Source: Sphingobium subterraneum
GTDB taxonomy: Bacteria; Pseudomonadota; Alphaproteobacteria; Sphingomonadales; Sphingomonadaceae
Reading direction: 5' to 3'
Assembly: GCF_014199435.1 (NCBI RefSeq)
Contig: NZ_JACIJP010000001.1
Location: forward strand, 1-64,000
DNA length: 64,000 bases
In this document: in pieces, positions 1 through 64,000 of the stretch
How positions within the stretch are numbered: position 1 is the stretch's first letter
How the letters are laid out: every line of letters begins with the position of its first letter
The notes under the pieces: model-generated
The model's input: only the letters and a program-made list of their open reading frames with translations
Told to the model about the DNA's origin: nothing
Databases searched by the model: none
Program-made: the position numbers and the translations under genes

Positions 1-95
1 AAAATCCAGCCGGCTGCTTAAACCATCGAAATGAGGGGTCCCTTTTAGACGCCGATCACCCCGCTAACGGGGTCCTTTTTGCACGCCGATCCACA
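1..95. mobile_element. Terminal end of an insertion sequence, IS21-like
   Basis: Two copies of a ~25-base repeat lie at about 35-60 and 69-93, both of the form GGGGTCC-TTTT-ACGCCGATC, spaced 34 bases apart. Several non-identical repeats inside the terminus are typical of IS21-family ends. Read on the minus strand the element would begin TGTGGATCGGCGTGC at 95, which fits the TG...CA termini of that family. It abuts the coding sequence of a TonB-dependent receptor that loses similarity exactly here. The transposase genes (istA/istB) would lie left of the window, so the family assignment is inferred from the end alone. Confidence 0.5.
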
Positions 96-339
96 GACCA
101 ACTCGATTGATCGATTCGCTACGCTTTTGGGCTGTGACGATTATTTCACCGATCTCGGAGTCGTCGGTCGAAACGGTGGGAGAAGCATTGGAGTTCGCCG
201 TACTTTGTGCTGCGGCTGAACCGCTTTCAGTGTCGTTGCGCGGACCGTTTGCCCACGCGCTCCCGCTGGAAATTAATGACAGTGCGATGGCACTCACAGT
301 ATGCGCGTAGTGAAGTGACCCAACCCTCTTTAGCATCAT
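64..339 (-). pseudogene. TonB-dependent receptor, N-terminal fragment cut by an insertion sequence
   Basis: The frame starts with a signal peptide (positive MLKR start, hydrophobic core, SAWA cleavage region), then a Ser/Ala/Asn-rich linker and the hallmark TonB-box/plug start GEIIVTAQKRSESINRVG. After that the reading runs into the IS terminal repeat (downstream of base 95) and stops. The family normally has 700-1000 residues, so only about 80 remain and the beta-barrel is gone. An ATGATG start at 339 is preceded by a good GAGGGAG ribosome-binding site, so the promoter and leader may still be active. The original substrate cannot be told. Being divergent from the oxidoreductase at 894, it may once have served as its uptake receptor. 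Confidence 0.75.
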
Positions 340-539
340 CTTCTCCCTCTATATTTTTGGTGTTTAGCGCCACTTTATGTGGTCGTGAGCAGGTACTCCG
401 GCGCTCGTTAGCATGGGGCGTGTGCACTCAATAGAGAGGGCATACTATGGTTGCGATAGGCGCTCCCTATGTGGCCCGCTGCCGCTTTGGTCTACCGGCA
501 TAAGCTCATTCTGTCTGGCCCAGCGTCTTGTGCGAATTT

Positions 540-555
540 GACACAAATGTGTGTC
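540..555. promoter_or_regulatory. Perfect dyad GACACA-AATG-TGTGTC, operator-like
   Basis: Six-base perfect arms with a four-base spacer sit in the divergent region between the receptor fragment and the oxidoreductase. The left arm overlaps a TTGACA (538-543) that would be a perfect -35 hexamer, although no good -10 follows at 16-18 bases. Size and symmetry fit a dimeric repressor site; no regulator can be assigned. Confidence 0.35.
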
Positions 556-690
556 TTAACCACTTGAATTTGTGCCATTAATTTTATTGGCGTGAAGGTG
601 CGAGGGATGACGGAAACGGCCTGGGAATGAGGTTTGTTAGAGGCTGTGGCGGGTGATGGAACGGCAGGTGATGGCTGGTTCGGAAGAACA

Positions 691-782
691 GTCGGCGTAC
701 CTTCGGCTGAGATCAGCGACGCGACTTATACACCTGGCGCAAGACGTTTGGCGGCATGAGCCCGTCCAAGCTTGCCGATGCC
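691..782 (+). pseudogene. IS3-family transposase OrfA relic, frameshifted
   Basis: Translating from 691 gives ...AEISDATY and, after a -1 shift at 729, YTWRKTFGGMSPSKLADA. Joined, this reads as the conserved helix-turn-helix stretch of IS3-family OrfA proteins (consensus like ISDATYYTWRKKYGGMSPSEL). Upstream and downstream parts are not recognisable, so this is an old fragment of roughly 30 codons. Confidence 0.6.
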
Positions 783-893
783 CCGCCATGGCACGCTAAA
801 AGCCCCATAGTACTGACCTATATCTCGTTTTGGCCCGGCTTAAGCTATTCCAAGCTGCATAAGGGGTTGCGGCCCAATTGACTGGAATTGCCA

Positions 894-2930
894 ATGAGCG
901 ATCAAGATGTCAGGTTTTCGGACGTACTCGTCGTCGGAGGTACGGCCGCAGGCTGCGCAGCGGCAATAGCAGCCGCCCGTGAGGGAGCTTCCGTTACAGT
1001 TTTGGAACCAACCGCCTCCATCGGAGGCGTGACAGCTAATGGGGTCCACTGCTTCGACACAGGCTCGCTACAGGCATTGAGCGGTATCGCAGAGGAATTC
1101 ATCCGCCGCGTGGTTTCATACTATCAAAACGCGGGCATCGATCTCTCCATGATCGATAGCAAGTCGGATATATTCTGGGAATTTCACGTTGCCGAAAAAA
1201 TATGGCGTGAGATGATAGCTGAACATTCGGCTATCACGTTCATCAATGGTGCCGTGCCCGTCGGCGTTAAACTGGAAAATCGCAGAATTCTCGGCGTAAA
1301 CTGGGAGCGGGCGATTGACGCTGTCGGCAATCTCCCTTCCTTTCCCGCGGAAGAGCCGGTTTGCGAATATGCGACGACGGTCATTGACGCAACATATGAG
1401 GGCGATGTTGCATCATGGTCGGGGGCCCGCTTCGATCTTGGGCGCGAGGGACGATCACGGGAGGAACCTCACGCCGGAATCATCCATACGACAACCCACG
1501 AGCGTGACATACATCCCAGCGGCTTTCTTCCCTCAACGATTTTGCCGGGTAGTACCGGCGAAGGGGATAATGCCCTCATGGCGTTCACATGCCGTCTTAG
1601 CTTGCGCTATCGTGCGGAAAACTACAGACAGCATCTGCTGCAGCGTCCCGCCGATTATGATCCTGATCGCTACAGCTGGTCTCCCCCGCCGTTTGTCGCT
1701 CTGGGTAAACCCCAGTTTGGAACTGCTCTCATCCCGACAGTCGCTGGCAAGATGCTGACCAATCAGCGGTACAGGGGCGACGATCTGCTCGACGGAAACC
1801 GGGCCTATATATTAGCGGATCCTCGCGCCCGCATGCCGTTGCGGAAGCGTTTCTTCGATCATGCACTGGGTTTTCTGCATTTTATTCAAAATGAAGGAGG
1901 AATGCCCCAGCTTGGGCTTGCGGACGACGAATATCCCGGTAACGGCCACGTACCTCACAATATTTATGTCCGTGAGGGTCGGCGATTTCGCGGATACGCC
2001 CGGATGACGGAATCTGATGTCAATCCGTATATCACAGGCCAGGGACCACGTCCGCCCTTGAAACAGGACTCGATCGCGATTGGTGACTGGGCAATCGAGA
2101 GCAGGCGCTGCAGCGACCATTGCGCTCCTGAGACTGGCACATATGACGGGTCGATGTTTATTCGCGCGCTCCGCTCCCCATACCAGGTTCCCATGGGATG
2201 CCTCGTGCCTGAAGATGTCGACAATTTGCTGGTGACCACCACGATTTCGGCGAGTCATGTTGCGTTCTGCGCACTCAGAGTTGAGGCCTTATGGACGGAA
2301 ACCGGCACGGCGGCGGGCATCGCGGCGGCCCTCGCGGCAAGATATGGCTGCCGCGTTATCGATACTTCGGTGTATGAGATCCAGAAGCTGATGCTCCAGA
2401 TGAAATGCAAGCTGACATATTTCAGTGATGTCGAGGCAGAGCATCCGAGCTTTGAGGCCATCCAATCCATGGCACTGAAAGGCTTCGTTCCTTGCGACGG
2501 GAAATACAGATTTTTCCCGGAGCGCAATGCGACATGGTTCGATCTTCTCGAAGGCGCGGTTCTCGCTTTCGATGTGCCAATCAGCGTAACAGGATTGCAT
2601 TTTGAACATATTGAGCCAGGTGATCCCGCATTTCGTTACGCGGAAAGTCTGTATGACGCCGCCAGCCGGGCCGGTATCGAGCTGTTCCCCAACATGCGCC
2701 ACCCTGTCATTGATGCACCTGCCGATCATCTGCGGCCGGAGGCGCGCGTTCGCTGGATATCAATTGATATTGACGGTCTCATCAGCCGGGGTGAGGCGGC
2801 ACAGTTTTTGGCCCGGTTGCGACAGGCTATGGGCCTGATTGCCTCTCCGAAGTTAAATGAGGGAGCGTCGTGCTTCCCCATCACGCGAGCGGAGTTGTGC
2901 GTCTTGCTGATAGACAGCTGCAGCGAGTGA
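894..2930 (+). CDS. FAD-dependent oxidoreductase (FAD_oxidored family)
   Basis: A 678-residue protein with an N-terminal dinucleotide-binding motif VLVVGGTAAGCAAA (about residues 12-25) followed by VTVLEP and IGGVTANG, as in the FAD_oxidored family (PF12831) of large flavoproteins. A late segment, LLVTTTISASHVAFCALRVE..TGTAAGIAAALA, fits the second FAD-contact region of the same family. The substrate cannot be read from the sequence; relatives act on sugars, steroids and other cyclic compounds. I take ATG at 894; a TTG two codons upstream (888) is possible. It is the first gene of the accessory island and is followed on the same strand by a cupin, which suggests a catabolic pair. No signal peptide is apparent. 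Confidence 0.75.
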   Translation: MSDQDVRFSDVLVVGGTAAGCAAAIAAAREGASVTVLEPTASIGGVTANGVHCFDTGSLQALSGIAEEFIRRVVSYYQNAGIDLSMIDSKSDIFWEFHVAEKIWREMIAEHSAITFINGAVPVGVKLENRRILGVNWERAIDAVGNLPSFPAEEPVCEYATTVIDATYEGDVASWSGARFDLGREGRSREEPHAGIIHTTTHERDIHPSGFLPSTILPGSTGEGDNALMAFTCRLSLRYRAENYRQHLLQRPADYDPDRYSWSPPPFVALGKPQFGTALIPTVAGKMLTNQRYRGDDLLDGNRAYILADPRARMPLRKRFFDHALGFLHFIQNEGGMPQLGLADDEYPGNGHVPHNIYVREGRRFRGYARMTESDVNPYITGQGPRPPLKQDSIAIGDWAIESRRCSDHCAPETGTYDGSMFIRALRSPYQVPMGCLVPEDVDNLLVTTTISASHVAFCALRVEALWTETGTAAGIAAALAARYGCRVIDTSVYEIQKLMLQMKCKLTYFSDVEAEHPSFEAIQSMALKGFVPCDGKYRFFPERNATWFDLLEGAVLAFDVPISVTGLHFEHIEPGDPAFRYAESLYDAASRAGIELFPNMRHPVIDAPADHLRPEARVRWISIDIDGLISRGEAAQFLARLRQAMGLIASPKLNEGASCFPITRAELCVLLIDSCSE

Positions 2931-3150
2931 GAGTGGTCGGGCGCGCGACCCTCACGCGGTCCGTGCTGAGAGCAGAAAGACGGGTTCACATTCTATCAGC
3001 ATGTCGTGGAGTATCGGTCGCTCCTATGGGATCCGAAGGACCGTAGCTCCGCTGGCTTCCCAAGCAAAAGCAAAAACTTAAGAGTGCACATGGGCGGCAA
3101 ATCTGCACGTCGATTGATGAGCCCATTCCAAGTTTCAGGAGCGCTGATCC

Positions 3151-3552
3151 ATGACACCCGTAGATTCCGTGCACCAGTTGAACCGTGCACGTCATTTCAC
3201 CTGGAAGGATCGACCCGAAGAAATCGTTCTTGGCACGATAACACGCAAATTCGTTACAAGTGAACGGATCATGATCGGCGAGGTGCGATTTAAGAAGGGC
3301 GATCAAGTTCCTGTTCACTCACACCCGAATGAGCAATTTACGCACGTCGTCCAAGGCCGATTACGTTTTTTTGTTGCGGATGCGGAGATCGACGTTTCAG
3401 CGGGAGAGCTGATATTTATTCCGTCCGGTGTCGACCACAGCGTTCACGCCTTGGAAGACACGCTTGAGTACGACGTATTCACTCCTCCTCGATCCGACTG
3501 GATTGCTCAAGACAGCAACTTTTTTTCCAAAGGGCCAGCCAGACGCTTGTGA
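3151..3552 (+). CDS. Small cupin-domain protein
   Basis: A single-domain cupin of 133 residues. Motif 1 is visible as VPVHSHPNEQFTHVVQGRLRF (metal ligands His-Ser-His and Glu, about residues 55-76) and motif 2 as GELIFIPSGVDHSVHALED. These residues would form a mononuclear metal site. Proteins of this size act as isomerases, dioxygenases or sensors in catabolic clusters. It is 220 bases downstream of the FAD oxidoreductase on the same strand, and an AT-rich stretch at about 3590-3690 separates it from the convergent hydrolase gene. The specific reaction is unknown. Confidence 0.75.
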   Translation: MTPVDSVHQLNRARHFTWKDRPEEIVLGTITRKFVTSERIMIGEVRFKKGDQVPVHSHPNEQFTHVVQGRLRFFVADAEIDVSAGELIFIPSGVDHSVHALEDTLEYDVFTPPRSDWIAQDSNFFSKGPARRL

Positions 3553-3679
3553 CACGCAGCAGAGCCGGCAATGTTGAAAACGCGGTGACTGAGGTTATCT
3601 CGAACTATACTTTATATCGAAGATAAATATTCATAATGATGCTACGTTTTATTCACGTACAAAAAACTATTATAGAAAA

Positions 3680-4531
3680 TCATTTTACATAATCATCGAA
3701 TGGTTTTTGGTCCGCAGGATCATGTTGAATGATCAATTTGGCACCTTGACGGACGAGACCCTCGATCCGGTTGAGAGATGCCAGCGTCTGAGCCCTATCA
3801 ACATTGACCGGCGGGATCCCTTGCTGACCATGGAAATGTACTGCATCCCCGCTGAGCACGACGTTCTTGCTTGGCGACAGCCGGACCAGGAGACCATGGT
3901 TCCCCGGCGTGTGGCCGGGCAGCGCGATCATAATTACGGAACCGTCCCCGAAAACGTCCCGATCACCTTCTACCGGATCCAACTTGCCGCCTCCCTTGAG
4001 CCAGTGCGCCAAGGGCGAGGGATCCACATAAAAGGGTGGCTCCTGCTGCTTCAGTCGCTCGATATCTTCTTTGCCCAAAAGAAGGCGCGCATCTGGAAAG
4101 CTTCCTGCTTGCCCGGTATGATCAATATGATCGTGGCTCAGGCCCAGGATCGAAACGTCCGAAGCCTTGAAGCCCAGCTTTTTGATCTGGTCGACAATAG
4201 GTATGCGTAACGCGGCGCTCAGCGGTTCGCTCGTGTTCAGATCTTTTCCGAGATAGCTTGTCGGATACCCTGCATCCCACAGCATGAGATCCTTGCCATG
4301 CTGAATTAGATAGCAATTATCCGCAAAAGTCCTTCGCTCGCCGGGATAAGCGAAGGTATCGGAAAAAGCATTGGTCGCAACATTAAACGAGCCGCAGTCC
4401 AACCTCCACATATGAATCCGGGGTGAACCTGCGAAGGCAGGTGTCCAGAAATATCCAATGCCGAGTGCCAACGCAGCTATCACGCAATAACCTGCGGTTA
4501 ATCCCCACCGAAATGCACGCAAAACTTTCAT
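3680..4531 (-). CDS. MBL-fold metallo-hydrolase, N-acyl-homoserine-lactonase-like, exported
   Basis: A 283-residue metallo-beta-lactamase-fold enzyme. The zinc motif HxHxDH appears as LSHDHIDHTG, followed by PGHTPGNHGLLV and SGDAVHFHG for the remaining metal ligands, and IIQHDPAD near the end. The N-terminus has a hydrophobic segment (GYCVIAALALGIGYFW) that looks like a signal peptide or anchor, so the enzyme probably acts in the periplasm. The layout resembles AttM/AiiA-type lactonases, but many relatives hydrolyse other lactones or esters, so quorum quenching is only one option. Its start overlaps the stop of the NTF2-like gene by four bases, implying translational coupling. Confidence 0.75.
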   Translation of the reverse strand: MKVLRAFRWGLTAGYCVIAALALGIGYFWTPAFAGSPRIHMWRLDCGSFNVATNAFSDTFAYPGERRTFADNCYLIQHGKDLMLWDAGYPTSYLGKDLNTSEPLSAALRIPIVDQIKKLGFKASDVSILGLSHDHIDHTGQAGSFPDARLLLGKEDIERLKQQEPPFYVDPSPLAHWLKGGGKLDPVEGDRDVFGDGSVIMIALPGHTPGNHGLLVRLSPSKNVVLSGDAVHFHGQQGIPPVNVDRAQTLASLNRIEGLVRQGAKLIIQHDPADQKPFDDYVK

Positions 4532-4941
4532 GCGACCTCCGCAAAATCAGTCCAGACGCGCTCGAATGCGCTCATGTCCAGCACGGTCGTAAGACGAACA
4601 ACGCGCCCACTCTGAAGTGTGCTGAAAAATGCGTAATTATTGCTGTAGGTCTCCCCGTTCTGCAGCGGCGCCCGACCACTCCAAAGAATTGCAACCTCAT
4701 CGCCCTGCGCTATGATCTTGTGCAGGGTCGGAACGATCGGACCTTTTAAGCGGCTCATAAAGGGCGTGACGATGTCGCGCAGAAATTGGTCGCGCCCGTT
4801 ATAGGTCCCAGCGTGAGGGGTCGTACCGGAGATAGTGCAAACGGCTTCGTCCGCCAGCAGGTCAAAGAAGCTGCTCAACCCCGCCGCCCATTGCGCGAAA
4901 ATGTCTTCGATCAGCGCGCGGTTTCGATCCGCAGTGGTCAT
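4528..4941 (-). CDS. NTF2-like/SnoaL-type small protein
   Basis: A 137-residue protein of the NTF2-like fold (SnoaL / ketosteroid-isomerase-like). Seen features are the N-terminal helix NRALIEDIFAQWAAGLSSFFDLLADEAVCTISG, the loop TYNGRDQFLRDIV, and strands around GDEVAILWSGRAPLQNGETYSNNYAFF. Such proteins isomerise or dehydrate small cyclic substrates, or bind them. It is the first gene of a two-gene operon with the MBL hydrolase and is divergent from the LysR gene, which probably regulates it. Confidence 0.7.
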   Translation of the reverse strand: MTTADRNRALIEDIFAQWAAGLSSFFDLLADEAVCTISGTTPHAGTYNGRDQFLRDIVTPFMSRLKGPIVPTLHKIIAQGDEVAILWSGRAPLQNGETYSNNYAFFSTLQSGRVVRLTTVLDMSAFERVWTDFAEVA

Positions 4942-5039
4942 TTATGGCTCCATTTCCATCACGGCTGGATAAATAGAGCGCTATCGATTATACGACTATG
5001 GACCATTTTTGGAATTAATATTTCGGAAACTGCACTATA
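4942..5039. promoter_or_regulatory. Divergent promoter region between the NTF2-like operon and its LysR regulator
   Basis: A 98-base AT-rich gap between divergent starts. Visible elements are ATAG-AGCG-CTAT (about 4974-4985) and ATTATACGACTAT just after it, both compatible with LysR-type T-N11-A boxes. This is the classic layout for a LysR regulator controlling its divergent neighbour. No site was demonstrated. Confidence 0.35.
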
Positions 5040-5927
5040 ATGCGCGGCAGAGAATTTGCGGAGTTGCACGCCTTCGTTATCGTCGCAGAACTGGGCAGCT
5101 TTGCCCGGGCCGCGGAGCGCCTGCGGATGGCTCCATCCACGCTGAGCCAGACGATCCGACAGTTGGAGGATCGGCTTGGCGTGCTACTGTTTGAGCGGAC
5201 AACCCGGAGGGTTTCGATAACCGCAGCAGGAACCCGGCTCATTAACCGTTTCCGACCCGCTCTAGAAGAAATGAATGCCGCTCTCGACGATGCCCGGGAC
5301 ACCGAAGCGGTACCGAGCGGCCTCGTCCGTATCCATGTTCCGCGGCAGCCCTTCCGCCTTCACGTCCAGCCACACCTGGGAAGGTTTCACAGACTGTTCC
5401 CGGATATCCGGCTTGATATTACCGTGGACGATGCGCCGGTCCATCTCATTTCGGCGGGATACGACCTCACGATCCAACGCGCCGAATGGATTGATGACCG
5501 CATGGCCGCTGTGGATCTGGGCGGCGAAATTCGAAACGTCGTGGTCGCGTCGAAAGGATATTTATCTGAAATGGGCGCACCAGAAACGCCCGACGACCTC
5601 ACGAACCACCGTTGTATCCATTGGCGCCGATCAGGATTTGCAGAACCATTTCAGTGGCAATTCTGGATAAATGATCGTTGGCGCATAATTGAAGTTAGCG
5701 GACCGCTGGTCGTATCGGAGTGTGAAATCGGAGTTCAAGCCGCACGGGATGATATTGGCCTTGCGTTTGTCACCGAAAGTGCAGCGTACAAGCACATCGC
5801 CGCTCGAGAACTGGTTCTGCTGCTGGAACCATTTCTGCCGTTCTCTCCGGGATGGAAAATTTGTCACCGTAAAGACAGCTTTCAGACCGCGGCCTCGAAG
5901 GCGTTTACCGAATTCCTGGTCGCATAA
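5040..5927 (+). CDS. LysR-family transcriptional regulator
   Basis: A 295-residue LysR regulator. The N-terminal winged helix-turn-helix is clear (FARAAERLRMAPSTLSQTIRQLEDRLGVLLFERTTRRVSIT, cited here only as residues about 21-62), followed by a linker helix and a substrate-binding domain with ISAGYDLTIQRAEW and the C-terminal EIGVQAARDDIGLAFVTESA. Length is normal for the family. It is divergent from the NTF2-like/MBL operon and probably controls it with a small-molecule inducer related to the cluster substrate. Confidence 0.85.
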   Translation: MRGREFAELHAFVIVAELGSFARAAERLRMAPSTLSQTIRQLEDRLGVLLFERTTRRVSITAAGTRLINRFRPALEEMNAALDDARDTEAVPSGLVRIHVPRQPFRLHVQPHLGRFHRLFPDIRLDITVDDAPVHLISAGYDLTIQRAEWIDDRMAAVDLGGEIRNVVVASKGYLSEMGAPETPDDLTNHRCIHWRRSGFAEPFQWQFWINDRWRIIEVSGPLVVSECEIGVQAARDDIGLAFVTESAAYKHIAARELVLLLEPFLPFSPGWKICHRKDSFQTAASKAFTEFLVA

Positions 5928-5991
5928 TTCCGCGGAAGGCGAATGATCCGGCGATTTCGACACACGTTCTTTGCACCCGAGAACGCGCGCG

Positions 5992-6372
5992 CTATTTACA
6001 GTCGCCTTGATATTCTACCCCCGTGTTCGCTTCATCTACGACGAAAAGTCTGGTTTTTGTCCGGTCCTGAAATTTTTCTTCGTCCACCAGGATTTCGGCA
6101 TTATTCTCGGGAAGACTAAATATTCTGGCCATTTCGGATGGCCCGTTCTCGTCCTTAAAATAAAACTCCGTGATCGCGTCATATCCATCATCCAGAAAAT
6201 TATCTTCCGGCTGATACTCGACCAAATTATAAGGGTAGTTGCGGACATATTTTACGAGCAGATGTCCCACCATTCGTTGCGCCATCGGAGCGTGATAGGT
6301 CTCATAATGATGACGAAATTGCTCTCGGGACACTCCCGGCTTTCTTTTTATCAATGCTACAACTTTGGGCAT
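5992..6372 (-). CDS. EthD-domain protein
   Basis: About 126 residues from ATG at 6372, which has GGAG seven bases upstream; a longer frame to 6405 is less likely. The start MPKVVALIKRKPGVSREQFRHHYETYHAP is the EthD signature (first strand, then a helix with HYE-x-HAP), and the rest (EYQPEDN, DAITEFYFKDE) fits a ferredoxin-like dimeric alpha-beta barrel. EthD-type proteins accompany monooxygenases and degradation pathways, where they act as small isomerases, decarboxylases or accessory factors. It closes the catabolic cluster, convergent with the LysR gene. Confidence 0.75.
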   Translation of the reverse strand: MPKVVALIKRKPGVSREQFRHHYETYHAPMAQRMVGHLLVKYVRNYPYNLVEYQPEDNFLDDGYDAITEFYFKDENGPSEMARIFSLPENNAEILVDEEKFQDRTKTRLFVVDEANTGVEYQGDCK

Positions 6373-6502
6373 CCGCGATCTCCACGCGCACGCTCTCTTT
6401 GGCATACGCTAACAATGAGAGAAAACCACAACCGGGGCCCTTTGCAAATCGCGAGCTACGCATGCCTTTTTTCGTCATAGGCCTACCCTATGCCACGACG
6501 GG

Positions 6503-7177
6503 AGCTCGTGGCTCATTGATCAGAGCCAGAAGATGACGATTGCTTCGAGGGCAATGGCCGACAGGAAGGCGATAGGGCATCTGTCGAAGCGCTTTAATAC
6601 GACCAAACATAATCTCGATCCTGTTTCGGCGCTTGTCGTATTTGATGGCTTTGTTCTGGGACTTCCGGTTTGGGATGGAGGGCCTGATAACTTTTTCATG
6701 CAAGGCCTCACGAACGAGCCAGCATTATCGCCCGTTTGCCAGTAACCATCGTGCCCTGGGGAATTATCAAGAAACGCAGCCGCGCCCGTATAGCCGCTGA
6801 CCTGGGCCGCCGTCATGAAGAAGCTCTTGGGGCGACCATTCGCATCGGTAACGGCATGCAACTTCGTGTTCATACCGTCCTTTGTCCGTCCGATCAGTCG
6901 TCCCGGCTCTCCCTTTTAGTCGCAGGCCGAAAGCTGTACGGTGCGGCTTGAGAAAATTCGCATCGATCATGATCGTCTTGCGATCCGGAGCCTGAGGCGT
7001 AGCGAGACCCTGCATTATCCGGATGAAGACACCCTTGTCCACTCAGCGGATCAGCGATTGTAAAGTGTCTTTGCCGGGCCGTATCCCTTTGGCGCATGGC
7101 ACCATCCGAGTCATCTGCTCGTCCGTCAGCCAAAGCAAATCACGGCCATCATCTCCCATGAATGGGTCCCGACCCTA
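6503..7177 (-). mobile_element. Degenerate IS5-family (IS427-like) insertion sequence
   Basis: A ~0.67 kb element. The right edge GGTCGGGACCCATTCAT (minus strand, about 7158-7177) and the left edge GCTCGTGGCTCATTGAT (about 6504-6520) are imperfect inverted repeats that agree at roughly 12 of 19 aligned positions. The interior encodes broken pieces of an IS427-type transposase. I could not find a clear target duplication. It separates the accessory island from the acyl-CoA ligase gene and lies almost on that gene's start. Confidence 0.65.
6520..7133 (-). pseudogene. IS5-family transposase, multiply frameshifted
   Basis: Fragments in all three minus-strand frames belong to one protein: VDKGVFIRIMQGLATPQAPD and TIMIDANFLKPHRTA (first part, about 6900-7042), MNTKLHAVTDANGRP and SFFMTAAQVSGYTGAAAFLD (middle, about 6780-6873), NRIEIMFGRIK (about 6600-6635), and the end RFDRCPIAFLSAIALEAIVIFWL. 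IS427-type elements use one programmed frameshift, but here several shifts and deletions interrupt the gene, so no active transposase is expected. Confidence 0.75.
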
Positions 7178-7218
7178 ATCCCATTGCCTGTGCACGTGGT
7201 TGGTTTACACTGCGGCCG

Positions 7219-8904
7219 ATGGAGAGAGAAAACTGGATCTGGGCCGAGAGATATTGTCATCCGGCCCAATGGGATCAGGCATTCGCGCCGATGTCGGCAC
7301 CCGACATGCTGCGGGCAAGCGCGACGGCGCATCCGGACGCGCCACTGATCGATTTCATGGGGCGCATCTACCCTTATTCCGAAGTGCTCGACGGGGCCAA
7401 GCGGGTGGCGTGCGGCCTGCGCGATCTGGGCATCGAACGGGGAGACCGAGTTGGGCTGTATTTGCCCAATGTGCCGCATTATGTCGCCGCCTATTATGGC
7501 GCGCTGATGGCGGGGGCCATAGTGGTCAACTTTTCCCCACTCTACACCGCTGCCGAGCTGGAGCATCAGGTCGAGGACAGCGGCACGCGGGTTTTGTTCA
7601 CGCTGTCCGCACGCGCGCTTTTGCCCACGGCGATCGAGGTGCTGAACAACAGTCGCCTCGAAAGGCTGGTGGTGGGATCGGTGGCGGGCGCGCTCCCCAA
7701 GAGCAAGGCGCTTTTCTATACGCTGTTCCGGCAGAAGGAGGTCGCACCGCGTCCCAATGACGGGCGGATCCTGTCCTTCTCCGCGCTGATCGACAATGAT
7801 GGGCTGTGCGAGACGCTCCACTTTGATCCGGAAAAGGACATAGCGCTCCTGCAATATACCGGAGGAACGACCGGTACGCCGAAGGGCGCGATGATATCCC
7901 ACCAGAACCTGACGGCGAACGCGCGACAGGTCGCGCTGCTCGATCCGCATCCCGAACAGGTCGACCGGGTGCTGGGCGTGCTGCCGTTCTTTCATGTGTT
8001 CGCCAACAGCTGCGTGCTGAACCGGACGGTGGCAATGGGTGGCGAAATCGTCATGCTGCCGCGCTTCGATGCCGGGCAAGTTCTGGCGAGTATCGAGCGG
8101 ACGAAGGCCACGTCGCTGCCCGGCGTGCCGACGATGTATCAGGCGCTGCTCGATCATCCGGCGATTGGGAAGAGCGACCTCTCTTCCTTACGGGTGTGCA
8201 TTTCCGGTGGCGCGCCGTTGCCGCTCGAAGTCAAGCAGCGGTTCGAGGCGGTGACCGGCGCCAAGGTGGTGGAGGGCTATGGCCTGACCGAGAGCAGCGG
8301 CGTTATATCGTCCAACCCCTATGAAGGGCTGAACAAGACGGGGACTATCGGTCAGCCCATACCCGGTACGCGGGTGAAACTGGTCAGCCGCGAAGACCCG
8401 ACCCAGCCCGCGCCCGCTGGTGAGCCGGGCGAGATCGTCTTTGCCGGGCCGCAGATGATGTGCGGATACTGGAAGCGTCCTGATGCCGATGAAGAGGTGT
8501 TCGTGGGCGGCTACCTGCGCACCGGCGACGTCGGGGTGATCGACGAAGACGGTTATATCCGCATCGTCGACCGGCTGAAAGACATGATCTCGGTCGGCGG
8601 ATTCAAGGTGTTCCCCAGCCAGGTCGAGGCGGTGCTGTACCACCACCCCGCGGTGAAAGAGGCGCTCGTCATCGGCATTCCCGATACCTATCGTGGAGAA
8701 AGTCCCAAGGCGTTCGTGACCCTGCAGGAGGGCGCGACCATCGACGGGCCGGGGCTGATGGACTGGCTCAACCCGCAGCTGGGAAAGCATGAGCGGGTGG
8801 TCGCGGTGGAGATTCGCGCTTCGCTGCCCAAGACACTGGTCGGCAAGCTGTCGCGCAAGGAGCTGGTCGCCGAAGAAAAGGCCAAAGCTGCCGCCGCGAC
8901 CTGA
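7219..8904 (+). CDS. fadD: Long-chain-fatty-acid-CoA ligase-type AMP-forming synthetase
   Basis: An adenylate-forming enzyme of about 561 residues that activates a carboxylic acid to its CoA thioester, most likely a fatty acid. Motifs in order: P-loop YTGGTTGTPKGA, core VVEGYGLTESSG, GYLRTGDVGVIDEDG and IVDRLKDMI, then the C-terminal catalytic lysine region LPKTLVGKLSRKEL. ATG at 7219 (MERENW) gives a normal family N-terminus; the longer frame from 7162 would begin inside the IS inverted repeat and is unlikely. No strong ribosome-binding site is visible, so the neighbouring IS may have disturbed the native leader. True substrate range is not readable. Confidence 0.85.
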   Translation: MERENWIWAERYCHPAQWDQAFAPMSAPDMLRASATAHPDAPLIDFMGRIYPYSEVLDGAKRVACGLRDLGIERGDRVGLYLPNVPHYVAAYYGALMAGAIVVNFSPLYTAAELEHQVEDSGTRVLFTLSARALLPTAIEVLNNSRLERLVVGSVAGALPKSKALFYTLFRQKEVAPRPNDGRILSFSALIDNDGLCETLHFDPEKDIALLQYTGGTTGTPKGAMISHQNLTANARQVALLDPHPEQVDRVLGVLPFFHVFANSCVLNRTVAMGGEIVMLPRFDAGQVLASIERTKATSLPGVPTMYQALLDHPAIGKSDLSSLRVCISGGAPLPLEVKQRFEAVTGAKVVEGYGLTESSGVISSNPYEGLNKTGTIGQPIPGTRVKLVSREDPTQPAPAGEPGEIVFAGPQMMCGYWKRPDADEEVFVGGYLRTGDVGVIDEDGYIRIVDRLKDMISVGGFKVFPSQVEAVLYHHPAVKEALVIGIPDTYRGESPKAFVTLQEGATIDGPGLMDWLNPQLGKHERVVAVEIRASLPKTLVGKLSRKELVAEEKAKAAAAT

Positions 8905-8980
8905 CACCTGGACGCCATCCGCTTGTTCTAGATAGAATCCTTCCTATCTCTGCTCCCTGTTTCCTGACGAAAGGCATGAC

Positions 8981-9514
8981 ATGAGCGAGGCGGTAGCGAC
9001 TTTGGCGGGTGGGTGCTTTTGGTGCACGGAGGCCGTCTATCAGCAGGTCGCGGGTGTGAAAGCGGTCGAAAGTGGCTATATCGGCGGAACGGTTCCCGAT
9101 CCGACCTATGAGGAAGTGTGCAGCGGTCGCACCGGCCATGCAGAGGCGATCCGCATCACGTTCAACCCCGATGTGGTATCGTATGATGCTCTGCTCGACA
9201 TCTTTTTCGCGACGCACGACCCCACGACGCTCAACCGGCAGGGCAATGACGTGGGGACACAGTATCGGTCGGCGATTTTCCCTCATGATGGCGAGCAGGA
9301 AGCAGCGGCCCGTGCGGCGATCGAACGCTCGCAGCCGGATCAGGCGTCACCCATTGTCACGACCATCGAGCCGCTTGCTACCTGGTATCCGGCGGAAAAT
9401 TACCATCAGGACTATTGGGCGCGGGTGGGCGATCGCAATCCGTACTGCATGGCGGTGATCCCACCGAAGCTTCAGAAGCTGCAAAAACGGTTCGCGGAGC
9501 GTCTGGCGGGCTGA
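8981..9514 (+). CDS. msrA: Peptide-methionine (S)-S-oxide reductase
   Basis: A 177-residue MsrA with the catalytic [10 protein letters not shown] near the N-terminus (nucleophilic Cys about residue 12), followed by [19 protein letters not shown] and the conserved [19 protein letters not shown]. It reduces methionine-S-sulfoxide in oxidised proteins using thioredoxin. No resolving-cysteine tail is apparent, as in short MsrA forms. A short dyad TTCTA-GA-TAGAA lies at 8926-8937 in the leader; its role is unknown. Confidence 0.95.
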
Positions 9515-9582
9515 ACCGAGCCGGCGCTTCATCTGGCGCTCATCCTTTCGTGGCATGGTGGCGACCACGAGGAGACCATTGG

Positions 9583-9825
9583 ATGAAGCACAGGACGATT
9601 GCATTGATGACCATATCGCTGTTGCTGCCCGGCTGTCTGGTGCGCGCGGCAGCCGATGTGGCAACGGCGCCTGTTCGCGCCGGGTCGCAGGTGGCCGACT
9701 GGGCGACGGTCAGTCAGGACGAGGCGGACCGCAACCGGGGCCGCGATATGCGCAAGGCCGAAAAGGAACAGCGCAAGCGGGACCGAGAGGCCTGTCGGGA
9801 TGCGGGGTATCGAAACTGCGATTGA
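9583..9825 (+). CDS. Small lipoprotein of unknown function
   Basis: An 80-residue protein starting at ATG 9583 behind GAGGAGACC, a good ribosome-binding site. The start has a type II signal peptide, MKHRTIALMTISLLLPGC, with lipobox LPGC, so it is probably a lipoprotein. The mature part is charged and helical (DEADRNRGRDMRKAEKEQRKRDREACRDAGY). Function is unknown. It lies 68 bases behind msrA on the same strand and may be co-transcribed. Confidence 0.65.
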   Translation: MKHRTIALMTISLLLPGCLVRAAADVATAPVRAGSQVADWATVSQDEADRNRGRDMRKAEKEQRKRDREACRDAGYRNCD

Positions 9826-9906
9826 GTATGCGCGATACCCGCTCGCCCTGAGTGGCGACTTCGACTTCGTTCACAAGCATTCAGCACAAACGGACAGGGA
9901 CGACGC

Positions 9907-10635
9907 CTATCCTCGCTTTACCAGATCCAGCACTACCTGCGCATGCTCTTTCCGACATATGAGCAAGTCAGGCATGTAGCTGTCGCGCTGGTTGTAAACG
10001 AGCGGGCTTCCGTCAAGGCGCGAAACATGGAGGCCGTGGGCAAGCGCGACGGCGGCGGGGGCGCAGCTATCCCATTCATATTGTCCGCCGGAGTGGAGAT
10101 AGATGTCGGCTTCCCCCCGGATGACCGCCATGGCTTTGGCGCCTGCGCTGCCCATGGGGATCAGCTCCGCTCCCAGCTTCTCTGCGACGCTCAGCGCTTC
10201 AGCGGCGGGGCGAGACCGGCTGACGACCATACGCAGCGGCGATCCGGCGGCGGGCAGGGGAGCAGGCTGATCGCTGCGAAGCACCGCGCCAAGGCCGGGC
10301 AGGGCGACAGCGCCGATCGCCGGGGCACCATCGATCGACAGGGCCACATGGACGGCCCAGTCGGTCCGCCGCTCGCCATATTCGCGCGTGCCATCGACGG
10401 GGTCGACGATCCACACGCGCGACTTGTCGAGCCGGGTGCCGTCGCACTGGCTTTCTTCGGACAGCAACCCGTCGTCGGGACGCTGGTCGCGGATTGCGGC
10501 GATCAGGAACTGGTTTGCCGTCTGGTCCCCCGCCTTGCCCAGCGCCTGTGCGGCGATGAGATTGCTGTCGCGCACCGCAAGCAATATGCGTCCGGCGGCT
10601 TCGGCAAGTTGGGCGGCCAGTTCCCCGTCGGTCAT
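9907..10635 (-). CDS. cysQ: 3'(2'),5'-bisphosphate nucleotidase CysQ
   Basis: An inositol-monophosphatase-fold enzyme of about 242 residues that hydrolyses PAP to AMP and so removes the by-product of sulfate assimilation. Metal-binding motifs are LSEES (about residue 65) and [13 protein letters not shown], and the C-terminal motif appears as [17 protein letters not shown] choose ATG 10635 because it overlaps the cysNC stop as ATGA; a start five codons upstream is possible. It is the third gene of cysD-cysNC-cysQ. Confidence 0.92.
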
Positions 10636-12569
10636 ATGGTGTAGGCCCACCCGGCGTTGAGCTGCGCAATAATGGCATCGGCGGCGTCCTCCGCGCTCAT
10701 CGCGGCGGTGTCGATGCGGATTTCCGGGTTTTCCGGCGCCTCATAGGGGCTGTCGATGCCGGTAAAGTTCTTGAGCTGGCCCGAGCGCGCCTTCTTGTAG
10801 AGACCCTTTACGTCGCGCTTCTCCGCTTCGGCGAGCGGCGTGTCGATATGGACCTCGATAAACTCGCCCGGCTGCATCATGGAGCGTACCATCTCACGTT
10901 CCGCGCGGAAAGGCGAGATGAAGGCGGTTATGACGATGAGGCCCGCATCGGTCATCAGCTTGGCGACCTCGCCGACGCGGCGGATGTTCTCAACCCGGTC
11001 GGCATCGGTGAAGCCCAGATCCTTGTTGAGGCCGTGGCGGACATTGTCGCCATCAAGCAGGAAGGTGTGGCGCCCGCTCGCCGCCAGCTTCTTCTCGACG
11101 ATATTGGCGATGGTCGACTTGCCCGCGCCTGACAGGCCAGTAAGCCAGAGCACGCATGCCGTCTGGTTCTTCATCGCGGCATGGTGTTCGCGAGTAATAT
11201 CCGTGGCTTGCCAATGGATGTTCTGACTACGCCGCAGGGCGAAGTGGATCATGCCCGCCGCGACCGTGCGATTGGTCATACGGTCGATGAGGATGAAACC
11301 GCCCAGATCCGGATTGTCGGCATAGGCTTCGAATGGGATCGCCCGGTCGGTCGAGATGTTGCACACTCCGATGCCGTTCAGCGCCAGTGTCTTGGCCGCC
11401 TGATGCACCAGCGTGTTGACGCACACCTCATATTTCGGTTCGGTGATCGTAGCGGTGACGGTGCTCGTGCCGATCTTCATCAGATAGGGGCGTCCGGGCA
11501 GCATTTCCGCCTCGTCCATCCACACGATCGTGCTCTCGAACTGGTCGGCGACTTCGGTCGGCGCGTCGGCGATGGTGATCACGTCGCCGCGCGAGCAATC
11601 GATCTCGTCCGCCATCGTCAGCGTGACGGACTGCCCCGCGACCGCCTGTTCCAGATCCCCATCATAGGTGACGATCGATTTGACGGTGCTGGTCTTGCCC
11701 GAAGGGAGCACGCGCACAGCGTCGCCGGGCCTAATCACGCCCGATCCGATGAGGCCGGAGAAACCGCGAAAATCGAGGTTGGGTCGGTTGACCCACTGCA
11801 CACCCATGCGGAACGGACGGGCGGACAGGCGCTCGGTATCGACCTCGACCGTCTCGAGATGCTCGATCAGGCTCGGCCCCTTGTACCACGGCGTGTTCGC
11901 GGACGAGCCGGTGATGTTATCGCCCTTGAAACCGGAGATCGGCATGGCGGTAAAATCGGTGATGCCGATGGAGCGGGCAAACTCGGCGTAATCCTTGACG
12001 ATGCCGTCATAGACCGCCTGGTCATAGTCGACGAGATCCATCTTGTTGACGGCCAGCACGATGTTCCGGATGCCGATCAGGTGCGCAAGATAGCTGTGGC
12101 GGCGCGTCTGCACGAGCACGCCCTTGCGCGCGTCGATCAGGATGACGGCAAGGTCGGCCGTCGAAGCGCCCGTCACCATGTTGCGCGTGTACTGCTCGTG
12201 CCCCGGCGTGTCGGCAACGATGAACTTGCGCTTCTCGGTGGCGAAGAAGCGATAGGCGACGTCGATGGTGATGCCCTGTTCCCGCTCAGCAGCGAGGCCG
12301 TCGACGAGCAGCGCGAAATCGATCTCCTGCCCCTGTGTGCCCACCCGCTTGCTGTCCGCTTCCAGCGCGGCGAGCTGATCCTCGAAGATCATCTTGCTGT
12401 CGTAAAGCAGGCGGCCGATCAGCGTCGACTTGCCATCGTCCACGCTACCGCATGTGATGAAGCGCAGCATCGTCTTGTGCTGGTGCGTGTCGAGATAGGC
12501 ATCGATGTCCGACGCGATCAGGGCGTCGGTCTGATAGATGGGCGCTTCCGGGGTGAGGGTGTCGGCCAT
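10632..12569 (-). CDS. cysNC: Bifunctional sulfate adenylyltransferase subunit 1 / adenylylsulfate kinase
   Basis: A 645-residue fusion. The N-terminal ~440 residues are the CysN GTPase (G1 [14 protein letters not shown]3 [18 protein letters not shown]4 NKMDL), which drives APS formation by CysD. The C-terminal ~190 residues are an APS kinase (P-loop GLSGAGKST, then [15 protein letters not shown] and [10 protein letters not shown]) that makes PAPS. The gene shares one base with the cysD stop (TGATG) and overlaps cysQ. The NodQ-like fusion is common in alphaproteobacteria. Presence of the kinase implies PAPS is made, for assimilation or sulfotransferases. Confidence 0.95.
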
Positions 12570-13465
12570 CAGAAGTAACCCTCCTGCTTTTTCTTTTCCA
12601 TGCTGGCCGCCTGATCATGATCGATGGCGCGGCCCTGACGTTCGCTGGTGGTGGTAAGCAGCATTTCCTGAATGACCTGCGGCAGCGTCGTCGCCTCGCT
12701 TTCCACTGCGCCTGTCAGGGGATAGCAGCCCAGTGTGCGGAAGCGGATCGAGCGTTCGACTGGCACTTCACCGTCCTTCAAGCGAAAGCGGTCATCGTCC
12801 ACCATCAGCAGCAGGCCGTCACGCTCCACTGTGGGGCGCGGCGCGCTGAAATACAGCGGGACGATCTCGATATTTTCGAGATGGATATATTGCCAGATGT
12901 CGAGTTCGGTCCAGTTGCTGATCGGGAAGACGCGCATGCTCTCCCCCTTGGCCTTGCGCGCATTGTAGAGGCGCCAGAGCTCCGGGCGCTGGTTCTTCGG
13001 ATCCCAGCGGTGATTGGCAGAGCGGAAGCTGAACACACGCTCCTTGGCACGGCTCTTCTCTTCGTCGCGCCGCGCGCCGCCGAAGGCCGCATCAAAGCCA
13101 TGCAGGTCCAGCGCCTGCTTCAACCCCTCCGTCTTCCACATGTCGGTGTGGAGGCTGCCATGATCGAACGGGTTGATGCCTTTTTCTTTTGCTTCGGGAT
13201 TTTGATAGACGAGCAGTTCCATGCCCGCATCGGCCGCAGCCTTGTCGCGCAAGTCGTACATCGCACGGAATTTCCAGGTCGTATCGACATGCAGCAGGGG
13301 GAAGGGCGGAGGAGAGGGATAGAACGCCTTCTTCGCCAGATGCAGCATCACTGCGCTGTCCTTGCCGACCGAATAGAGCATCACGGGACGCTCCGCTTCG
13401 GCGACAACCTCGCGCATGATGTGGATGCTCTCCGCTTCCAGACGCTGAAGATGCGTGAGTGACAT
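12569..13465 (-). CDS. cysD: Sulfate adenylyltransferase subunit 2
   Basis: A 298-residue ATP-sulfurylase catalytic subunit of the PP-loop family: [14 protein letters not shown] near residue 32, [15 protein letters not shown] in the middle, and the conserved end [11 protein letters not shown]. It forms APS from ATP and sulfate together with CysN. It is the first gene of the cys operon. The 218-base gap upstream of it (13466-13683) is expected to carry the promoter; I saw no clear regulator site there. Confidence 0.95.
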
Positions 13466-13632
13466 GAAACCCTTTCCGCGTGCCGGTTGAGATCGCCGGT
13501 CTCGAATCGATGATGGATGCGCCTATCGATGACAAGCGCGACATATCAGCGACGGATGCGGAATGGGGAGGCGGACGAGGATTTGCAAACTAGTATTTCT
13601 GGGCGGGCGGGAAACAATTTTTTGGCCACGCC

Positions 13633-13654
13633 CGCAAACCGGAGGGGGTTTGCG
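13633..13654 (-). terminator. Hairpin downstream of the DUF6491-like gene
   Basis: CGCAAACC and GGTTTGCG form an 8-bp perfect stem with a short G-rich loop, 30 bases past the stop of the minus-strand gene at 13684. No U-tract follows, so an intrinsic terminator is only a guess. Confidence 0.35.
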
Positions 13655-13683
13655 TCCCCGCTCCGGCTTCAAGGAGAACAGGA

Positions 13684-14097
13684 TTACTTGGCTTTTTCCA
13701 TGGGCTGGAACTTGCCGAGGCCGCAGCTTGCCCCCTGTGACAGGCCACCACCGAATGATTGCAGCACCGTGATAATGTCCACGGAGCAAAGCTGGCTGAG
13801 GCTCGTCTTGTACGCGAATTTCTCCTCCGACTTCAGGCCGGGGCAGCTGTAGGGCAGCGTGTTACGGTAGATCTTGCGCCCGTTCATTTCGAAGTCGATC
13901 GTCCGATCGTCCTTCACATGCGAACTGCGGATGTTCTGCAGCTGGATGCAATCGACCGGCGCACCTGCCGGAACGAGATTATCAGGTTTGCTGTCGCGCG
14001 CATCGGCCGGGACAAAAAGAAATGCGCATAGCGCGAGCGACGACAGTGCGCCCGTACGAACGAGTTGGGCAAGGGATGATGGTGACGGATGGGTCAT
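13684..14097 (-). CDS. Exported DUF6491-like protein
   Basis: A 137-residue protein from ATG 14097, preceded by a strong AGGAGGAGGAT. A signal peptide is visible (hydrophobic LSSLALCAFLFVPADARD). The mature part has CIQLQNIRSSHVKDDRTIDF, GRKIYRNTLPYSCPGL, QLCSVDIITVL and GASCGLGKFQP, a pattern I associate with the DUF6491 family. Four cysteines could pair as disulfides in the periplasm. Function is unknown. It stands alone between cysD and nth, all on the minus strand. Confidence 0.65.
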   Translation of the reverse strand: MTHPSPSSLAQLVRTGALSSLALCAFLFVPADARDSKPDNLVPAGAPVDCIQLQNIRSSHVKDDRTIDFEMNGRKIYRNTLPYSCPGLKSEEKFAYKTSLSQLCSVDIITVLQSFGGGLSQGASCGLGKFQPMEKAK

Positions 14098-14188
14098 GAC
14101 GTATCCTCCTCCTGAAACAGCAGCATAGCCGTGTGACTCTGAACGCAGGATGACAGCAGAAAGTCCCCGCGTCGAGAGGAGCATTGCG

Positions 14189-14833
14189 TCAGGCTGCTGG
14201 CGCTGGGGTCTTGGGTTTGTAGCGGCAGAGATCCGCGACCGGGCAGCGCCAGCATTCCGGCTTGCGCGCTTTGCAGATATAGCGGCCGTGAAGGATGAGC
14301 CAATGGTGCGCATCGCGGCGGAAGGGGGCGGGCGTGTCCTTTTCCAGCCGCTTTTCAACGGCGAGAACATCCTTGCCCGGTGCAAGGCCTGTCCGGTTGC
14401 CGACGCGGAAGATGTGGGTGTCGACCGCAAAGGTCTCCGCGCCGAACGCTGTGTTCATCACCACATTGGCGGTCTTGCGCCCGACACCGGGCAGGGTGGT
14501 GAGGGTGTCGCGGTCGCGGGGGACCTCGCCGCCGAAGTCGCGCTCCAATATCTGGGACAGCGCGATGACGTTCTTGGCCTTGGCATTGAAGAGGCCGATG
14601 GTCTTGATGTGCTCCTTGAGGCCTTCCTCACCCAGCGCGACCATCTGCGCGGGCGTCTTGACGGCGCGGAAGAGCGCGCGGGTCGCCTTGTTGACGCCGA
14701 CATCCGTCGCCTGCGCCGAGAGGACCACGGCAACGAGCAACTGATAGTCATTGCCATATTCGAGCTCGGTGCGCGGATCGGGGTTGAGCTCCGCCAAGCG
14801 CCGGTAGAATTCGAAGATGTCCGCCTTTTTCAT
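14189..14833 (-). CDS. nth: Endonuclease III
   Basis: A 214-residue DNA glycosylase/AP lyase of base-excision repair. The helix-hairpin-helix LPGVGRKTANVV carries the catalytic lysine, VDTHIFRVGNR the catalytic aspartate, and the C-terminal CKARKPECWRCPVADLC has the C-x6-C-x2-C-x5-C ligands of a [4Fe-4S] cluster. Length is normal. It lies six bases after dapB on the same strand. Confidence 0.96.
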   Translation of the reverse strand: MKKADIFEFYRRLAELNPDPRTELEYGNDYQLLVAVVLSAQATDVGVNKATRALFRAVKTPAQMVALGEEGLKEHIKTIGLFNAKAKNVIALSQILERDFGGEVPRDRDTLTTLPGVGRKTANVVMNTAFGAETFAVDTHIFRVGNRTGLAPGKDVLAVEKRLEKDTPAPFRRDAHHWLILHGRYICKARKPECWRCPVADLCRYKPKTPAPAA

Positions 14834-14839
14834 CGCACG

Positions 14840-15571
14840 TTAAAGGCCCAGTACGCTTTTCATGTCGTAGCGCCCTGCCGGTTGCCCAACGAGCCAAAGG
14901 GCGGCCTTCACCGCACCGCGCGCAAAGATGCCACGGTTTTCGGCGCGGTGCCCAATTTCGATCCGTTCCCCTTCGGTCGCCAGGATCACCTGATGGTCGC
15001 CCGCCACCGATCCGCCACGCAGGGCCGCAAAGCCGATCGCGCCCTTGGCCCGCGCCCCGGTGATACCATGACGACCGCTTTCCGTGTGGGCGGCGAGGTC
15101 GACCCCGCGCCCGCGCGCCGCCGCCTGCCCCAGCAGCAGGGCGGTACCGGATGGCGCGTCGACCTTGTGCCGGTGGTGCATCTCGACGATCTCGATGTCC
15201 CAATCCTCGCCCAGACGGCGCGCAGCATCCTCCACCAGCGCGGCGAGCAGGTTGACGCCGAGCGAGGTGTTGCCGGTCTGGAGCACCGGAATGCGGCGCG
15301 CGGCCTCATCGATCAGGGCATGATGTTCGGCTTCGAGGCCGGTGGTGCCGATCACGATGGGCGTGTTTGCAGCGACGCAGGTGTCGAGGTTGGCGGCGAG
15401 CGCTGCGGGGGAGGAGAAGTCGATGAGGATGTCGCTCGCCCCGACCAGCGCTGTCAGATCGCCTTGACCCTTGTCCACGCCGCCCGCCGGGGTGATGCCC
15501 TGCACCGACAGTTCCGCCGCGATCGCCTGACCCATGCGCCCCGCCGCGCCGATGATACCGATTGCCGTCAT
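14840..15571 (-). CDS. dapB: 4-hydroxy-tetrahydrodipicolinate reductase
   Basis: A 243-residue DapB of the lysine/diaminopimelate pathway. It has the N-terminal nucleotide motif IGIIGAAGRMGQAI, the family signature EMHHRHKVDAPSGTA, and the substrate-site GTTGL. It supplies meso-DAP for peptidoglycan. It forms an operon with nth, the start being divergent from the sirtuin gene 38 bases away. Confidence 0.96.
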   Translation of the reverse strand: MTAIGIIGAAGRMGQAIAAELSVQGITPAGGVDKGQGDLTALVGASDILIDFSSPAALAANLDTCVAANTPIVIGTTGLEAEHHALIDEAARRIPVLQTGNTSLGVNLLAALVEDAARRLGEDWDIEIVEMHHRHKVDAPSGTALLLGQAAARGRGVDLAAHTESGRHGITGARAKGAIGFAALRGGSVAGDHQVILATEGERIEIGHRAENRGIFARGAVKAALWLVGQPAGRYDMKSVLGL

Positions 15572-15609
15572 GACTTGCCTTCGCGCTTAACCTTTGCTTC
15601 GGTGCGGCG

Positions 15610-16308
15610 ATGCCAGACTATCGATCGATTGTCATCCTCACGGGTGCCGGAATTTCCGCCGAGAGCGGCCTTGCGACTTTTCGTGGGCCGGACGGTCTGT
15701 GGGAAGGGCACCGGGTGGAGGATGTCTGCACGCCGCAAGCGCTGCGCCGCGACCCGGAGCTGGTGCACCGCTTCTACGACGAGCGGCGCGCGAAGCTGGC
15801 GGAGGTCGCACCCAATCCTGCGCACATCGCGCTGTCGCGGCTGGAACGGGAATGGGGCGGCGACCTGCTGCTGGTGACGCAGAATGTCGACGATCTGCAT
15901 GAGCGCGGGGGTTCGGACCATGTCCTGCACATGCATGGGGAGCTGAAATCGGCGCTGTGTGCGGAGTGCGGGCAGCGGACGGTCTGGGAAGGTAGCCTGC
16001 CTCCCGGCACCTTCTGCCAAAGCTGCGGCGCCCCGCGCCTGGGCCCGGACATCGTGTTCTTTGGCGAGATGCCCTATGAGATGGACCGGATCGACGACGC
16101 GCTGCGCACCTGCGATTTGTTCGTGTCGATCGGCACATCGGGTGCGGTCTACCCGGCGGCGGGATTCGTGCAAACGGCGCGCTATGTTGGCGCGGATACG
16201 CTGGAACTGAACCTCGATCCGTCAGCAGGCAGCATCTATTTCCACGAAGCGCACATGGGACGGGCGAGCGATCTGGTGCCGGAATGGGTGGCGCAGCTGC
16301 TGGGTTAG
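15610..16308 (+). CDS. cobB: NAD-dependent protein deacylase (sirtuin, CobB-like)
   Basis: A 232-residue sirtuin. NAD-binding GAGISAESGLATFRGPDG opens the protein, TQNVDDLHERGG and MHGEL carry the catalytic His region, and CAEC...CQSCG are the zinc cysteine pairs; GTSGAVYPAA and ELNLD complete the Rossmann part. FYDERRAKL contains a Y-x-x-R motif, which in class III sirtuins such as E. coli CobB binds acidic acyl groups, so desuccinylation as well as deacetylation is likely. Its stop overlaps that of the convergent LuxR-type gene. Confidence 0.93.
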   Translation: MPDYRSIVILTGAGISAESGLATFRGPDGLWEGHRVEDVCTPQALRRDPELVHRFYDERRAKLAEVAPNPAHIALSRLEREWGGDLLLVTQNVDDLHERGGSDHVLHMHGELKSALCAECGQRTVWEGSLPPGTFCQSCGAPRLGPDIVFFGEMPYEMDRIDDALRTCDLFVSIGTSGAVYPAAGFVQTARYVGADTLELNLDPSAGSIYFHEAHMGRASDLVPEWVAQLLG

Positions 16309-17411
16309 GGCAGGGAGGTTTCCCGCACATTGTCCTGACGCGTTCCCGCCGCTAGCGAGACGAGGGCGAGAGCCAGATCGGTTTGCCTTGAAAAGCCAGT
16401 CTTTGCGTAGATCGCTTTCAGATGCGCCCGCACGGTGTTTTCCTGGATGCCCGCGCGCGTTGCGACTTCGCTGACGGTCTGGCCACGCGCAATCAACCTC
16501 GCCAGCCGCGCTTCGGCCGGCGTGAGATCGAACAGCAGTCGTAACAGGTCGGACGAGGGAACATTGCGGTTGGAGGGGTCGGCGATGATCATCAAGACGC
16601 CGTCCGAGTCACACACCTCGCGCGCTGTGCCAATGATAGGTAAAATATGAATTGCGAACGCCAACGATGGCTCGACGCCCGGTACGCCGACCGATTGTAT
16701 GCGCTCCCTGCCATTTCGAAACCGGGAAAGCGCGTTCGACATTTGCGTGCTCAGGAACATGTCGATGAAGCGCAACCTGCCGCGGCTTTCGATGATGCGA
16801 TCGCCCATCCGGTCAAGAAAGAGGCTGTTGGCCGAGCGGAGTTTCCCGGCAGTGGAAATGACGGCGGCCGCCACGCCGGCGAGCGAGAGGCTGTCGACGA
16901 CAATCTGCGAGCGACTGCGCAGCAGCGCCGACAGACTGATCGCGCGGGCGAGATGGGGGCGCAGCGCATCCATCGTCGGAACGGCGGCCCGTGCCGCCGC
17001 GTCGGACGCGAATCCCTGCACGGTGATTTGCACTGCGACATCCCCCGCACCCTGGATCAGCGTCCCCATGCCGTGGCTGAAGCCGCGCGGAATGAAGAAG
17101 GACTTGTGGACCGGCAGAGCGGCGATTTCTTCGGGCGTCCGGTAGTCGGTTTCGGTGCGAAATCCCGGCCATTGTTCCTCGAACAGCGGCTGGACCAAGG
17201 TCATATCGTTTGCCCAGCCCTCGTTTACATAATCGTTCATGACCTGCTGGCTGTCGGTCGATGTCGTCCAGTCCACACCATCGGGCGAACGGGAGAGGAA
17301 GACGCAGCATCGCGACCGGGAATGGTCCGCCACCTGTTGCAGGACGTCTGGCCAGAGGGCGGGCTGGACCGCCGCTTCATAAATGATGTCGATCAGACGT
17401 GGAACAGGCAT
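16305..17411 (-). CDS. LuxR-family transcriptional regulator
   Basis: A 368-residue protein with a C-terminal LuxR/FixJ helix-turn-helix (LTPAEARLARLIARGQ, then VSEVATRAGIQENTVRAHLKAIYAKTG). The N-terminal ~290 residues carry no domain I can name; there is no obvious receiver or acyl-homoserine-lactone pocket. Proteins of this form are frequent orphan regulators in sphingomonads. The gene is divergent from the PEPxxWA surface protein across a 426-base gap, which makes that gene or its own promoter possible targets. Confidence 0.8.
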   Translation of the reverse strand: MPVPRLIDIIYEAAVQPALWPDVLQQVADHSRSRCCVFLSRSPDGVDWTTSTDSQQVMNDYVNEGWANDMTLVQPLFEEQWPGFRTETDYRTPEEIAALPVHKSFFIPRGFSHGMGTLIQGAGDVAVQITVQGFASDAAARAAVPTMDALRPHLARAISLSALLRSRSQIVVDSLSLAGVAAAVISTAGKLRSANSLFLDRMGDRIIESRGRLRFIDMFLSTQMSNALSRFRNGRERIQSVGVPGVEPSLAFAIHILPIIGTAREVCDSDGVLMIIADPSNRNVPSSDLLRLLFDLTPAEARLARLIARGQTVSEVATRAGIQENTVRAHLKAIYAKTGFSRQTDLALALVSLAAGTRQDNVRETSLP

Positions 17412-17837
17412 CGATGTCCAACATGTAAATACAGTGAAATATATGTAAAAAATTCACCCTCCATCCATTGGATGTCAATTGCAAATTTATCAATACTGTA
17501 AATATGTCTTAATAAATGGATTTTACGGCCAAGATGAGGCCGGTTCTGTGCGCATGCCAAGAATCGCTGCTTTCGCGGCCGGGAAAAAGGCTGTCGAACG
17601 CCCGCCCGCATTTTGCTCCACTTGCCCCAAATCCACACATTGACCGGATTCGCGTTAGGTTACGCTGCTGTCTTACCCACCTGGGGGATGCGGTGCAGCA
17701 TGGGGCGCGGCACTATCCCCCTGCAGATAAGCAATAAGGTCGAAGGTCAGGAGCGGGCCGGGGTGAAAGGTGCGCCGATGCGGCGTATCGGCGCTGCATC
17801 TTATGTGCTTGGGCGATTGATCAACAGGGGATTTTTT
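17412..17837. promoter_or_regulatory. Long divergent intergenic region with repeated TGTAAATA-type motifs
   Basis: The 426-base gap between the LuxR-type gene and the PEPxxWA gene is AT-rich over 17415-17520, unlike its surroundings. ACATGTAAATACAGT (just upstream of the LuxR start), ATATGTAAA and ACTGTAAATATGT recur there; the first and last are imperfect inverted copies of each other. They could be operators for the LuxR-type protein. No further gene is visible in the gap, and the CDS begins only at 17838. Confidence 0.35.
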
Positions 17838-18581
17838 ATGAAGAAGTGCATGTTTGGACTTGTGTCCGTCGCGACCATTGCGATGGCGACAGTGCCAGCG
17901 GAGGCGGCGACGTATCTCATTACGTATAAGGGTCATGTTACGAGCGGTGTGGACTACACCGGGGATTTCGGGGTTTCGCCGGGCAGCAGCCTGGTCGGAT
18001 TGGCTTATACGGCCGTTTACACCCTAACATATCCGTTGGCGGGAGCGCTGGAGTACAATGATGGTGTCCTACATTACGTAGACGGGGGCGTGACAGGTGG
18101 CGGCTCACCATCCCCTGTATCGGCAATTTTTACCATGAACGGCATAAGTAAAGTTGTGGATGGTGGTTATCGCGGCGTAGCTAGTAGATATGGAGGCAAC
18201 GGTAGTCAGATATTCAATGAAGTTAGCGAATTTCATTACAGCAGCAATGGACAAGTTCGCAAACATATTGATAGTTCCGTCGTGCGTGATTTTTTCAGCA
18301 CCTTCATTACTACAATCGATCTGACCGCAAATTTAAGTTATATCGTTGATAAAAATCGCGACAGAACTTTAGGTCATTTCGAATTCATTGATCAAAATTT
18401 CCAAACAAGCAGTTACACTAGTAGCAGTTCCGGCTCCTTTGACGTCGACAGCGTCACCGTCGCGCCCGCCCCCACAGCCGCCGTGCCCGAACCGGCGACC
18501 TGGGCGATGATGCTCGCGGGCTTTGGCGCGATGGGCGCGGCCACGCGCCGTCGCCGCTCGACGGCCGTGCGCTTCGCCTGA
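17838..18581 (+). CDS. PEPxxWA-CTERM sorting-domain protein
   Basis: A 247-residue exported protein. It has a signal peptide (MKKCMFGLVSVATIAMATVPAEA), a body without recognisable domain, and a C-terminal sorting signal VPEPATWAMMLAGFGAMG followed by ATRRRR. That is the PEPxxWA variant of PEP-CTERM, processed by an exosortase/archaeosortase-type enzyme not in this window. ATG 17838 has ACAGGGG upstream. The middle (about 18150-18410) is markedly AT-rich compared with the C-terminal tag, so the body may have a different origin. A role at the cell surface or in exopolysaccharide/biofilm matrix is inferred from the sorting class only. Confidence 0.85.
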   Translation: MKKCMFGLVSVATIAMATVPAEAATYLITYKGHVTSGVDYTGDFGVSPGSSLVGLAYTAVYTLTYPLAGALEYNDGVLHYVDGGVTGGGSPSPVSAIFTMNGISKVVDGGYRGVASRYGGNGSQIFNEVSEFHYSSNGQVRKHIDSSVVRDFFSTFITTIDLTANLSYIVDKNRDRTLGHFEFIDQNFQTSSYTSSSSGSFDVDSVTVAPAPTAAVPEPATWAMMLAGFGAMGAATRRRRSTAVRFA

Positions 18582-18641
18582 CTTGTGTGCGTGAAGGGGA
18601 GGCCCGGCCGGGTGGAGAGCGTGCCTCCTTCTTTTCTGCCA

Positions 18642-18681
18642 CCCGCCGCGCCGCCCATCCCTTGTGGCGCGGCGCGGCGGG
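18642..18681 (+). terminator. Strong hairpin between convergent genes
   Basis: CCCGCCGCGCCGC (18642-18654) pairs perfectly over 13 bp with GCGGCGCGGCGGG (18669-18681), followed by CCTTTCCT. It lies 60 bases after the PEPxxWA gene and just before the stop of the convergent MFS gene, so it can serve as an intrinsic-type terminator for the former and possibly both. Confidence 0.65.
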
Positions 18682-18687
18682 CCTTTC

Positions 18688-20016
18688 CTAATCACGATCG
18701 ATCAGGCTCGTATGCTTCGTGTCGCTCATGCGGATATAGACGATCAGCGAGAGACCGATCATCCCGCTGACATACCAGTAGAAGCTCGATTCGATGCCCC
18801 AGCTCTTGAGTTGGAGGGCGACATATTCCGCGCTGCCGCCGAAGACTGCGTTGGCGATGGCGTAAGGCAGGGCGACGCCCAATGTGCGGATATGCGCGGG
18901 GAACATCTCGGCCTTTACCACTGCACTGATGGCCGTATAGCAGCTCACCGCCAGCAACGCGGCGAGGACGAGGGCGAAAGCGACGAGGGGATCATTCGTC
19001 GTCTGGAGCGCATGGAACATCGGTATGGTACCAAGAAGGCCCAGCACGCCGAAGGCAATCATCAACGGCTTGCGTCCGATCCGGTCGGATAGCGCGCCCA
19101 TGAGCGGCTGTACCAGCATGAAGAGAAACAGCGCCGCCGCCATGATCCAGCTCGCCGTCTCACGCGAGAAGCCGGACGTGTTGACGAGATATTTCTGCAT
19201 GTAGGTGCTGTAGGTATAGAAGGCGAGCGTTCCCCCGGCGGTCAGCGCGATCACCAGCAACGCCGCGCCGGGATGCTCACGCCACAGGCCAAGGAAGGAC
19301 GAGCGGGGCGCATCGCTGGCGCTGGTCTTGTCGAACGCGGTGGTTTCCAGCATGCCCCGCCGTAGCATCAGTACGCACAGGGCGAGCACGCCGCCAATCG
19401 CGAAAGGAATGCGCCAGCCCCAGCTTTCCAGTGCAGTTTCGGAGAGAATTGCCTGCAGCACCAGCAGCACGGCGAGCGCCAGCAACTGCCCCATGATGAG
19501 CGTCACATATTGGAAGCTCGACCAGAAGCCGCGGCGCGTGCTGCCCGCCATTTCCGAAAGATAGGTCGCGCTCGCGCCATATTCGCCGCCCACACTCAGC
19601 CCCTGCAACAGTCGGGCGAGCACCAGCAACACGGGTGCCCAGATGCCGATGGCGGCATAGCCGGGCGTCGCGGCGATCAGCAACGATCCGGCGCACATCA
19701 TCAATATGGAGATGGTCAGCCCCGCCTTGCGCCCGTGTCGGTCCGAATAGACCCCCATCGCCCACGCGCCGATCGGCCGCATCAGGAAACCGACGGCGAA
19801 CACCGCACCGGTGCTCAGCAGTTGCGCCGTGCGGTCTCCGCTGGGGAAAAAGACCGGCGCAAAATAGAGCGTGAAGGCGGAATAGACGTACCAGTCGTAC
19901 CATTCGACGAGATTGCCCGCCGAGCCGCCGAAAATGGAAACGAGGCGGCTGCGGGTGTGGTGCGCGGCAGGACGGGTCAATCGCGGCCTTTCATTCGTCG
20001 TGCGTTCATTCGTCAC
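18688..20016 (-). CDS. MFS transporter, metabolite:H+ symporter (KgtP/ProP-like)
   Basis: A 442-residue, twelve-helix transporter of the metabolite:H+ symporter group. The signature GNLVEWYDWYVYSAFTLYFAP opens the first helix, MGVYSDRHGRKAG is the MFS loop 2-3 motif, and RLLQGLSVGGEYGASATYL marks the family. Members import alpha-ketoglutarate, citrate, proline/betaine or shikimate; the substrate is not readable. It starts with GTG and overlaps the amidase stop by 11 bases, so the two are coupled. Confidence 0.85.
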   Translation of the reverse strand: MTNERTTNERPRLTRPAAHHTRSRLVSIFGGSAGNLVEWYDWYVYSAFTLYFAPVFFPSGDRTAQLLSTGAVFAVGFLMRPIGAWAMGVYSDRHGRKAGLTISILMMCAGSLLIAATPGYAAIGIWAPVLLVLARLLQGLSVGGEYGASATYLSEMAGSTRRGFWSSFQYVTLIMGQLLALAVLLVLQAILSETALESWGWRIPFAIGGVLALCVLMLRRGMLETTAFDKTSASDAPRSSFLGLWREHPGAALLVIALTAGGTLAFYTYSTYMQKYLVNTSGFSRETASWIMAAALFLFMLVQPLMGALSDRIGRKPLMIAFGVLGLLGTIPMFHALQTTNDPLVAFALVLAALLAVSCYTAISAVVKAEMFPAHIRTLGVALPYAIANAVFGGSAEYVALQLKSWGIESSFYWYVSGMIGLSLIVYIRMSDTKHTSLIDRD

Positions 20017-20689
20017 CCTGGGGCTTGGGCAGAAGCAGGGCGAGCAGGATGGCGCGGCACTCTCCGTCGATGATGCCGTCGATCATTTCCGGCCGGAACC
20101 GGCGTTGGAAGGCGCGCACGGCGGCTTCCTGATCGGTGATGTCATAGCCGAAGCGTTCGAGCGCGAGCATGAAGCCGCTGTCGCTCCAGTGTGGGTCCAT
20201 CAGATGCTTGGTGGGGCGGGGGAGGGCGAGCCGTAAGCGGGCAAGCTGCGCCCAGGGGAACAGCTCGCCGGGGTCCTGCTTGCGGCCGGGCGCGATGTCG
20301 CTGTGCCCCACGACATTGCCGCGCGTGATACGATGGCGGGTGACGATCTGGTGCACCAGCGGGATGAGCGCCGCCATCTGCGTTTCGGGGAAGGGGCGGT
20401 ACCCCCATTCATGGCCGGGATTGACGATCTCTATGCCGATGCTGGCGGAATTGACGTCGCTTGTCCCGCGCCACCAGCTTTTGCCCGCGTGCCAGGCGCG
20501 CTTGCTCTCATCAACCATGCGGACGATCTGGCCGTCTTCGGTGACGACATAATGCGCGGACACTTTGGACTCCGGGTTGGCAAGCCAGTTGATGGCGCTC
20601 GCAGCGTCGGGCATCCCGGTGTAATGGAGGACGAGCAGCGAAACGGGCAGGCTGCGTTCATCGAAATTGGGTGACGGCGTTTCGATCAC
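20006..20689 (-). CDS. N-acetylmuramoyl-L-alanine amidase (AmpD/AmiD-like) with peptidoglycan-binding tail
   Basis: A 227-residue amidase_2 protein. Zinc-site residues are in LLVLHYTG and GHSDIAPGRKQDPGELFPW; the middle WHAGKSWWRG...NSASIGIEIVNPG is typical of the family. The last ~60 residues (from about DITDQEAAVRAFQRRFRPEMIDG) form a small peptidoglycan-binding domain, as in AmiD. There is no signal peptide, which favours a cytoplasmic role in muropeptide recycling. The start codon is GTG. It lies 86 bases after cheR and overlaps the MFS gene. Confidence 0.88.
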   Translation of the reverse strand: MIETPSPNFDERSLPVSLLVLHYTGMPDAASAINWLANPESKVSAHYVVTEDGQIVRMVDESKRAWHAGKSWWRGTSDVNSASIGIEIVNPGHEWGYRPFPETQMAALIPLVHQIVTRHRITRGNVVGHSDIAPGRKQDPGELFPWAQLARLRLALPRPTKHLMDPHWSDSGFMLALERFGYDITDQEAAVRAFQRRFRPEMIDGIIDGECRAILLALLLPKPQGDE

Positions 20690-20775
20690 CGGTTTCGTTC
20701 CCTGCCGCTTTGCTTATGTGGCTTCCTTAGACCCAGCAGCGGGGGCTGACAACCGGAGATGGAACGAGCGTCGCG

Positions 20776-21630
20776 TCAGGCGGCTTTCACCGAGGAGGCG
20801 TCTTCCTTGGGGCGCACGCGTTCGTAGATGCCGCGAAACTGCATACTGGCGGTGAAATCGATGGTCTGGCCGATCACCGTTTCGCCCGCGCCGAGGATCA
20901 GATAGCCGCCCGGTGCGCTGTGCCGCGCCAGACAGCCGAACACCTTGCGACGCATTTCCGCAGAAAAATAGAATTGCACGTTGCGGCACATGACAAGGTC
21001 ATAGCTGCCCGACGGTGCCTGCGGTTCGAACAGATTGTCGACGCGGAAGTCAATCATGTGGCGCAATTCCTGGCTGATCCGCCAGGTGTCGCCCGCCGGT
21101 TCGAACCAGCGCAGCAGATCGTTGACGGCAAGTCCGCGCTGCACATCGATCTGCGAGAAGAGGCCCGCCTGTGCGCGCTCGACGACGGAGGAGGAAATGT
21201 CCGTCGCGAGGATGCTGATCTGCCAGCCTTTCCACAGGTCGGCCTGTTTGCGCAGCGTCATCGCCAGCGAATAGGCTTCCTGCCCGGTGGAGCAGCCGGC
21301 GCTCCAAATACGCAGCGACTTTTCCTTCCGTGTCTGGGCAATGTGCGGCAGGATCTGTGTGGCGAGCATCTGGAAGACATGATGGTCGCGAAAGAAACTG
21401 CTTTCGTTGTTGAGCAGAGCATTGACCACGTCGTTGGCGAGGGGACCGCCGCCTTGGTCGGCGAGCCGCGCGACGAGATCTTCCAGCGAGCGCAGGCTGT
21501 TGGCGCGCATCAGCGGTTTCAATGATGTTTCGAGCCGCCACATGCGGTTCTCGCTCAGGACCTGACCGGTACGCGCCTCCAGCAACGCGGCGATCATCCG
21601 GATGGCTCCACTCTGGCGGGATCCGGTCAT
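20776..21630 (-). CDS. cheR: Chemotaxis protein methyltransferase CheR
   Basis: A 284-residue SAM-dependent enzyme that methylates glutamates of chemoreceptors. It has the N-terminal helical CheR domain (about 1-75), NNESSFFRDHHVF, the SAM motif LRIWSAGCSTGQEAYSLAM, and YDLVMCRNVQFYF. It is the last gene of the che cluster and overlaps cheB by four bases. No chemoreceptor gene is present in the window, so its substrates are encoded elsewhere. Confidence 0.95.
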   Translation of the reverse strand: MTGSRQSGAIRMIAALLEARTGQVLSENRMWRLETSLKPLMRANSLRSLEDLVARLADQGGGPLANDVVNALLNNESSFFRDHHVFQMLATQILPHIAQTRKEKSLRIWSAGCSTGQEAYSLAMTLRKQADLWKGWQISILATDISSSVVERAQAGLFSQIDVQRGLAVNDLLRWFEPAGDTWRISQELRHMIDFRVDNLFEPQAPSGSYDLVMCRNVQFYFSAEMRRKVFGCLARHSAPGGYLILGAGETVIGQTIDFTASMQFRGIYERVRPKEDASSVKAA

Positions 21631-22703
21631 GCCGCGATCCTGCTATATTGGCTGATGAACGCGGGCATCTGCTCGGGCGGTAGCACCGCGGCTGCCAGTC
21701 CCGCTTTCGATACCGACCCGGGCATGCCCCAAATGACCGCGCTGTCCTGGTCCTGCACGATAACGGTGCCGCCCGCGTTGACGATGGCGCGCGCGCCGTC
21801 GGTGCCGTCGCGACCCATGCCGGTGAGGACGATGCCGAGCGCGCCCGAGCCGTAGCTTTCCGCCATCGATCGGAACATCGGATTGACAGCGGGAAGGGAC
21901 TGCATATCGCCGTCACGGTCGTCCGAAATGACCGCTTCCACGCCCCCGCGTCCCCGCGGCACGCACAGAAGGTTGTGGCCGCCCGGCGCAATGTAGACAT
22001 GATTGTTGCGCAGCCGCTCGCCGTGACGCGCAATATCGACCGGCAGGTCGGTGGCGCGCGCGAGCTGGGTGGCGAAATGATGCATGAAATCGGTCGGCAG
22101 ATGCTGGGTCAGCAGGATCGGCACATTGAACTTGAGTTGCGCGCCCTTGAGCAGCGTGCTGAGCGCCGGAATGCCGCCGGTCGACGCACCGATGCCGATG
22201 CAGCGGAGCTGGAATTCCGGAGAGATGCTGTGCAGGGGCACGGCGGATTGTGCCCGCTTGCCCGGGCGAGCGCCGAGCCGCAGCACGCGGTCCACCAGAT
22301 TTTCGCTGAAGGCCGTGCGATAGTCGCCGATACCAGGCTTCAGGATAACGTCGCTCGCACCGTTTGCCAGCGCCTGCACGGCGTTCTGGCTGCCTTCCGC
22401 GCAATAGCCGGACAGCATGATAACGCGAGCACCGTGACACGCTTTGAGCACATCGGGAAGGGCATCCAGCCCGTTGCGGCCTGGCATTTCATGGTCGAGC
22501 AGGATGACGTCGACCATATTGTCTTCAAGATAGGCGAGGGCGACGCGGATATTGGACGCCTTGGCGGCGATCACGACGTCACTGCGGTTTGCAAAGATCT
22601 TTTCGACCGCCGATCGTACAACCAGCGAATCGTCCACGACCAGCACGCGCAGCGCCGGCATGGCTTCCGTGCTCCAGGAATTCGCCGACCGCATTACAGA
22701 CAT
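21627..22703 (-). CDS. cheB: Chemotaxis response regulator / protein-glutamate methylesterase CheB
   Basis: A 358-residue CheB. The receiver domain shows LRVLVVDDS, VILLDHEMP with the phosphorylated Asp, and the C-terminal esterase shows GIGASTGG (catalytic Ser), THLPTDFMHHF-like QHLPTDF (His) and VLTGMGRDGTDGA (Asp). It removes methyl groups or deamidates glutamines on receptors. ATG 22703 gives 358 residues; ATG 22661 (MPALRVL) has GGAGC upstream and is an equally plausible start. It overlaps cheR by four bases. Confidence 0.94.
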   Translation of the reverse strand: MSVMRSANSWSTEAMPALRVLVVDDSLVVRSAVEKIFANRSDVVIAAKASNIRVALAYLEDNMVDVILLDHEMPGRNGLDALPDVLKACHGARVIMLSGYCAEGSQNAVQALANGASDVILKPGIGDYRTAFSENLVDRVLRLGARPGKRAQSAVPLHSISPEFQLRCIGIGASTGGIPALSTLLKGAQLKFNVPILLTQHLPTDFMHHFATQLARATDLPVDIARHGERLRNNHVYIAPGGHNLLCVPRGRGGVEAVISDDRDGDMQSLPAVNPMFRSMAESYGSGALGIVLTGMGRDGTDGARAIVNAGGTVIVQDQDSAVIWGMPGSVSKAGLAAAVLPPEQMPAFISQYSRIAA

Positions 22704-22733
22704 TATTGAAACGACCTTGTCTGAATGGAGGAA

Positions 22734-23102
22734 TTAAATGACTCCGACGATCTGCAGCTTGCTTTCGAGCGTGTCGCGGTCGAACGGCTTCATGACATAT
22801 TCGTCAGCGCCCGCATCGAGTGCCGCCTTGATGTGCCCCAGACCGTTTTCCGTGGTGCAGAAGATCACCTTCGGACGCGAAGCCGCCGCCTTGGTGGCGG
22901 TCAGTTGCTGGAGAAACTCCATGCCGTTCATAACGGGCATGTTCCAGTCGAGCAGAACGACATCGTGCGATGCGCTCTCGCACTGGTTCAGGGCATCCCG
23001 ACCGTCGCACGCCTCGGAAACCGAGATGTTGAGTGATTCGAGAATATGACGAGCGACCTTACGAATGACCTTTGAATCATCGACGACCAGGCAATTTTTC
23101 AT
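22734..23102 (-). CDS. cheY: Single-domain response regulator CheY
   Basis: A ~122-residue receiver-only protein: acidic pocket VVDDS, phosphorylation site VVLLDWNMPVMNG, switch residue region FCTTEN and conserved lysine YVMKPFD. It would carry the phosphoryl signal from CheA to the flagellar motor, or act as a phosphate sink. I use ATG 23102 because AAGGGA is properly spaced from it; an ATG three codons upstream is too close to that site. It sits between cheW and cheB. Confidence 0.93.
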   Translation of the reverse strand: MKNCLVVDDSKVIRKVARHILESLNISVSEACDGRDALNQCESASHDVVLLDWNMPVMNGMEFLQQLTATKAAASRPKVIFCTTENGLGHIKAALDAGADEYVMKPFDRDTLESKLQIVGVI

Positions 23103-23174
23103 GTGATGCATCCCTTGATGTGCCTTGTTCCTGTCAGCATAGGCGGAAAAGCTGATCGAAACGTAAACGCGGGC

Positions 23175-23609
23175 TCACGCCGCCTGCGCAGTCATCGAAT
23201 TTTCGATTAAATTTCCGAGAGATATCAAAAAGTGGGGAGCGTTGTCGTGCAACAGCACGCCGCGTGCATATTTGCTCCAGACCGGATCGGGCCGTCCACG
23301 AACGGTATTCGGCTCGGAATCCTTGGCGACGATGTCTTTCACTTCGTCCACAAGAACGCCGTAACTGTGCCCTGCAATGTTGCAGACAATGGCATATTCG
23401 CGCCCCACATCGTCGACGGCGCCGTTAATCAGGGCCGCTGCGTCGAGGACGGTCAGCACGCGGCTGCGCAGCGCGGTGAGGCCCGCGACGTGCGGCGGGA
23501 CAGCGGGTACGTAGGAGAGTTCCTTGACCTTGACGACCGCTTCGATTTCGACCGTGTCGATAGCGATGGCGGTTCCTGCGACCGTTGCGAAGAGATACAG
23601 TCCGCTCAT
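23175..23609 (-). CDS. cheW: Chemotaxis coupling protein CheW
   Basis: A 144-residue CheW-like domain protein that links chemoreceptors to CheA. Visible features are LYLFATVAGTAIAIDTVEIEAVVKV at the start, VAGLTALRSRVLTVLDAAALI and YGVLVDEVKDIV. It overlaps the cheA stop by four bases (ATGA). Confidence 0.93.
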   Translation of the reverse strand: MSGLYLFATVAGTAIAIDTVEIEAVVKVKELSYVPAVPPHVAGLTALRSRVLTVLDAAALINGAVDDVGREYAIVCNIAGHSYGVLVDEVKDIVAKDSEPNTVRGRPDPVWSKYARGVLLHDNAPHFLISLGNLIENSMTAQAA

Positions 23610-26011
23610 GCCGTTTTCCTTTCGCTGTGCGCTGCGTGAATTGCTTCGAACAGGGCTTCACGGTCGTACCGGTAAATGCTGTCGTCACTGGGGGTGGCGG
23701 GTTTGCTGGCCGCCCGTAGCCGCACGATGGGGCAGGTCGCATCGCGGGGTTCGATGTCGGCATTGGTGCTCAACACGACCGCATCGCCGATTCCGGCATC
23801 GCCCTCGATGCCGAGCACGACTTCATATCCCGCGCGGATAAGGAGTGGTGCAAGGACGTTACGGTTCCAGTTGTCCTGTCCGTCGGCGATGATGCATTTC
23901 TTGGGAGCGGCCCCTGTTTCCAGCGTGTCCGGAAGGTCGGCAAACAGGCTGTAGCCGTCCACCACCTCCACCTGGCGGCCTTCGATCAGCGTCAGCCCGG
24001 CGACATGATCATAGGGTGCGCTCATGTCCAGCGTGACCGGGATCTCGAAAATGTCGACGATCGAGCGGATGGGGTAGCAGAGTTCGCGTTGACCATCGCG
24101 CAGGCGCAGGCAGGTGACGAGACCACTGTCGTTGCCGATGTCGGACGTCTGCACCGGCCGTACGGACGGAATGAGGCGCCCCTCGATCATGACATGCGCC
24201 TGACCGGCGGTCTGGCCGAAATGTGCGATCTCGATGTCCTCGACACGCTCGACGAGCGACAGGAGAATGATGCGGTCCTCGCCCGTCAGTTCCACGAACT
24301 GCAGGCCGCTGTGCAACTCGGTCGTCGGCGCATCGGCAACCGGCTGGCCCCACTGATCGCCCCTGCGGTTTGTTTCAAGGGGCAGTTCGGCCACATTGGC
24401 GATGCCCCCAGCGTCGAGCAGAAGCATCGGCTGGCCGTTATCGGGCAGGGTCATGCCCGCATAGACGCCCGCCGCCATGACCATCGGCGCGGCTGGCCGG
24501 ATGACCAGCTCTTCGTGATTTTCGACGCTCGAAACGGCAAGCGCGTACGGCAGGCCCGAGGACGAGCGCACGACCATGATGGAGCGGGGGCCGGTCTGTT
24601 CTGGCACCGGCAGGCCGACCACTTCCTCCAGGTCGATCATCGAATAGCGCAGGCCGCGGATCGCGGCCACGCGCGCCATGCCGAGCGTGGCGATTTCGAC
24701 CATCGGATTGTTTTCGTGCAGGATTTCGACCACCGCCGAGCGTGGAATGGCAAAGCTTTGCCCCCCTGCGTTCAGAATGAGGCCGGGAATGATGGTGAGC
24801 GTCAACGGCACACGCATGGTGATGGTGAGGCCGCGTCCCGGCGCGTTGGCGAGGCTGATGGCGCCGCCGATGCGTTCGATATTTGCACGCACGACATCCA
24901 TGCCGACGCCGCGTCCGGACACGGACGTGACCTCCTGGGCGGTCGAGAGGCCGGCGCTGAAGATCAGTTCCAGCCGTTCCTGTTCGGTCAGTTGGGCGAC
25001 GTCCTGCTGGGTCATGGCGCCTGAGGACACGACCTTGTTCACGACGGCGTTGACGTTGATGCCGCGCCCGTCGTCGCTGACCTCGATAACGATTTGGCTG
25101 CCCGACTGCCGGGCGGAAAGGCGCAATTGCCCCGCTTCCGGCTTTCCGGCCGCGCGGCGCTGTTCGGGCGTTTCGATGCCGTGGTCGATGCTGTTGCGCA
25201 CGATGTGGGTCAGCGGGTCCACCACCATTTCCACCATCTCGCGGTCCATTTCGACATCGCCGCCCTCGACGGTCAGGTCGACGATCTTGCCGAGGTCGCG
25301 GCTGAGGTCGCGCACCATGCGGGGCACCGCCATGAACAGGCGTTCGACGCGTTGTACGCGCGTCTTCGAGATGCTGTCGCGCATGTCGGCAATGCAGCCA
25401 GACAGGCGCTCGAATACCATTTCGAGTTCGGGGTCGCTTTCCCGCTCGCGCAGCCGACGGGCCAGTTCGTTGCGGGCCAGCACCATGTCGGAGACGCCGT
25501 TCATCAGCTGGTCGATGAGCGTGAGGGGCAGGCGGATGGTGCGGGCGGTGGCGCTCGGACGGCGCGGGTCCGCCACCGGCGAAATCTCGATTTCCTTAGC
25601 GCTTTCCTCGGTCACGACTTCGGACGCGGCGCATGCCATCGCGTAGCAATGATGCAGCGCCTGGATCAGCAGATCGTCATTTTCCTGGGGCAGGGGCGCC
25701 CCGGCTTCGACGGCCGAGCAGAGTTCCGCGATGCGATCCATGACCGACAGGACGGCGGAGATCGTTGCGCTGTCGGGGACGGCTTCGCCCGCGCGCACAT
25801 GCGAAAGCACGTCCTCGGCAGCGTGACTCAGCTTTTCGAAGCGGGGAAGGTTGAGAAAACCGCAGCTCCCCTTAACCGTATGGAAGAAACGGAAAACCGC
25901 ATCGAGCCGCTCGCGGTCACTGGGATCAGCTTCCCACGCAACAACTTCTCCGGCCAGAGCTTCCAGCGTTTCCTGTGTCTCGGCAATGAATTCCGCTAGT
26001 AACTCGTCCAT
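23606..26011 (-). CDS. cheA: Chemotaxis histidine kinase CheA with duplicated CheW-like domain and degenerate receiver tail
   Basis: About 801 residues from ATG 26011 (six codons inside the longest frame). Order: P1 Hpt domain with FFHTVKGSCGF (phosphorylated His44); a short linker with no recognisable P2 domain; P3 dimerisation helix (about 150-220); P4 ATPase with HIVRNSIDHGIE, SDDGRGIN and SVSGRGVGMDVV; P5 CheW-like domain (about 385-530); a second CheW-like domain (about 545-680); and a C-terminal receiver-like segment starting KKCIIADGQDNWNR. In this last part the phospho-acceptor strand reads DAVVLSTNADIEP, without a clear acidic pocket. It phosphorylates CheY and CheB. First of the overlapping cheA-cheW pair. 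Confidence 0.92.
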   Translation of the reverse strand: MDELLAEFIAETQETLEALAGEVVAWEADPSDRERLDAVFRFFHTVKGSCGFLNLPRFEKLSHAAEDVLSHVRAGEAVPDSATISAVLSVMDRIAELCSAVEAGAPLPQENDDLLIQALHHCYAMACAASEVVTEESAKEIEISPVADPRRPSATARTIRLPLTLIDQLMNGVSDMVLARNELARRLRERESDPELEMVFERLSGCIADMRDSISKTRVQRVERLFMAVPRMVRDLSRDLGKIVDLTVEGGDVEMDREMVEMVVDPLTHIVRNSIDHGIETPEQRRAAGKPEAGQLRLSARQSGSQIVIEVSDDGRGINVNAVVNKVVSSGAMTQQDVAQLTEQERLELIFSAGLSTAQEVTSVSGRGVGMDVVRANIERIGGAISLANAPGRGLTITMRVPLTLTIIPGLILNAGGQSFAIPRSAVVEILHENNPMVEIATLGMARVAAIRGLRYSMIDLEEVVGLPVPEQTGPRSIMVVRSSSGLPYALAVSSVENHEELVIRPAAPMVMAAGVYAGMTLPDNGQPMLLLDAGGIANVAELPLETNRRGDQWGQPVADAPTTELHSGLQFVELTGEDRIILLSLVERVEDIEIAHFGQTAGQAHVMIEGRLIPSVRPVQTSDIGNDSGLVTCLRLRDGQRELCYPIRSIVDIFEIPVTLDMSAPYDHVAGLTLIEGRQVEVVDGYSLFADLPDTLETGAAPKKCIIADGQDNWNRNVLAPLLIRAGYEVVLGIEGDAGIGDAVVLSTNADIEPRDATCPIVRLRAASKPATPSDDSIYRYDREALFEAIHAAHSERKTA

Positions 26012-26120
26012 ATGTCTCGCCCGACCCACATTGGAATGTCCTCTGAAGGGACTTTCCTATGATCGGCAGACAGGGTTAATTTGCGGTAAAGGCCGAAGTT
26101 ATTTCTTTGGAATGGGCACG

Positions 26121-26777
26121 TTAGCCGTTGGGGATGCTGACACCGAAAAGCAGGGCGGGTTCGCTGTCGGCCGACAGCATGACCTCGCCACCCACCTGTT
26201 CGACCAGCGCGCGGACCATCCAGGCGGCGGCTGTGCGCGAGGAGAGTTCCGAAGGAGAAAGGCCCCCGGTCAGCGCCTTGCGCAGTTCGGGGTCGAGAAT
26301 GATTTTCTGCCCCTGCGCGCGCACGACGATCTCGACTATGCCGTCGCGCTGTTCCGCCCCGACGTCCAGCTGGCCGCCGCGTACCAGCGCGTCGCCCGCG
26401 ATCAATGCAAGATTGAGGAGCACTTTGGTGGCCGTCTTGCTCAACGGTTGATCACCGACCAGCCAGCCGATCTTCACCCGGCCCGAGGCAGAGAACATTC
26501 CCTCGATGGCCTGCTTCGCCTCGGCGGCGGGGACGGACGCGCCAAACCCGCCCGCTGATCCGAAGGCTAGCCGGAAGAATTTCAGCTTGTTGGCCGATGT
26601 GAGCGCGCTTTCGGCGAGCAGATCGAGGCAACGCTGGCGCATATCCGGGTCCGTCTCGTCGGCCATCAGCTCCAGCCCGTTGTTGAACGCGCCGACCGGA
26701 CTGAGCAGATCATGGCACAGGCGTGAGCAGAGCAGCGCCGCAAAATCCAGGCTGGGTCCGGGTGTGGGATTGGTCAT
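26121..26777 (-). CDS. chpT: Histidine phosphotransferase ChpT
   Basis: A 218-residue ChpT-type phosphotransferase: DFAALLCSRLCHDLLSPVGAFNNGLELM holds the phosphorylatable His in an H-D-x-x-S-P-x-G context, followed by a degenerate HATPase-like fold (TKVLLNLALIAGDAL) used for dimerisation. In alphaproteobacteria ChpT passes phosphate from CckA to CtrA and CpdR. It uses ATG 26777 (TTG at 26780 also in frame). It lies 109 bases upstream of cheA on the same strand, so chemotaxis and the CtrA relay may be co-expressed. Confidence 0.88.
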   Translation of the reverse strand: MTNPTPGPSLDFAALLCSRLCHDLLSPVGAFNNGLELMADETDPDMRQRCLDLLAESALTSANKLKFFRLAFGSAGGFGASVPAAEAKQAIEGMFSASGRVKIGWLVGDQPLSKTATKVLLNLALIAGDALVRGGQLDVGAEQRDGIVEIVVRAQGQKIILDPELRKALTGGLSPSELSSRTAAAWMVRALVEQVGGEVMLSADSEPALLFGVSIPNG

Positions 26778-26828
26778 CAATGCGCCCTGTCGTGACTAAA
26801 GGAATGACGGTGAAAAACCGTTAATGAC

Positions 26829-27278
26829 CTATTGCCGCTCTGGGCGGGACGATGCAAGCGCCGCGTCCGCGATCGAGTCGTCATACTCCCAGTTCTCGCG
26901 GGAAAAACGGCCGTGCAGGCCCGTTTCGCCGGTACACCACAGGGCACAGTCGCGCCCCGATACGATCAGCCAGAGCGATCCGTCGGCGTGCGCGGCGTCG
27001 GCATCGCAGGAAGAGGGCACAAGATCCCCCGACGGATGCGAATGATAATGTCCCACAATGGTGGGTCCGCCCGCGCGCGCAGCGCGATGAGCAGCGAGCA
27101 GAGTGGCGGGTTCGATCTCGAATCGGCAGGTGGGGTCTTCGGCGACATTGGCAGCGGCTACAGCGTGGGTGATGCGGCCATCCTGGCCCAGCAGCAATCC
27201 GCAAACCTCCACATTGGGATTGTCCCGCGCCCGACCTAGAATATCGTCCAGCACGACCCTTGATATGCGTGTCACCAT
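26829..27278 (-). CDS. JAMM/MPN-family metallopeptidase-like protein
   Basis: A 149-residue protein from ATG 27278. The JAMM zinc motif is present: an upstream Glu in VEVCGLLLG, then HYHSHPSGDLVPSSCD (H-x-H-x7-S-x-x-D). Bacterial members of this M67-type family remove C-terminal extensions, for example from sulfur-carrier proteins, or cleave isopeptide-like bonds. It begins 17 bases from the divergent rluD start. No partner is adjacent; the sulfur-carrier MoaD at 41588 already ends in GG and needs no trimming. Exact substrate unknown. Confidence 0.8.
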   Translation of the reverse strand: MVTRISRVVLDDILGRARDNPNVEVCGLLLGQDGRITHAVAAANVAEDPTCRFEIEPATLLAAHRAARAGGPTIVGHYHSHPSGDLVPSSCDADAAHADGSLWLIVSGRDCALWCTGETGLHGRFSRENWEYDDSIADAALASSRPERQ

Positions 27279-27295
27279 GCCCACATCCCTAGCCA

Positions 27296-28252
27296 ATGGG
27301 GCAGGGAAATTCCACTGTGGAAGCGACGATCGACGCGGGCTTTGCCGGTGCGCGGCTCGACCGCGCATTGGCGGGGTTGCTCCCTGAGCTGTCGCGCGAG
27401 CGTATCAAGGCGCTGATCCTCGACGCCCAGGTGCGGGATGGGGAGGGCCGGATGATCCGCGACCCGGCGGCGAAAGTCGCATCGGGCCAGACCTTCCTGC
27501 TCACCTTGCCCGCGCCCGTGCCGGCCGATGCACAGGCGCAGGATATTCCGCTCGCCATCGTCCATGAAGATGCGCATCTTGTCGTTGTCGACAAGCCTGC
27601 GGGTCTCGTTGTGCATCCTGCCGCAGGTAACCTTGACGGGACGCTCGTCAACGCGTTGCTTCATCATTGCGGCGGCAGCCTTTCGGGCATTGGCGGGGTG
27701 GCTCGGCCCGGCATCGTTCACCGCATCGACAAGGATACATCGGGGCTCCTCGTGGTGGCCAAGTCCGACCGCGCGCATGAAGGGCTGGCCGTCCAATTCA
27801 AGGCGCACAGCATCGAACGGCTCTATGCGGCCATCGTCGCGGGACGCCCTGCGCCGCCCGCCGGAACAGTCGACGCCTGGATCGGCCGATCCGACCGCGA
27901 CCGCAAAAAAATGGCGGTGCAGCGGGAAGGGAAAGGCAAGCACGCGGTTACGCATTTCCGCACGGTCGAGAGTTTCGGCAAAGCGAGCCTGATGGAATGC
28001 CGACTGGAAACCGGGCGAACGCATCAGGTGCGCGTCCATATGGACCACATCGGGCACCCGTTGCTGGGTGACCCGGTCTACGGACGCGGCAAAAAGAGTT
28101 GCAAATCGCTACTGGATTTGATAGGATTTAATCGTCAGGCATTGCATGCGGCGCGGCTGGGCTTTATCCATCCTATAACGGAGGAAAAGCTTCGTTTCGA
28201 CAGTGCGCTGCCAGCGGATATGCAGGAACTGTTAAGCCAGCTTCGCGTATAG
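27296..28252 (+). CDS. rluD: Ribosomal large subunit pseudouridine synthase, RluA/RluD family
   Basis: A 318-residue RluA-family enzyme. The N-terminal S4-like RNA-binding domain (about 10-80, RLDRALAGLLPELSRERIKALI) precedes the catalytic motif HRIDKDTSGLLVVAKS with the nucleophilic Asp, and the family end RTHQVRVHMDHIGHPLLGDPVYG. Presence of the S4 domain and its size favour RluD, which modifies helix 69 of 23S rRNA. It lies directly before rpoH on the same strand. Confidence 0.92.
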   Translation: MGQGNSTVEATIDAGFAGARLDRALAGLLPELSRERIKALILDAQVRDGEGRMIRDPAAKVASGQTFLLTLPAPVPADAQAQDIPLAIVHEDAHLVVVDKPAGLVVHPAAGNLDGTLVNALLHHCGGSLSGIGGVARPGIVHRIDKDTSGLLVVAKSDRAHEGLAVQFKAHSIERLYAAIVAGRPAPPAGTVDAWIGRSDRDRKKMAVQREGKGKHAVTHFRTVESFGKASLMECRLETGRTHQVRVHMDHIGHPLLGDPVYGRGKKSCKSLLDLIGFNRQALHAARLGFIHPITEEKLRFDSALPADMQELLSQLRV

Positions 28253-28315
28253 GTTGCTGGTGAGTAAGGCCGCTGCCCATATGGGGGCGGCAGAAAGGGA
28301 CCAGGGTTAGGGAAC

Positions 28316-29218
28316 ATGGCCAAGAAGGTAACCACAACGGCGGTCGTACCCGCATTGGGAAGCGATGCCAGCCTCAATCGGTATTTGAGCGAAATCCGCA
28401 AGTTTCCGCTGCTCACGCCGGAACAGGAATATATGCTCGCGAAGCGCTATGCGGAACATCAGGATTCCGAAGCCGCGGCGCAGCTTGTCACCTCGCACCT
28501 GCGGCTCGTCGCCAAGATCGCGATGGGATATCGCGGCTATGGCCTGCCGGTCAGTGAACTGATTTCCGAGGGGAATATCGGCCTGATGCAGGGCGTGAAA
28601 AAGTTTGAGCCCGATCGTGGCTTCCGTCTTGCGACCTACGCGATGTGGTGGATCCGTGCCTCGATCCAGGAATTCATCCTGCGTTCGTGGAGCCTTGTGA
28701 AAATGGGCACCACCGCGGCGCAGAAGAAGCTGTTCTTCAACCTGCGCCGGATGAAGAACAATATCGAGGCATTCGAGGACGGCGATTTGCGCCCAGAAGA
28801 CGTGACCAAGATCGCGACCGATCTTGGCGTGTCCGAAGAAGATGTCGTATCGATGAACCGCCGTATGGCGATGGGTGGTGATACGTCCCTCAACGTGCCG
28901 ATGCGCGAGGACGGCGATGGTCAGTGGCAGGATTGGCTGGCCGACGATACGCCCTTGCAGGACGAGCGCGTGGCCGACGCCGAGGAGCGCGATGTGCGCC
29001 ACTCGCTGCTGCTGGAAGCCATGGGATCGCTCAACGATCGCGAGAAGCACATCCTCGCCGAGCGCCGTCTCGCCGAAGAGCCCAAGACGCTCGAGGAGCT
29101 GAGCCAGGTTTATGGCGTCTCGCGCGAGCGGGTTCGTCAGATCGAGGTGCGTGCGTTCGAAAAGTTGCAGAAGGCGATGATGCGAATCGCGGGCGAGAAG
29201 CGTCTGCTCACGGCCTGA
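28316..29218 (+). CDS. rpoH: RNA polymerase sigma-32 (heat-shock) factor
   Basis: A 300-residue sigma-70-family protein. Region 1.2/2 shows LNRYLSEIRKFPLLTPEQEYMLAKRY and ELISEGNIGLMQGVKKFEPDRGFRLATYAMWWIRASIQEFILRSW (about 70-125); the RpoH box is seen as QKKLFFNLRRMK, and region 4 ends VYGVSRERVRQIEVRAFEKLQ. It directs transcription of chaperones and proteases. The start has AGGGTTAGGGA upstream. A strong hairpin follows the gene at 29253-29282. Confidence 0.96.
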   Translation: MAKKVTTTAVVPALGSDASLNRYLSEIRKFPLLTPEQEYMLAKRYAEHQDSEAAAQLVTSHLRLVAKIAMGYRGYGLPVSELISEGNIGLMQGVKKFEPDRGFRLATYAMWWIRASIQEFILRSWSLVKMGTTAAQKKLFFNLRRMKNNIEAFEDGDLRPEDVTKIATDLGVSEEDVVSMNRRMAMGGDTSLNVPMREDGDGQWQDWLADDTPLQDERVADAEERDVRHSLLLEAMGSLNDREKHILAERRLAEEPKTLEELSQVYGVSRERVRQIEVRAFEKLQKAMMRIAGEKRLLTA

Positions 29219-29252
29219 GCCGGGTGTCCCATCTAAGTGATTGATAGAAAAG

Positions 29253-29282
29253 GCCCGGCGCCTCCAAAAGGGGGCGCCGGGC
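29253..29282 (+). terminator. Hairpin after rpoH
   Basis: GCCCGGCGCC (29253-29262) and GGCGCCGGGC (29273-29282) form a perfect 10-bp stem with a ten-base loop, 35 bases past the rpoH stop. There is no U-tract, but the position suits a transcription end or an mRNA 3' stabiliser. Confidence 0.6.
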
Positions 29283-29466
29283 AAGTGATGAACGCCAGCA
29301 GAGGCTGGTGCCCATCGGGTCGCAGGGCCTTTATGAACACTCTCGATTAATTGTTCGTGACGCAGATCACGATTTCCCCGCATCGACCAAAGAAGCCGCC
29401 GATGTGTCGTGCGGCTTGCCGCAAAGCAGGGGCGCGGCTTTTGCATAGTCCCCGACGATATCCTAT

Positions 29467-30024
29467 ATGCCGGATATGAAGATCTTTCCGCGCCCCGTTT
29501 CCCCTAAAAGCGCCGCCAGCGACCTGTGGACTTATCTCGTGGAGCGGCGGGCGCATAAATGGCCGGTGCTGGCACTGTCGGCGACGCTGACGGGGATCAT
29601 CGTCTGGGCGTTCGTGGTCGACGCTAACATCAATACCATGCCCCGCCAGAACCAGATTATCTATTTCCAGACATGGAGCCAGCAGCGGCGGGAATCGGAA
29701 ATCATCGAGCAGCAGAAGCGCGATCTCGCTCGCTACGAGCAGGCCCTGCGGGGCAAGCAGAAGGAGATGCAGAAGATTGCCGACACGTTCGGCATCGACT
29801 GGCGGAAGGATGAACAGCGCAACGCTGCGCGCCGGGCCGAAGCGCTGCGGCAGATTAACGCGATGCTCGACGCGCGTTTGGCGAAAGCCAAGGCGAAGGA
29901 ACAGGCTGAGGGCCTCACGGGGGCGTCCCCGGCACCTATTTCGGCGGGCATGGCCGAGCAAGAGGAAGCCGCGAAGGCCGGGATTCGGTTGCCGTCGTCC
30001 TTTACCGGGGCAGGCGAGCATTAA
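29467..30024 (+). CDS. Conserved single-pass membrane protein of unknown function
   Basis: A 185-residue protein with one clear transmembrane helix (about residues 32-51, WPVLALSATLTGIIVWAFVV) and a long charged coiled-coil region after it (QQRRESEIIEQQKRDLARYEQ and following). The topology suggests a short cytoplasmic N-terminus and a helical periplasmic domain. I do not recognise the family. Its TAA stop shares one base with the ribD start (TAATG), so it is translationally coupled to the riboflavin operon. Confidence 0.7.
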   Translation: MPDMKIFPRPVSPKSAASDLWTYLVERRAHKWPVLALSATLTGIIVWAFVVDANINTMPRQNQIIYFQTWSQQRRESEIIEQQKRDLARYEQALRGKQKEMQKIADTFGIDWRKDEQRNAARRAEALRQINAMLDARLAKAKAKEQAEGLTGASPAPISAGMAEQEEAAKAGIRLPSSFTGAGEH

Positions 30025-31001
30025 TGGCGCACCAGGATGCGCGGTGGATGCGCGCGGCGATTGCACTGTCTTTGCGGGGAAAGGGTCGCACCGCGCCCAA
30101 TCCGAATGTCGGATGTATTATCGTGCGGGATGGCGTGGTGGTCGGGCGCGGCTGGACTCAGCCGGGCGGACGTCCGCATGCCGAAGCGATTACGATAGCG
30201 CAGGCCGCCGACCGGGCGCAGGGTGCGACCGCCTATGTCACGCTTGAGCCGTGCTTTCACCTGTCTCCACGCGGGCCGCGCTGCGTCGATGTGCTGTCGC
30301 GCGCGGGCGTACGACGCGTGGCCATCGCATTGCGCGATCCCGATCCGCGTACCGATGGGCAGAGCATAGCCTGGCTGCGCGAGCATGGCGTTGCGGTGGA
30401 CGTGGGTGTCCTCGAAGACGAGGCCCGGGCGGCCATGGCGGGGTTTCTGCTCCGTCAGACCTCTGGGCGGCCGTTCGTGACGCTGAAGCTCGGCCTGTCG
30501 CTCGACGGGTGCATCGCGATGGCGGATGGATCCAGCCGCTGGATCACAGGTCCCATTGCCCGTGCGCATGCCCATCTGGAACGCACCCGGCATGAAGCGA
30601 TTCTGGTGGGACGCGGGACATGGTGGGCGGATGCACCGAAGCTCGATGTGCGGTTGCCAGGCCTGGAAGACCGCTCGCCACGTCGCATCATGCTGGGCCA
30701 TGGCGATGCGCCGGACGGCTGGGATCTGTTGTCCGAACCGGCCGGGATCGCGGCCTTGCCTGGCGTCGAATATCTGCTGGTCGAAGGCGGCGCGCAGGCG
30801 GCTGCCGCGTTCTTGCGGGCCGATCTGGTCGATCGGCTGCTGCTCTACCGTGCGCCCATCCTGCTGGGCGGCGGTAAACCGGCGCTGGGTGACGTCGGTC
30901 TTGCCGATCTCGCGCAGGCGCATGGCCGCTGGGCCCTTGCGGACAGCCGGATGCTGGGCGAGGACCGGATGGAGGTTTACCTGCGGACGCGCAGCCACTA
31001 G
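30024..31001 (+). CDS. ribD: Bifunctional diaminohydroxyphosphoribosylaminopyrimidine deaminase / reductase
   Basis: A 325-residue RibD. The deaminase half has HAEAITIAQA and the zinc motif TLEPCFHLSPRGPRCVD; the reductase half starts near RPFVTLKLGLSLDG and includes VEGGAQAAAAFL. It catalyses steps two and three of riboflavin synthesis. The gene overlaps the stop of the preceding membrane-protein gene and is followed nine bases later by ribE. I found no FMN riboswitch in front of it. Confidence 0.95.
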   Translation: MAHQDARWMRAAIALSLRGKGRTAPNPNVGCIIVRDGVVVGRGWTQPGGRPHAEAITIAQAADRAQGATAYVTLEPCFHLSPRGPRCVDVLSRAGVRRVAIALRDPDPRTDGQSIAWLREHGVAVDVGVLEDEARAAMAGFLLRQTSGRPFVTLKLGLSLDGCIAMADGSSRWITGPIARAHAHLERTRHEAILVGRGTWWADAPKLDVRLPGLEDRSPRRIMLGHGDAPDGWDLLSEPAGIAALPGVEYLLVEGGAQAAAAFLRADLVDRLLLYRAPILLGGGKPALGDVGLADLAQAHGRWALADSRMLGEDRMEVYLRTRSH

Positions 31002-31010
31002 GGACGGCAT

Positions 31011-31619
31011 ATGTTTACGGGCATCATCACCGACATTGGAACCATCCAGTCCGCCGAGCATCGCGGCGACCTGCGCCTCGTCATCGGCAGCCATTATGAC
31101 ATGGCGGATGTCGCTATCGGGGCGTCGATCGCCTGCTCGGGCGTGTGCCTGACGGTCGTGGACAAGGGTGACGGATGGTTCGCGGTCGACGCATCGGGCG
31201 AGACGGTGGGGCGCACGGCGGCGGGGATGTGGGAAGCGGGACATCGCCTGAACCTCGAACGCGCGATGAAGCTCGGCGACGAACTGGGCGGCCATATCGT
31301 CACCGGTCATGTCGATGGCGTGGGGACGATCACGACCTTGGTTCAGGAAGGCGATTCGCACCGGGTTTCGGTACAGGTGGACGCTTCGCTTGCGCCCTAT
31401 ATCGCGGCCAAGGGTTCGGTCACGGTCGATGGCGTTTCGCTGACCGTGAACGCCGTATCGGACAACGCGGATGGAGCTCTGTTCACGCTCAATATCATCC
31501 CGCACACCTGGGACGTCACGACCTTGTCTGGGTGGCAGACAGGGGCGCAGGTCAATATCGAGATCGACGTCCTAGCCCGTTATCTGGCCCGCATGCAGCA
31601 GCGGAAGCCGAGTCTTTAG
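31011..31619 (+). CDS. ribE: Riboflavin synthase alpha chain
   Basis: A 202-residue riboflavin synthase with the conserved MFTGIITDIGTI start and the two homologous barrels: GASIACSGVCLTVV in the first and GSVTVDGVSLTVN in the second, plus GHIVTGHVDGVGTI. It dismutates two lumazines into riboflavin. Operon position is ribD-ribE-ribB-ribH. The palindromes of the ribB leader begin at its stop codon. Confidence 0.95.
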   Translation: MFTGIITDIGTIQSAEHRGDLRLVIGSHYDMADVAIGASIACSGVCLTVVDKGDGWFAVDASGETVGRTAAGMWEAGHRLNLERAMKLGDELGGHIVTGHVDGVGTITTLVQEGDSHRVSVQVDASLAPYIAAKGSVTVDGVSLTVNAVSDNADGALFTLNIIPHTWDVTTLSGWQTGAQVNIEIDVLARYLARMQQRKPSL

Positions 31620-31665
31620 TCACACAATGTGATTCCATGCATTGACTATCACATTCCAATGTGAT
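31620..31665 (+). promoter_or_regulatory. Paired palindromes upstream of HTH-ribB, operator-like
   Basis: TCACA-CAA-TGTGA spans 31620-31632, and ATCACATT-CC-AATGTGAT, a perfect 8-bp-arm dyad, spans 31648-31665. Both share the TCACA/TGTGA half-site, and their centres are about 30.5 bases apart, close to three DNA turns, so two dimers could bind the same face. They fill the 57-base gap between ribE and the ATG of ribB at 31677, whose product carries an N-terminal HTH domain. Autoregulation is inferred. Confidence 0.6.
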
Positions 31666-31676
31666 TGACCGGACGC

Positions 31677-32963
31677 ATGAACAGCGAACTTACACACAAA
31701 CTCGTCGACCTCGTGACGCAGGGCGGGCTATCCCGATCCGGTCTGGCGCGCGCCGCGGGGCTCCATGCCAACAGTCTGCGCCGATTGGGCGAGTCGGACT
31801 GGAACCCGACCGTCGAGACACTCGACAAGCTCGAAGGCTATCTTTTGAAGCGCGAAGGCGGGTCCGCGCTCGCTAGTCCGGAAGAAATCATCAACGAAGC
31901 GCGCAACGGCCGCATGTTCATTCTTGTCGATGATGAGGATCGCGAGAATGAGGGCGATCTCGTCATTCCCGCGCAGATGGCGACACCCGACGCGATCAAC
32001 TTCATGGCAACGCACGGGCGGGGGTTGATCTGCCTCGCGCTGACCAGCGATCGGGTGGAAAAGCTCGGCCTCAATCTGATGAGCCGCGCCAATGGCACAC
32101 GCCATGAGACGGCCTTTACGGTATCGATCGAGGCGCGCGAGGGCGTGACCACCGGCATTTCTGCGGCCGACCGGGCACGGACCATTGCGGTGGCGATCGA
32201 CGCGGGCAACGGTCCGCAGGATATCGTGACGCCGGGTCATGTCTTTCCGCTGGTGGCACGCGATGGCGGTGTGCTGGTGCGGACCGGGCATACGGAAGCG
32301 GCTGTGGACGTGTCCCGTCTTGCCGGTCTTAATCCCTCCGGCGTGATCTGCGAGATCATGAAGGATGACGGGACGATGGCGCGACTCGACGACCTGATCC
32401 CGTTTGCGCAGAAGCACCGGATGAAGATCGGCACGATCCGCGACCTGATCGCGTATCGCCGCCGCTATGACCATATGGTCCAGCGCCGTTCCGAGGCGCG
32501 GTTCACGAGCCGCTGGGGCGGGGAATGGCAAGCGATAGCGTTCTACAACCGCGCGACTCATACCGAGCAAATGGTGTTGCAGAAGGGGCGGATCGACCCT
32601 GACAGCCCGACGCTGGTGCGGATGCACCAGATCATGCCCTTTGCCGACCTGTTCGGCGAGGACGGCCCGCGCAGCCGGCTGTTGTCCCGGTCGATGGAGA
32701 TCATCGGGGAGGCCGGTAGCGGACTGGTCGTGTTGTTGAACCGCCAATCGTCCGATCAGTTCAGCCGTATGCTGATGGTGGCGGCAAGCGGCGCACCGAG
32801 CCGGAGCGATATGGACGAATTGCGCGATTATGGTGTGGGTGCGCAGATCCTTGCCGACCTGGGTGTGCACGACATGATCCTTCTTACCAACACCAGCCAT
32901 AGCCTTGTCGCGCTCGATGGCTATGGGCTGACGGTGGTTGGCCAGCAGCCGATCGATCTCTGA
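31677..32963 (+). CDS. ribB: 3,4-dihydroxy-2-butanone 4-phosphate synthase with N-terminal HTH and degenerate GTP cyclohydrolase II domain
   Basis: A 428-residue three-part protein. Residues about 1-55 form an XRE-like helix-turn-helix (LSRSGLARAAGLHANSLRRL, then NPTVETLDKLEGYL). Residues about 65-270 are an intact DHBP synthase: DDEDRENEGDLV, THGRGLICLA, TTGISAADRARTI, TPGHVFPLVARDGGVLVRTGHTEA. The C-terminal ~150 residues align with GTP cyclohydrolase II, but the zinc cysteines are missing (VRMHQIMPFADLFGED where the enzyme has HSECLTGD). It makes the four-carbon unit of riboflavin from ribulose 5-phosphate; GTP opening is left to ribA at 35978. ATG 31677 is chosen over TTG 31665 because the latter lies in the palindrome. 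Confidence 0.9.
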   Translation: MNSELTHKLVDLVTQGGLSRSGLARAAGLHANSLRRLGESDWNPTVETLDKLEGYLLKREGGSALASPEEIINEARNGRMFILVDDEDRENEGDLVIPAQMATPDAINFMATHGRGLICLALTSDRVEKLGLNLMSRANGTRHETAFTVSIEAREGVTTGISAADRARTIAVAIDAGNGPQDIVTPGHVFPLVARDGGVLVRTGHTEAAVDVSRLAGLNPSGVICEIMKDDGTMARLDDLIPFAQKHRMKIGTIRDLIAYRRRYDHMVQRRSEARFTSRWGGEWQAIAFYNRATHTEQMVLQKGRIDPDSPTLVRMHQIMPFADLFGEDGPRSRLLSRSMEIIGEAGSGLVVLLNRQSSDQFSRMLMVAASGAPSRSDMDELRDYGVGAQILADLGVHDMILLTNTSHSLVALDGYGLTVVGQQPIDL

Positions 32964-32983
32964 ACGCTTTAAGGACATAGCAT

Positions 32984-33406
32984 ATGGCGAAATTTCTGAT
33001 CGTCGAGGCGCGCTTCTACGACCATCTCAATGATCTGCTGATCGCGGGCGCGAAGGCGGCGCTGGAGGATGCGGGGCACAAATGCGATGTCGTTACCGTG
33101 CCCGGCGCGCTGGAAATTCCCGGTGCGGTCGCATTGGCGGCGGAGAGTGGGCGCTATGACGGCTTCGTCGCCATCGGCGTTGTGATCCGGGGCGAGACCT
33201 ATCATTTCGAGGTGGTTTCGAACGAAAGCGCACGGGGCCTGATGGCGCTGAGCATGGACGGCATTCCGATCGGCAATGGGATATTGACGGTCGAGAACGA
33301 GGCGCAGGCGTTGACCCGCGCCAGGCCAGACGAGAAAGACAAGGGCGGAGAGGCGGCGAAGGCGGCAATCGCAATGCTGAACCTGCGCCAGCGCTTCGCG
33401 GGATAA
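32984..33406 (+). CDS. ribH: 6,7-dimethyl-8-ribityllumazine synthase
   Basis: A 140-residue lumazine synthase: [60 protein letters not shown]. It condenses the RibB and RibD products. It lies 20 bases after ribB with AAGGACATA as ribosome-binding site. Confidence 0.95.
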
Positions 33407-33466
33407 CGCGCCTTTCCCTTGCTCTGCCGCTCACGCCGACTAAATGAGGGACTGGAGGCGTGAGCG

Positions 33467-34129
33467 ATGACCCAAATTCCCGACGATCCCACACTGGATG
33501 AACTGCGCGGTGCGCTGGCGCCGTTGTTGGCGCGCCATGCTGCGTTTGATGGCTGGCGCCCCGCGGCGGTGGAGAATGCGGCGGCGCAACTGCCCGTGGA
33601 TCCGACTATCGCAAAGCTTGCCTTCAAGGGTGGGGCGGTCGACATGATCGATGCCTGGTTCGCGAGCATCGACGCGCGCATGGCTGACGCTTGGCCTGCC
33701 GACACAATCATGCCCTTGAAAATCCGTGAGCGCATCACGGCTCTGGTGGAAACGCGCCTCACCCTGATCGAGCGCGATCGCGAAGCGCTGCGACGGGCAC
33801 TTTCCATCCTCGCCATGCCGCAGAACGTGGCGCGCGCGGGGCAACTGGGGTGGCGCGCGGCCGATGCGATCTGGCGTGCCGCCGGCGACAGCTCGGTCGA
33901 TGTGAACCACTACACTAAGCGTGCCACGCTCGCGGGCGTCTATGGGGCGACCTTGCTGGCGTTTCTGGATGACGACAGCGACGGGTGGGCGGACACGCGC
34001 GCGTTTCTTGCGCGGCGTATCGAAGGCATCATGCGGTTCGAGCAGGCCAAGGGGCGCCTGTTTGCAAAGAAGGATCGTGTATTCAGCCCCGCCCGTTTCA
34101 TCGGCCGGTTGCGGTATCCTGCAACCTGA
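33467..34129 (+). CDS. COQ9-family ubiquinone biosynthesis protein
   Basis: A 220-residue COQ9-like protein with a TetR-like N-terminal helical part (DELRGALAPLLARHAAFDGW, then AAAQLPVDPTIAKLAF) and the COQ9 C-terminal domain (MPQNVARAGQLGWRAADAIWRAAGD, SVDVNHYTKRATLAGVYGATLLAFLDDDSDG). COQ9 presents lipid ubiquinone precursors to hydroxylases; it is typical of alphaproteobacteria and mitochondria. It lies 60 bases after ribH. Flavin supply and ubiquinone hydroxylases are functionally related, but co-transcription is a guess. Confidence 0.85.
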   Translation: MTQIPDDPTLDELRGALAPLLARHAAFDGWRPAAVENAAAQLPVDPTIAKLAFKGGAVDMIDAWFASIDARMADAWPADTIMPLKIRERITALVETRLTLIERDREALRRALSILAMPQNVARAGQLGWRAADAIWRAAGDSSVDVNHYTKRATLAGVYGATLLAFLDDDSDGWADTRAFLARRIEGIMRFEQAKGRLFAKKDRVFSPARFIGRLRYPAT

Positions 34130-34211
34130 AACGGCATCACGGGTTAATTCAGGCGTTATTCAACGCCCGTTGCCTATTCCGGGCACTCGTCCACTTACGG
34201 GAGAAAACTTC

Positions 34212-34844
34212 ATGAAGCGCCTGATGCTTGCGCTCGTACTGGCTTCCGCGGTTCCGCCGACTTTTGCCGTTTTGCCTGCTGTTGCGGCTACGCCCACGCA
34301 GGACCTGGCACAGGTGTCGGCGTATATCCGTCAGGTGTCGTCGCTCACGGCGGATTTCTCCCAAACCGACCGCAACGGCCAGACGCTCACAGGCAAACTC
34401 ACCCTCAAGCAGCCGGGGAAGATCCGCTTCCAATATCAGAAGGGAGTGCCGCTGCTGATCGTCGGGGATGGCAAGGCTTTGACGGTGATCGATTATGAGG
34501 TGCGGCAGGTTCAGCGTTGGCCGATCGGGAGTTCTCCGCTCGGTGCGTTGATCGACCCGAAGCGCGATCTGTCGAAATTTGGCAAGGTGGTGCAGACCGG
34601 CGATCCCAATGTGCTGACGGTAGAGGCGAGTGACCCCAAGCGGCCGGAGTTTGGCACGATCACGCTGGTGTTCAATCGTAAAGCCAGCGCCCCGGCAGGA
34701 CTGGAATTATACGGTTGGGTTGCCCGGGACGCGCAAAGCAACCGTACGGCGGTCCGTCTGACGAATCACCGTTATGGCGCGGATATTCCCGATTCGGCCT
34801 TCCGCTGGCGTGATCCGCGACCCGTTTCACGACCCAGCCACTGA
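34212..34844 (+). CDS. lolA: Outer-membrane lipoprotein carrier LolA-like
   Basis: A 210-residue periplasmic protein. A signal peptide (LMLALVLASAVPPTFAVLPAVAA) is followed by the LolA pattern: VSSLTADFSQTDRNGQTLTGKLTLKQPGKIRFQY, GDGKALTVIDYEVRQVQRWPI, and FNRKASAPAGLELYGWVARDAQSNRTAVRL. It ferries lipoproteins from LolCDE to the outer membrane. ATG 34212 gives the signal peptide directly. Confidence 0.88.
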   Translation: MKRLMLALVLASAVPPTFAVLPAVAATPTQDLAQVSAYIRQVSSLTADFSQTDRNGQTLTGKLTLKQPGKIRFQYQKGVPLLIVGDGKALTVIDYEVRQVQRWPIGSSPLGALIDPKRDLSKFGKVVQTGDPNVLTVEASDPKRPEFGTITLVFNRKASAPAGLELYGWVARDAQSNRTAVRLTNHRYGADIPDSAFRWRDPRPVSRPSH

Positions 34845-35183
34845 GTGGAGCGTTTCCTCGGTCCATCGCAGCTGATGCACATCTGGGAAGCGAGAAGTGG
34901 ATTATAACGGCTTGGCAACCGCGTTCGTTCATCTTCGCGACAGGCAAATCCTCTTATAACAACTCATGAAGACGAGGACGGGCTGTCGGGATTCCCCCCT
35001 GTTGACCGACCCACTGTTCTCGATCCGACGCGCATATTGCGCAACAGAGACCCTCGTTCCACGCCCCCGGAGCGAGGGTCTTTCGCGTCCGGAGGGGCAA
35101 GTATCCCGAGTGGTGCGCAGGGGATGGACGATTGCCGATTGCGCCGCTTGCGTCCCGCTGCGCGGCCCCTTAGGGGGAAAGAC
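34845..35183 (+). other. Intergenic region lolA-xth with terminator-like hairpin and possible small RNA
   Basis: 339 bases without a convincing gene. AGACCCTCG (35048-35056) and CGAGGGTCT (35073-35081) make a 9-bp perfect stem running into TTTC, a good intrinsic-terminator candidate. It stands about 200 bases past lolA and 100 bases before xth, so either lolA has a long 3' end or a short transcript starts within 34860-35035. A TTGACC at about 35000 could be a -35 element, but no properly spaced -10 is visible. Confidence 0.35.
35048..35081 (+). terminator. Intrinsic terminator candidate upstream of xth
   Basis: Nine-base-pair perfect stem (AGACCCTCG / CGAGGGTCT) with a GC-rich loop followed by TTTC. 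It ends whatever transcript enters from lolA or from within the gap, and separates it from the xth-ribA-YkuD operon. Confidence 0.6.
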
Positions 35184-35978
35184 ATGTCTCAAAATCTTAA
35201 AATCGCGTCCTGGAATATTAACAGCGTTCGTGCCCGCCTCGACATCGTTACCCGCTTTCTGACCGAAGAAGCGCCGGACATTCTCTGCCTGCAGGAAACG
35301 AAGGTCATGAACGATGCCTTTCCGGGCGGCATCTTTCGGCAGATGGGTTATAATCATCAGGTGCTCCACGGTCAGCCGATGCATCATGGCGTGGCGATCG
35401 TCAGCAAGATCCCCATCCGCGAGGACGACCGGCTGGACTGGCAGGCCAACGGCGAGGCGCGCCATGTTGGCGTGCGGCTGGACAACGGTGTGCGCCTGGA
35501 AAACGTCTATGTCCCGGCGGGCGGCGAAGTCCCGGACCACACGGTCAATCCGAAGTTCGGGCAGAAACTGGCCTTTGTTGAACGGATGATCGAATGGTCG
35601 TCGAAACTCGATAAGCCAACGATCCTGACGGGCGATTTCAACATCGCGCCGCTGGAATGCGATGTATGGAGCCACAAGCAGCTGATCGACGTCGTGAGCC
35701 ATACCGAGGTGGAGTGCGAGTTGCTCGCGCGGCTGCAGGCGTCGCACAACTGGGTCGATATCGGGCGCCATTTCCATCCGGCACCGACGCGGCTCTACAC
35801 GTGGTGGAGCTACCGCGCGCGCGATTGGGCGGCATCCGACCGGGGCCGTCGTCTCGACCATATGTGGATCAGCCCCGAGCTTCTGGACAATGCGGTGAGC
35901 CACAGGGTCGCCGAACCATGCCGCAACTGGGCTCGTCCGTCCGACCACGCGCCGCTGGTCACGGAATTCCGGTTCTGA
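35184..35978 (+). CDS. xth: Exodeoxyribonuclease III
   Basis: A 264-residue AP endonuclease of the Xth/ExoIII family: [22 protein letters not shown] (metal Glu), [13 protein letters not shown] (catalytic Asp/Asn), and RLDHMWIS and SDHAPLV (His). It cleaves DNA at abasic sites. ATG 35184 follows AGGGGGAAAG. The stop TGA overlaps the ribA start (TGATG). Confidence 0.94.
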
Positions 35979-37039
35979 TGAACGCCCGCGCCGCCGCTCG
36001 CGCTATCGACGCCCTGCGCCGGGGCTGGCCGGTGGAGGTGAGGGGAGCGAACGGTGCTCTGGTCCTGCTGGCGGTGGAGGCCGCTGACGACGTGACGCTG
36101 GCTGGTTTCGATCCGCACGGGCAAGCCGACATTCTGCTGTCTGCCGCGCGTGCGCAGACCTTGCACCTGTCAAACCAGCGAGCTGCCGCTGACCCGGAAG
36201 CGCCCGTGCTGGTGCGGCGGGAACCGTGGATCGGCTATGATCTGGCCATGGCGCTCGCCGATCCGGTGCGCGATCTGGCGACGCCGCTCAAGGGTCCGTT
36301 CCGTGCGATTCCCCTAGGGGCGCCTCAAGCGGCTGCGGCCGCGCTGCGTCTGGCGCGACTGGCCGGAGTGTTGCCCGCCTTTTTCGTGGGCGATGAGTCT
36401 GTTGTGCCGGAAGCCAGCGTGGCTGCGGATGCCGTGGCGCTCTATGGCGCTGGGGAGGCGCTGGCCATCGCAACCCGCGCGCGCCTGCCGGTAAAAGTCG
36501 CGGAAAACAGCGAAATCGTGGCGTTCCGCAGCGCGGACGATCCGCGCGAGCACATCGCGCTGGTTATCGGCAACCGCGACGGGACCGTGCCGGTCGTGCG
36601 CCTGCACAGCGAGTGTCTGACGGGCGATGTGCTGGGATCGCTGAAGTGTGACTGTGGGCCGCAATTGCACCGCGCGATGCACCAGATTGCGGAAGGGCGT
36701 TGGGGCATTCTTCTGTATCTGCGGCAGGAGGGGCGGGGCATCGGCCTCATCAACAAGCTGCGCGCCTATGCGTTGCAGGATCAGGGTTTCGATACCGTGG
36801 ACGCCAATGTACGCCTGGGATTTGCGATCGATGCGCGGGACTTTTCGGTTGCGGCGCAGATGCTGAAGCTGCTTCATGTCCCTTCCATCCGCCTGCTGAC
36901 CAACAACCCGGCCAAGGTCGCCGGGCTGGAGGGTGAGGGGATCGCTGTAGTCGAGCGTCTGCCCCTCGCGATCGCTGCCAATCCGCACAATGCCCATTAT
37001 CTTGACACCAAGCGGGACCGGACCGGGCATCAGCTCTGA
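35978..37039 (+). CDS. ribA: GTP cyclohydrolase II
   Basis: A 353-residue RibA. The catalytic half (about 170-353) keeps the zinc motif [21 protein letters not shown], the nucleophilic-Arg region [20 protein letters not shown], and NNPAKVAGL. The first ~150 residues are a non-catalytic extension seen in alphaproteobacterial forms. It opens GTP, the first step of riboflavin synthesis, and so supplies the activity that the RibB protein at 31677 has lost. It overlaps xth and the next gene by one base each. Confidence 0.93.
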
Positions 37040-37563
37040 TGGAACGGATCATCGTCGATGCGCTCTCTCTGACGCTTTCGCTGGGAGCACAGCAATTTCC
37101 GTGCGTCATCGGCAAGGGCGGCTGGTGCGCCGCCGATGACAAGCGTGAGGGAGACGGACGCACGCCGCTGGGGCTGTGGCCGGTGAGCGGCGTTTTGCTA
37201 CGGCCGGGGCGGATCAGCCTGACCGAGGCGCTGAAGCTCCCTTGGCGCTGGACGCGGAAACAGGATGGCTGGTCCGACGATCCAGCCGATCCGCAATATA
37301 ACCGCCCGGTCATGCTGCCCCATGGCTTTTCGGCGGAGACCCTTCAGCGGGACGATCACGCCTATGATGTGATCGTCGTGCTGGGCCACAATGACGCGCC
37401 GCCGGTGCCGGGCAGGGGCAGCGCGATCTTCTTTCATATCTGGAACCCCTGCGCCGATGGCGCCCCAAACGCAACCGAAGGGTGCGTTGCCATTGACGGC
37501 GCCGCGATGCTCAGCATTCTTCAGCTGTTGCGACCGGGGATGCTGATGGAGATCCGGGCTTAA
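37039..37563 (+). CDS. L,D-transpeptidase (YkuD-fold) family protein
   Basis: A 174-residue YkuD-fold protein: GDGRTPLGLWPV, VIVVLGHNDAP, GSAIFFHIWNP and ATEGCVAID, the last two giving the catalytic His and Cys. The fold crosslinks peptidoglycan stems or attaches proteins, but no signal peptide is visible, so it may act in the cytoplasm or leave by another route. It shares one base with the ribA stop. Confidence 0.82.
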   Translation: MERIIVDALSLTLSLGAQQFPCVIGKGGWCAADDKREGDGRTPLGLWPVSGVLLRPGRISLTEALKLPWRWTRKQDGWSDDPADPQYNRPVMLPHGFSAETLQRDDHAYDVIVVLGHNDAPPVPGRGSAIFFHIWNPCADGAPNATEGCVAIDGAAMLSILQLLRPGMLMEIRA

Positions 37564-37591
37564 AGCGCCCCCTAGGCCCGAGGCTTCCGCC

Positions 37592-38368
37592 TTATCGGCC
37601 CTTCCACAGGCCGGGCCGCTTTTCAACGAAAGCCTTCATACCTTCGGTGCGGTCCTCGGTGCTGGTCAGGATCTGGAACAGGCGACGCTCGATCAGGATG
37701 GCTTGGCTCAGCCCTCCTTCAAACGCGAGGTTCACCATCTCCTTGTTGATCATCGCGGCGACGGGCGGCATTGCGGCGATCGCCGCCGCGCTCTTCAGCG
37801 CTTCGTCCAGCAGATCGGCGGCTGGCACGACGCGCGCGACGAGCCCGGAACGCTCTGCTTCCGCAGCGTCCATCATCCGGCCGGTGAGGCACATTTCCAT
37901 TGCCTTGGCCTTGCCCACCGCGCGCGTCAGGCGCTGCGACCCGCCCATGCCGGGGGCAACGCCGAGTTTGATTTCCGGCTGGCCGAACTTTGCCGTGTCG
38001 GCCGCGAGGATGAAGTCGGCCATCATGGCGACTTCGCAGCCGCCGCCCAGCGCGAAACCGGAGACCGCCGCGATCCACGGCTTCCGTGTGGCGGTGACGC
38101 GCGATGTCCATTCGGCAAAGAAATCTTCCAGAAAGAAGTCGACCGATGGTTTTTCGGACATTTCCTTGATGTCCGCCCCGGCGGCGAACGCTTTCTCGCT
38201 GCCGGTAAGAACAAGACAACGCTGCGCCGGGTCGGCATCATAAGCGGCGAACGCGTCGATCAGATCCTTGAGAACCTGCTTATTCAAGGCGTTAAGCGCT
38301 TGCGGCCGATTGAAGGTGACGAGGGTAACGGCATCACGCTGTTCGACGAGGATGGTTTCATAGCTCAT
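37592..38368 (-). CDS. Enoyl-CoA hydratase
   Basis: A 258-residue crotonase-fold enzyme starting at MSYETI. Motifs: [30 protein letters not shown] (oxyanion hole), and [19 protein letters not shown], with the catalytic glutamate region [19 protein letters not shown]. Both glutamates of classical short-chain hydratases appear present. It hydrates trans-2-enoyl-CoA in beta-oxidation. It is divergent from the methyltransferase gene at 38557. Confidence 0.9.
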
Positions 38369-38556
38369 GACGGGTTCCAGATATGTAAAGAATGCTGTCG
38401 TTGCTCGTAGCGAAACCCGGAGGTCAAGCACAAGCGTTCATTGCTTTGCACGGCGTTCATTTCGCGGCAGGCCAAAGTTTGGCTTGCGTTGCGGCCCGAG
38501 TGCCGACACAAAAGGCTCATGATCCGGACCGCCTCCGATTGTGGAATTCGCGCTCG

Positions 38557-39183
38557 ATGAATGACAAATTTTCGCGCGCCCGTGCGGTCGCCTATCCTGT
38601 TCCAGCCGGACCGCGTGAGCGCGCCGCCGAATATATCGATTTCCTCGCCGCTTGGCTGCGCAGGCCGCGGCAGACCGCGTCGGTCGTACCGTCGAGCCGT
38701 TATCTGGCCCGGCTGATGGTGCGCGGGATCGATGCGCAAGGCGCGCGCGTCCTGGAGCTGGGGGGCGGCACTGGCGTCTTCACGCGCGAAATTCTGGCGA
38801 CGGGCCTGCCGGTCGACAAGCTGGAAGTCGTGGAAATCAATCCCGCCTTTGCGCGCAGCCTGCGGCGTCAGTTCCCCGGCGTCGATGTGGTCGAAGTGCC
38901 CGCACAGATGATCGCGAGCCATGTCACCGGACAGGCGGGCGATTATCAGACGGTGGTGAGCGGCCTGCCGCTGCTGGCGATGGACAAGACCGCGCATGTG
39001 GCAATTCTGCGCGAGGCCTTCTCGCTTCTGGTCGAAGGCGGCGACTTCGTTCAGTTTACCTATTCGATGCGATCCCCGGTGAACAAGGATGTGCTCGATA
39101 CGCTGGGCCTGAAGGTCCACAAGGTGGGGCAGGTTGTCCGCAATTTCCCGCCTGCGACGGTGTTCCGCTACACACGGCGCTGA
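38557..39183 (+). CDS. Class I SAM-dependent methyltransferase, phospholipid N-methyltransferase-like
   Basis: A 208-residue methyltransferase from ATG 38557 (MNDKFSRARAV). It has VVPSSRYLARLMV, the SAM motif VLELGGGTGVFTREIL, VVEINPAFARSLRRQFPGV and VVSGLPLLAM. The pattern fits PmtA-type enzymes that methylate phosphatidylethanolamine, or the related KsgA-like family. The upstream reading frame back to 38392 lacks conserved residues. Substrate is not certain. Confidence 0.75.
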   Translation: MNDKFSRARAVAYPVPAGPRERAAEYIDFLAAWLRRPRQTASVVPSSRYLARLMVRGIDAQGARVLELGGGTGVFTREILATGLPVDKLEVVEINPAFARSLRRQFPGVDVVEVPAQMIASHVTGQAGDYQTVVSGLPLLAMDKTAHVAILREAFSLLVEGGDFVQFTYSMRSPVNKDVLDTLGLKVHKVGQVVRNFPPATVFRYTRR

Positions 39184-39330
39184 AGGCGACCGTGCCGGTT
39201 ACGGCCTTACTGTTCTGATGTCCTGAACTCCACGCCGAGAACCGGGAGCGGGCGGGTCTTCGCCTGTCGCAAAAAGTTCCCCAATTTTTCATCATGATGC
39301 GTGGCTGAGCCAATATGGCACAGGCATTTC

Positions 39331-39374
39331 TTAACCATCTATTTACCTTTCCGGCCGGTTAAGAATTTCTTAAC
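39331..39374 (+). promoter_or_regulatory. Two CtrA-type boxes (TTAA-N7-TTAA)
   Basis: TTAA-ccatcta-TTTA at 39331-39345 is a one-mismatch CtrA box, and TTAA-gaatttc-TTAAC at 39359-39374 matches the TTAA-N7-TTAAC consensus fully and is also a 17-base palindrome. Their starts are 28 bases apart. They lie just upstream of a 59-codon ORF starting at 39384. No other full match of this consensus was seen in the window. A chpT gene of the same relay lies at 26121-26777. Confidence 0.6.
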
Positions 39375-39383
39375 TCCTGACGC

Positions 39384-39563
39384 ATGAAGCGTCGTAGCCT
39401 AGTCCTCACCAGCGAGAATGCTCGCCATCCCTTTCGTCAGACGCTGCCCCCCCATGTGCTGCGTCCCCTGCAGGACGTCCGCCGGGCACAGGATGGCGAC
39501 GCGAAGCTCTTCCTGATGAGCTTCACGGCGTTCTTTATCGCATTCTACGGCTTTATCGGCTGA
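39384..39563 (+). CDS. Small membrane protein, 59 residues, behind CtrA boxes
   Basis: An ATG at 39384 opens 59 codons: a basic start (MKRRSLVLTSENARHPFRQ), a charged middle (LRPLQDVRRAQDGDAK) and a hydrophobic C-terminal helix LFLMSFTAFFIAFYGFIG. It ends at TGA 39563, one base before the stop of the convergent MFS gene. There is no good ribosome-binding site, which fits a leaderless or weakly translated gene. I do not recognise the family. Evidence for coding is the length, the composition and the promoter-like CtrA boxes. Confidence 0.55.
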   Translation: MKRRSLVLTSENARHPFRQTLPPHVLRPLQDVRRAQDGDAKLFLMSFTAFFIAFYGFIG

Positions 39564-40862
39564 TCAGTCGCATGCGCAGTGGAGCTTCCACGCGAGCCAC
39601 GCCGACACCAGGCACATCGCGGCGGCAAACAGCAACTGGTTGACCACCGCCACCCCCAGGAAATTCATGCCGAGCGTTACAACGGAGCCGATAACCATCG
39701 CGCCGGAGTTGACGAAGTTGTTGGCTGCGACCGTGCGCGCGGCGTGGCTCTTTGCCACGGTCGTCGTCAGAAACGCGTAGAGCGGGACGACGAACATGCC
39801 GCCTGCAATCGCGATTCCCAGCAGCGACAGGATCAATACAACCGCATGCTGGTGATGCATGAAGTCCCGCAGCGACATCAATTCTCCGACCGGCTGACCG
39901 CTGTTCCAGATCAGGCAGACAGCGTGAAACGCGACGACGAACGCGCCCATGACAATAACCGATGCCGGTGCAAAGCGTGCTGACACCTTGCCCCCGAGCA
40001 TCCGATTAACGGCGACCGATCCGATGGCGACGCCGATGGAAAAGACGCCCAGGAACAGGCTGGCGACGGACTTGTCCGCCTCCAGCACATTCTTCACCAG
40101 CGGCGGGAACTGGATGAATAACACAGTCCCGATCGTCCAGAAAAAGCTGATCGAGACGATCGCAAGGAACAGGCGGCGGATATGCATCGTCGCGCGCACC
40201 TGCGCGATCGATGACCGGATGATGTGATAATCCAGCGGTTCGATCGTGCCGAGCGGCGGTGCGGGCGGAACCTGGCGCGAGACAAGATAGCCCGCCACCG
40301 CGATGAGGATCACTGCGACGGCAGCCACTTCGATCGCAATCAGGCCCGCGAGGATGGTGCCCGCGAGAATCGCCATATACGTCCCGGCTTCCACCAGGCC
40401 GGTCCCGCCGAGCACTTCATCGTCCGAGAGGTGCTGGGGCAGGATCGCATATTTGATCGGTCCGAAAAACGTCGAGTGAACCCCCATGGCAAAGAGGGCG
40501 AGCAGCATCAGCGGAATGGCGAACAGGTGGATCGCGACACCCGCCCAGGCAAGCGCCAGTCCAGCACCACCCACCAGCATGATGGCAACCTCAGCCGCCT
40601 TGACGATGCGGATCACCGCCGCCTTGTCACGCTGGTCGGCGATCTGGCCCGATAGCGCCGACAGCAGAAAGAAAGGCAGAATGAAGATGCCGGTCGACAC
40701 TGCGCTGAACCAGGTTTCCGCGCGCGGGTCACTGTACACGGTGTAGACGACGAACAGCACCATCGCGTTCTTGAACAGATTGTCGTTGAATGCCCCCAGC
40801 ATCTGCGTGACGAACAGGGGAGCGAAGCGACGTTTCGTCAAAAGCCGCAGGGATGCTTTCAT
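39564..40862 (-). CDS. MFS transporter, LplT-like
   Basis: A 432-residue MFS protein from ATG 40862. The N-terminus LFVTQMLGAFNDNLFKNAMVLFV matches the lysophospholipid transporter LplT group and its fusions with acyltransferases. About twelve hydrophobic helices follow, with GQIADQRDKAAVIR as loop 2-3. If LplT-like it flips lysophospholipids for repair of membrane lipids, but no acyltransferase lies beside it. It is convergent with the small ORF and divergent from pgsA. Confidence 0.75.
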   Translation of the reverse strand: MKASLRLLTKRRFAPLFVTQMLGAFNDNLFKNAMVLFVVYTVYSDPRAETWFSAVSTGIFILPFFLLSALSGQIADQRDKAAVIRIVKAAEVAIMLVGGAGLALAWAGVAIHLFAIPLMLLALFAMGVHSTFFGPIKYAILPQHLSDDEVLGGTGLVEAGTYMAILAGTILAGLIAIEVAAVAVILIAVAGYLVSRQVPPAPPLGTIEPLDYHIIRSSIAQVRATMHIRRLFLAIVSISFFWTIGTVLFIQFPPLVKNVLEADKSVASLFLGVFSIGVAIGSVAVNRMLGGKVSARFAPASVIVMGAFVVAFHAVCLIWNSGQPVGELMSLRDFMHHQHAVVLILSLLGIAIAGGMFVVPLYAFLTTTVAKSHAARTVAANNFVNSGAMVIGSVVTLGMNFLGVAVVNQLLFAAAMCLVSAWLAWKLHCACD

Positions 40863-41019
40863 AAAGGGTGAGCTGTCCTTGTTGCGTGTCGCGCGGCGAT
40901 TAGCCGTTCGCGCGGGCGCTGTCCAATGGCCAGTGGCGAGCCGATGAAATAGATGAGGCGCATGCGCAACAAAGTGTGACCGCTTGTCAGCACCCGCCCT
41001 CTGTGGCAGGCGGGACGGG

Positions 41020-41583
41020 ATGTTGACCGTGCCCAATATCCTGACCCTCTCGCGCATATTCGCGATGCCGCTGCTCGTCGCGCTGCTGTGGCCAGCCGAG
41101 CAGGGGCATGAATGGCGTCTGGGCTACGCGTTGGCGTTCCTGCTCTACTGCCTGATGGGCATCACCGATTATTTCGACGGCTATGTCGCGCGTTCGCACG
41201 GGTCGGTGTCAAAGCTGGGCGTTTTTCTCGACCCCATCGCGGACAAGATCATGGTGGGTGCGGTCATTCTGATGCTGGCGGCGACGCGCGACATCCGGGG
41301 GCCGCATATCGTTGCTGCGCTGGTCATCCTCCTGCGCGAGATCGCGGTATCCGGGCTGCGCGAGTTTCTGGCCGGCTTGCAGGTGTCGATGCCGGTGTCA
41401 CGCCTGGCGAAGTGGAAGACCACGTTCCAGCTGATCGCGCTCGGCGCGCTTATCCTCGCGGGGGCGCTGCCGCAGTGGGCATTTGTGCAGACTGTGGGCC
41501 TTGCCACCTTGTGGGCCGCCGCGATCCTGACCCTCGTGACGGGTTGGGATTATCTGCGCGTCGGCCTGAAACATATGGACTGA
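41020..41583 (+). CDS. pgsA: CDP-diacylglycerol--glycerol-3-phosphate 3-phosphatidyltransferase
   Basis: A 187-residue integral membrane enzyme that makes phosphatidylglycerol phosphate. The CDP-alcohol phosphotransferase signature D-x2-D-G-x2-A-R-x8-G-x3-D-x3-D is visible as DYFDGYVARSHGSVSKLG with FLDPIADK following. MLTVPNILTLSRIFAMPL is the usual start, so I use ATG 41020. It is followed four bases later by moaD. Confidence 0.92.
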   Translation: MLTVPNILTLSRIFAMPLLVALLWPAEQGHEWRLGYALAFLLYCLMGITDYFDGYVARSHGSVSKLGVFLDPIADKIMVGAVILMLAATRDIRGPHIVAALVILLREIAVSGLREFLAGLQVSMPVSRLAKWKTTFQLIALGALILAGALPQWAFVQTVGLATLWAAAILTLVTGWDYLRVGLKHMD

Positions 41584-41587
41584 CCCG

Positions 41588-41848
41588 GTGAGCACGCTGT
41601 CTCTCCTCTATTTCGCTTGGGTGCGTGAGGCGATTGGCCTTGATGGCGAGACAATCGAGCATCCCGGGCCGGACGCCAGCGTCGCTGACGTGGTCGCGTT
41701 GCTTGCCGCGCGGGGCGGCGGATATGGGCAAGCCTTTGCCGAACCGGAACGGCTGCGCGCCGCGCTCGATCAGCGCTTCGTCCGTCTGTCTGATCCGCTC
41801 GGGTCGGGCCGCGAACTGGCGCTGTTCCCGCCGGTGACCGGCGGATGA
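41588..41848 (+). CDS. moaD: Molybdopterin synthase small subunit MoaD
   Basis: An 86-residue ubiquitin-like sulfur carrier ending in the diglycine tail PPVTGG, whose thiocarboxylate donates sulfur to precursor Z. LYFAWVREAIG and GSGRELALFPP are conserved. GTG start; overlaps moaE by four bases. Confidence 0.93.
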   Translation: MSTLSLLYFAWVREAIGLDGETIEHPGPDASVADVVALLAARGGGYGQAFAEPERLRAALDQRFVRLSDPLGSGRELALFPPVTGG

Positions 41849-42285
41849 GGCGCATAGCGGTCAGCGAGGCGGATTTCGACGCCGCCGCCGAAATCGCGGC
41901 GCTGGAGGCATTGGGCGGGGGTGCGGTGGCGAGTTTCACGGGGATCGTGCGCGGCGACGATGGCCTCGAAACCTTCCGGCTCGATCATTATCCGGCGATG
42001 ACGGAAATGCAGGTAGGACGCCTGATGGACGACGCTCTGGCGCGCTGGCCGTTGCTGGGCGTCGTGGTATTGCATCGGGTAGGCGTGATGCGGCCGGGCG
42101 ACCGGATCGTGTTTGTGGGTACCGCGTCCTCTCACAGGGGCGCCGCACTCGAATCCTGCGCGTTCCTGATCGACTGGCTCAAAACGTCCGCGCCGTTCTG
42201 GAAGAAGGAAAGCTTCGCGGATGGATCGGCCCGCTGGGTCGAAGCGTGCGCCGCTGACGACGCCGCTCTGGCACGCTGGACATAA
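41845..42285 (+). CDS. moaE: Molybdopterin synthase catalytic subunit MoaE
   Basis: A 146-residue MoaE: GAVASFTGIVRG, LDHYPAMTEMQV, HRVGVMRPGDRIVFVGTASSHR and FWKKESFADGSARWVEA, the last holding the catalytic lysines. With MoaD it converts cyclic pyranopterin monophosphate to molybdopterin. Other moa genes are not nearby. Confidence 0.94.
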   Translation: MRRIAVSEADFDAAAEIAALEALGGGAVASFTGIVRGDDGLETFRLDHYPAMTEMQVGRLMDDALARWPLLGVVVLHRVGVMRPGDRIVFVGTASSHRGAALESCAFLIDWLKTSAPFWKKESFADGSARWVEACAADDAALARWT

Positions 42286-42287
42286 TG

Positions 42288-43208
42288 TCAGGCAGCGACG
42301 GGTTTATCCTGTCGCAACTTCTGAAGAATGTCTGCCAACATACGGAATTCCTTTTCACGCGGGCTGCTTCTGCGCCACACCAACGCAATTTCGCGGTATG
42401 CATGGGGCGACTGAAGTGGGCGAGCGGTGATATTGGTGTGTTCCAGGATGCCGCCGGTAATCGCCATCTCCGGTAACAGGGTGAGGCCCAGGCCGTTGTC
42501 CACCATCTGCACCAGCGTATGAAGCGATGTACCCATCATCTGCGCTTCGGCCCGGAGCTCAGGACGGTTGCAGGCGGCCAGCGCGTGATCCTTCAAACAA
42601 TGCCCGTCCTCCAGCAAGAGCAGCCGGCTTTCGTCAATCGTCTGAGGCAGGATGAAGGCCGGCGGATCGCGGGGCTCGTTGCGCGGAAAGGCGACAAACA
42701 GACGATCGTCGAAAAGATGGACATGGTCCACCTCTCCGGTCGCGAAGGGCAGGGCCATCAGCACACAGTCCACATGGCCGTGCCGCAGCGAATCGATGGC
42801 CGCCTGACTGGTTTCCTCGCGCAGGTAAAGCTTGAGTTCCGGCTGTTCGGCGCGCAGGCGGGGCAACAGTCGAGGTAACAGAAATGGTGCGATGGTGGGG
42901 ATGACACCCATGCGCAACTCGCCCGCCAGCGGCTTGCCGGACGCTTGTGCGAGCGCGGCGAGTTCCTCCGCCTCGCGCAACACGCGATACGCTTTTTCCA
43001 CAATGCGGTCGCCCAGGGCCGTGAAACGCACGATGCGCCGTGTGCGCTCCACCAGGATCACACCAATCAGCGATTCGAGCTCTCGGATGCCGGCCGAAAG
43101 CGTCGATTGCGTCACAAAACTGCTGTCCGCCGCGCGACCGAAATGACCATGCTCCTTCAGGGCGACGAGATATTGCAGCTGCTTGAGAGTGGGCAAAAAA
43201 CTGGACAT
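42288..43208 (-). CDS. oxyR: Hydrogen-peroxide-sensing LysR regulator OxyR
   Basis: A 306-residue OxyR from ATG 43208 (SD GGAGC). The helix-turn-helix is FGRAADSSFVTQSTLSAGIRELE, and the regulatory domain has both redox cysteines in EDGHCLKDHALAAC, nine residues apart as in E. coli OxyR C199 and C208. Oxidation forms a disulfide and activates peroxide-defence genes. An AT-rich divergent leader separates it from cysE, which suits autoregulation; a target catalase is not in the window. Confidence 0.93.
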   Translation of the reverse strand: MSSFLPTLKQLQYLVALKEHGHFGRAADSSFVTQSTLSAGIRELESLIGVILVERTRRIVRFTALGDRIVEKAYRVLREAEELAALAQASGKPLAGELRMGVIPTIAPFLLPRLLPRLRAEQPELKLYLREETSQAAIDSLRHGHVDCVLMALPFATGEVDHVHLFDDRLFVAFPRNEPRDPPAFILPQTIDESRLLLLEDGHCLKDHALAACNRPELRAEAQMMGTSLHTLVQMVDNGLGLTLLPEMAITGGILEHTNITARPLQSPHAYREIALVWRRSSPREKEFRMLADILQKLRQDKPVAA

Positions 43209-43353
43209 TGATCGCTCCGGTCGCTGTTGAATAACTCTATAATCGATCCGGTCGATTAACCCAAGGGCCGCGTCATGGGTTTGTTTGCCGAGCATCTGGA
43301 AAAACCGGGCGGCCGCGCTTATAGTCATTACTGGAATAACAAGGGGACAGGGC

Positions 43354-44067
43354 ATGTTCGGCTCGCTCATTGCCTATCTGGATTCGATCAAGGCCCGTGA
43401 TCCTGCTCCCCGCTCTCGGGCGGAGATCCTGTTGTATCCGGGCGTCTGGTCGGTGTTCTGGCACCGGATTGCGCACACGCTGTTCAACGCGCGGCTCTTC
43501 TTTCTCGCCCGCGCGGTCAATCATCTGTCGCGCTTCCTCACGGGTAACGACATCCATCCCGGCGCCAAGATCGGGCACAATTTCTTCATCGATCATGGCT
43601 TTGTGATCGTCGGAGAGACGGCCGAGATCGGCGATAATGTCACCATCTACCAGAATGTGACGCTGGGCGGCACGGATCCGGCGAACGGGATCGGCGGCAA
43701 GCGCCATCCGACGCTTCATGACGGTGTTATCGTCGGTTCGGGCGCGCAGGTGCTCGGTCCGGTGACGGTTGGCGCGCGCGCGCGGATCGGTGCCAATGCG
43801 GTGGTAACGAAAGACGTGCCCGAGGGTGCGACGATGGTCGGCATACCCGCCCGCCAGATGCTGGTCGATGTGACCGCCTATCAGCGCGAATTTCTTCCTT
43901 ATGGTACGCCGTGCAGCGAAGCGTTCGACCCGGCGACCCAGAAGTTGGAACTGCTGCAATGCGAGGTGGAGACGTTGCGCAAGCGCCTGGGTGAACTTGT
44001 CGCGGAGCATGAAGCGGCCGTTCCTCCCGCCCCCATCGGCAAGGTCAAGGAGCGCGGCCGCGCCTGA
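43354..44067 (+). CDS. cysE: Serine O-acetyltransferase
   Basis: A 237-residue SAT with left-handed beta-helix repeats: IHPGAKIGHNFFIDHGFVIVGETAEIGDNVTIYQNVTLGG (about 67-106) and VIVGSGAQVLGPVTVGARARIGANAVVTKDVP. It activates serine for cysteine synthesis, using the sulfide derived from the cys operon at 10.6-13.5 kb. It overlaps the DUF2794 gene by one base (TGATG) and is divergent from oxyR. Confidence 0.92.
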   Translation: MFGSLIAYLDSIKARDPAPRSRAEILLYPGVWSVFWHRIAHTLFNARLFFLARAVNHLSRFLTGNDIHPGAKIGHNFFIDHGFVIVGETAEIGDNVTIYQNVTLGGTDPANGIGGKRHPTLHDGVIVGSGAQVLGPVTVGARARIGANAVVTKDVPEGATMVGIPARQMLVDVTAYQREFLPYGTPCSEAFDPATQKLELLQCEVETLRKRLGELVAEHEAAVPPAPIGKVKERGRA

Positions 44068-44420
44068 TGGGCGAAATCACGCCTTTTCCGAGATCTGGAC
44101 TTCGCATCACGCCGCCCAGCCAGATCGGCTTTGACCGGCGCGAATTGTCTCGCATCATGGATCTCTACGGCCGGATGGTGTCGGCAGGTCATTGGCGCGA
44201 TTATGCCATCGATCTGGGTAAGGAGGCGGCGACGTTTTCTGCCTTCCGACGTGCGAGCGAGCGGCCTGAATTCCGTATCGAAAAGCGCCCGGCCCTGCGC
44301 AATCGTCAGGGCATGTGGACCTTGATCGGCGAGGGCGGCATGGTGCTCAAGCGTGGGCAGGAATTGGCTGGTGTCCTGGCACCGGTGGAACGCAAACTGG
44401 TGCGGCTGATCGAGGATTAG
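44067..44420 (+). CDS. DUF2794-family protein
   Basis: A 117-residue protein resembling DUF2794, found in alphaproteobacteria: ITPFPRSGLRITPPSQIGFDRRELSRIMDLYGRMVSAGHWRDYAIDL and FRRASERPEFRIEKRPALRN. No signal peptide or membrane helix. Function is unknown. It is translationally coupled to cysE and convergent with phoB. Confidence 0.8.
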   Translation: MGEITPFPRSGLRITPPSQIGFDRRELSRIMDLYGRMVSAGHWRDYAIDLGKEAATFSAFRRASERPEFRIEKRPALRNRQGMWTLIGEGGMVLKRGQELAGVLAPVERKLVRLIED

Positions 44421-44451
44421 GGCTGCCGTTCGCATATACGGACGTTCTGCC

Positions 44452-45147
44452 TCAATCCCCTCCCGCATCCAATGCATAGCCCGCCGAGCGGACCGTGCGG
44501 ATGATATCGTTCTGGTCGCCGACGTTGATAGCCTTGCGCAGGCGGCGGATATGCACGTCGACGGTGCGCAGCTCGATGTCGCTATCTCGGCCCCAGACGC
44601 TGTCGAGCAAGCGTTCCCGGGAAAAGACCCAACCCGGATGCTCCAGAAAATGCTTGAGCAGGCGGTACTCGGTCGGCCCAAGCGGAATCACCTGCCCGCT
44701 GCGCCGGACTTTGTGGGCCACTGTGTCCATTTCGATATCGGCAAACGCCAGGGTTTCCCCGGCGAGGGCGGGACGGATGCGGCGCAATACCGCGTTCACC
44801 CGTGCGACCAGTTCGCGCGGCGAAAAGGGCTTGGTGACATAATCGTCCGCGCCGGTTTCCAGGCCGCGAACCCGGTCTTCCTCTTCGCCCCGGGCGGTCA
44901 GCATGATGATCGGTACATTCGCAGTGGCCGAAGCGCGGCGCAGGCGGCGGCATACCTCGATGCCCGACAAGTTTTCCACCATCCAGTCGAGCAGAACGAT
45001 GTCGGGCACGCGTTCCTGCGCAAGGATGAGGGCTTCCTCGCCATCGACCGTGTGGACGACGTCGAAATTCTCTTTCTTGAAATGCCAGATCAGCAATTCC
45101 GCCAGAGCGGCGTCATCTTCGACCAACAGCATATTCGCGCGGCTCAT
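44452..45147 (-). CDS. phoB: Phosphate regulon response regulator PhoB
   Basis: A 231-residue OmpR-type regulator from ATG 45147. Receiver: LLVEDDAALAELL, IVLLDWMVENLSGIE with phospho-Asp, LTARGEEEDRV and YVTKPFSPREL. DNA-binding winged helix: PLGPTEYRLLKHFLEHPGWVFSRERLLDSVWG and RTVDVHIRRLRKAI. It switches on phosphate-starvation genes. It lies 134 bases after phoR; a Pho box in that gap implies autoinduction. Confidence 0.92.
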   Translation of the reverse strand: MSRANMLLVEDDAALAELLIWHFKKENFDVVHTVDGEEALILAQERVPDIVLLDWMVENLSGIEVCRRLRRASATANVPIIMLTARGEEEDRVRGLETGADDYVTKPFSPRELVARVNAVLRRIRPALAGETLAFADIEMDTVAHKVRRSGQVIPLGPTEYRLLKHFLEHPGWVFSRERLLDSVWGRDSDIELRTVDVHIRRLRKAINVGDQNDIIRTVRSAGYALDAGGD

Positions 45148-45256
45148 CGGCCTGTATTCCTTATCTGGCAGGACGCGCAGAGCGCCCATCCGTTTCGCGA
45201 CCGGGCCGAAAGATCGATCCTGCTCGCTCGCGTCGCTTTAGGCATGCTTGATCGCT

Positions 45257-45289
45257 TTTATGTGACATTTCCTTTTCATTTTCATGACA
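45257..45289 (-). promoter_or_regulatory. Pho box upstream of phoB
   Basis: On the minus strand three successive 11-base units read TGTCATGAAAA, TGAAAAGGAAA and TGTCACATAAA, the first and third matching the TGTCAY half of the Pho box and spaced exactly 22 bases. It starts inside the phoR stop codon and ends about 110 bases before the phoB ATG. Confidence 0.65.
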
Positions 45290-46574
45290 CAAGCGTCGTG
45301 TCCGGATTTGCCCCATCCCGCGATGATGCCGATGGCGTGGTGGGAAGCAGGACGGAGACGGTCGTGCCCTTGCCCACCACACTGGAAATATCGAGCCGAC
45401 CGCGATGCCGTTCAACGATGTGCTTGACGATCGCAAGGCCGAGTCCGGTTCCTCCGACGGCGCGACTGCGGCCCGAATCGACGCGATAGAAGCGCTCCGT
45501 CAGGCGAGGCAGATGATCGGGGGAGATGCCTTCGCCCTCGTCGCTGACTGTAATCCGCAACATCTCCAGCGAATTGGCGACGATCGACAGACCAATGGGG
45601 GTGCCCGCCCGCCCATATTTCGCGCTGTTGTTCACGAGGTTGTGGAGAAGCTGGGACAATTGCGCCGTATCCCCCTGAATCGGCCCCAGGCCGGGTGCCA
45701 CGTCGCAGGCAATGTCCTGCCCTCGCTTGCCAAGGCTTTGTCGCGCGTCGGCCGCAACCTGTTTAGCCAGCGCGCCGATGTCGATGGTTTCGGCAGGCAG
45801 ACGATGCTTGTCCGCCTCGATGCGGGAGAGGGACATGAGGTCGTCGACCAATTGCTGCATGCGCCGCGCCTCGCCGTCGACGATACCCAGAAAGCGCGTT
45901 CGCGTTTCCAGGTCTGCGCCCACGTCCGGATCCGCCAGAGTCTCGATGAAACCCAATATGGCGGCAAGCGGGGTGCGCAGTTCGTGGCTTGCGTTGGCAA
46001 CGAAATCAACGCGCGCGCGCTCGGCGGCATAGCGGCTCGTCTGGTCGAGCATATGCACGAGGAGGCGCTGCGCCCCGCTATCGGCATCGATGGGGACGAT
46101 TTGCATCGACCAGCGCTGGTCCCGCGCGCCCAGCCCGACAATGTCGAGCGTAAGGGGGGTGGTGACCGGGTCCGTGCCCGAAAGGCGCTCTGCAGCGGCG
46201 GGGTGCCGGATCGCGAGCCTTATGTCCTCGCCTACGATATGGTTGCCGAGCAGGCGCAGCGCGGCGCGGTTCGCGAGCGCCACGCGGCGCTGGTCGACGA
46301 CGATCATCGGGTCGGCCAGTCCATCAAGAATGCGGGTGAAGCTGTCATTGTCCAGCAGATCGGTCGATGCGGTGCGCGGTATGGGGGGCGCCGCCGGATT
46401 GGTTTCCTGCTCTGCCTCCGTCATGCCCTGAACAGCAATAAGGACTGCGCAAATCAGGAGGATCAGAAGGCCGGCGGCGTTTATCCCGGCGAAGATCCCA
46501 ACAATGGCGCCCGCACCCATAATCGCCAGACTGGCGATCCATCGCGGAGTTCGGCCTTGATTCATGGTTAGCAT
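45282..46574 (-). CDS. phoR: Phosphate regulon sensor kinase PhoR
   Basis: A 430-residue membrane histidine kinase. Two N-terminal helices (ASLAIMGAGAIVGIFAGI, LLILLICAVLIAVQG), a PAS-like domain (about 75-185, ILDGLADPMIVVDQRRVALANRAALRLLG), HisKA with VDFVANASHELRTPLAAILGFIETL, and HATPase with NLVNNSAKYG, SDEGEGISPDHLPRLTERFYRVD and GGTGLGLAIVKHI. The pairing with PhoB is by adjacency and family. ATG 46574 or 46565 is the start. Divergent from the Tat-exported protein of the HPr-rel locus. Confidence 0.88.
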   Translation of the reverse strand: MLTMNQGRTPRWIASLAIMGAGAIVGIFAGINAAGLLILLICAVLIAVQGMTEAEQETNPAAPPIPRTASTDLLDNDSFTRILDGLADPMIVVDQRRVALANRAALRLLGNHIVGEDIRLAIRHPAAAERLSGTDPVTTPLTLDIVGLGARDQRWSMQIVPIDADSGAQRLLVHMLDQTSRYAAERARVDFVANASHELRTPLAAILGFIETLADPDVGADLETRTRFLGIVDGEARRMQQLVDDLMSLSRIEADKHRLPAETIDIGALAKQVAADARQSLGKRGQDIACDVAPGLGPIQGDTAQLSQLLHNLVNNSAKYGRAGTPIGLSIVANSLEMLRITVSDEGEGISPDHLPRLTERFYRVDSGRSRAVGGTGLGLAIVKHIVERHRGRLDISSVVGKGTTVSVLLPTTPSASSRDGANPDTTLVS

Positions 46575-46657
46575 AGTGGATTATTCTCGCGAATATTGCG
46601 ATGGAATGTTGCGGGCAATGGGCCGGGGACGATCAAACGGGTACGGATGGTGGCGAT

Positions 46658-47113
46658 ATGACGGATGGTCCGGGGGATAGAGCTGCAGCGGATGCCGCTT
46701 CTCAAGCGAAGAATCGTGACAGTGACGTGACAGCGCCGGGCGCAGCCGTGCCCAGCCGTCGGCAGTTGCTGATGGGTGGTGCGGTGGCCGCGAGCGCGAT
46801 CATTTCCATCCGCCCCGCGCTCGCGCAGACGGCGGCATCGGTATTGCATTGCCAGGTGCCAGTGCCAGACGCCCCGCGCTCCGGCGGCCTGATCGCCGCT
46901 GACGGATCGGTCGTGCCTGCGGGAACTCCGGGGGCGTTTCCGGGCTCCGGGCGGCCGTTTACGGGTGAGGAGGTCAAGGCCGCATTGCGGGGCGGGCGGA
47001 CACTTCCCGGCACGAGCTATAGTCAGAACAACGCCTATCTCAACTACATCCGGCGCCTGCAATCCGGCACGAGCGGGTTCACCTGCTACGCGTCGTTGCA
47101 GATGCCGCGCTAA
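46658..47113 (+). CDS. Small Tat-exported protein of the HPr-rel-A-type locus, candidate substrate
   Basis: A 151-residue protein from ATG 46658. PSRRQLLMGGAVAASAIISI (about 32-51) is a twin-arginine signal with cleavage after RPALA (56/57). The ~95-residue mature part is Gly/Pro/Ser-rich with two cysteines (VLHCQVPVPD, GFTCYASLQMPR) and a Tyr/Asn-rich stretch SYSQNNAYLNYIRRLQSG. No known domain. It is the first of four same-strand genes with PqqD-like, HprK-like and nucleotidyltransferase products, so it may be the peptide they modify. A longer start at 46601 is possible but adds nothing conserved. Its family is not recognised. Confidence 0.65.
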   Translation: MTDGPGDRAAADAASQAKNRDSDVTAPGAAVPSRRQLLMGGAVAASAIISIRPALAQTAASVLHCQVPVPDAPRSGGLIAADGSVVPAGTPGAFPGSGRPFTGEEVKAALRGGRTLPGTSYSQNNAYLNYIRRLQSGTSGFTCYASLQMPR

Positions 47114-47131
47114 GATTATCGTGCATTTCGG

Positions 47132-47407
47132 GTGACGCATTACCGGCCGGCAGGGAAGGACGCGCTGGTGGTGCGGTCGCTCGACGGGTTCACTCTGCTG
47201 TACCATCGGCCGTCCGGTCAGACGCATCTAGTTGCGAGCCCAGTTCCCGAGATAATACAAGTATTACAAAAAGTTGATGCCGATATTTCGACTCTTTACG
47301 AGGTTTTGGCGCATGATTTTGATCTGGGGGATCGTGCTGAGGCGATTGCCGAATTGACCCACCATGTGGATGCGCTCGTAGCCCTCGGTCTCATACGGCC
47401 CGCATGA
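47132..47407 (+). CDS. PqqD-like peptide chaperone (HPr-rel-A system type)
   Basis: A 91-residue PqqD-fold protein. The GTG at 47132 is the only possible start because a stop precedes it in frame. Conserved features are LDGFTLLYHRPSGQTHLVASPVPEIIQVLQ and an acidic C-terminal helix. PqqD/RRE folds hold the leader of a precursor peptide for modifying enzymes. It lies 18 bases after the Tat protein gene and overlaps the kinase gene by four bases. It fits the family named 'HPr-rel-A system PqqD family'. Confidence 0.75.
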   Translation: MTHYRPAGKDALVVRSLDGFTLLYHRPSGQTHLVASPVPEIIQVLQKVDADISTLYEVLAHDFDLGDRAEAIAELTHHVDALVALGLIRPA

Positions 47408-48270
47408 AACATCGCATCACGCTCACAATTGGCCCCGCGACGTTCCGCCTGGGATCGCCTTGGAGGGAGCCGATCACCTGGTTGAAGCGGCTCTATGCCG
47501 ATTATCCACAGCAGCCGGACGCCATTGCCGACTTCACCGTGCGACTGGATCCGGCCGGGCCGCTCAGGCGCTGGCTGCATCCCTCCGTCCGTATTGCCGG
47601 GGACCATATGCTGGCCGACGCCGCGCCCATGGCGCTGCGCCATGGACTGCTCGCGGCGGAAATGGGCATGAATTTGCAGATGGCCCTGGGATGGCGGCGG
47701 CACCTTTTGATCCACGCCAGTTCGGTGGAGAAGGGCGGACGCGTACTCGTGATGACCGGCGAATCGGGGTCGGGCAAGTCGACGCTCGCCGCGCTGCTGG
47801 GCGAACGGGGCTGGCGTTTCATGGGCGACGAATTCGCGCTGATTGATCTGGACGATGGACGGATCCTGCCGTTTCCCCGGCTGGTGTCGCTCAAGAACGC
47901 GGCGATCGATGTCATGCGGGCGGAAGTGCACGATGAAGGGCGGTTCGGGCCGCTGCTCTTTGCCACGCCGAAGGGTGACATCCGTCACCTGGCGCCGCCG
48001 CGCGGGGCCATCGGCCGCATGGGCGAGGGCGCGCCGCCCGCCCTGTTGCTGTTTCCCCGCTTCGGTGCCGACCCGGAACTGCGTCCTGTGGGACAGGCGG
48101 AAGTGTTCGTGCGCCTGACGCAGGCGTCGACCAACTATGTCGCCTGTGGCGAGCGGGGTTTTGACGCGTTGCACCGCTTCGTCACCGCAGTCCCCGCAAT
48201 GGCGATGGACTTTCCCGATGGAGACCGGGCGGTGGGGCTGGTCGAGGACCTGTGGAGCCAACTGTCATGA
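47404..48270 (+). CDS. HprK-related kinase A
   Basis: A 288-residue protein with an HPr-kinase-like P-loop domain: IHASSVEKGGRVLVMTGESGSGKST (Walker A about 119-127) and GDEFALIDLDDG. The first ~95 residues lack the N-terminal HprK domain of Gram-positive HPr kinases, and no ptsH gene is next to it. Lasso-peptide kinases such as ThcoK share this fold and phosphorylate a serine in their precursor. It is coupled by ATGA overlaps to both neighbours, so kinase, chaperone and nucleotidyltransferase are one translation unit. Confidence 0.8.
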   Translation: MKHRITLTIGPATFRLGSPWREPITWLKRLYADYPQQPDAIADFTVRLDPAGPLRRWLHPSVRIAGDHMLADAAPMALRHGLLAAEMGMNLQMALGWRRHLLIHASSVEKGGRVLVMTGESGSGKSTLAALLGERGWRFMGDEFALIDLDDGRILPFPRLVSLKNAAIDVMRAEVHDEGRFGPLLFATPKGDIRHLAPPRGAIGRMGEGAPPALLLFPRFGADPELRPVGQAEVFVRLTQASTNYVACGERGFDALHRFVTAVPAMAMDFPDGDRAVGLVEDLWSQLS

Positions 48271-49262
48271 GCGGGCGGCTTCTGGTCGATGTGCTGCGCG
48301 ATCCCGCCCGGGCGACGGTGCTGAGCGGGGGGCTGTGGAACGCGCTGATCGCTGCGGCGCGGGCGGAACGGCTGATCGGCACGCTGGCAGTACGGCTGGA
48401 CGGGCTCGATGTGCCCCCCGCCGCGGCGCGCGTGCTGGCTGATGGCCGTGCGGAAGCGGAGCGCGAGAAGCGGCATGCGTTGTGGGAGGCCGACCGCGCG
48501 ATGCAGGCGCTGGGGCCGCTGGGAATGCCGGTTATCGCGATGAAGGGCACCGCCTATGTCGCGGCCGGGCTGACTGCGGGCGAAGGACGGTTTATCGGCG
48601 ATCTGGATATCATGGTGCCACACGATGCGCTGGACGACGTGGAGACGGTGTTGCTGGCAGCGGGGTGGGAATGGGTGAAGCCGGACCCTTATGACGACGC
48701 CTATTACCGACAATGGATGCACGAGTTGCCGCCGATGATCCACCGGGAGCGCGACAGGATGATCGACGTGCACCACACCATCCTGCCGCTGACCGCGCGG
48801 CCGAAGCCGGATGCGACTGGTATGATCGCGGACAGTGTGGCGCTTCCCGGCGGGCTGCGGGTGCTGAGCGCGGAGGATCGCGTCTGCCATGCGGTGGCGC
48901 ATATGCTGGCGGATGGGGATCTTGGGGGAGGGCTGCGAAACCTATGGGATATCAAATGCTTGTTGAACGATATTGAGGATTGTTCGGCGCTTTTCAGGCG
49001 CGCGGATCGTCATGGTTTGACGGCGCATTTGACCCGAGCGGAGCGGCTTGCGGACGCCGTATACGGAACGCGCACCGCCCGGCTGTCGATGGTTGACCGA
49101 GTGTTTGTGGCGCGGCTGACGGCGACCGATGGCTGGGGACGGGACGGGCGCAAGCTTCTGGGGCTCGCATTTTACGTCCGCTCGCATCTCCTCCGCATGC
49201 CGCTCACCATGCTGCTGCGCCACCTGTGGACCAAATGGCGCAAGGGGCATCGGCCGGTCTAG
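48267..49262 (+). CDS. Nucleotidyltransferase family protein (NTP_transf_5-like)
   Basis: A 331-residue protein from ATG 48267, overlapping the kinase stop. The core motifs are MKGTAY (about 92-97), then GDLDIMVPHD (about 111-120) with the metal-binding D-x-D, and MIDVHHTI later. This pattern matches the uncharacterised nucleotidyltransferase family PF14907, frequently beside HprK-related kinases and in lasso-peptide clusters. It may transfer nucleotidyl or further phosphate groups to a phosphorylated peptide. It is convergent with gph, overlapping it by four bases. Confidence 0.78.
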   Translation: MSGRLLVDVLRDPARATVLSGGLWNALIAAARAERLIGTLAVRLDGLDVPPAAARVLADGRAEAEREKRHALWEADRAMQALGPLGMPVIAMKGTAYVAAGLTAGEGRFIGDLDIMVPHDALDDVETVLLAAGWEWVKPDPYDDAYYRQWMHELPPMIHRERDRMIDVHHTILPLTARPKPDATGMIADSVALPGGLRVLSAEDRVCHAVAHMLADGDLGGGLRNLWDIKCLLNDIEDCSALFRRADRHGLTAHLTRAERLADAVYGTRTARLSMVDRVFVARLTATDGWGRDGRKLLGLAFYVRSHLLRMPLTMLLRHLWTKWRKGHRPV

Positions 49263-49927
49263 GCGGGCCAGCGTTCCAGCGCGGGTACCAGTTCGTCGAA
49301 ATGATCGATCACCGCATCGGCGCCGAGATCCTGCACGGGCACGTCTGGAAAGCCGAAACTCACGGCGATGCTCGCCACCCCCGCATTCTTCGCGCCGTCG
49401 ATGTCATTTGTCGTGTCGCCGACGAACACGCAGCGCCCGCCGCCTGCGCGCTCGATCATCGCGTGGATGGGTGTGGGGTCCGGCTTTCCGATCCCGACCG
49501 TATCTCCGCCCACGATGGTAGTGAAGAACGACGACAGGCCAAGCGCTTCGATCAACGGGACCGCGAACCGCTCGACCTTGTTCGTGCAGACAGCCAGGCG
49601 CACGCCCCGCGCCCGCAGCGTCTCCATGGCGGCGATCAGACCGGGATAGGGTGTCGTAAACCGCGTCAGGTTACGCCCGTAATAATCGAGCAGCACGGGA
49701 TGCAACGCATCCAGCATCTCCGTGCTCGATTCTCCTGATGCCATGAGCGCCCGGTCCAGCATGACCCGCGCACCCTTGCCGATGAACGGCTTGACCGCTT
49801 CGCTTTCAAAGGGTGGGCGACCGATAGTGCCGATGGCGTGATTGACGGCCGCAGCAAGGTCGCCGCTGGTGTCGAACAGGGTGCCGTCGAGATCGAATCC
49901 AACGATATCGAAAGGAATTTGCGTCAT
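49259..49927 (-). CDS. gph: Phosphoglycolate phosphatase
   Basis: A 222-residue HAD phosphatase: VGFDLDGTLFDT (nucleophile), GVRLAVCTNKVERF, GKPDPTPIHAM and VFVGDTTNDIDGAKNAG. It clears 2-phosphoglycolate from DNA repair or respiration. The start is uncertain; ATG 49927 gives MTQIPFDI. Divergent from glmU. Confidence 0.88.
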   Translation of the reverse strand: MTQIPFDIVGFDLDGTLFDTSGDLAAAVNHAIGTIGRPPFESEAVKPFIGKGARVMLDRALMASGESSTEMLDALHPVLLDYYGRNLTRFTTPYPGLIAAMETLRARGVRLAVCTNKVERFAVPLIEALGLSSFFTTIVGGDTVGIGKPDPTPIHAMIERAGGGRCVFVGDTTNDIDGAKNAGVASIAVSFGFPDVPVQDLGADAVIDHFDELVPALERWPA

Positions 49928-50041
49928 GGCGGCGTCCATGCCCTTTGCCCTGTGGCATATGCAAGGCAAACATGGCAGAGAACCCGATATCGCCGCCGGT
50001 TCCGTGGGGGAAAGCGGCGCAGTTTTCGACAAAGGCCGCCC

Positions 50042-51409
50042 GTGACCGCCGCAACGACCCGCCCTCCGCTCGCGATCATCATCCTTGCCGCCGGGCAGGG
50101 CACGCGCATGAAATCATCGCTGCACAAGGTGCTTCACCCGATCGCCGGGCGCCCGATGGTGCTGCACCTGCTGGCCGCTGCGCAGGCGCTGGCTCCGGAG
50201 CGGCAGGTCGTCGTCGTTGGCGCGGGCCGGGAACAGCTTGAGGCCGCGCTCGCACCCCACGGCGTGGGCACAGCGTTGCAGGCAGAGCAACTGGGCACCG
50301 GCCATGCCGTGGCGCAGGCGCGAGGCGCGCTGGACGGCTTTTCGGGCGATGTGCTGATCCTTTATGGCGATGTGCCGCTGGTGCGCGCGGAGACGATGCG
50401 CGCGATGCTTGACCGGCTGAACGCCGACGATGCGCCCGCGACGGTGGTTCTGGGCTTTCGTCCTGCCGATCCCGGAGCCTATGGCCGCATCATTGCGGAC
50501 GAGGCGGGCGTTATCGGCAAGATGGTCGAGTATAAGGACGCGTCGGCGGAGGAACGCGCGGTCACCTTGTGCAACAGCGGGCTGATGGCGGTGCGCTCGG
50601 AGGATCTGTTCGCGTTGCTGGAGCGTGTCGGGAACGACAATGCTGCGGGCGAATATTATCTGCCCGATATCGTTTTGCTCGCCGCCGCCGATGGTCGAAA
50701 AAGCGCGGTGATCGAGACCGGAGCGGCGGAGGTCGCGGGCGTCAACAGTCGTATCGAGCTGGCGCAGGTGGAGGCGGCCTGGCAGGCGCAGCGGCGTATC
50801 GCAGTGATGGCCGACGGCGTGACCCTGATTGCGCCGGAAACCGTATTCTTCAGCCATGACACGCAGCTTGGCCGCGACGTCGTCGTGGAGCCACATGTCG
50901 TCTTCGGCCCCGGCGTGGTGGTCGAGGACAACGTCACGATCCACAGCTTCTCGCACATCGAGGGCGCGACAATCCACACGCGGGCGGAAATTGGCCCCTA
51001 TGCGCGGCTCCGTCCCGGGGCCGACATCGGCGTCAAAGCGAAGGTTGGCAACTTCGTGGAGATCAAGAAGGCGTCCCTGGGTGAGGGCGCGAAGGCTAAC
51101 CACCTGTCCTATATTGGGGACGCTATCGTGGGCGCAAACGCGAATATTGGGGCTGGGACGATCACCTGCAATTATGACGGTTTTTTCAAGTATCGGACCG
51201 ATATTGGCGCGGGTGCATTCATCGGATCGAACAGCGCGCTGGTCGCGCCCGTCACGATCGGCGCGGGCGCCATCGTGGGGGCGGGATCGGTCGTGACGCG
51301 CGACGTGGGGGCGGATGCACTGGCGCTGGTGCGCCCTGAGCAGAGCGAGAAGACAGGGTGGGCGAAACGGTTTCGAGACGCCATGACGGCGAAGAAGGCG
51401 GGCAAGTAA
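50042..51409 (+). CDS. glmU: Bifunctional UDP-N-acetylglucosamine pyrophosphorylase / glucosamine-1-phosphate N-acetyltransferase
   Basis: A 455-residue GlmU starting with GTG 50042. The uridyltransferase part has LAIIILAAGQGTRMKSSLHKVLHPIAG and EQLGTGHAVAQA; the C-terminal left-handed beta-helix has FVEIKKASLGEGAKANHLSYIGDAIVG and GAGTITCNYDG. It makes UDP-GlcNAc for peptidoglycan and lipid A. It ends one base before glmS. Confidence 0.95.
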   Translation: MTAATTRPPLAIIILAAGQGTRMKSSLHKVLHPIAGRPMVLHLLAAAQALAPERQVVVVGAGREQLEAALAPHGVGTALQAEQLGTGHAVAQARGALDGFSGDVLILYGDVPLVRAETMRAMLDRLNADDAPATVVLGFRPADPGAYGRIIADEAGVIGKMVEYKDASAEERAVTLCNSGLMAVRSEDLFALLERVGNDNAAGEYYLPDIVLLAAADGRKSAVIETGAAEVAGVNSRIELAQVEAAWQAQRRIAVMADGVTLIAPETVFFSHDTQLGRDVVVEPHVVFGPGVVVEDNVTIHSFSHIEGATIHTRAEIGPYARLRPGADIGVKAKVGNFVEIKKASLGEGAKANHLSYIGDAIVGANANIGAGTITCNYDGFFKYRTDIGAGAFIGSNSALVAPVTIGAGAIVGAGSVVTRDVGADALALVRPEQSEKTGWAKRFRDAMTAKKAGK

Positions 51410-53233
51410 ATGTGCGGGATCATCGGCATTGTCGGCAAGGATGACGTGGCGGAGCGGCTGCTCGATGGACTGCGGAGGCTGGAATATCGGGGCTATGACA
51501 GCGCGGGCGTTGCGTCTGTCCATGATGGCGTGATCGAACGCCGTCGGGCGGAGGGCAAGCTCAATAACCTCGCGCGCGAACTGATGGCGCATCCACTGCC
51601 CGGTTCGACCGGCATCGCGCATACGCGCTGGGCCACTCATGGTGCGCCAACGACCAGCAACGCGCATCCCCACGCCACGGAGGAGGTCGCGCTGGTCCAC
51701 AACGGGATCATCGAGAATTTCAAGCCGCTGCGTCAGGAATTGATGGCGCGGGGCCGCCGGTTTGACAGCGAAACGGATACGGAGGTCGTCGCGCATCTGG
51801 TGAGCGAACTGGTCGAGCAGGGTGCTTCGCCGGAGGACGCGGTAAAGCAGGTTCTGCCGCGCCTGCACGGGGCGTTTGCGCTTGCCATACTCTTTCGCAG
51901 CCGTCCCGATATCCTGATCGGCGCGCGCCTCGGATCGCCGCTGGTCGTGGGCTATGGAGACGGGGAGACCTATCTGGGGTCGGATGCGCTGGCGCTCGCC
52001 CCGCTGACCCAGCGGATCGCCTATCTGGAGGAGGGCGACTGGGTCGTCATCACGCGGGATGGCGCGAAGATCTTCGATCGAGACAACAGGCCCGTCGAGC
52101 GGCCGGTGACGATTTCCGGCGTGTCCGGCGCGATGATTGACAAGGGCAATCACCGCCACTTCATGCAGAAGGAAATCTACGAGCAGCCTGTTGTAGTTGC
52201 GCAGACTCTGCGGTCTTATCTGCGCCGGATGGAAAACCAGGTGTCGCTGCCCGACATGGATTTCGACCTTGGCAGTGTGAAGCGCGTGACCATCGTCGCG
52301 TGCGGCACGAGCTATTATGCCGGGCTGGTCGCCAAATACTGGTTCGAGAAGTTCGCGCGGATCCCGGTCGATATCGATGTGGCGAGTGAGTTCCGCTATC
52401 GCGACCCGGTGCTGGAAGACGGCGGATTGGCGCTGTTCATCAGCCAGTCGGGCGAGACGGCTGATACGCTGGCGGCGTTGCGCCATGCCAAGGCGCACGG
52501 ACAGATCATCGCGGTGGTCGTAAACGTGCCGACCAGTTCGATGGCGCGCGAGGCGGACTTGCTGTTGCCGACCCACGCGGGGCCGGAAATCGGCGTGGCG
52601 TCGACCAAGGCGTTTACCTGCCAGCTGGCGGTGCTGGCGGCGCTGGCGGCGAATCTGGCGCGGTCGAACGGCAAACTGACCGCAGAGGAAGAAGCCGAGA
52701 TCGTCTGGCACCTGTCCGAAGCGCCCGCCGCGATGAACGAGGCGCTGTCCCACGATGCGGCAATCGAAGCGATCGCACCGCTGATCGTACCGGCGCGCGA
52801 CGTGCTCTATCTGGGGCGCGGGCCGGACTATCCGATGGCGCTGGAAGGGGCACTCAAGCTCAAGGAAATCAGCTACATCCACGCCGAAGGTTATGCAGCG
52901 GGTGAGATGAAGCATGGCCCCATCGCGCTGATTGACGAGGCGGTCCCGGTGATCGTCATCGCGCCGTCCGGGCCGCTGTTCGAAAAGACCGTCAGCAATA
53001 TGCAGGAGGTGCAGGCGCGCGGCGGCAAGGTGGTGCTGATTTCTGACGCGGAGGGCATTGCGCAAGCAGGAGAAGGCTGCATGGCAACGATTGAAATGCC
53101 AAAGGTGCACCCGCTGATCGCGCCGTTGGTGTATGCCGTACCCGTCCAGCTGCTCGCTTACCATGTGGCGGTCGCCAAGGGGACCGATGTCGACCAGCCG
53201 CGCAACCTCGCCAAGTCGGTGACGGTGGAGTGA
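51410..53233 (+). CDS. glmS: Glutamine--fructose-6-phosphate aminotransferase (isomerizing)
   Basis: A 607-residue GlmS. N-terminal glutaminase with catalytic Cys2 (MCGIIGIVG), HTRWATHGAP and HNGIIENF; two SIS domains with VACGTSYYAGLVAKYWFE, SQSGETADTLAAL and the end DQPRNLAKSVTVE. It makes glucosamine-6-phosphate, feeding GlmM and GlmU. I looked for a glmS ribozyme in front; the two genes abut, so there is no room. Confidence 0.96.
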   Translation: MCGIIGIVGKDDVAERLLDGLRRLEYRGYDSAGVASVHDGVIERRRAEGKLNNLARELMAHPLPGSTGIAHTRWATHGAPTTSNAHPHATEEVALVHNGIIENFKPLRQELMARGRRFDSETDTEVVAHLVSELVEQGASPEDAVKQVLPRLHGAFALAILFRSRPDILIGARLGSPLVVGYGDGETYLGSDALALAPLTQRIAYLEEGDWVVITRDGAKIFDRDNRPVERPVTISGVSGAMIDKGNHRHFMQKEIYEQPVVVAQTLRSYLRRMENQVSLPDMDFDLGSVKRVTIVACGTSYYAGLVAKYWFEKFARIPVDIDVASEFRYRDPVLEDGGLALFISQSGETADTLAALRHAKAHGQIIAVVVNVPTSSMAREADLLLPTHAGPEIGVASTKAFTCQLAVLAALAANLARSNGKLTAEEEAEIVWHLSEAPAAMNEALSHDAAIEAIAPLIVPARDVLYLGRGPDYPMALEGALKLKEISYIHAEGYAAGEMKHGPIALIDEAVPVIVIAPSGPLFEKTVSNMQEVQARGGKVVLISDAEGIAQAGEGCMATIEMPKVHPLIAPLVYAVPVQLLAYHVAVAKGTDVDQPRNLAKSVTVE

Positions 53234-53239
53234 CTTGGC

Positions 53240-54889
53240 CTATTTGAACAGGCCGCCCAATATCCCTCGCACCAGTCCACCGACCAGGCCGCCGCCGGTA
53301 TTTTTGCGCGACGATCCTCCGAATACGGCCTTGCCGATCTCGTTCGCCACCTGACGCCCCACGGTGGATGCGGCGGAGCGGGTGGCCGACTGGACCGCGC
53401 GGCCCAGCGCGGTGGGTTTGGCCGCTTCGCGCGCGGCGGCGGCCTCGGCGCGCAGCCGTTCCTTCTCGGCGGCAGCGGCCAGACGCGCCTGCTCTTTCAG
53501 CTCGGCTTCCCGGGCCTTTGCCTCGACCTTGGCCTGCACGGCGGCGGTTTTCTCCGCTTCGGCCTGTGCCTTGGCCGCCTGCGCGGCGGCGGCGGCGGCT
53601 TGGCCGCGCGCGGCGAGAATTTCTGCCGCCGATTCGCGGTTTATCTCCGTGTCATATTTACCGTCGACGGGTGAGATCGACCGGATGATGGCACGTTCCT
53701 TCGCGTCGATCGGGCCGAGGCGGGAGCGGGGCGGGGCCATCAGCGTGCGCTGCACGATGGAGGGCGAGCCGTCTTCCTGAAGCACCGAAACCAGCGCCTC
53801 ACCGACTTTCAACTCGGTGATAGCGGTTTCGACATCGAGGTCTGGATTGACGCGGAAGGTTTCGGCCGCCGCCTTGATCGCCTTCTGGTCGCGCGGGGTG
53901 AAGGCACGCAGCGCGTGCTGCACGCGGTTGCCCAATTGGCCCGCCACCGCCTCCGGGATGTCGATCGGGTTCTGCGTGATGAAGTAGACGCCGACGCCCT
54001 TGGAACGGATCAGCCGGACGACCTGCTCGATCTTGTCCTCCAGTGCCTCGGGCGCGTCGGTGAACAGCAGGTGCGCTTCGTCGAAGAAGAAGACGAGACT
54101 CGGTTTTTCCGGATCACCGATTTCCGGCATCGTCTCGAACAATTCGGACAGCAGCCACAACAGGAAGGTGGAGTAGAGCTTGGGGCTCTGCATGAGCTTG
54201 TCGGCGGCGAGCACATTGATGTAGCCGCGCCCTTTCTCGTCCACTTTGAGGAAATCGTGGATGTCGAGCGCCGGTTCGCCGAAGAAGGCCGCGCCGCCCT
54301 GGCTGTCGAGCTGCAGCAGTTGGCGCTGTATCGTGCCGACGCTGGCCTTGGTGATGTTGCCGTATTTTGCGCTGAGGGTATCGGCGTTTTCGGCGCAATA
54401 GGCGAGCATCGACTGGAGATCCGCGAGATCGAGCAACAGCAGTTGCTCCTCGTCCGCATAACGGAAAGCGATGTTGAGCACGCCTTCCTGCGTTTCATTG
54501 AGGTCCATGAGCCGAGCGAGAAGCAGCGGTCCCATCTCGCTCACCGTGGTGCGGATTGGGTGGCCCTGTTCGCCGTATAGATCCCAGAACGTCGCGGGAT
54601 TGTCGGAATAGACATAAGGATCGAGGCCGATTTCGGCCGCGCGCGCCACCAGCTTGTCGGCGTTCTTGAAGGTCGGCGATCCGGCCATGGAGATACCAGC
54701 AAGGTCGCCCTTCACGTCCGCCATGAAGACAGGGACACCCTGCGCGGAGAAGCCTTCGGCGATGCTCTGGAGCGTGACGGTTTTGCCGGTGCCGGTCGCT
54801 CCGGCTATGAGGCCGTGGCGATTCGCCCGCTTCAGGTTGAGAGTTTGCGGCGTGCCATTGCTAGCGCCCAGAAAGATGCCGTCGGTCAT
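53240..54889 (-). CDS. HerA-like ATPase (DUF853 family)
   Basis: A 549-residue AAA-type protein from ATG 54889 with GGGGAACG upstream. P-loop LIAGATGTGKTVTLQSIAEG (about 28-47), Walker B LVFFFDEAHLLF, sensor-like FITQNPIDIPEAVAGQLGNRVQHALRAFTP. The last ~130 residues are an Ala/Lys/Glu-rich coiled coil (EAEKTAAVQAKVEAKAREAEL) and a glycine-rich tail. DUF853 proteins such as YjgR have no known role. It follows degP on the same strand. Confidence 0.82.
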   Translation of the reverse strand: MTDGIFLGASNGTPQTLNLKRANRHGLIAGATGTGKTVTLQSIAEGFSAQGVPVFMADVKGDLAGISMAGSPTFKNADKLVARAAEIGLDPYVYSDNPATFWDLYGEQGHPIRTTVSEMGPLLLARLMDLNETQEGVLNIAFRYADEEQLLLLDLADLQSMLAYCAENADTLSAKYGNITKASVGTIQRQLLQLDSQGGAAFFGEPALDIHDFLKVDEKGRGYINVLAADKLMQSPKLYSTFLLWLLSELFETMPEIGDPEKPSLVFFFDEAHLLFTDAPEALEDKIEQVVRLIRSKGVGVYFITQNPIDIPEAVAGQLGNRVQHALRAFTPRDQKAIKAAAETFRVNPDLDVETAITELKVGEALVSVLQEDGSPSIVQRTLMAPPRSRLGPIDAKERAIIRSISPVDGKYDTEINRESAAEILAARGQAAAAAAQAAKAQAEAEKTAAVQAKVEAKAREAELKEQARLAAAAEKERLRAEAAAAREAAKPTALGRAVQSATRSAASTVGRQVANEIGKAVFGGSSRKNTGGGLVGGLVRGILGGLFK

Positions 54890-55004
54890 CGCGCGTTCCC
54901 CACCAGCCGGAGCCGCCCTGCAGCGCGGCTCGAACATTTCACTCGGGTTTTGCGGGATTAGCGCCGATCGATCAAGGGCTGGTTGCAAGACCGCAGCACA
55001 TTAT

Positions 55005-55033
55005 CTCCGCTCCCGCGCCGGGCGGGAGCGGAG
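55005..55033 (-). terminator. Hairpin downstream of degP
   Basis: CTCCGCTCCCGC (55005-55016) pairs over 12 bp with GCGGGAGCGGAG (55022-55033), nine bases past the degP TAA. No U-tract follows, so it may be a terminator or an mRNA 3' stem. Confidence 0.55.
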
Positions 55034-55041
55034 AGACATGA

Positions 55042-56538
55042 TTATCTGCCGCGCAGGCGAACGCCGATGAAGGCAGGGGACTGGCCACGGCGCAGGACCT
55101 GGAGGAGCAACGCGTTGCGGCCGGAGTCGGTCGCGCTCTTGATCACCGCGTTGAGCTGCGCTTCCGTCGTGACGGGAGCGTTGTTGGCCGACAGGATGAC
55201 ATCGCCCCGGCGCAGGCCCTTGGCGGCAGCGTCGCTGTCGTCATCCACGGCTGAGATCACCACACCGCGCACGGTCTGTTCCAGCCCAAGCTGGCGCAGA
55301 ATTGTGGGCGTGAGCGGAAGGACCGCAAGGCCAAGGGCCTGCTGTCCCGCCTGTGCGCTGCTCTGCTTGTCGTCCTGCTGCGAGAAATCATCCTGATCGT
55401 CGCGGCTGAACGCGAGTTGATCCTCCGGTGGGCGCTGGCCCACAACGGCGGTGACCGTCGTGCGCTTGCCGTTGCGGATCAACTCAATCGGAACGCGCGA
55501 TCCGATGGGCAAGGTGCTAACGATGAACGACAGGGTTTCGTCCGGCGTCACGTCGCGGTTGTTGACGCGCACGATCACGTCGCCGGCCTTGATGCCTGCC
55601 TTGTCTGCGCCCTGGCCTGGCTCGACGCCCTGCACGAATTCGCCCCGGTTGCGGGCGAGGCCAAGGGATTCGGCCATGTCATCACCCAGCGGGCTGATCT
55701 GCACGCCGAGATAGCCGCGCTTGATCGCCTGACCTTTGCGCAGCGTGTCGATGATCGGAATCGCCTGTTCCGCGGGAATGGCGAAGCCAATGCCGACATT
55801 GCCGCCCGAAGGCGAGAGGATCTGCGAATTGATACCGATGACGTTGCCGTTCATGTCGAACATCGGACCACCGGAATTGCCCTGGTTGATCGACGCGTCG
55901 GTCTGGATGAAGCGGTCATAGGTGCCACCAGTGCTGCGATGCACGGCCGAGATAATGCCAGCCGTCACGGTTCCGGACAACGCATAGGGGTTGCCGATGG
56001 CGACGACCCAGTCCCCGACACGAGCGTGCGTGCTATCCCCGAATTTGACGAATGGGAGCGGCTTCTTCGCATCGATTTTGAGGACGGCAAGATCGGTCGC
56101 CGGGTCGCGACCCACCAGTGTCGCCGAATATTCCTCGCGGTTGGTCAGCGTCACCGTGATACTGTCCACCGAAGCGCCCGCCGCACCGGCAGAGACGACA
56201 TGGTTATTGGTGACGATGTAACCGTCGGCCGAGATTAGGAAGCCGGAGCCGAGCGACTGAGCCTGCCGCGTCTGGGGGCGTCCGCCGCCGAACATGTCGC
56301 CAAAGGGCGTTCCTGCGAAGGGGTTTTCGACCTGTACGCGCTGGCGCGTGGAGATGTTGACCACAGCGGGTTGCAGACGCTCGACCATGTCGGCGAGGCT
56401 CGCGGGCGCGCCGCGTGGCGCCGCAGCCTGCATGCCTTCATTTTGCGCGGTTTGGGCGCCCAGTGGCTGATTTGACGTGACGGTGATGGCTGTGCCGCCC
56501 AACAGCAGCGCTGCGGTAAGAGCATAAGCGTAACGCAC
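55042..56538 (-). CDS. degP: Do-type serine protease, DegP/HtrA family
   Basis: A 498-residue periplasmic protease. Signal peptide (MRYAYALTAALLLGGTAITV), trypsin-like domain with TNNHVV, DLAVLKI and NQGNSGGPMF, and two PDZ domains (about 275-365 and 405-498). It degrades misfolded envelope proteins. GTG start behind AGAGGA. The order hflK-hflC-degP is common in proteobacteria. Confidence 0.93.
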   Translation of the reverse strand: MRYAYALTAALLLGGTAITVTSNQPLGAQTAQNEGMQAAAPRGAPASLADMVERLQPAVVNISTRQRVQVENPFAGTPFGDMFGGGRPQTRQAQSLGSGFLISADGYIVTNNHVVSAGAAGASVDSITVTLTNREEYSATLVGRDPATDLAVLKIDAKKPLPFVKFGDSTHARVGDWVVAIGNPYALSGTVTAGIISAVHRSTGGTYDRFIQTDASINQGNSGGPMFDMNGNVIGINSQILSPSGGNVGIGFAIPAEQAIPIIDTLRKGQAIKRGYLGVQISPLGDDMAESLGLARNRGEFVQGVEPGQGADKAGIKAGDVIVRVNNRDVTPDETLSFIVSTLPIGSRVPIELIRNGKRTTVTAVVGQRPPEDQLAFSRDDQDDFSQQDDKQSSAQAGQQALGLAVLPLTPTILRQLGLEQTVRGVVISAVDDDSDAAAKGLRRGDVILSANNAPVTTEAQLNAVIKSATDSGRNALLLQVLRRGQSPAFIGVRLRGR

Positions 56539-56670
56539 TCTTCAAATTCCTCTCATGTCCCAAAGGGCGGATTACTGCCCCGGTTCAGTGTCTGCGGCCA
56601 TGCCGTAGCATGCCTGAACATAGTTTGAATGGTGGCCGTGGGCCACGTTCCTTACCGTATCATGCCGCTA

Positions 56671-57513
56671 TCAGCGCCCCCGGAACTCCCGCAGGAAGTC
56701 GTTGTCGGGCGACAGAATAATGCTGGTCTGCCCGCTCGCCTGAGGCGAGAAGGTCCGGCGATAGGCCTGCATGGCGCGGTAGAAATCATAGAACTGCGGA
56801 TCCTTGCCGAAGCTGGCGGCATAGACCTGCGCCGCCTGAGCATCGGCCGTCGCACGGATGATCTGCGCCTGCTGCTCACCTTGAGCACGGATGGTGAGCG
56901 CCTCCTGCTCGCGTGCGGTGCGCATACGCTGAAACGCGCTTTGCAGCGGCGCACCATCGGGCAGGTCGGCGCGCTTGATGCGCACATCAACGACTTCCGC
57001 GCCGTACTGACGCGCAACCCGGTTAAGACCTGCCTCGATATTGTTCATCACCTGCCCCCGCTCCGGGCTGAGCAGCGCGACAAAGGGGCGCTTGCCGAGT
57101 TCGTTGCGCAGCGCCGAGCCGAGGATCGGGCGCAGGGCATCGGCGACGCGCTCCTCACTGCCCGCAGCGATGTACATGCGCAGCGGATTGACGATCCGAT
57201 AGCGCGCATAGGCGCTGACCTGCAGGCGCAACTGATCTGTGGACAGAACCTGCTGCCTCTCCATTTCGACCGACTGGACGCGCTTGTCGATCCACACGAT
57301 CTGTTCGGCGAACGGGAAGCGCAGGACGATGCCCGCGCCGGTGCTGCCGAACGCTTCGTTGGTCTTGTAGCGGTTGACGATGCGGACCGGCTCGCCGAAG
57401 CGGACGATGACCGCCTGTTTGGTTTCCGGCACGATCGCGACCGTGCTGCCCAACAGGATGAGGAACGCAATGGCGACGAGCACCAGCATTACGGGGTTGC
57501 GCGCAATGCCCAT
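56671..57513 (-). CDS. hflC: Protease modulator HflC
   Basis: A 280-residue SPFH/band-7 membrane protein with one N-terminal helix (PVMLVLVAIAFLILLGSTVAIV) and QAVIVRFGEPVRIVN. Conserved RTAREQEALTIRAQGEQQAQIIRATADAQAAQVYA lies near residues 195-230. With HflK it forms the membrane cage that modulates FtsH. It begins one base after hflK. Confidence 0.94.
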   Translation of the reverse strand: MGIARNPVMLVLVAIAFLILLGSTVAIVPETKQAVIVRFGEPVRIVNRYKTNEAFGSTGAGIVLRFPFAEQIVWIDKRVQSVEMERQQVLSTDQLRLQVSAYARYRIVNPLRMYIAAGSEERVADALRPILGSALRNELGKRPFVALLSPERGQVMNNIEAGLNRVARQYGAEVVDVRIKRADLPDGAPLQSAFQRMRTAREQEALTIRAQGEQQAQIIRATADAQAAQVYAASFGKDPQFYDFYRAMQAYRRTFSPQASGQTSIILSPDNDFLREFRGR

Positions 57514-57514
57514 A

Positions 57515-58711
57515 TCAGCGTCCTCCCTGCGACGGCGCTGAGGCCGAGGGCGGATCGGCCAGGGGAGCCTTGCGCGTTATGCCAGGGAGGGGGAGATAGG
57601 GCGTGACATTGCCCGTTTCGACCACGGTCTTGTCTACATTGGCAAGCACGGCTTCCATCGTTTCATAATACATGCGGCGGCGGGTCACTTCCGGGGAAAG
57701 GCGGTACTGCTCGTAAACCTTGTCGAAGGCGGCAGCCTCACCTTGTGCGCGGGCGGTCAGCTGCTGGGAATAAGCGCGCGCTTCGTTGATGTAAGTCTGC
57801 GCTGCCTGTTGGGCCGCAGACACATCCTTGAACGCATCATTCACTGCGCTGGGCGGATCGGCCTGCTTGATCGCGATGCCCTGCACGCGGATGCCCGAGC
57901 GATAATTGTCGAGAATTTCCTGCATGCGCTGCTCGACCTGTTGTTCGACCAACGTCCGGCCCGAACCCAGGGCCTGATTGAGGGAAATGGTTGCGACAAC
58001 CGAGCGCATCGCCGTTTCGGCCACTTCGCGCACCGTCGAATCGGGATCGGACAGCTGGAATTTATAGAGCTCGGGGCTGCGGATGTTCCAGCGGACCGAA
58101 TAAGCAAGGTCGATCATATTCTGATCGCCGGTCAGCATCAGGTTTTCCGCCTCAGAGCGAACCGAGCCAATGTCGATCGTGCGGATTTCTTCGACATCGA
58201 CGGTTTCGACCATTTCGAATGGTGCGGGGAGCGTGAGGCCGATACCAGGCGTCAAGGTGCGGCTGTACTTGCCCAGTACCGTGACAACGCCGCGTTCCTG
58301 GGGACCAATGCGGTGGAAGCTCGACAGCGCGATCCACAACAGGACGACGATGGCGATGGCAATCGGCCAAAGCGCCTTGACCTCCGGTGTGCCCGGCATT
58401 CCGCCGCCGGGGCCACCGAAGCTGCTGAAGCCCTCACGGCTGCGCCGGATGAGATCGTCGACCATGGACGGGCGGGAGCCACTTGGTTGGCCGCCGGGGC
58501 GATTGCCCCCCCGCGGCTGGGTCCATGGGTTGCGCGGCCCGTTGCCCGCGTCTCCGTTGCCCGAGCCACTGCCACCGGAATCCTTGCCCTTGTCGCCCGA
58601 TCCGCCATCATCGCCATTACCGCCGGGCGAACCGCCCCACGGGCCCTGGGCCATCGCGAATATTCGGCGCACCATTCGGGCGCGCATCAGCCATCCAGTC
58701 TTCATTGTCAT
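57515..58711 (-). CDS. hflK: FtsH protease activity modulator HflK
   Basis: A band-7 protein of up to 398 residues. A long Gly/Asn/Asp-rich cytoplasmic N-terminus (about 20-80) precedes the transmembrane helix LWPIAIAIVVLLWIALSSF and the SPFH core PQERGVVTVLGKYSRTLTPG, NLMLTGDQNMIDLAYSVRWNI, and SQQLTARAQGEAAAFDKVYEQYRLSPEVTR. The start is uncertain: ATG 58711, 58705 or 58654 (MAQGPWGG), the last being the most family-like. First of hflK-hflC-degP. Confidence 0.92.
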   Translation of the reverse strand: MTMKTGWLMRARMVRRIFAMAQGPWGGSPGGNGDDGGSGDKGKDSGGSGSGNGDAGNGPRNPWTQPRGGNRPGGQPSGSRPSMVDDLIRRSREGFSSFGGPGGGMPGTPEVKALWPIAIAIVVLLWIALSSFHRIGPQERGVVTVLGKYSRTLTPGIGLTLPAPFEMVETVDVEEIRTIDIGSVRSEAENLMLTGDQNMIDLAYSVRWNIRSPELYKFQLSDPDSTVREVAETAMRSVVATISLNQALGSGRTLVEQQVEQRMQEILDNYRSGIRVQGIAIKQADPPSAVNDAFKDVSAAQQAAQTYINEARAYSQQLTARAQGEAAAFDKVYEQYRLSPEVTRRRMYYETMEAVLANVDKTVVETGNVTPYLPLPGITRKAPLADPPSASAPSQGGR

Positions 58712-58783
58712 GCCTGACTGTATAGGAAGCGTCGGGGCGGAAAAACAGTGCCTTTGCCATGTTTATCGATTATGGGCGCGGCC

Positions 58784-59749
58784 ATGACCGAACTTTCCGT
58801 GATTTTCGACCGCCTTTCCACGCTTTCTAACGGACGCGCCAGCGCGCCACGCCTGCGGGACGGGGTATTGTCGCTGGTGCTTGACGTCACCGATCTGGGG
58901 CAGGCCGAGCGCGATGCTCTGGCGGCGGCGATCACGGCGGAGTTCAAGGGTCAGCCGGAGATCGAGGATGTGCGGATCGCGCAGACCGCGGAAAAACGCA
59001 GCCTGCGCATCATCGCAGTAGCGTCGGGGAAGGGGGGCGTGGGCAAGTCCACCGTGTCCGCAAATCTTGCCATTGCACTGCACCGGCGGGGGGTTCGGGT
59101 CGGGCTGGTCGACGCGGATATCTATGGCCCATCTCAGCCACGCCTGATGGCCACGGAAGGCGCAAAGCCCCAGGCGGAGGAGAAGCAGCTCGTGCCAATC
59201 CTGAGCGGGGTGGGCATCCCGATGCTGTCGATGGGGCATCTGGTCGAGCCGGGTCAGGCAATCGCATGGCGCGGGCCGATGGCGGCGAGCGCGCTCGGGC
59301 AGCTGGTCGACGCGAAATGGGGGGCGGTCGACGTGCTGGTCGTCGACATGCCGCCCGGCACCGGTGATGTGCAGCTGTCGATGATCCAAAAGCACAAGCC
59401 GGCTGGTGTGATTATCGTGTCAACACCGCAGGATCTCGCGCTGATCGATGCGACCCGCGCCGTCAACCTGTTCGATCAGGCGCATGTGCCCATGATTGGA
59501 CTGGTGGAGAATATGGCGGGTTATATCTGCCCGCATTGCGGCGAAGTGTCGGATCCGTTCGGCAGCGGGGGCGCACAAGCGGCTGCTTCCCAGATGGAGA
59601 TGCCGTTTCTGGGGCGCATTCCGCTCTCGATCGGCATCCGCACCGCGTCCGACGCTGGCATGCCCCCCGCTGCGGAGGACGGGCTGGACGGTGCGCCTTT
59701 CCTTGCTATTGCGCGCAAGGTGGCGGACTGGCTCGCCGCGCAGGGATAA
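58784..59749 (+). CDS. apbC: Mrp/ApbC-family iron-sulfur cluster carrier
   Basis: A 321-residue MinD-like P-loop ATPase: IAVASGKGGVGKSTVSANLAIAL (deviant Walker A), VGLVDADIYGPSQPRL, VVDMPPGTGDVQLS, and YICPHCGEVSDPFG with the CxxC needed to bridge a cluster. The first ~75 residues are a short MIP18-like domain. It delivers [4Fe-4S] clusters. ATG 58784 chosen; in-frame upstream starts exist. Confidence 0.92.
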   Translation: MTELSVIFDRLSTLSNGRASAPRLRDGVLSLVLDVTDLGQAERDALAAAITAEFKGQPEIEDVRIAQTAEKRSLRIIAVASGKGGVGKSTVSANLAIALHRRGVRVGLVDADIYGPSQPRLMATEGAKPQAEEKQLVPILSGVGIPMLSMGHLVEPGQAIAWRGPMAASALGQLVDAKWGAVDVLVVDMPPGTGDVQLSMIQKHKPAGVIIVSTPQDLALIDATRAVNLFDQAHVPMIGLVENMAGYICPHCGEVSDPFGSGGAQAAASQMEMPFLGRIPLSIGIRTASDAGMPPAAEDGLDGAPFLAIARKVADWLAAQG

Positions 59750-59752
59750 TGA

Positions 59753-60952
59753 TCAAAACCCGCCCGGCGCGGGGCTGATAACCGTGAAGCGCCCCGCGTC
59801 CACCTGCTGGACCTCCAGCGCGCGTTCGGCGATGCCGTCGCGGCGGAACCGGAAGGCTCCGTCGATCCCGGCAAAGCCTCCTTCATCAGTCAGGCGGGCG
59901 ATAGGAAAGGGCGTTCCGACCCGCCAGTCCTGCGCGATGCGAATCGTGAGCAGCACCGCGTCATAGCCGAGCGACGACAGGCGGTAGGGTGCGGCGCCAA
60001 AGCGCGTGCGATATTTGGTGGCGAGCTGGCGGTAATAGGTGTCCGAGACGCTTGCGAACCACGCACCGCGAAGGTTGAGGTCCGCCACCAGCGAACTTTC
60101 CGTGTTCCACAGCTCTGTGCCGAGCATCCGAACGTCCGGGCCGCCCGCCTTGCGGATCAGCGGCGCGGCCTGCACGGCGACCTTGCCGCCATCGGCGATC
60201 AGCACCGCATCATAGCTGGCAGGCGCGCCCAGTTTCTTGACCGCAAGCGCCATGGATGCGGGGGTGCGATCGAAGGTCTGCATGGAGACGACCGTGCCAC
60301 CCGCCTGCTCGACGGCGCGCAGCAGAGCCGTCCCCGCGCGCTCGCCATACATGCCCTTGGGTACGAGCGCGGCGAATTTCTGGATGCCTTTCGAATGAGC
60401 ATAATCGACGACGCGGGCCACCGACTGAACCGGGGTATAGCCCATCAGGAACACGCCGTTCCCGGCGACGCTGGTGTCGTTGGAAAAGCTGATGATCGGC
60501 ACGTTGGCGGCCCGCGCAATGGGTGCGGCGACGCGGACATCATCCGCCACCAGCGGCCCCAGGATCAGCTTGTTGCCGTCGCGAATGGCCGCGTTGACGG
60601 CCGCTGCCGCGCCCTTGCCGGTGTCATAGGTGGTGACACGAATGGTCTTGGCGCTGGTGTCGAGCAAGGCCAGCGTTGTCGCGTTGGCGATGGACTGGCC
60701 TACACCCGCATTGCCGCCGGTCGTCGGGACGAGCAGGGCGATTCGGTGCCGCTGGGTGTCGGTCGGCAGGCCGGGTTCGACCTGTGTAGGGCCTGTTGGA
60801 ACTGGCGGCGGGGGTGCGGTCGGCCCGGTCCCGCGTGGGACAATCGTCTGACATGCGGCCAAGAAAAGCGCCGCGCTCAGCGTGATCGCGCGGCCCGCGC
60901 GCTTGAAGGCGGACCAACTGTCCGCTTGCCGATCGGCACCCGTCTCTGCCAT
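59753..60952 (-). CDS. LpoA-like penicillin-binding-protein activator lipoprotein
   Basis: A 399-residue protein with a type II signal peptide and lipobox ALFLAACQT (Cys34), a Pro-rich linker, and a type 1 periplasmic-binding fold (RIALLVPTTGGNAGVGQSIANATTLALLD, ILGPLVADDV, VPIISFSNDTSVAG). In E. coli LpoA activates PBP1a from the outer membrane and is encoded next to rsmI and yraN, as here. Direct evidence for PBP activation in this group is lacking. Confidence 0.78.
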   Translation of the reverse strand: MAETGADRQADSWSAFKRAGRAITLSAALFLAACQTIVPRGTGPTAPPPPVPTGPTQVEPGLPTDTQRHRIALLVPTTGGNAGVGQSIANATTLALLDTSAKTIRVTTYDTGKGAAAAVNAAIRDGNKLILGPLVADDVRVAAPIARAANVPIISFSNDTSVAGNGVFLMGYTPVQSVARVVDYAHSKGIQKFAALVPKGMYGERAGTALLRAVEQAGGTVVSMQTFDRTPASMALAVKKLGAPASYDAVLIADGGKVAVQAAPLIRKAGGPDVRMLGTELWNTESSLVADLNLRGAWFASVSDTYYRQLATKYRTRFGAAPYRLSSLGYDAVLLTIRIAQDWRVGTPFPIARLTDEGGFAGIDGAFRFRRDGIAERALEVQQVDAGRFTVISPAPGGF

Positions 60953-60963
60953 GGGGAATCCTT

Positions 60964-61797
60964 ATGGTGGAAGCTCTGTCTCCGGGTCTATATATCGTTG
61001 CCGGGCCGATCGGCAACTTGTCTGACCTCACGCCCAGGGCAGCTGACATATTGCGGCGCGCGGACGTGGTGGCTGTCGAGGATAGCCGGGTCAGCGCCCG
61101 GCTCTTGCAGCACGCCGGGTCGGATCGACCGATGGTGCCCTATCATGATCACAGCAACGAAGGACTGCGCGTCCGTCTGATCGAGCGGATGGGGCAGGAG
61201 GCGGTGGCGCTGCTGAGCGATGCCGGGACGCCGCTCATTTCCGATCCGGGGTATAAGCTGGTGCGCGACGCGCGAGCCGTAGGGCGGGCGATCTACACGC
61301 TGCCGGGTCCGTGCGCGGCGATCGCGGCGCTGACGCTGTCCGGATTGCCGACCGACCGGTTCCTGTTCCAGGGGTTCTTGCCCGCCAAGGCGAAGGCGCG
61401 CGAGGACGCTCTGCGGGAAGTGGCGGGGCTGCGCGCGACACTGGTGTTCTATGAGAGTGGCCCGCGACTGTCGGCTAGTCTCGGGACGATGGCTGATGTG
61501 CTGGGCGACCGCGACGCGGCGGTTTGCCGCGAGATCAGCAAGAAGTTCGAGGAAACGCGGACCGCAACGCTGGTCGAACTGGCACGCCTTTACGTGGACG
61601 CGGCACCAAAGGGCGAAATTGTGGTCATTGTCGGCCCGCCCGGTGAGGCGCCCGCCGCCAGCGAAGAGGATGCCGATGCCGCGCTGCGGGAGGCGCTAAC
61701 CCGCCTGCCGGTCGCCAAGGCGGCGGGCGAGGTGGCAAAGAAGCTGGGGCTGGACCGGCGAACCCTGTACGACCGCGCCGTGGAACTCAAAGGGTGA
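60964..61797 (+). CDS. rsmI: 16S rRNA (cytidine(1402)-2'-O)-methyltransferase
   Basis: A 277-residue RsmI of the tetrapyrrole methylase fold: LYIVAGPIGNLSDLTPRAADIL, VAVEDSRVSARLL, LSDAGTPLISDPGYKLV, and EISKKFEE. It modifies C1402 in the 16S decoding site. It begins 11 bases from the divergent lipoprotein start and overlaps yraN (GTGA). Confidence 0.95.
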   Translation: MVEALSPGLYIVAGPIGNLSDLTPRAADILRRADVVAVEDSRVSARLLQHAGSDRPMVPYHDHSNEGLRVRLIERMGQEAVALLSDAGTPLISDPGYKLVRDARAVGRAIYTLPGPCAAIAALTLSGLPTDRFLFQGFLPAKAKAREDALREVAGLRATLVFYESGPRLSASLGTMADVLGDRDAAVCREISKKFEETRTATLVELARLYVDAAPKGEIVVIVGPPGEAPAASEEDADAALREALTRLPVAKAAGEVAKKLGLDRRTLYDRAVELKG

Positions 61798-62156
61798 AAT
61801 CGCCCGCGCGGCTGCTGGCTGAAAAGCGCGGGCGGCAGGCGGAGCGCATCTGCGCGTGGTGGTTGCGCCTCAAGGGATGGAGCATCCTCGACCGACGCGT
61901 GCGCACGCCAGCGGGCGAAATCGACATCGTCGCGCGCCGCGGCAGGCTGGTCGCGTTTGTCGAGGTGAAGGCGCGGGCCACCTTAGCGGAACTTGATCTC
62001 GCGATCGATGAGCGGCGGCTGGCACGCGTCGCTGCAGCGGCGGAAAGCCTGGCGCACCGCTATCTGCGCGAGGGCGACGACATGCAAATTGACGTGATGC
62101 TGCTTGCGCCGGGGCGCCCGCCGCGCCATTTGAGCAACGTCTGGCACGGGGGCTGA
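61794..62156 (+). CDS. yraN: YraN/UPF0102-family nuclease-like protein
   Basis: A 120-residue UPF0102 protein: AEKRGRQAERICAWWLRLKGWSILDRRVRTPAGEIDIVARR and VAFVEVKAR, the latter matching the D...E-x-K catalytic core of an endonuclease-like fold. Function is not established. GTG start overlaps the rsmI stop. Confidence 0.88.
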   Translation: MKSPARLLAEKRGRQAERICAWWLRLKGWSILDRRVRTPAGEIDIVARRGRLVAFVEVKARATLAELDLAIDERRLARVAAAAESLAHRYLREGDDMQIDVMLLAPGRPPRHLSNVWHGG

Positions 62157-62193
62157 TCGCACCCGCGCGTCCCTTGAAGAACCGGAAACGCTT

Positions 62194-63141
62194 ATGAGCC
62201 TTAACGTCGCTGTGCAGATGGACCCGATGGAAGGGATCAAGATCGGCGGAGATTCGACCTTCGCCGTGATGCTTTCGGCGCAGGAACGCGGCCATACGCT
62301 CTACCATTATACCGCGCCAGACCTGACATGGCGCGACGCGCGTCTGCTCGCCCGTGCGCATCCGGTGACGGTGCAGCGCGTGGTCGGCGATCATTTTACA
62401 TTCGGCGATGAACAGCTGATCGATCTGGGCCGCGACGTCGACGTCGTGCTGATGCGGCAGGATCCGCCGTTCGACCTCAGCTACATCACGGCGACGCACT
62501 TGCTTGAGCGGATCGAGCACGAGACGTTGGTTATCAATAACCCGGCTTCGGTGCGCAATGCGCCTGAAAAGCTGTTCGTGCTGGATTACGCCCGCTTCAT
62601 GCCGCCGACGATGATCACCCGCAACATCGCGGATGTGCGCAGCTTCCTTGCCGAACATGGCGAAATCGTCGTGAAGCCGCTCTACGGCAATGCGGGCAAC
62701 GCCGTGTTCCATATTCGTGGCGATGGCAGCAACCTGTCCGCGCTCGTGGAGCTGTTCAACACGTCGTGGGTCGAGCCCTTCATGGTGCAGGCGTTCATTC
62801 CGCAGGTCAGCAAAGGCGACAAGCGCATCGTGCTCGTGGATGGCGAAGTGGCGGGCGCCATCAACCGCATTCCGGGCAGCGGCGAAATCCGCTCGAACCT
62901 GGCTGCGGGCGGATCGGCGACCAAGACGGAACTTACCGACCGGGAACTGGAAATCTGCGCGGCGATGGGTCCGGAACTCAAGAAACGGGGACTGCTGTTC
63001 GTTGGGATCGACGTGATCGGCGGCGAATGGCTGACCGAGATCAACGTAACGTCGCCCACCGGCATTGTCTCGATGGACGCGTTTAATGGCACGGACACCG
63101 GTGCCGTGATCTGGGCCGCGATCGAAAAAAGGCTTCGTTAA
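62194..63141 (+). CDS. gshB: Glutathione synthetase
   Basis: A 315-residue ATP-grasp enzyme: VAVQMDPMEGIKIGGDSTFAVML, DVVLMRQDPPFDLSYITATHLLE, GEIVVKPLYGNAGNAVFHI, RIPGSGEIRSNLAAGG and LTEINVTSPTGI. It joins glycine to gamma-glutamylcysteine. It lies 37 bases after yraN. Confidence 0.95.
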   Translation: MSLNVAVQMDPMEGIKIGGDSTFAVMLSAQERGHTLYHYTAPDLTWRDARLLARAHPVTVQRVVGDHFTFGDEQLIDLGRDVDVVLMRQDPPFDLSYITATHLLERIEHETLVINNPASVRNAPEKLFVLDYARFMPPTMITRNIADVRSFLAEHGEIVVKPLYGNAGNAVFHIRGDGSNLSALVELFNTSWVEPFMVQAFIPQVSKGDKRIVLVDGEVAGAINRIPGSGEIRSNLAAGGSATKTELTDRELEICAAMGPELKKRGLLFVGIDVIGGEWLTEINVTSPTGIVSMDAFNGTDTGAVIWAAIEKRLR

Positions 63142-63205
63142 AGAAGTCGTTGTCGGAAAAGGCGCGAATCGGTTATTAATCCCCCAAGGCAGAATGGGGG
63201 GATCC

Positions 63206-63973
63206 ATGAGCACAGAAACGGTTACCGGCGCATCGTCCGCAGCCACGCGGCAGCAGCGCGAGCGGCAGTTTTATTTCCGCATGGCTTTGCTGATTGTCGC
63301 GGTAGTCTTCATCGGCTTTGCACCCAGCTTTTACCTCAAGCCTCTGGACATCGTCCATTATCCGAGACCCGAGCCGGACCTGAACGGACTTCTGCTGGTG
63401 CACGGATCGGTATTCAGCCTGTGGCTCGCGGTATTTTTTGCGCAGACGGCGCTCGTCTCTGCGGGACGGCGTGATCTGCACCGGATTCTGGGCGTGTTCG
63501 GTTTTGCCCTCGCCGTCGTGATGATCCCGATTATGTACGTCACGACCCTGGATGAAATCGCGCGCAATAGCACGCCGCCCTTTGCCGACGTTCTGACCTG
63601 GTCTGCAGTGCCGCTTACGCCGATCCCGTTCTACGCCTATATCCTGTGGAGAGGGTGGACGGCGCGCAAGGGTGACCTCGCCTCGCACAAGCGCATTATG
63701 CTCGGGCTGATGATCATGCTGACCCAGCCCGCCACGGGGCGGCTGCCGGTCCTTCCGCCGACGCTCTGGGGATTTGCCGGCCTCGGTCTTCTGAGTCTGC
63801 TGCTGTTCGTGCCGCTGGCTCGGTGGGACAAGAGCACATTGGGGCATGTGCATCCCGCAACGAAGCTGGGCGCGGGGGTCATGGTGGCGATCCTGGTCGT
63901 GCAAACAGCATGCATGGCGATGCCGGATCTGTGGAAACCGTTTGTGATGCTGCTGCCGGGCATAGCGGCCTGA
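63206..63973 (+). CDS. Seven-helix integral membrane protein of unknown function
   Basis: A 255-residue protein from ATG 63206, with a GGGGGATCC ribosome-binding site. Seven hydrophobic segments can be counted: about LLIVAVVFIGFAPSF, LLLVHGSVFSLWLAVFFAQ, ILGVFGFALAVVMIPIM, LTWSAVPLTPIPFYAYIL, IMLGLMIMLTQPATG, GLGLLSLLLFVPL and GVMVAILVVQTACMAM. The loop RRDLHRILGVFGF resembles DUF2306-like or related cytochrome-type helices, but no heme ligands are evident. Function unknown. Confidence 0.72.
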   Translation: MSTETVTGASSAATRQQRERQFYFRMALLIVAVVFIGFAPSFYLKPLDIVHYPRPEPDLNGLLLVHGSVFSLWLAVFFAQTALVSAGRRDLHRILGVFGFALAVVMIPIMYVTTLDEIARNSTPPFADVLTWSAVPLTPIPFYAYILWRGWTARKGDLASHKRIMLGLMIMLTQPATGRLPVLPPTLWGFAGLGLLSLLLFVPLARWDKSTLGHVHPATKLGAGVMVAILVVQTACMAMPDLWKPFVMLLPGIAA

Positions 63974-64000
63974 CAAGCGCCCATTACGCCTGATCGCCGT

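Follow-up and report, generated by a model that had tools for sequence, protein, structure and literature searches.

A four-gene locus in Sphingobium subterraneum joins a small protein carrying a Tat-type signal to a PqqD-like protein, an HprK-related kinase and a nucleotidyltransferase, raising the question of what these enzymes act upon and to what end. The kinase and the PqqD-like protein form the pair that NCBIfam terms HPr-rel-A, which to our knowledge is named only after its two proteins and has no known target; no paper on HPr-rel-A, HprK-related kinase A, TIGR04352 or TIGR04353 was found among the open-licence PMC papers searched. The answer that we favor, with somewhat better than even confidence, is that the four genes constitute one protein-modification-and-export system, in which a serine is phosphorylated, the phosphate is extended, and the product is exported by Tat for a role at the cell surface.

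Organization of the locus

The window analyzed (the whole 64,000-nucleotide stretch) contains four forward-strand genes. A reading made from the sequence alone had placed the first of these 18 bases ahead of the second and joined the last three by ATGA overlaps; the coordinates, the 18-base gap between gene 1 and the PqqD-like gene, and both ATGA joins (PqqD–kinase and kinase–nucleotidyltransferase) were all verified. A divergent phoR gene (45282–46574, reverse strand) is context outside the proposed cassette; its best match is TIGR02966, at 284.0 bits and under the cut-off of 334.2.

Gene 1 (46658–47113, forward strand, ATG start) encodes a 151-residue protein without known family, the proposed substrate, for which no Pfam or NCBIfam match was found at E ≤ 1. 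It has a twin arginine (RR) at residue 34 (nucleotide 46757), a following hydrophobic stretch, and an AxA site (ALA) at residue 56 where the Tat-like signal ends, leaving a mature part of about 95 residues with two cysteines. These are the features by which Tat substrates are predicted, and TatC is found in the genome. The 56-residue N-terminal region with its signal (46658–46825, forward strand) could possibly serve also as a leader for the PqqD-like protein.

The second gene (47132–47407, forward strand, GTG start) encodes a PqqD/RRE-like protein of 91 residues that matches TIGR04353 at 57.1 bits (cut-off 35) in an NCBIfam profile search. PF05402 is matched at E ≤ 0.1 by 18 of 32 homologues, the window copy not being among them, and a profile search of the PDB gave no convincing PqqD match. 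Judged by its sequence, the protein would supply the PqqD/RRE-like component that defines RRE-dependent RiPP pathways.

The kinase gene (47404–48270, forward strand, ATG start, 288 residues) scores 228.8 bits against TIGR04352 (cut-off 200) in the same type of search, such that the locus resembles HPr-rel-A in having adjacent members of both families above their curated cut-offs and joined by an ATGA overlap. The HPr-rel-A models cover these two proteins only, whereas the constant association with a Tat-signal protein, and the motif of that protein, are added by the present analysis. Residues H104, K125, D142 and E143 are each kept in 141/141 sequences. A sequence search of solved structures with the kinase gave only weak P-loop matches, with HprK (1jb1) at E 0.17.

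The fourth gene (48267–49262, forward strand, ATG start) encodes a 331-residue enzyme matching PF14907 (E 3.5e-47). D112, D114 and D167 are invariant in 56 aligned sequences, and these columns hold aspartate in 125/125, 125/125 and 124/124 of the sequences with a residue there. The protein is predicted from its structural model to have a pol-beta nucleotidyltransferase fold; a sequence search of solved structures gave no match at E ≤ 10, and Foldseek with the model returned none below E 0.001 (best 3.4e-3), the nearest solved folds being ANT(2''), LnuA and MenT.

Co-occurrence and gene order

The sequence-only reading held that its system hypothesis would fail if the genes did not co-occur in other genomes. 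A search of 199 sphingomonad-family genomes with the small-protein model and for the kinase gave one and the same set of 61, with no genome having one alone, and the hypothesis was not refuted on this count. In six genera of mixed genomes (g22, g36, g44, g51, g54 and g69) the two are likewise both present or both absent. Co-occurrence extends to three of the 61 genomes in which the genes are unlinked: in G042 and G122 the small-protein gene lies far away on the same contig as the others, and in G040 it is found with the PqqD gene on a contig other than that of the enzymes.

Gene order is similarly constant, as checked across family genomes. When the 60 further family loci with a kinase over cut-off were compared, 57 had the four genes on one strand and in the same order. 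In named genomes, the small protein by itself led to 77 loci with enough sequence downstream, and 77/77 carry the PqqD, kinase and nucleotidyltransferase genes there. Together these counts place the arrangement beyond chance. Locus L062, one of the 57, is frameshifted.

Across the phylum beyond the family, a Tat-signal protein is usually encoded ahead of the PqqD gene. A generic Tat-signal profile overlooked many of these precursors outside the order, and a position-based rule was therefore chosen to assemble a set of 128 candidates; this rule in turn overlooked L163, L197 and L198, in whose genomes twin-arginine open reading frames are present. The co-occurrence, the phylum-wide Tat precursors and the conserved His-Lys-Asp-Glu set of the kinase thus uphold that part of the sequence-only reading that saw one system, and the small Tat protein is, on these sequence comparisons, its likely substrate.

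Precursor sequences and the C-terminal motif

The precursors are hypervariable apart from the signal, a mostly even number of cysteines (113/115 precursors) and a C-terminal motif. The signal recurs in many relatives of gene 1 as P-[AV]-[VI]-x-T-L-x-x-G-x-A-x-A. The motif, [ST]-C-x-x-S-hydrophobic, corresponds to TCYASL in the window (47081–47098, forward strand), and its conservation makes its serine the proposed modification site. It is found near the C-terminus of 115/128 candidates compared with 0.14 expected from shuffling, the motif having been derived from the same sequences in which it was counted. Some of the 13/128 candidates lacking the strict motif were wrongly selected by the script; it is, however, truly missing in a second precursor type (L124, L127, L197, L198, L208, L210, L211, L214 and loosely L205) and in L209, and the motif serine therefore cannot be a universal acceptor. 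Six precursors from other lineages gave no NCBIfam match over cut-off and two weak matches below. The predicted structure of the mature gene 1 protein is of moderate confidence (pLDDT 70.7) with the motif in a low-confidence tail, and a fold search with this weak model gave no match below E 1.

Precursors whose signal recurs, whose body is hypervariable and whose C-terminus holds a short conserved core motif are also what would be expected if the locus were RiPP-like, with the precursor phosphorylated or nucleotidylated and then cut outside the cell to release a short active C-terminal peptide, a signal or an antimicrobial. The PqqD/RRE-like partner points the same way, such partners being used by RiPP miners to recognize RiPP clusters (PMC7470986). 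However, neither a protease gene nor a dedicated exporter gene recurs within the four-gene unit, and the even number of cysteines, with cysteines near both ends, suggests a disulfide by which the C-terminus would stay attached to the protein body; we consider this alternative unlikely.

Comparison with lasso-peptide tailoring

A close chemical parallel is with lasso-peptide tailoring, in which the kinases PadeK, ThcoK and SyanK phosphorylate a conserved precursor serine using His-Lys-Asp-Asp catalytic residues (PMC9266682). The lasso tailoring module shares with the cassette an HprK-like kinase, an annotated nucleotidyltransferase, a PqqD/RRE-like protein and a conserved serine near the precursor C-terminus. 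The nucleotidyltransferase is likened to the lasso PsmN by annotation and not by sequence comparison. The His-Lys-Asp-Glu set of the cassette kinase is close to that of the lasso kinases, as taken from the description in PMC9266682 and not from an alignment, differing in that the fourth residue is glutamate and not aspartate. The precursors also differ: that of the cassette carries a Tat signal, is about 95 residues long when mature, and does not have its serine at the C-terminus.

A lasso-peptide cluster as such was rejected: the cyclase model has a single match in the draft genome (204.5 bits, under the cut-off of 525), located beside XrtA and away from the locus, and no Transglut_core3 leader protease was found in the draft genome at E ≤ 0.001. 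Both results agree with the earlier proposal that the enzymes act without lasso formation.

Genomic neighborhoods

Outside the family, exosortase-A (XrtA) exopolysaccharide-type genes occur at 19/39 loci, and 20/39 have no counted XrtA-type gene, within stretches of up to ~9 kb on each side; the BLAST queries for neighbors were checked representatives except for the XrtA query, which was identified by BLAST only. Within the family, XrtA is present in 56/61 kinase-positive and 73/138 kinase-negative genomes (p 2e-8, uncorrected for kinship), and 5/61 kinase-positive genomes have no XrtA over cut-off. In the S. subterraneum genome it lies ~410 kb from the cassette. An insert of ~1.3 kb separates the small-protein and PqqD genes in 23/78 loci and is absent from 55/78; the three inserts read resemble GT4 glycosyltransferases, two of them confirmed by Pfam. 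The cassette thus shares a neighborhood with XrtA/PEP-CTERM exopolysaccharide clusters, but none of its genes encodes an exosortase, a PEP-CTERM protein or a known exopolysaccharide enzyme, and in the family it usually adjoins phoR. No paper joining PqqD with exosortase, or PEP-CTERM with HPr kinase, was found among the open-licence PMC papers searched.

This context and the GT4-type inserts would also suit a kinase and nucleotidyltransferase acting on a small molecule or an exopolysaccharide or lipid intermediate, with the Tat protein a separate periplasmic helper in the same pathway, and ANT(2''), LnuA and MenT, the nearest solved folds, do act on small molecules or RNA. We regard this as less likely still, given the full co-occurrence with the small protein even where unlinked, the PqqD gene accompanying the small protein and not the enzymes in G040, and a set of kinase residues resembling that of enzymes that phosphorylate peptides. 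PqqD-like proteins are moreover known peptide binders (PMC7470986).

The phoR neighbor had suggested a phosphopeptide or signalling system linked with phoR-phoB. In 122/130 sphingomonad cases phoR and the small-protein gene are divergent neighbors, and among wide loci from the order's other families 6/10 have pst-type genes, identified by eye, nearby; the case for phosphate signalling is one of synteny. A Pho-box search was weak (37/121 regions with at least 10/14 matches, against ~11 expected from mononucleotide shuffling), the best match in the window (12/14 at 46716–46733) falls within the gene 1 coding sequence, and the XrtA-type genes outside the family occur instead of or as well as phosphate genes. 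A phosphate-starvation signalling system under PhoB control is therefore improbable, and this part of the sequence-only reading is not supported as stated.

MdcG/CitX-type enzymes attach a nucleotide-derived prosthetic group, and a Tat signal on a small cysteine-containing protein and a nucleotidyltransferase fold with intact aspartates could be reconciled with such a group being placed on the serine to give a small redox or acyl carrier, folded with its cofactor and thus dependent on Tat, but this is very improbable since the precursor body is not conserved as expected of a carrier, the small protein (in its weak model) has no fold match below E 1, and the kinase is left unexplained.

Proposed mechanism and implications

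In the modification-and-export system that we favor, the gene 1 protein would be made with its N-terminal leader and Tat signal, bound by the PqqD-like protein and presented to the HprK-type kinase, which would use ATP to phosphorylate the C-terminal motif, [ST]-C-x-x-S, at its serine. The pol-beta-fold nucleotidyltransferase may then extend the phosphate with a sugar-phosphate or nucleotidyl group to give a phosphodiester-type decoration; by analogy, the two groups are equally likely, because the lasso-pathway counterpart PsmN is reported to add hexoses onto phosphoserine (PMC9266682). The modified protein would leave by Tat, its paired cysteines would then form one or more disulfides, and it may act at the cell surface in exopolysaccharide- or XrtA-related envelope work. 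The binding, the acceptor serine, the order of the enzymes and the donated group, as well as Tat export itself, the disulfides and the surface role, are all inferred.

A more tentative extension, which we think possible but doubtful, is that these small proteins form a widespread class, exported by Tat, whose members receive a phosphodiester-linked sugar or nucleotide on the C-x-x-S serine in the cytoplasm through the PqqD–kinase–nucleotidyltransferase set, and serve as an anchor or primer joining protein to exopolysaccharide in XrtA-type bacteria. If true, this would be a new kind of protein–glycan linkage system.

For the orphan but widely distributed HPr-rel-A pair, the analysis offers specific candidates for the substrate and the acceptor residue and points to a functional neighborhood, so that the reaction becomes testable using the four proteins in purified form. 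Should the chemistry hold, lasso-type phosphoserine chemistry would reach beyond short peptides to exported proteins and be linked to exopolysaccharide biology.

Organization of the cassette

The small-protein gene (46658–47113, + strand) is the first of four genes transcribed in the same direction, and is followed by those for the PqqD-like protein (47132–47407, +; 57.1 bits against a cut-off of 35 for TIGR04353, "HPr-rel-A system PqqD family peptide chaperone"), the kinase (47404–48270, +; 228.8 bits against a cut-off of 200 for TIGR04352, "HprK-related kinase A") and the nucleotidyltransferase (NTase; 48267–49262, +; PF14907, E = 3.5e-47). An 18-base gap separates the first two genes and the remainder are joined by two ATGA overlaps, so that the coordinates and joins of the sequence-only reading match exactly. 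The small protein has no Pfam or NCBIfam match at E ≤ 1. PF14907 and above-cut-off TIGR04352 are each present once in the genome, at this cassette; a second TIGR04352 match is weak (26.6 bits). A PhoR-like kinase gene (best match TIGR02966, 284.0 bits, below the cut-off of 334.2) lies upstream and divergent, followed by phoB (TIGR02154, over cut-off), and the ORFs downstream of the cassette, named by eye, encode a phosphoglycolate-phosphatase-like protein, GlmU and GlmS.

Co-occurrence of the small protein and kinase

TIGR04352 exceeds its cut-off in 61 of 199 Sphingomonadaceae genomes (matches at E ≤ 0.001 occur in 189, short or sub-cut-off ones being left out of the count). Gene content was read at the 60 other kinase loci and the window using profiles grown from the window proteins. 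The NTase gene is present at 61/61 loci, the PqqD gene at 60 and the small-protein gene at 58, and at all of them the detected genes are on the kinase's strand in identical order. Among the 58, one locus (L079) has a wider gap ahead of the PqqD gene, a contig end cuts the NTase gene in another (L034), and a third (L062, genome G007) shows apparent frameshifts in three genes (small protein, kinase, NTase), which may reflect decay or sequencing error. The small protein is missing from loci L045, L047 and L063, the last also lacking the PqqD gene, and these three genomes have unlinked copies: distant on the kinase's contig in G042 and G122, and with a PqqD-like gene on another contig in G040. A genome-wide search with a 36-row small-protein alignment (the window and 35 family loci) identifies 61 of the 199 genomes, and these are the same 61 that carry the kinase; the lack of co-occurrence that would have counted against the sequence-only reading is not seen. 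Six genera mix positive and negative genomes, with kinase and small protein agreeing throughout; the Fisher p of 9e-53 for the association ignores relatedness and is not to be taken literally.

When GTDB genomes were scanned with a closer small-protein alignment, 338 relatives were recovered, and the analysis used the top 80, mostly Sphingobium and Sphingomonas by record title. Among these best 80, the other three genes are present at all 77 loci with enough downstream sequence, and in 23/78 the small-protein and PqqD genes are ~1.3 kb apart (e.g. L256:6533–7732). The inserts read in three of these 23 loci are all GT4 glycosyltransferase-like, two of them with a confirming Pfam match to PF00534 (E about 1e-29).

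Candidate precursors and the serine motif

At higher ranks TIGR04352 exceeds its cut-off in 88/196 genomes of the order, 11/385 of the class (nine outside Sphingomonadaceae) and 61/398 of the phylum; the order and phylum samples contain Sphingomonadaceae genomes. Candidate precursors were chosen by position, as twin-arginine ORFs upstream of the PqqD gene at loci around the kinase, and are found at 57/60 family, 34/34 order, 8/9 class and 29/37 phylum loci, a count that retains four clearly wrong picks (L153, L162, L191, L195) and a wrong-frame pick at L126, where a fitting ORF does exist. At the ninth class locus a small twin-arginine ORF (L125:794–1054, −) is downstream of the NTase gene, not upstream of PqqD; a polysaccharide-export-like ORF, recognized by eye, is in the same locus. 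The phylum loci contain PqqD in 28/37 and the NTase in 24/37, several being cut short or without detectable PqqD.

The motif [ST]-C-[WFYLIVM]-x-S-[LIVFYM] is present within the last 60 residues of 115/128 candidates (family 57/57, order 32/34, class 5/8, phylum 21/29), with 0.14 expected in all after shuffling each mature region; the count is descriptive, as the motif was defined after viewing these sequences, which are related and not independent. In the window it is TCYASL (47081–47098, +). An even number of cysteines is present in the predicted mature part of 113 of the 115 motif-bearing candidates. The family profile matches class-level examples weakly (E = 3e-6 to 0.014) because the body of the protein outside the motif is so variable. 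A second precursor type in other lineages is longer, has CxxSG, SPGxW and AxYLNA-like features in addition to a Tat-like signal, and lacks the C-x-x-S core (L197, L198, L205 loosely, L208, L210, L211 and L214); genes of the exosortase A (XrtA) type are present at six of these seven loci. The L209 precursor belongs to neither type.

Kinase and nucleotidyltransferase

Kinase residues His104, Lys125, Asp142 and Glu143 are kept in 141/141 sequences. A review (PMC9266682) describes lasso-peptide kinases as phosphorylating a conserved serine of the precursor by means of His-Lys-Asp-Asp residues, whereas the cassette kinases carry His-Lys-Asp-Glu. The same review cites hexose addition to phosphoserine by the NTase PsmN and keeps the possibility that it is a true nucleotidyltransferase.

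NTase residues Asp112, Asp114 and Asp167 are invariant in 56 aligned sequences, and in a wider set of 127 rows the matching columns are Asp in 125/125, 125/125 and 124/124 of those with a residue there. The predicted model (pLDDT 91.0) has a pol-beta NTase fold, with MenT1 as best match (Z = 13.8, rmsd 2.5, 173 residues), while ANT(2'') and LnuA both reach Z of about 11.5 and the sugar-alcohol-phosphate transferase FKRP scores lower (Z = 7.9, rmsd 4.5, 157 residues). A Foldseek search with the model gives nothing below E = 0.001, and a PDB sequence search no relative at E ≤ 10.

The TIGR03108 XrtA-associated amidotransferase at one locus (L206:11259–13181) matches a lasso cyclase model below cut-off, and a similar sub-cut-off match adjoins XrtA in the window's genome (G000:C1:457860–459539). 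This similarity, with PqqD, kinase and NTase genes nearby in other lineages, hints at a shared origin of the cassette and lasso tailoring modules.

Genomic context

Of the 39 loci read beyond the family (30 wide, nine class), 19 have one or more BLAST matches to the XrtA-type set (PrsK, PrsR, TIGR03108, TIGR03087, FemAB, XrtA), PrsT-only loci L195 and L213 and a partial match at L221 being left out; one representative each of PrsK, PrsR, TIGR03108, TIGR03087, FemAB and PrsT is over its NCBIfam cut-off. Within Sphingomonadaceae, 56/61 kinase-positive genomes have an XrtA match above cut-off, versus 73/138 kinase-negative ones. The phoR gene is divergent from the small-protein gene in 122/130 sphingomonad cases (window included, one at 1.9 kb), a count pooling two locus sets that may share species. 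At ten wide loci in the order's other families, gph-like genes are near in all ten and pst-like genes in six (both named by eye), with XrtA-type genes in three. Judged by these counts, the association that persists across distant lineages is with XrtA and exopolysaccharide (EPS)-type genes, and phoR is a neighbor in the window's family. A Pho box-like direct repeat (GTGACAG-tgac-GTGACAG, 46716–46733; 12/14 against a Pho-box consensus) is within the small-protein coding sequence, and a scan of orthologous regions is weak.

Proposed role

For the missing substrate of the HPr-rel-A pair, the co-occurring small protein is the strongest candidate. A term search of the main text of the RRE-Finder paper (PMC7470986) and of a 2025 RRE paper (PMC12710340) found neither "HPr" nor "kinase". 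The proposed chemistry, in which the kinase and NTase would modify the motif serine ahead of Tat export, is borrowed by analogy from lasso-peptide work, and the gene neighborhood leads us to propose that the cassette would have a role at the cell surface.
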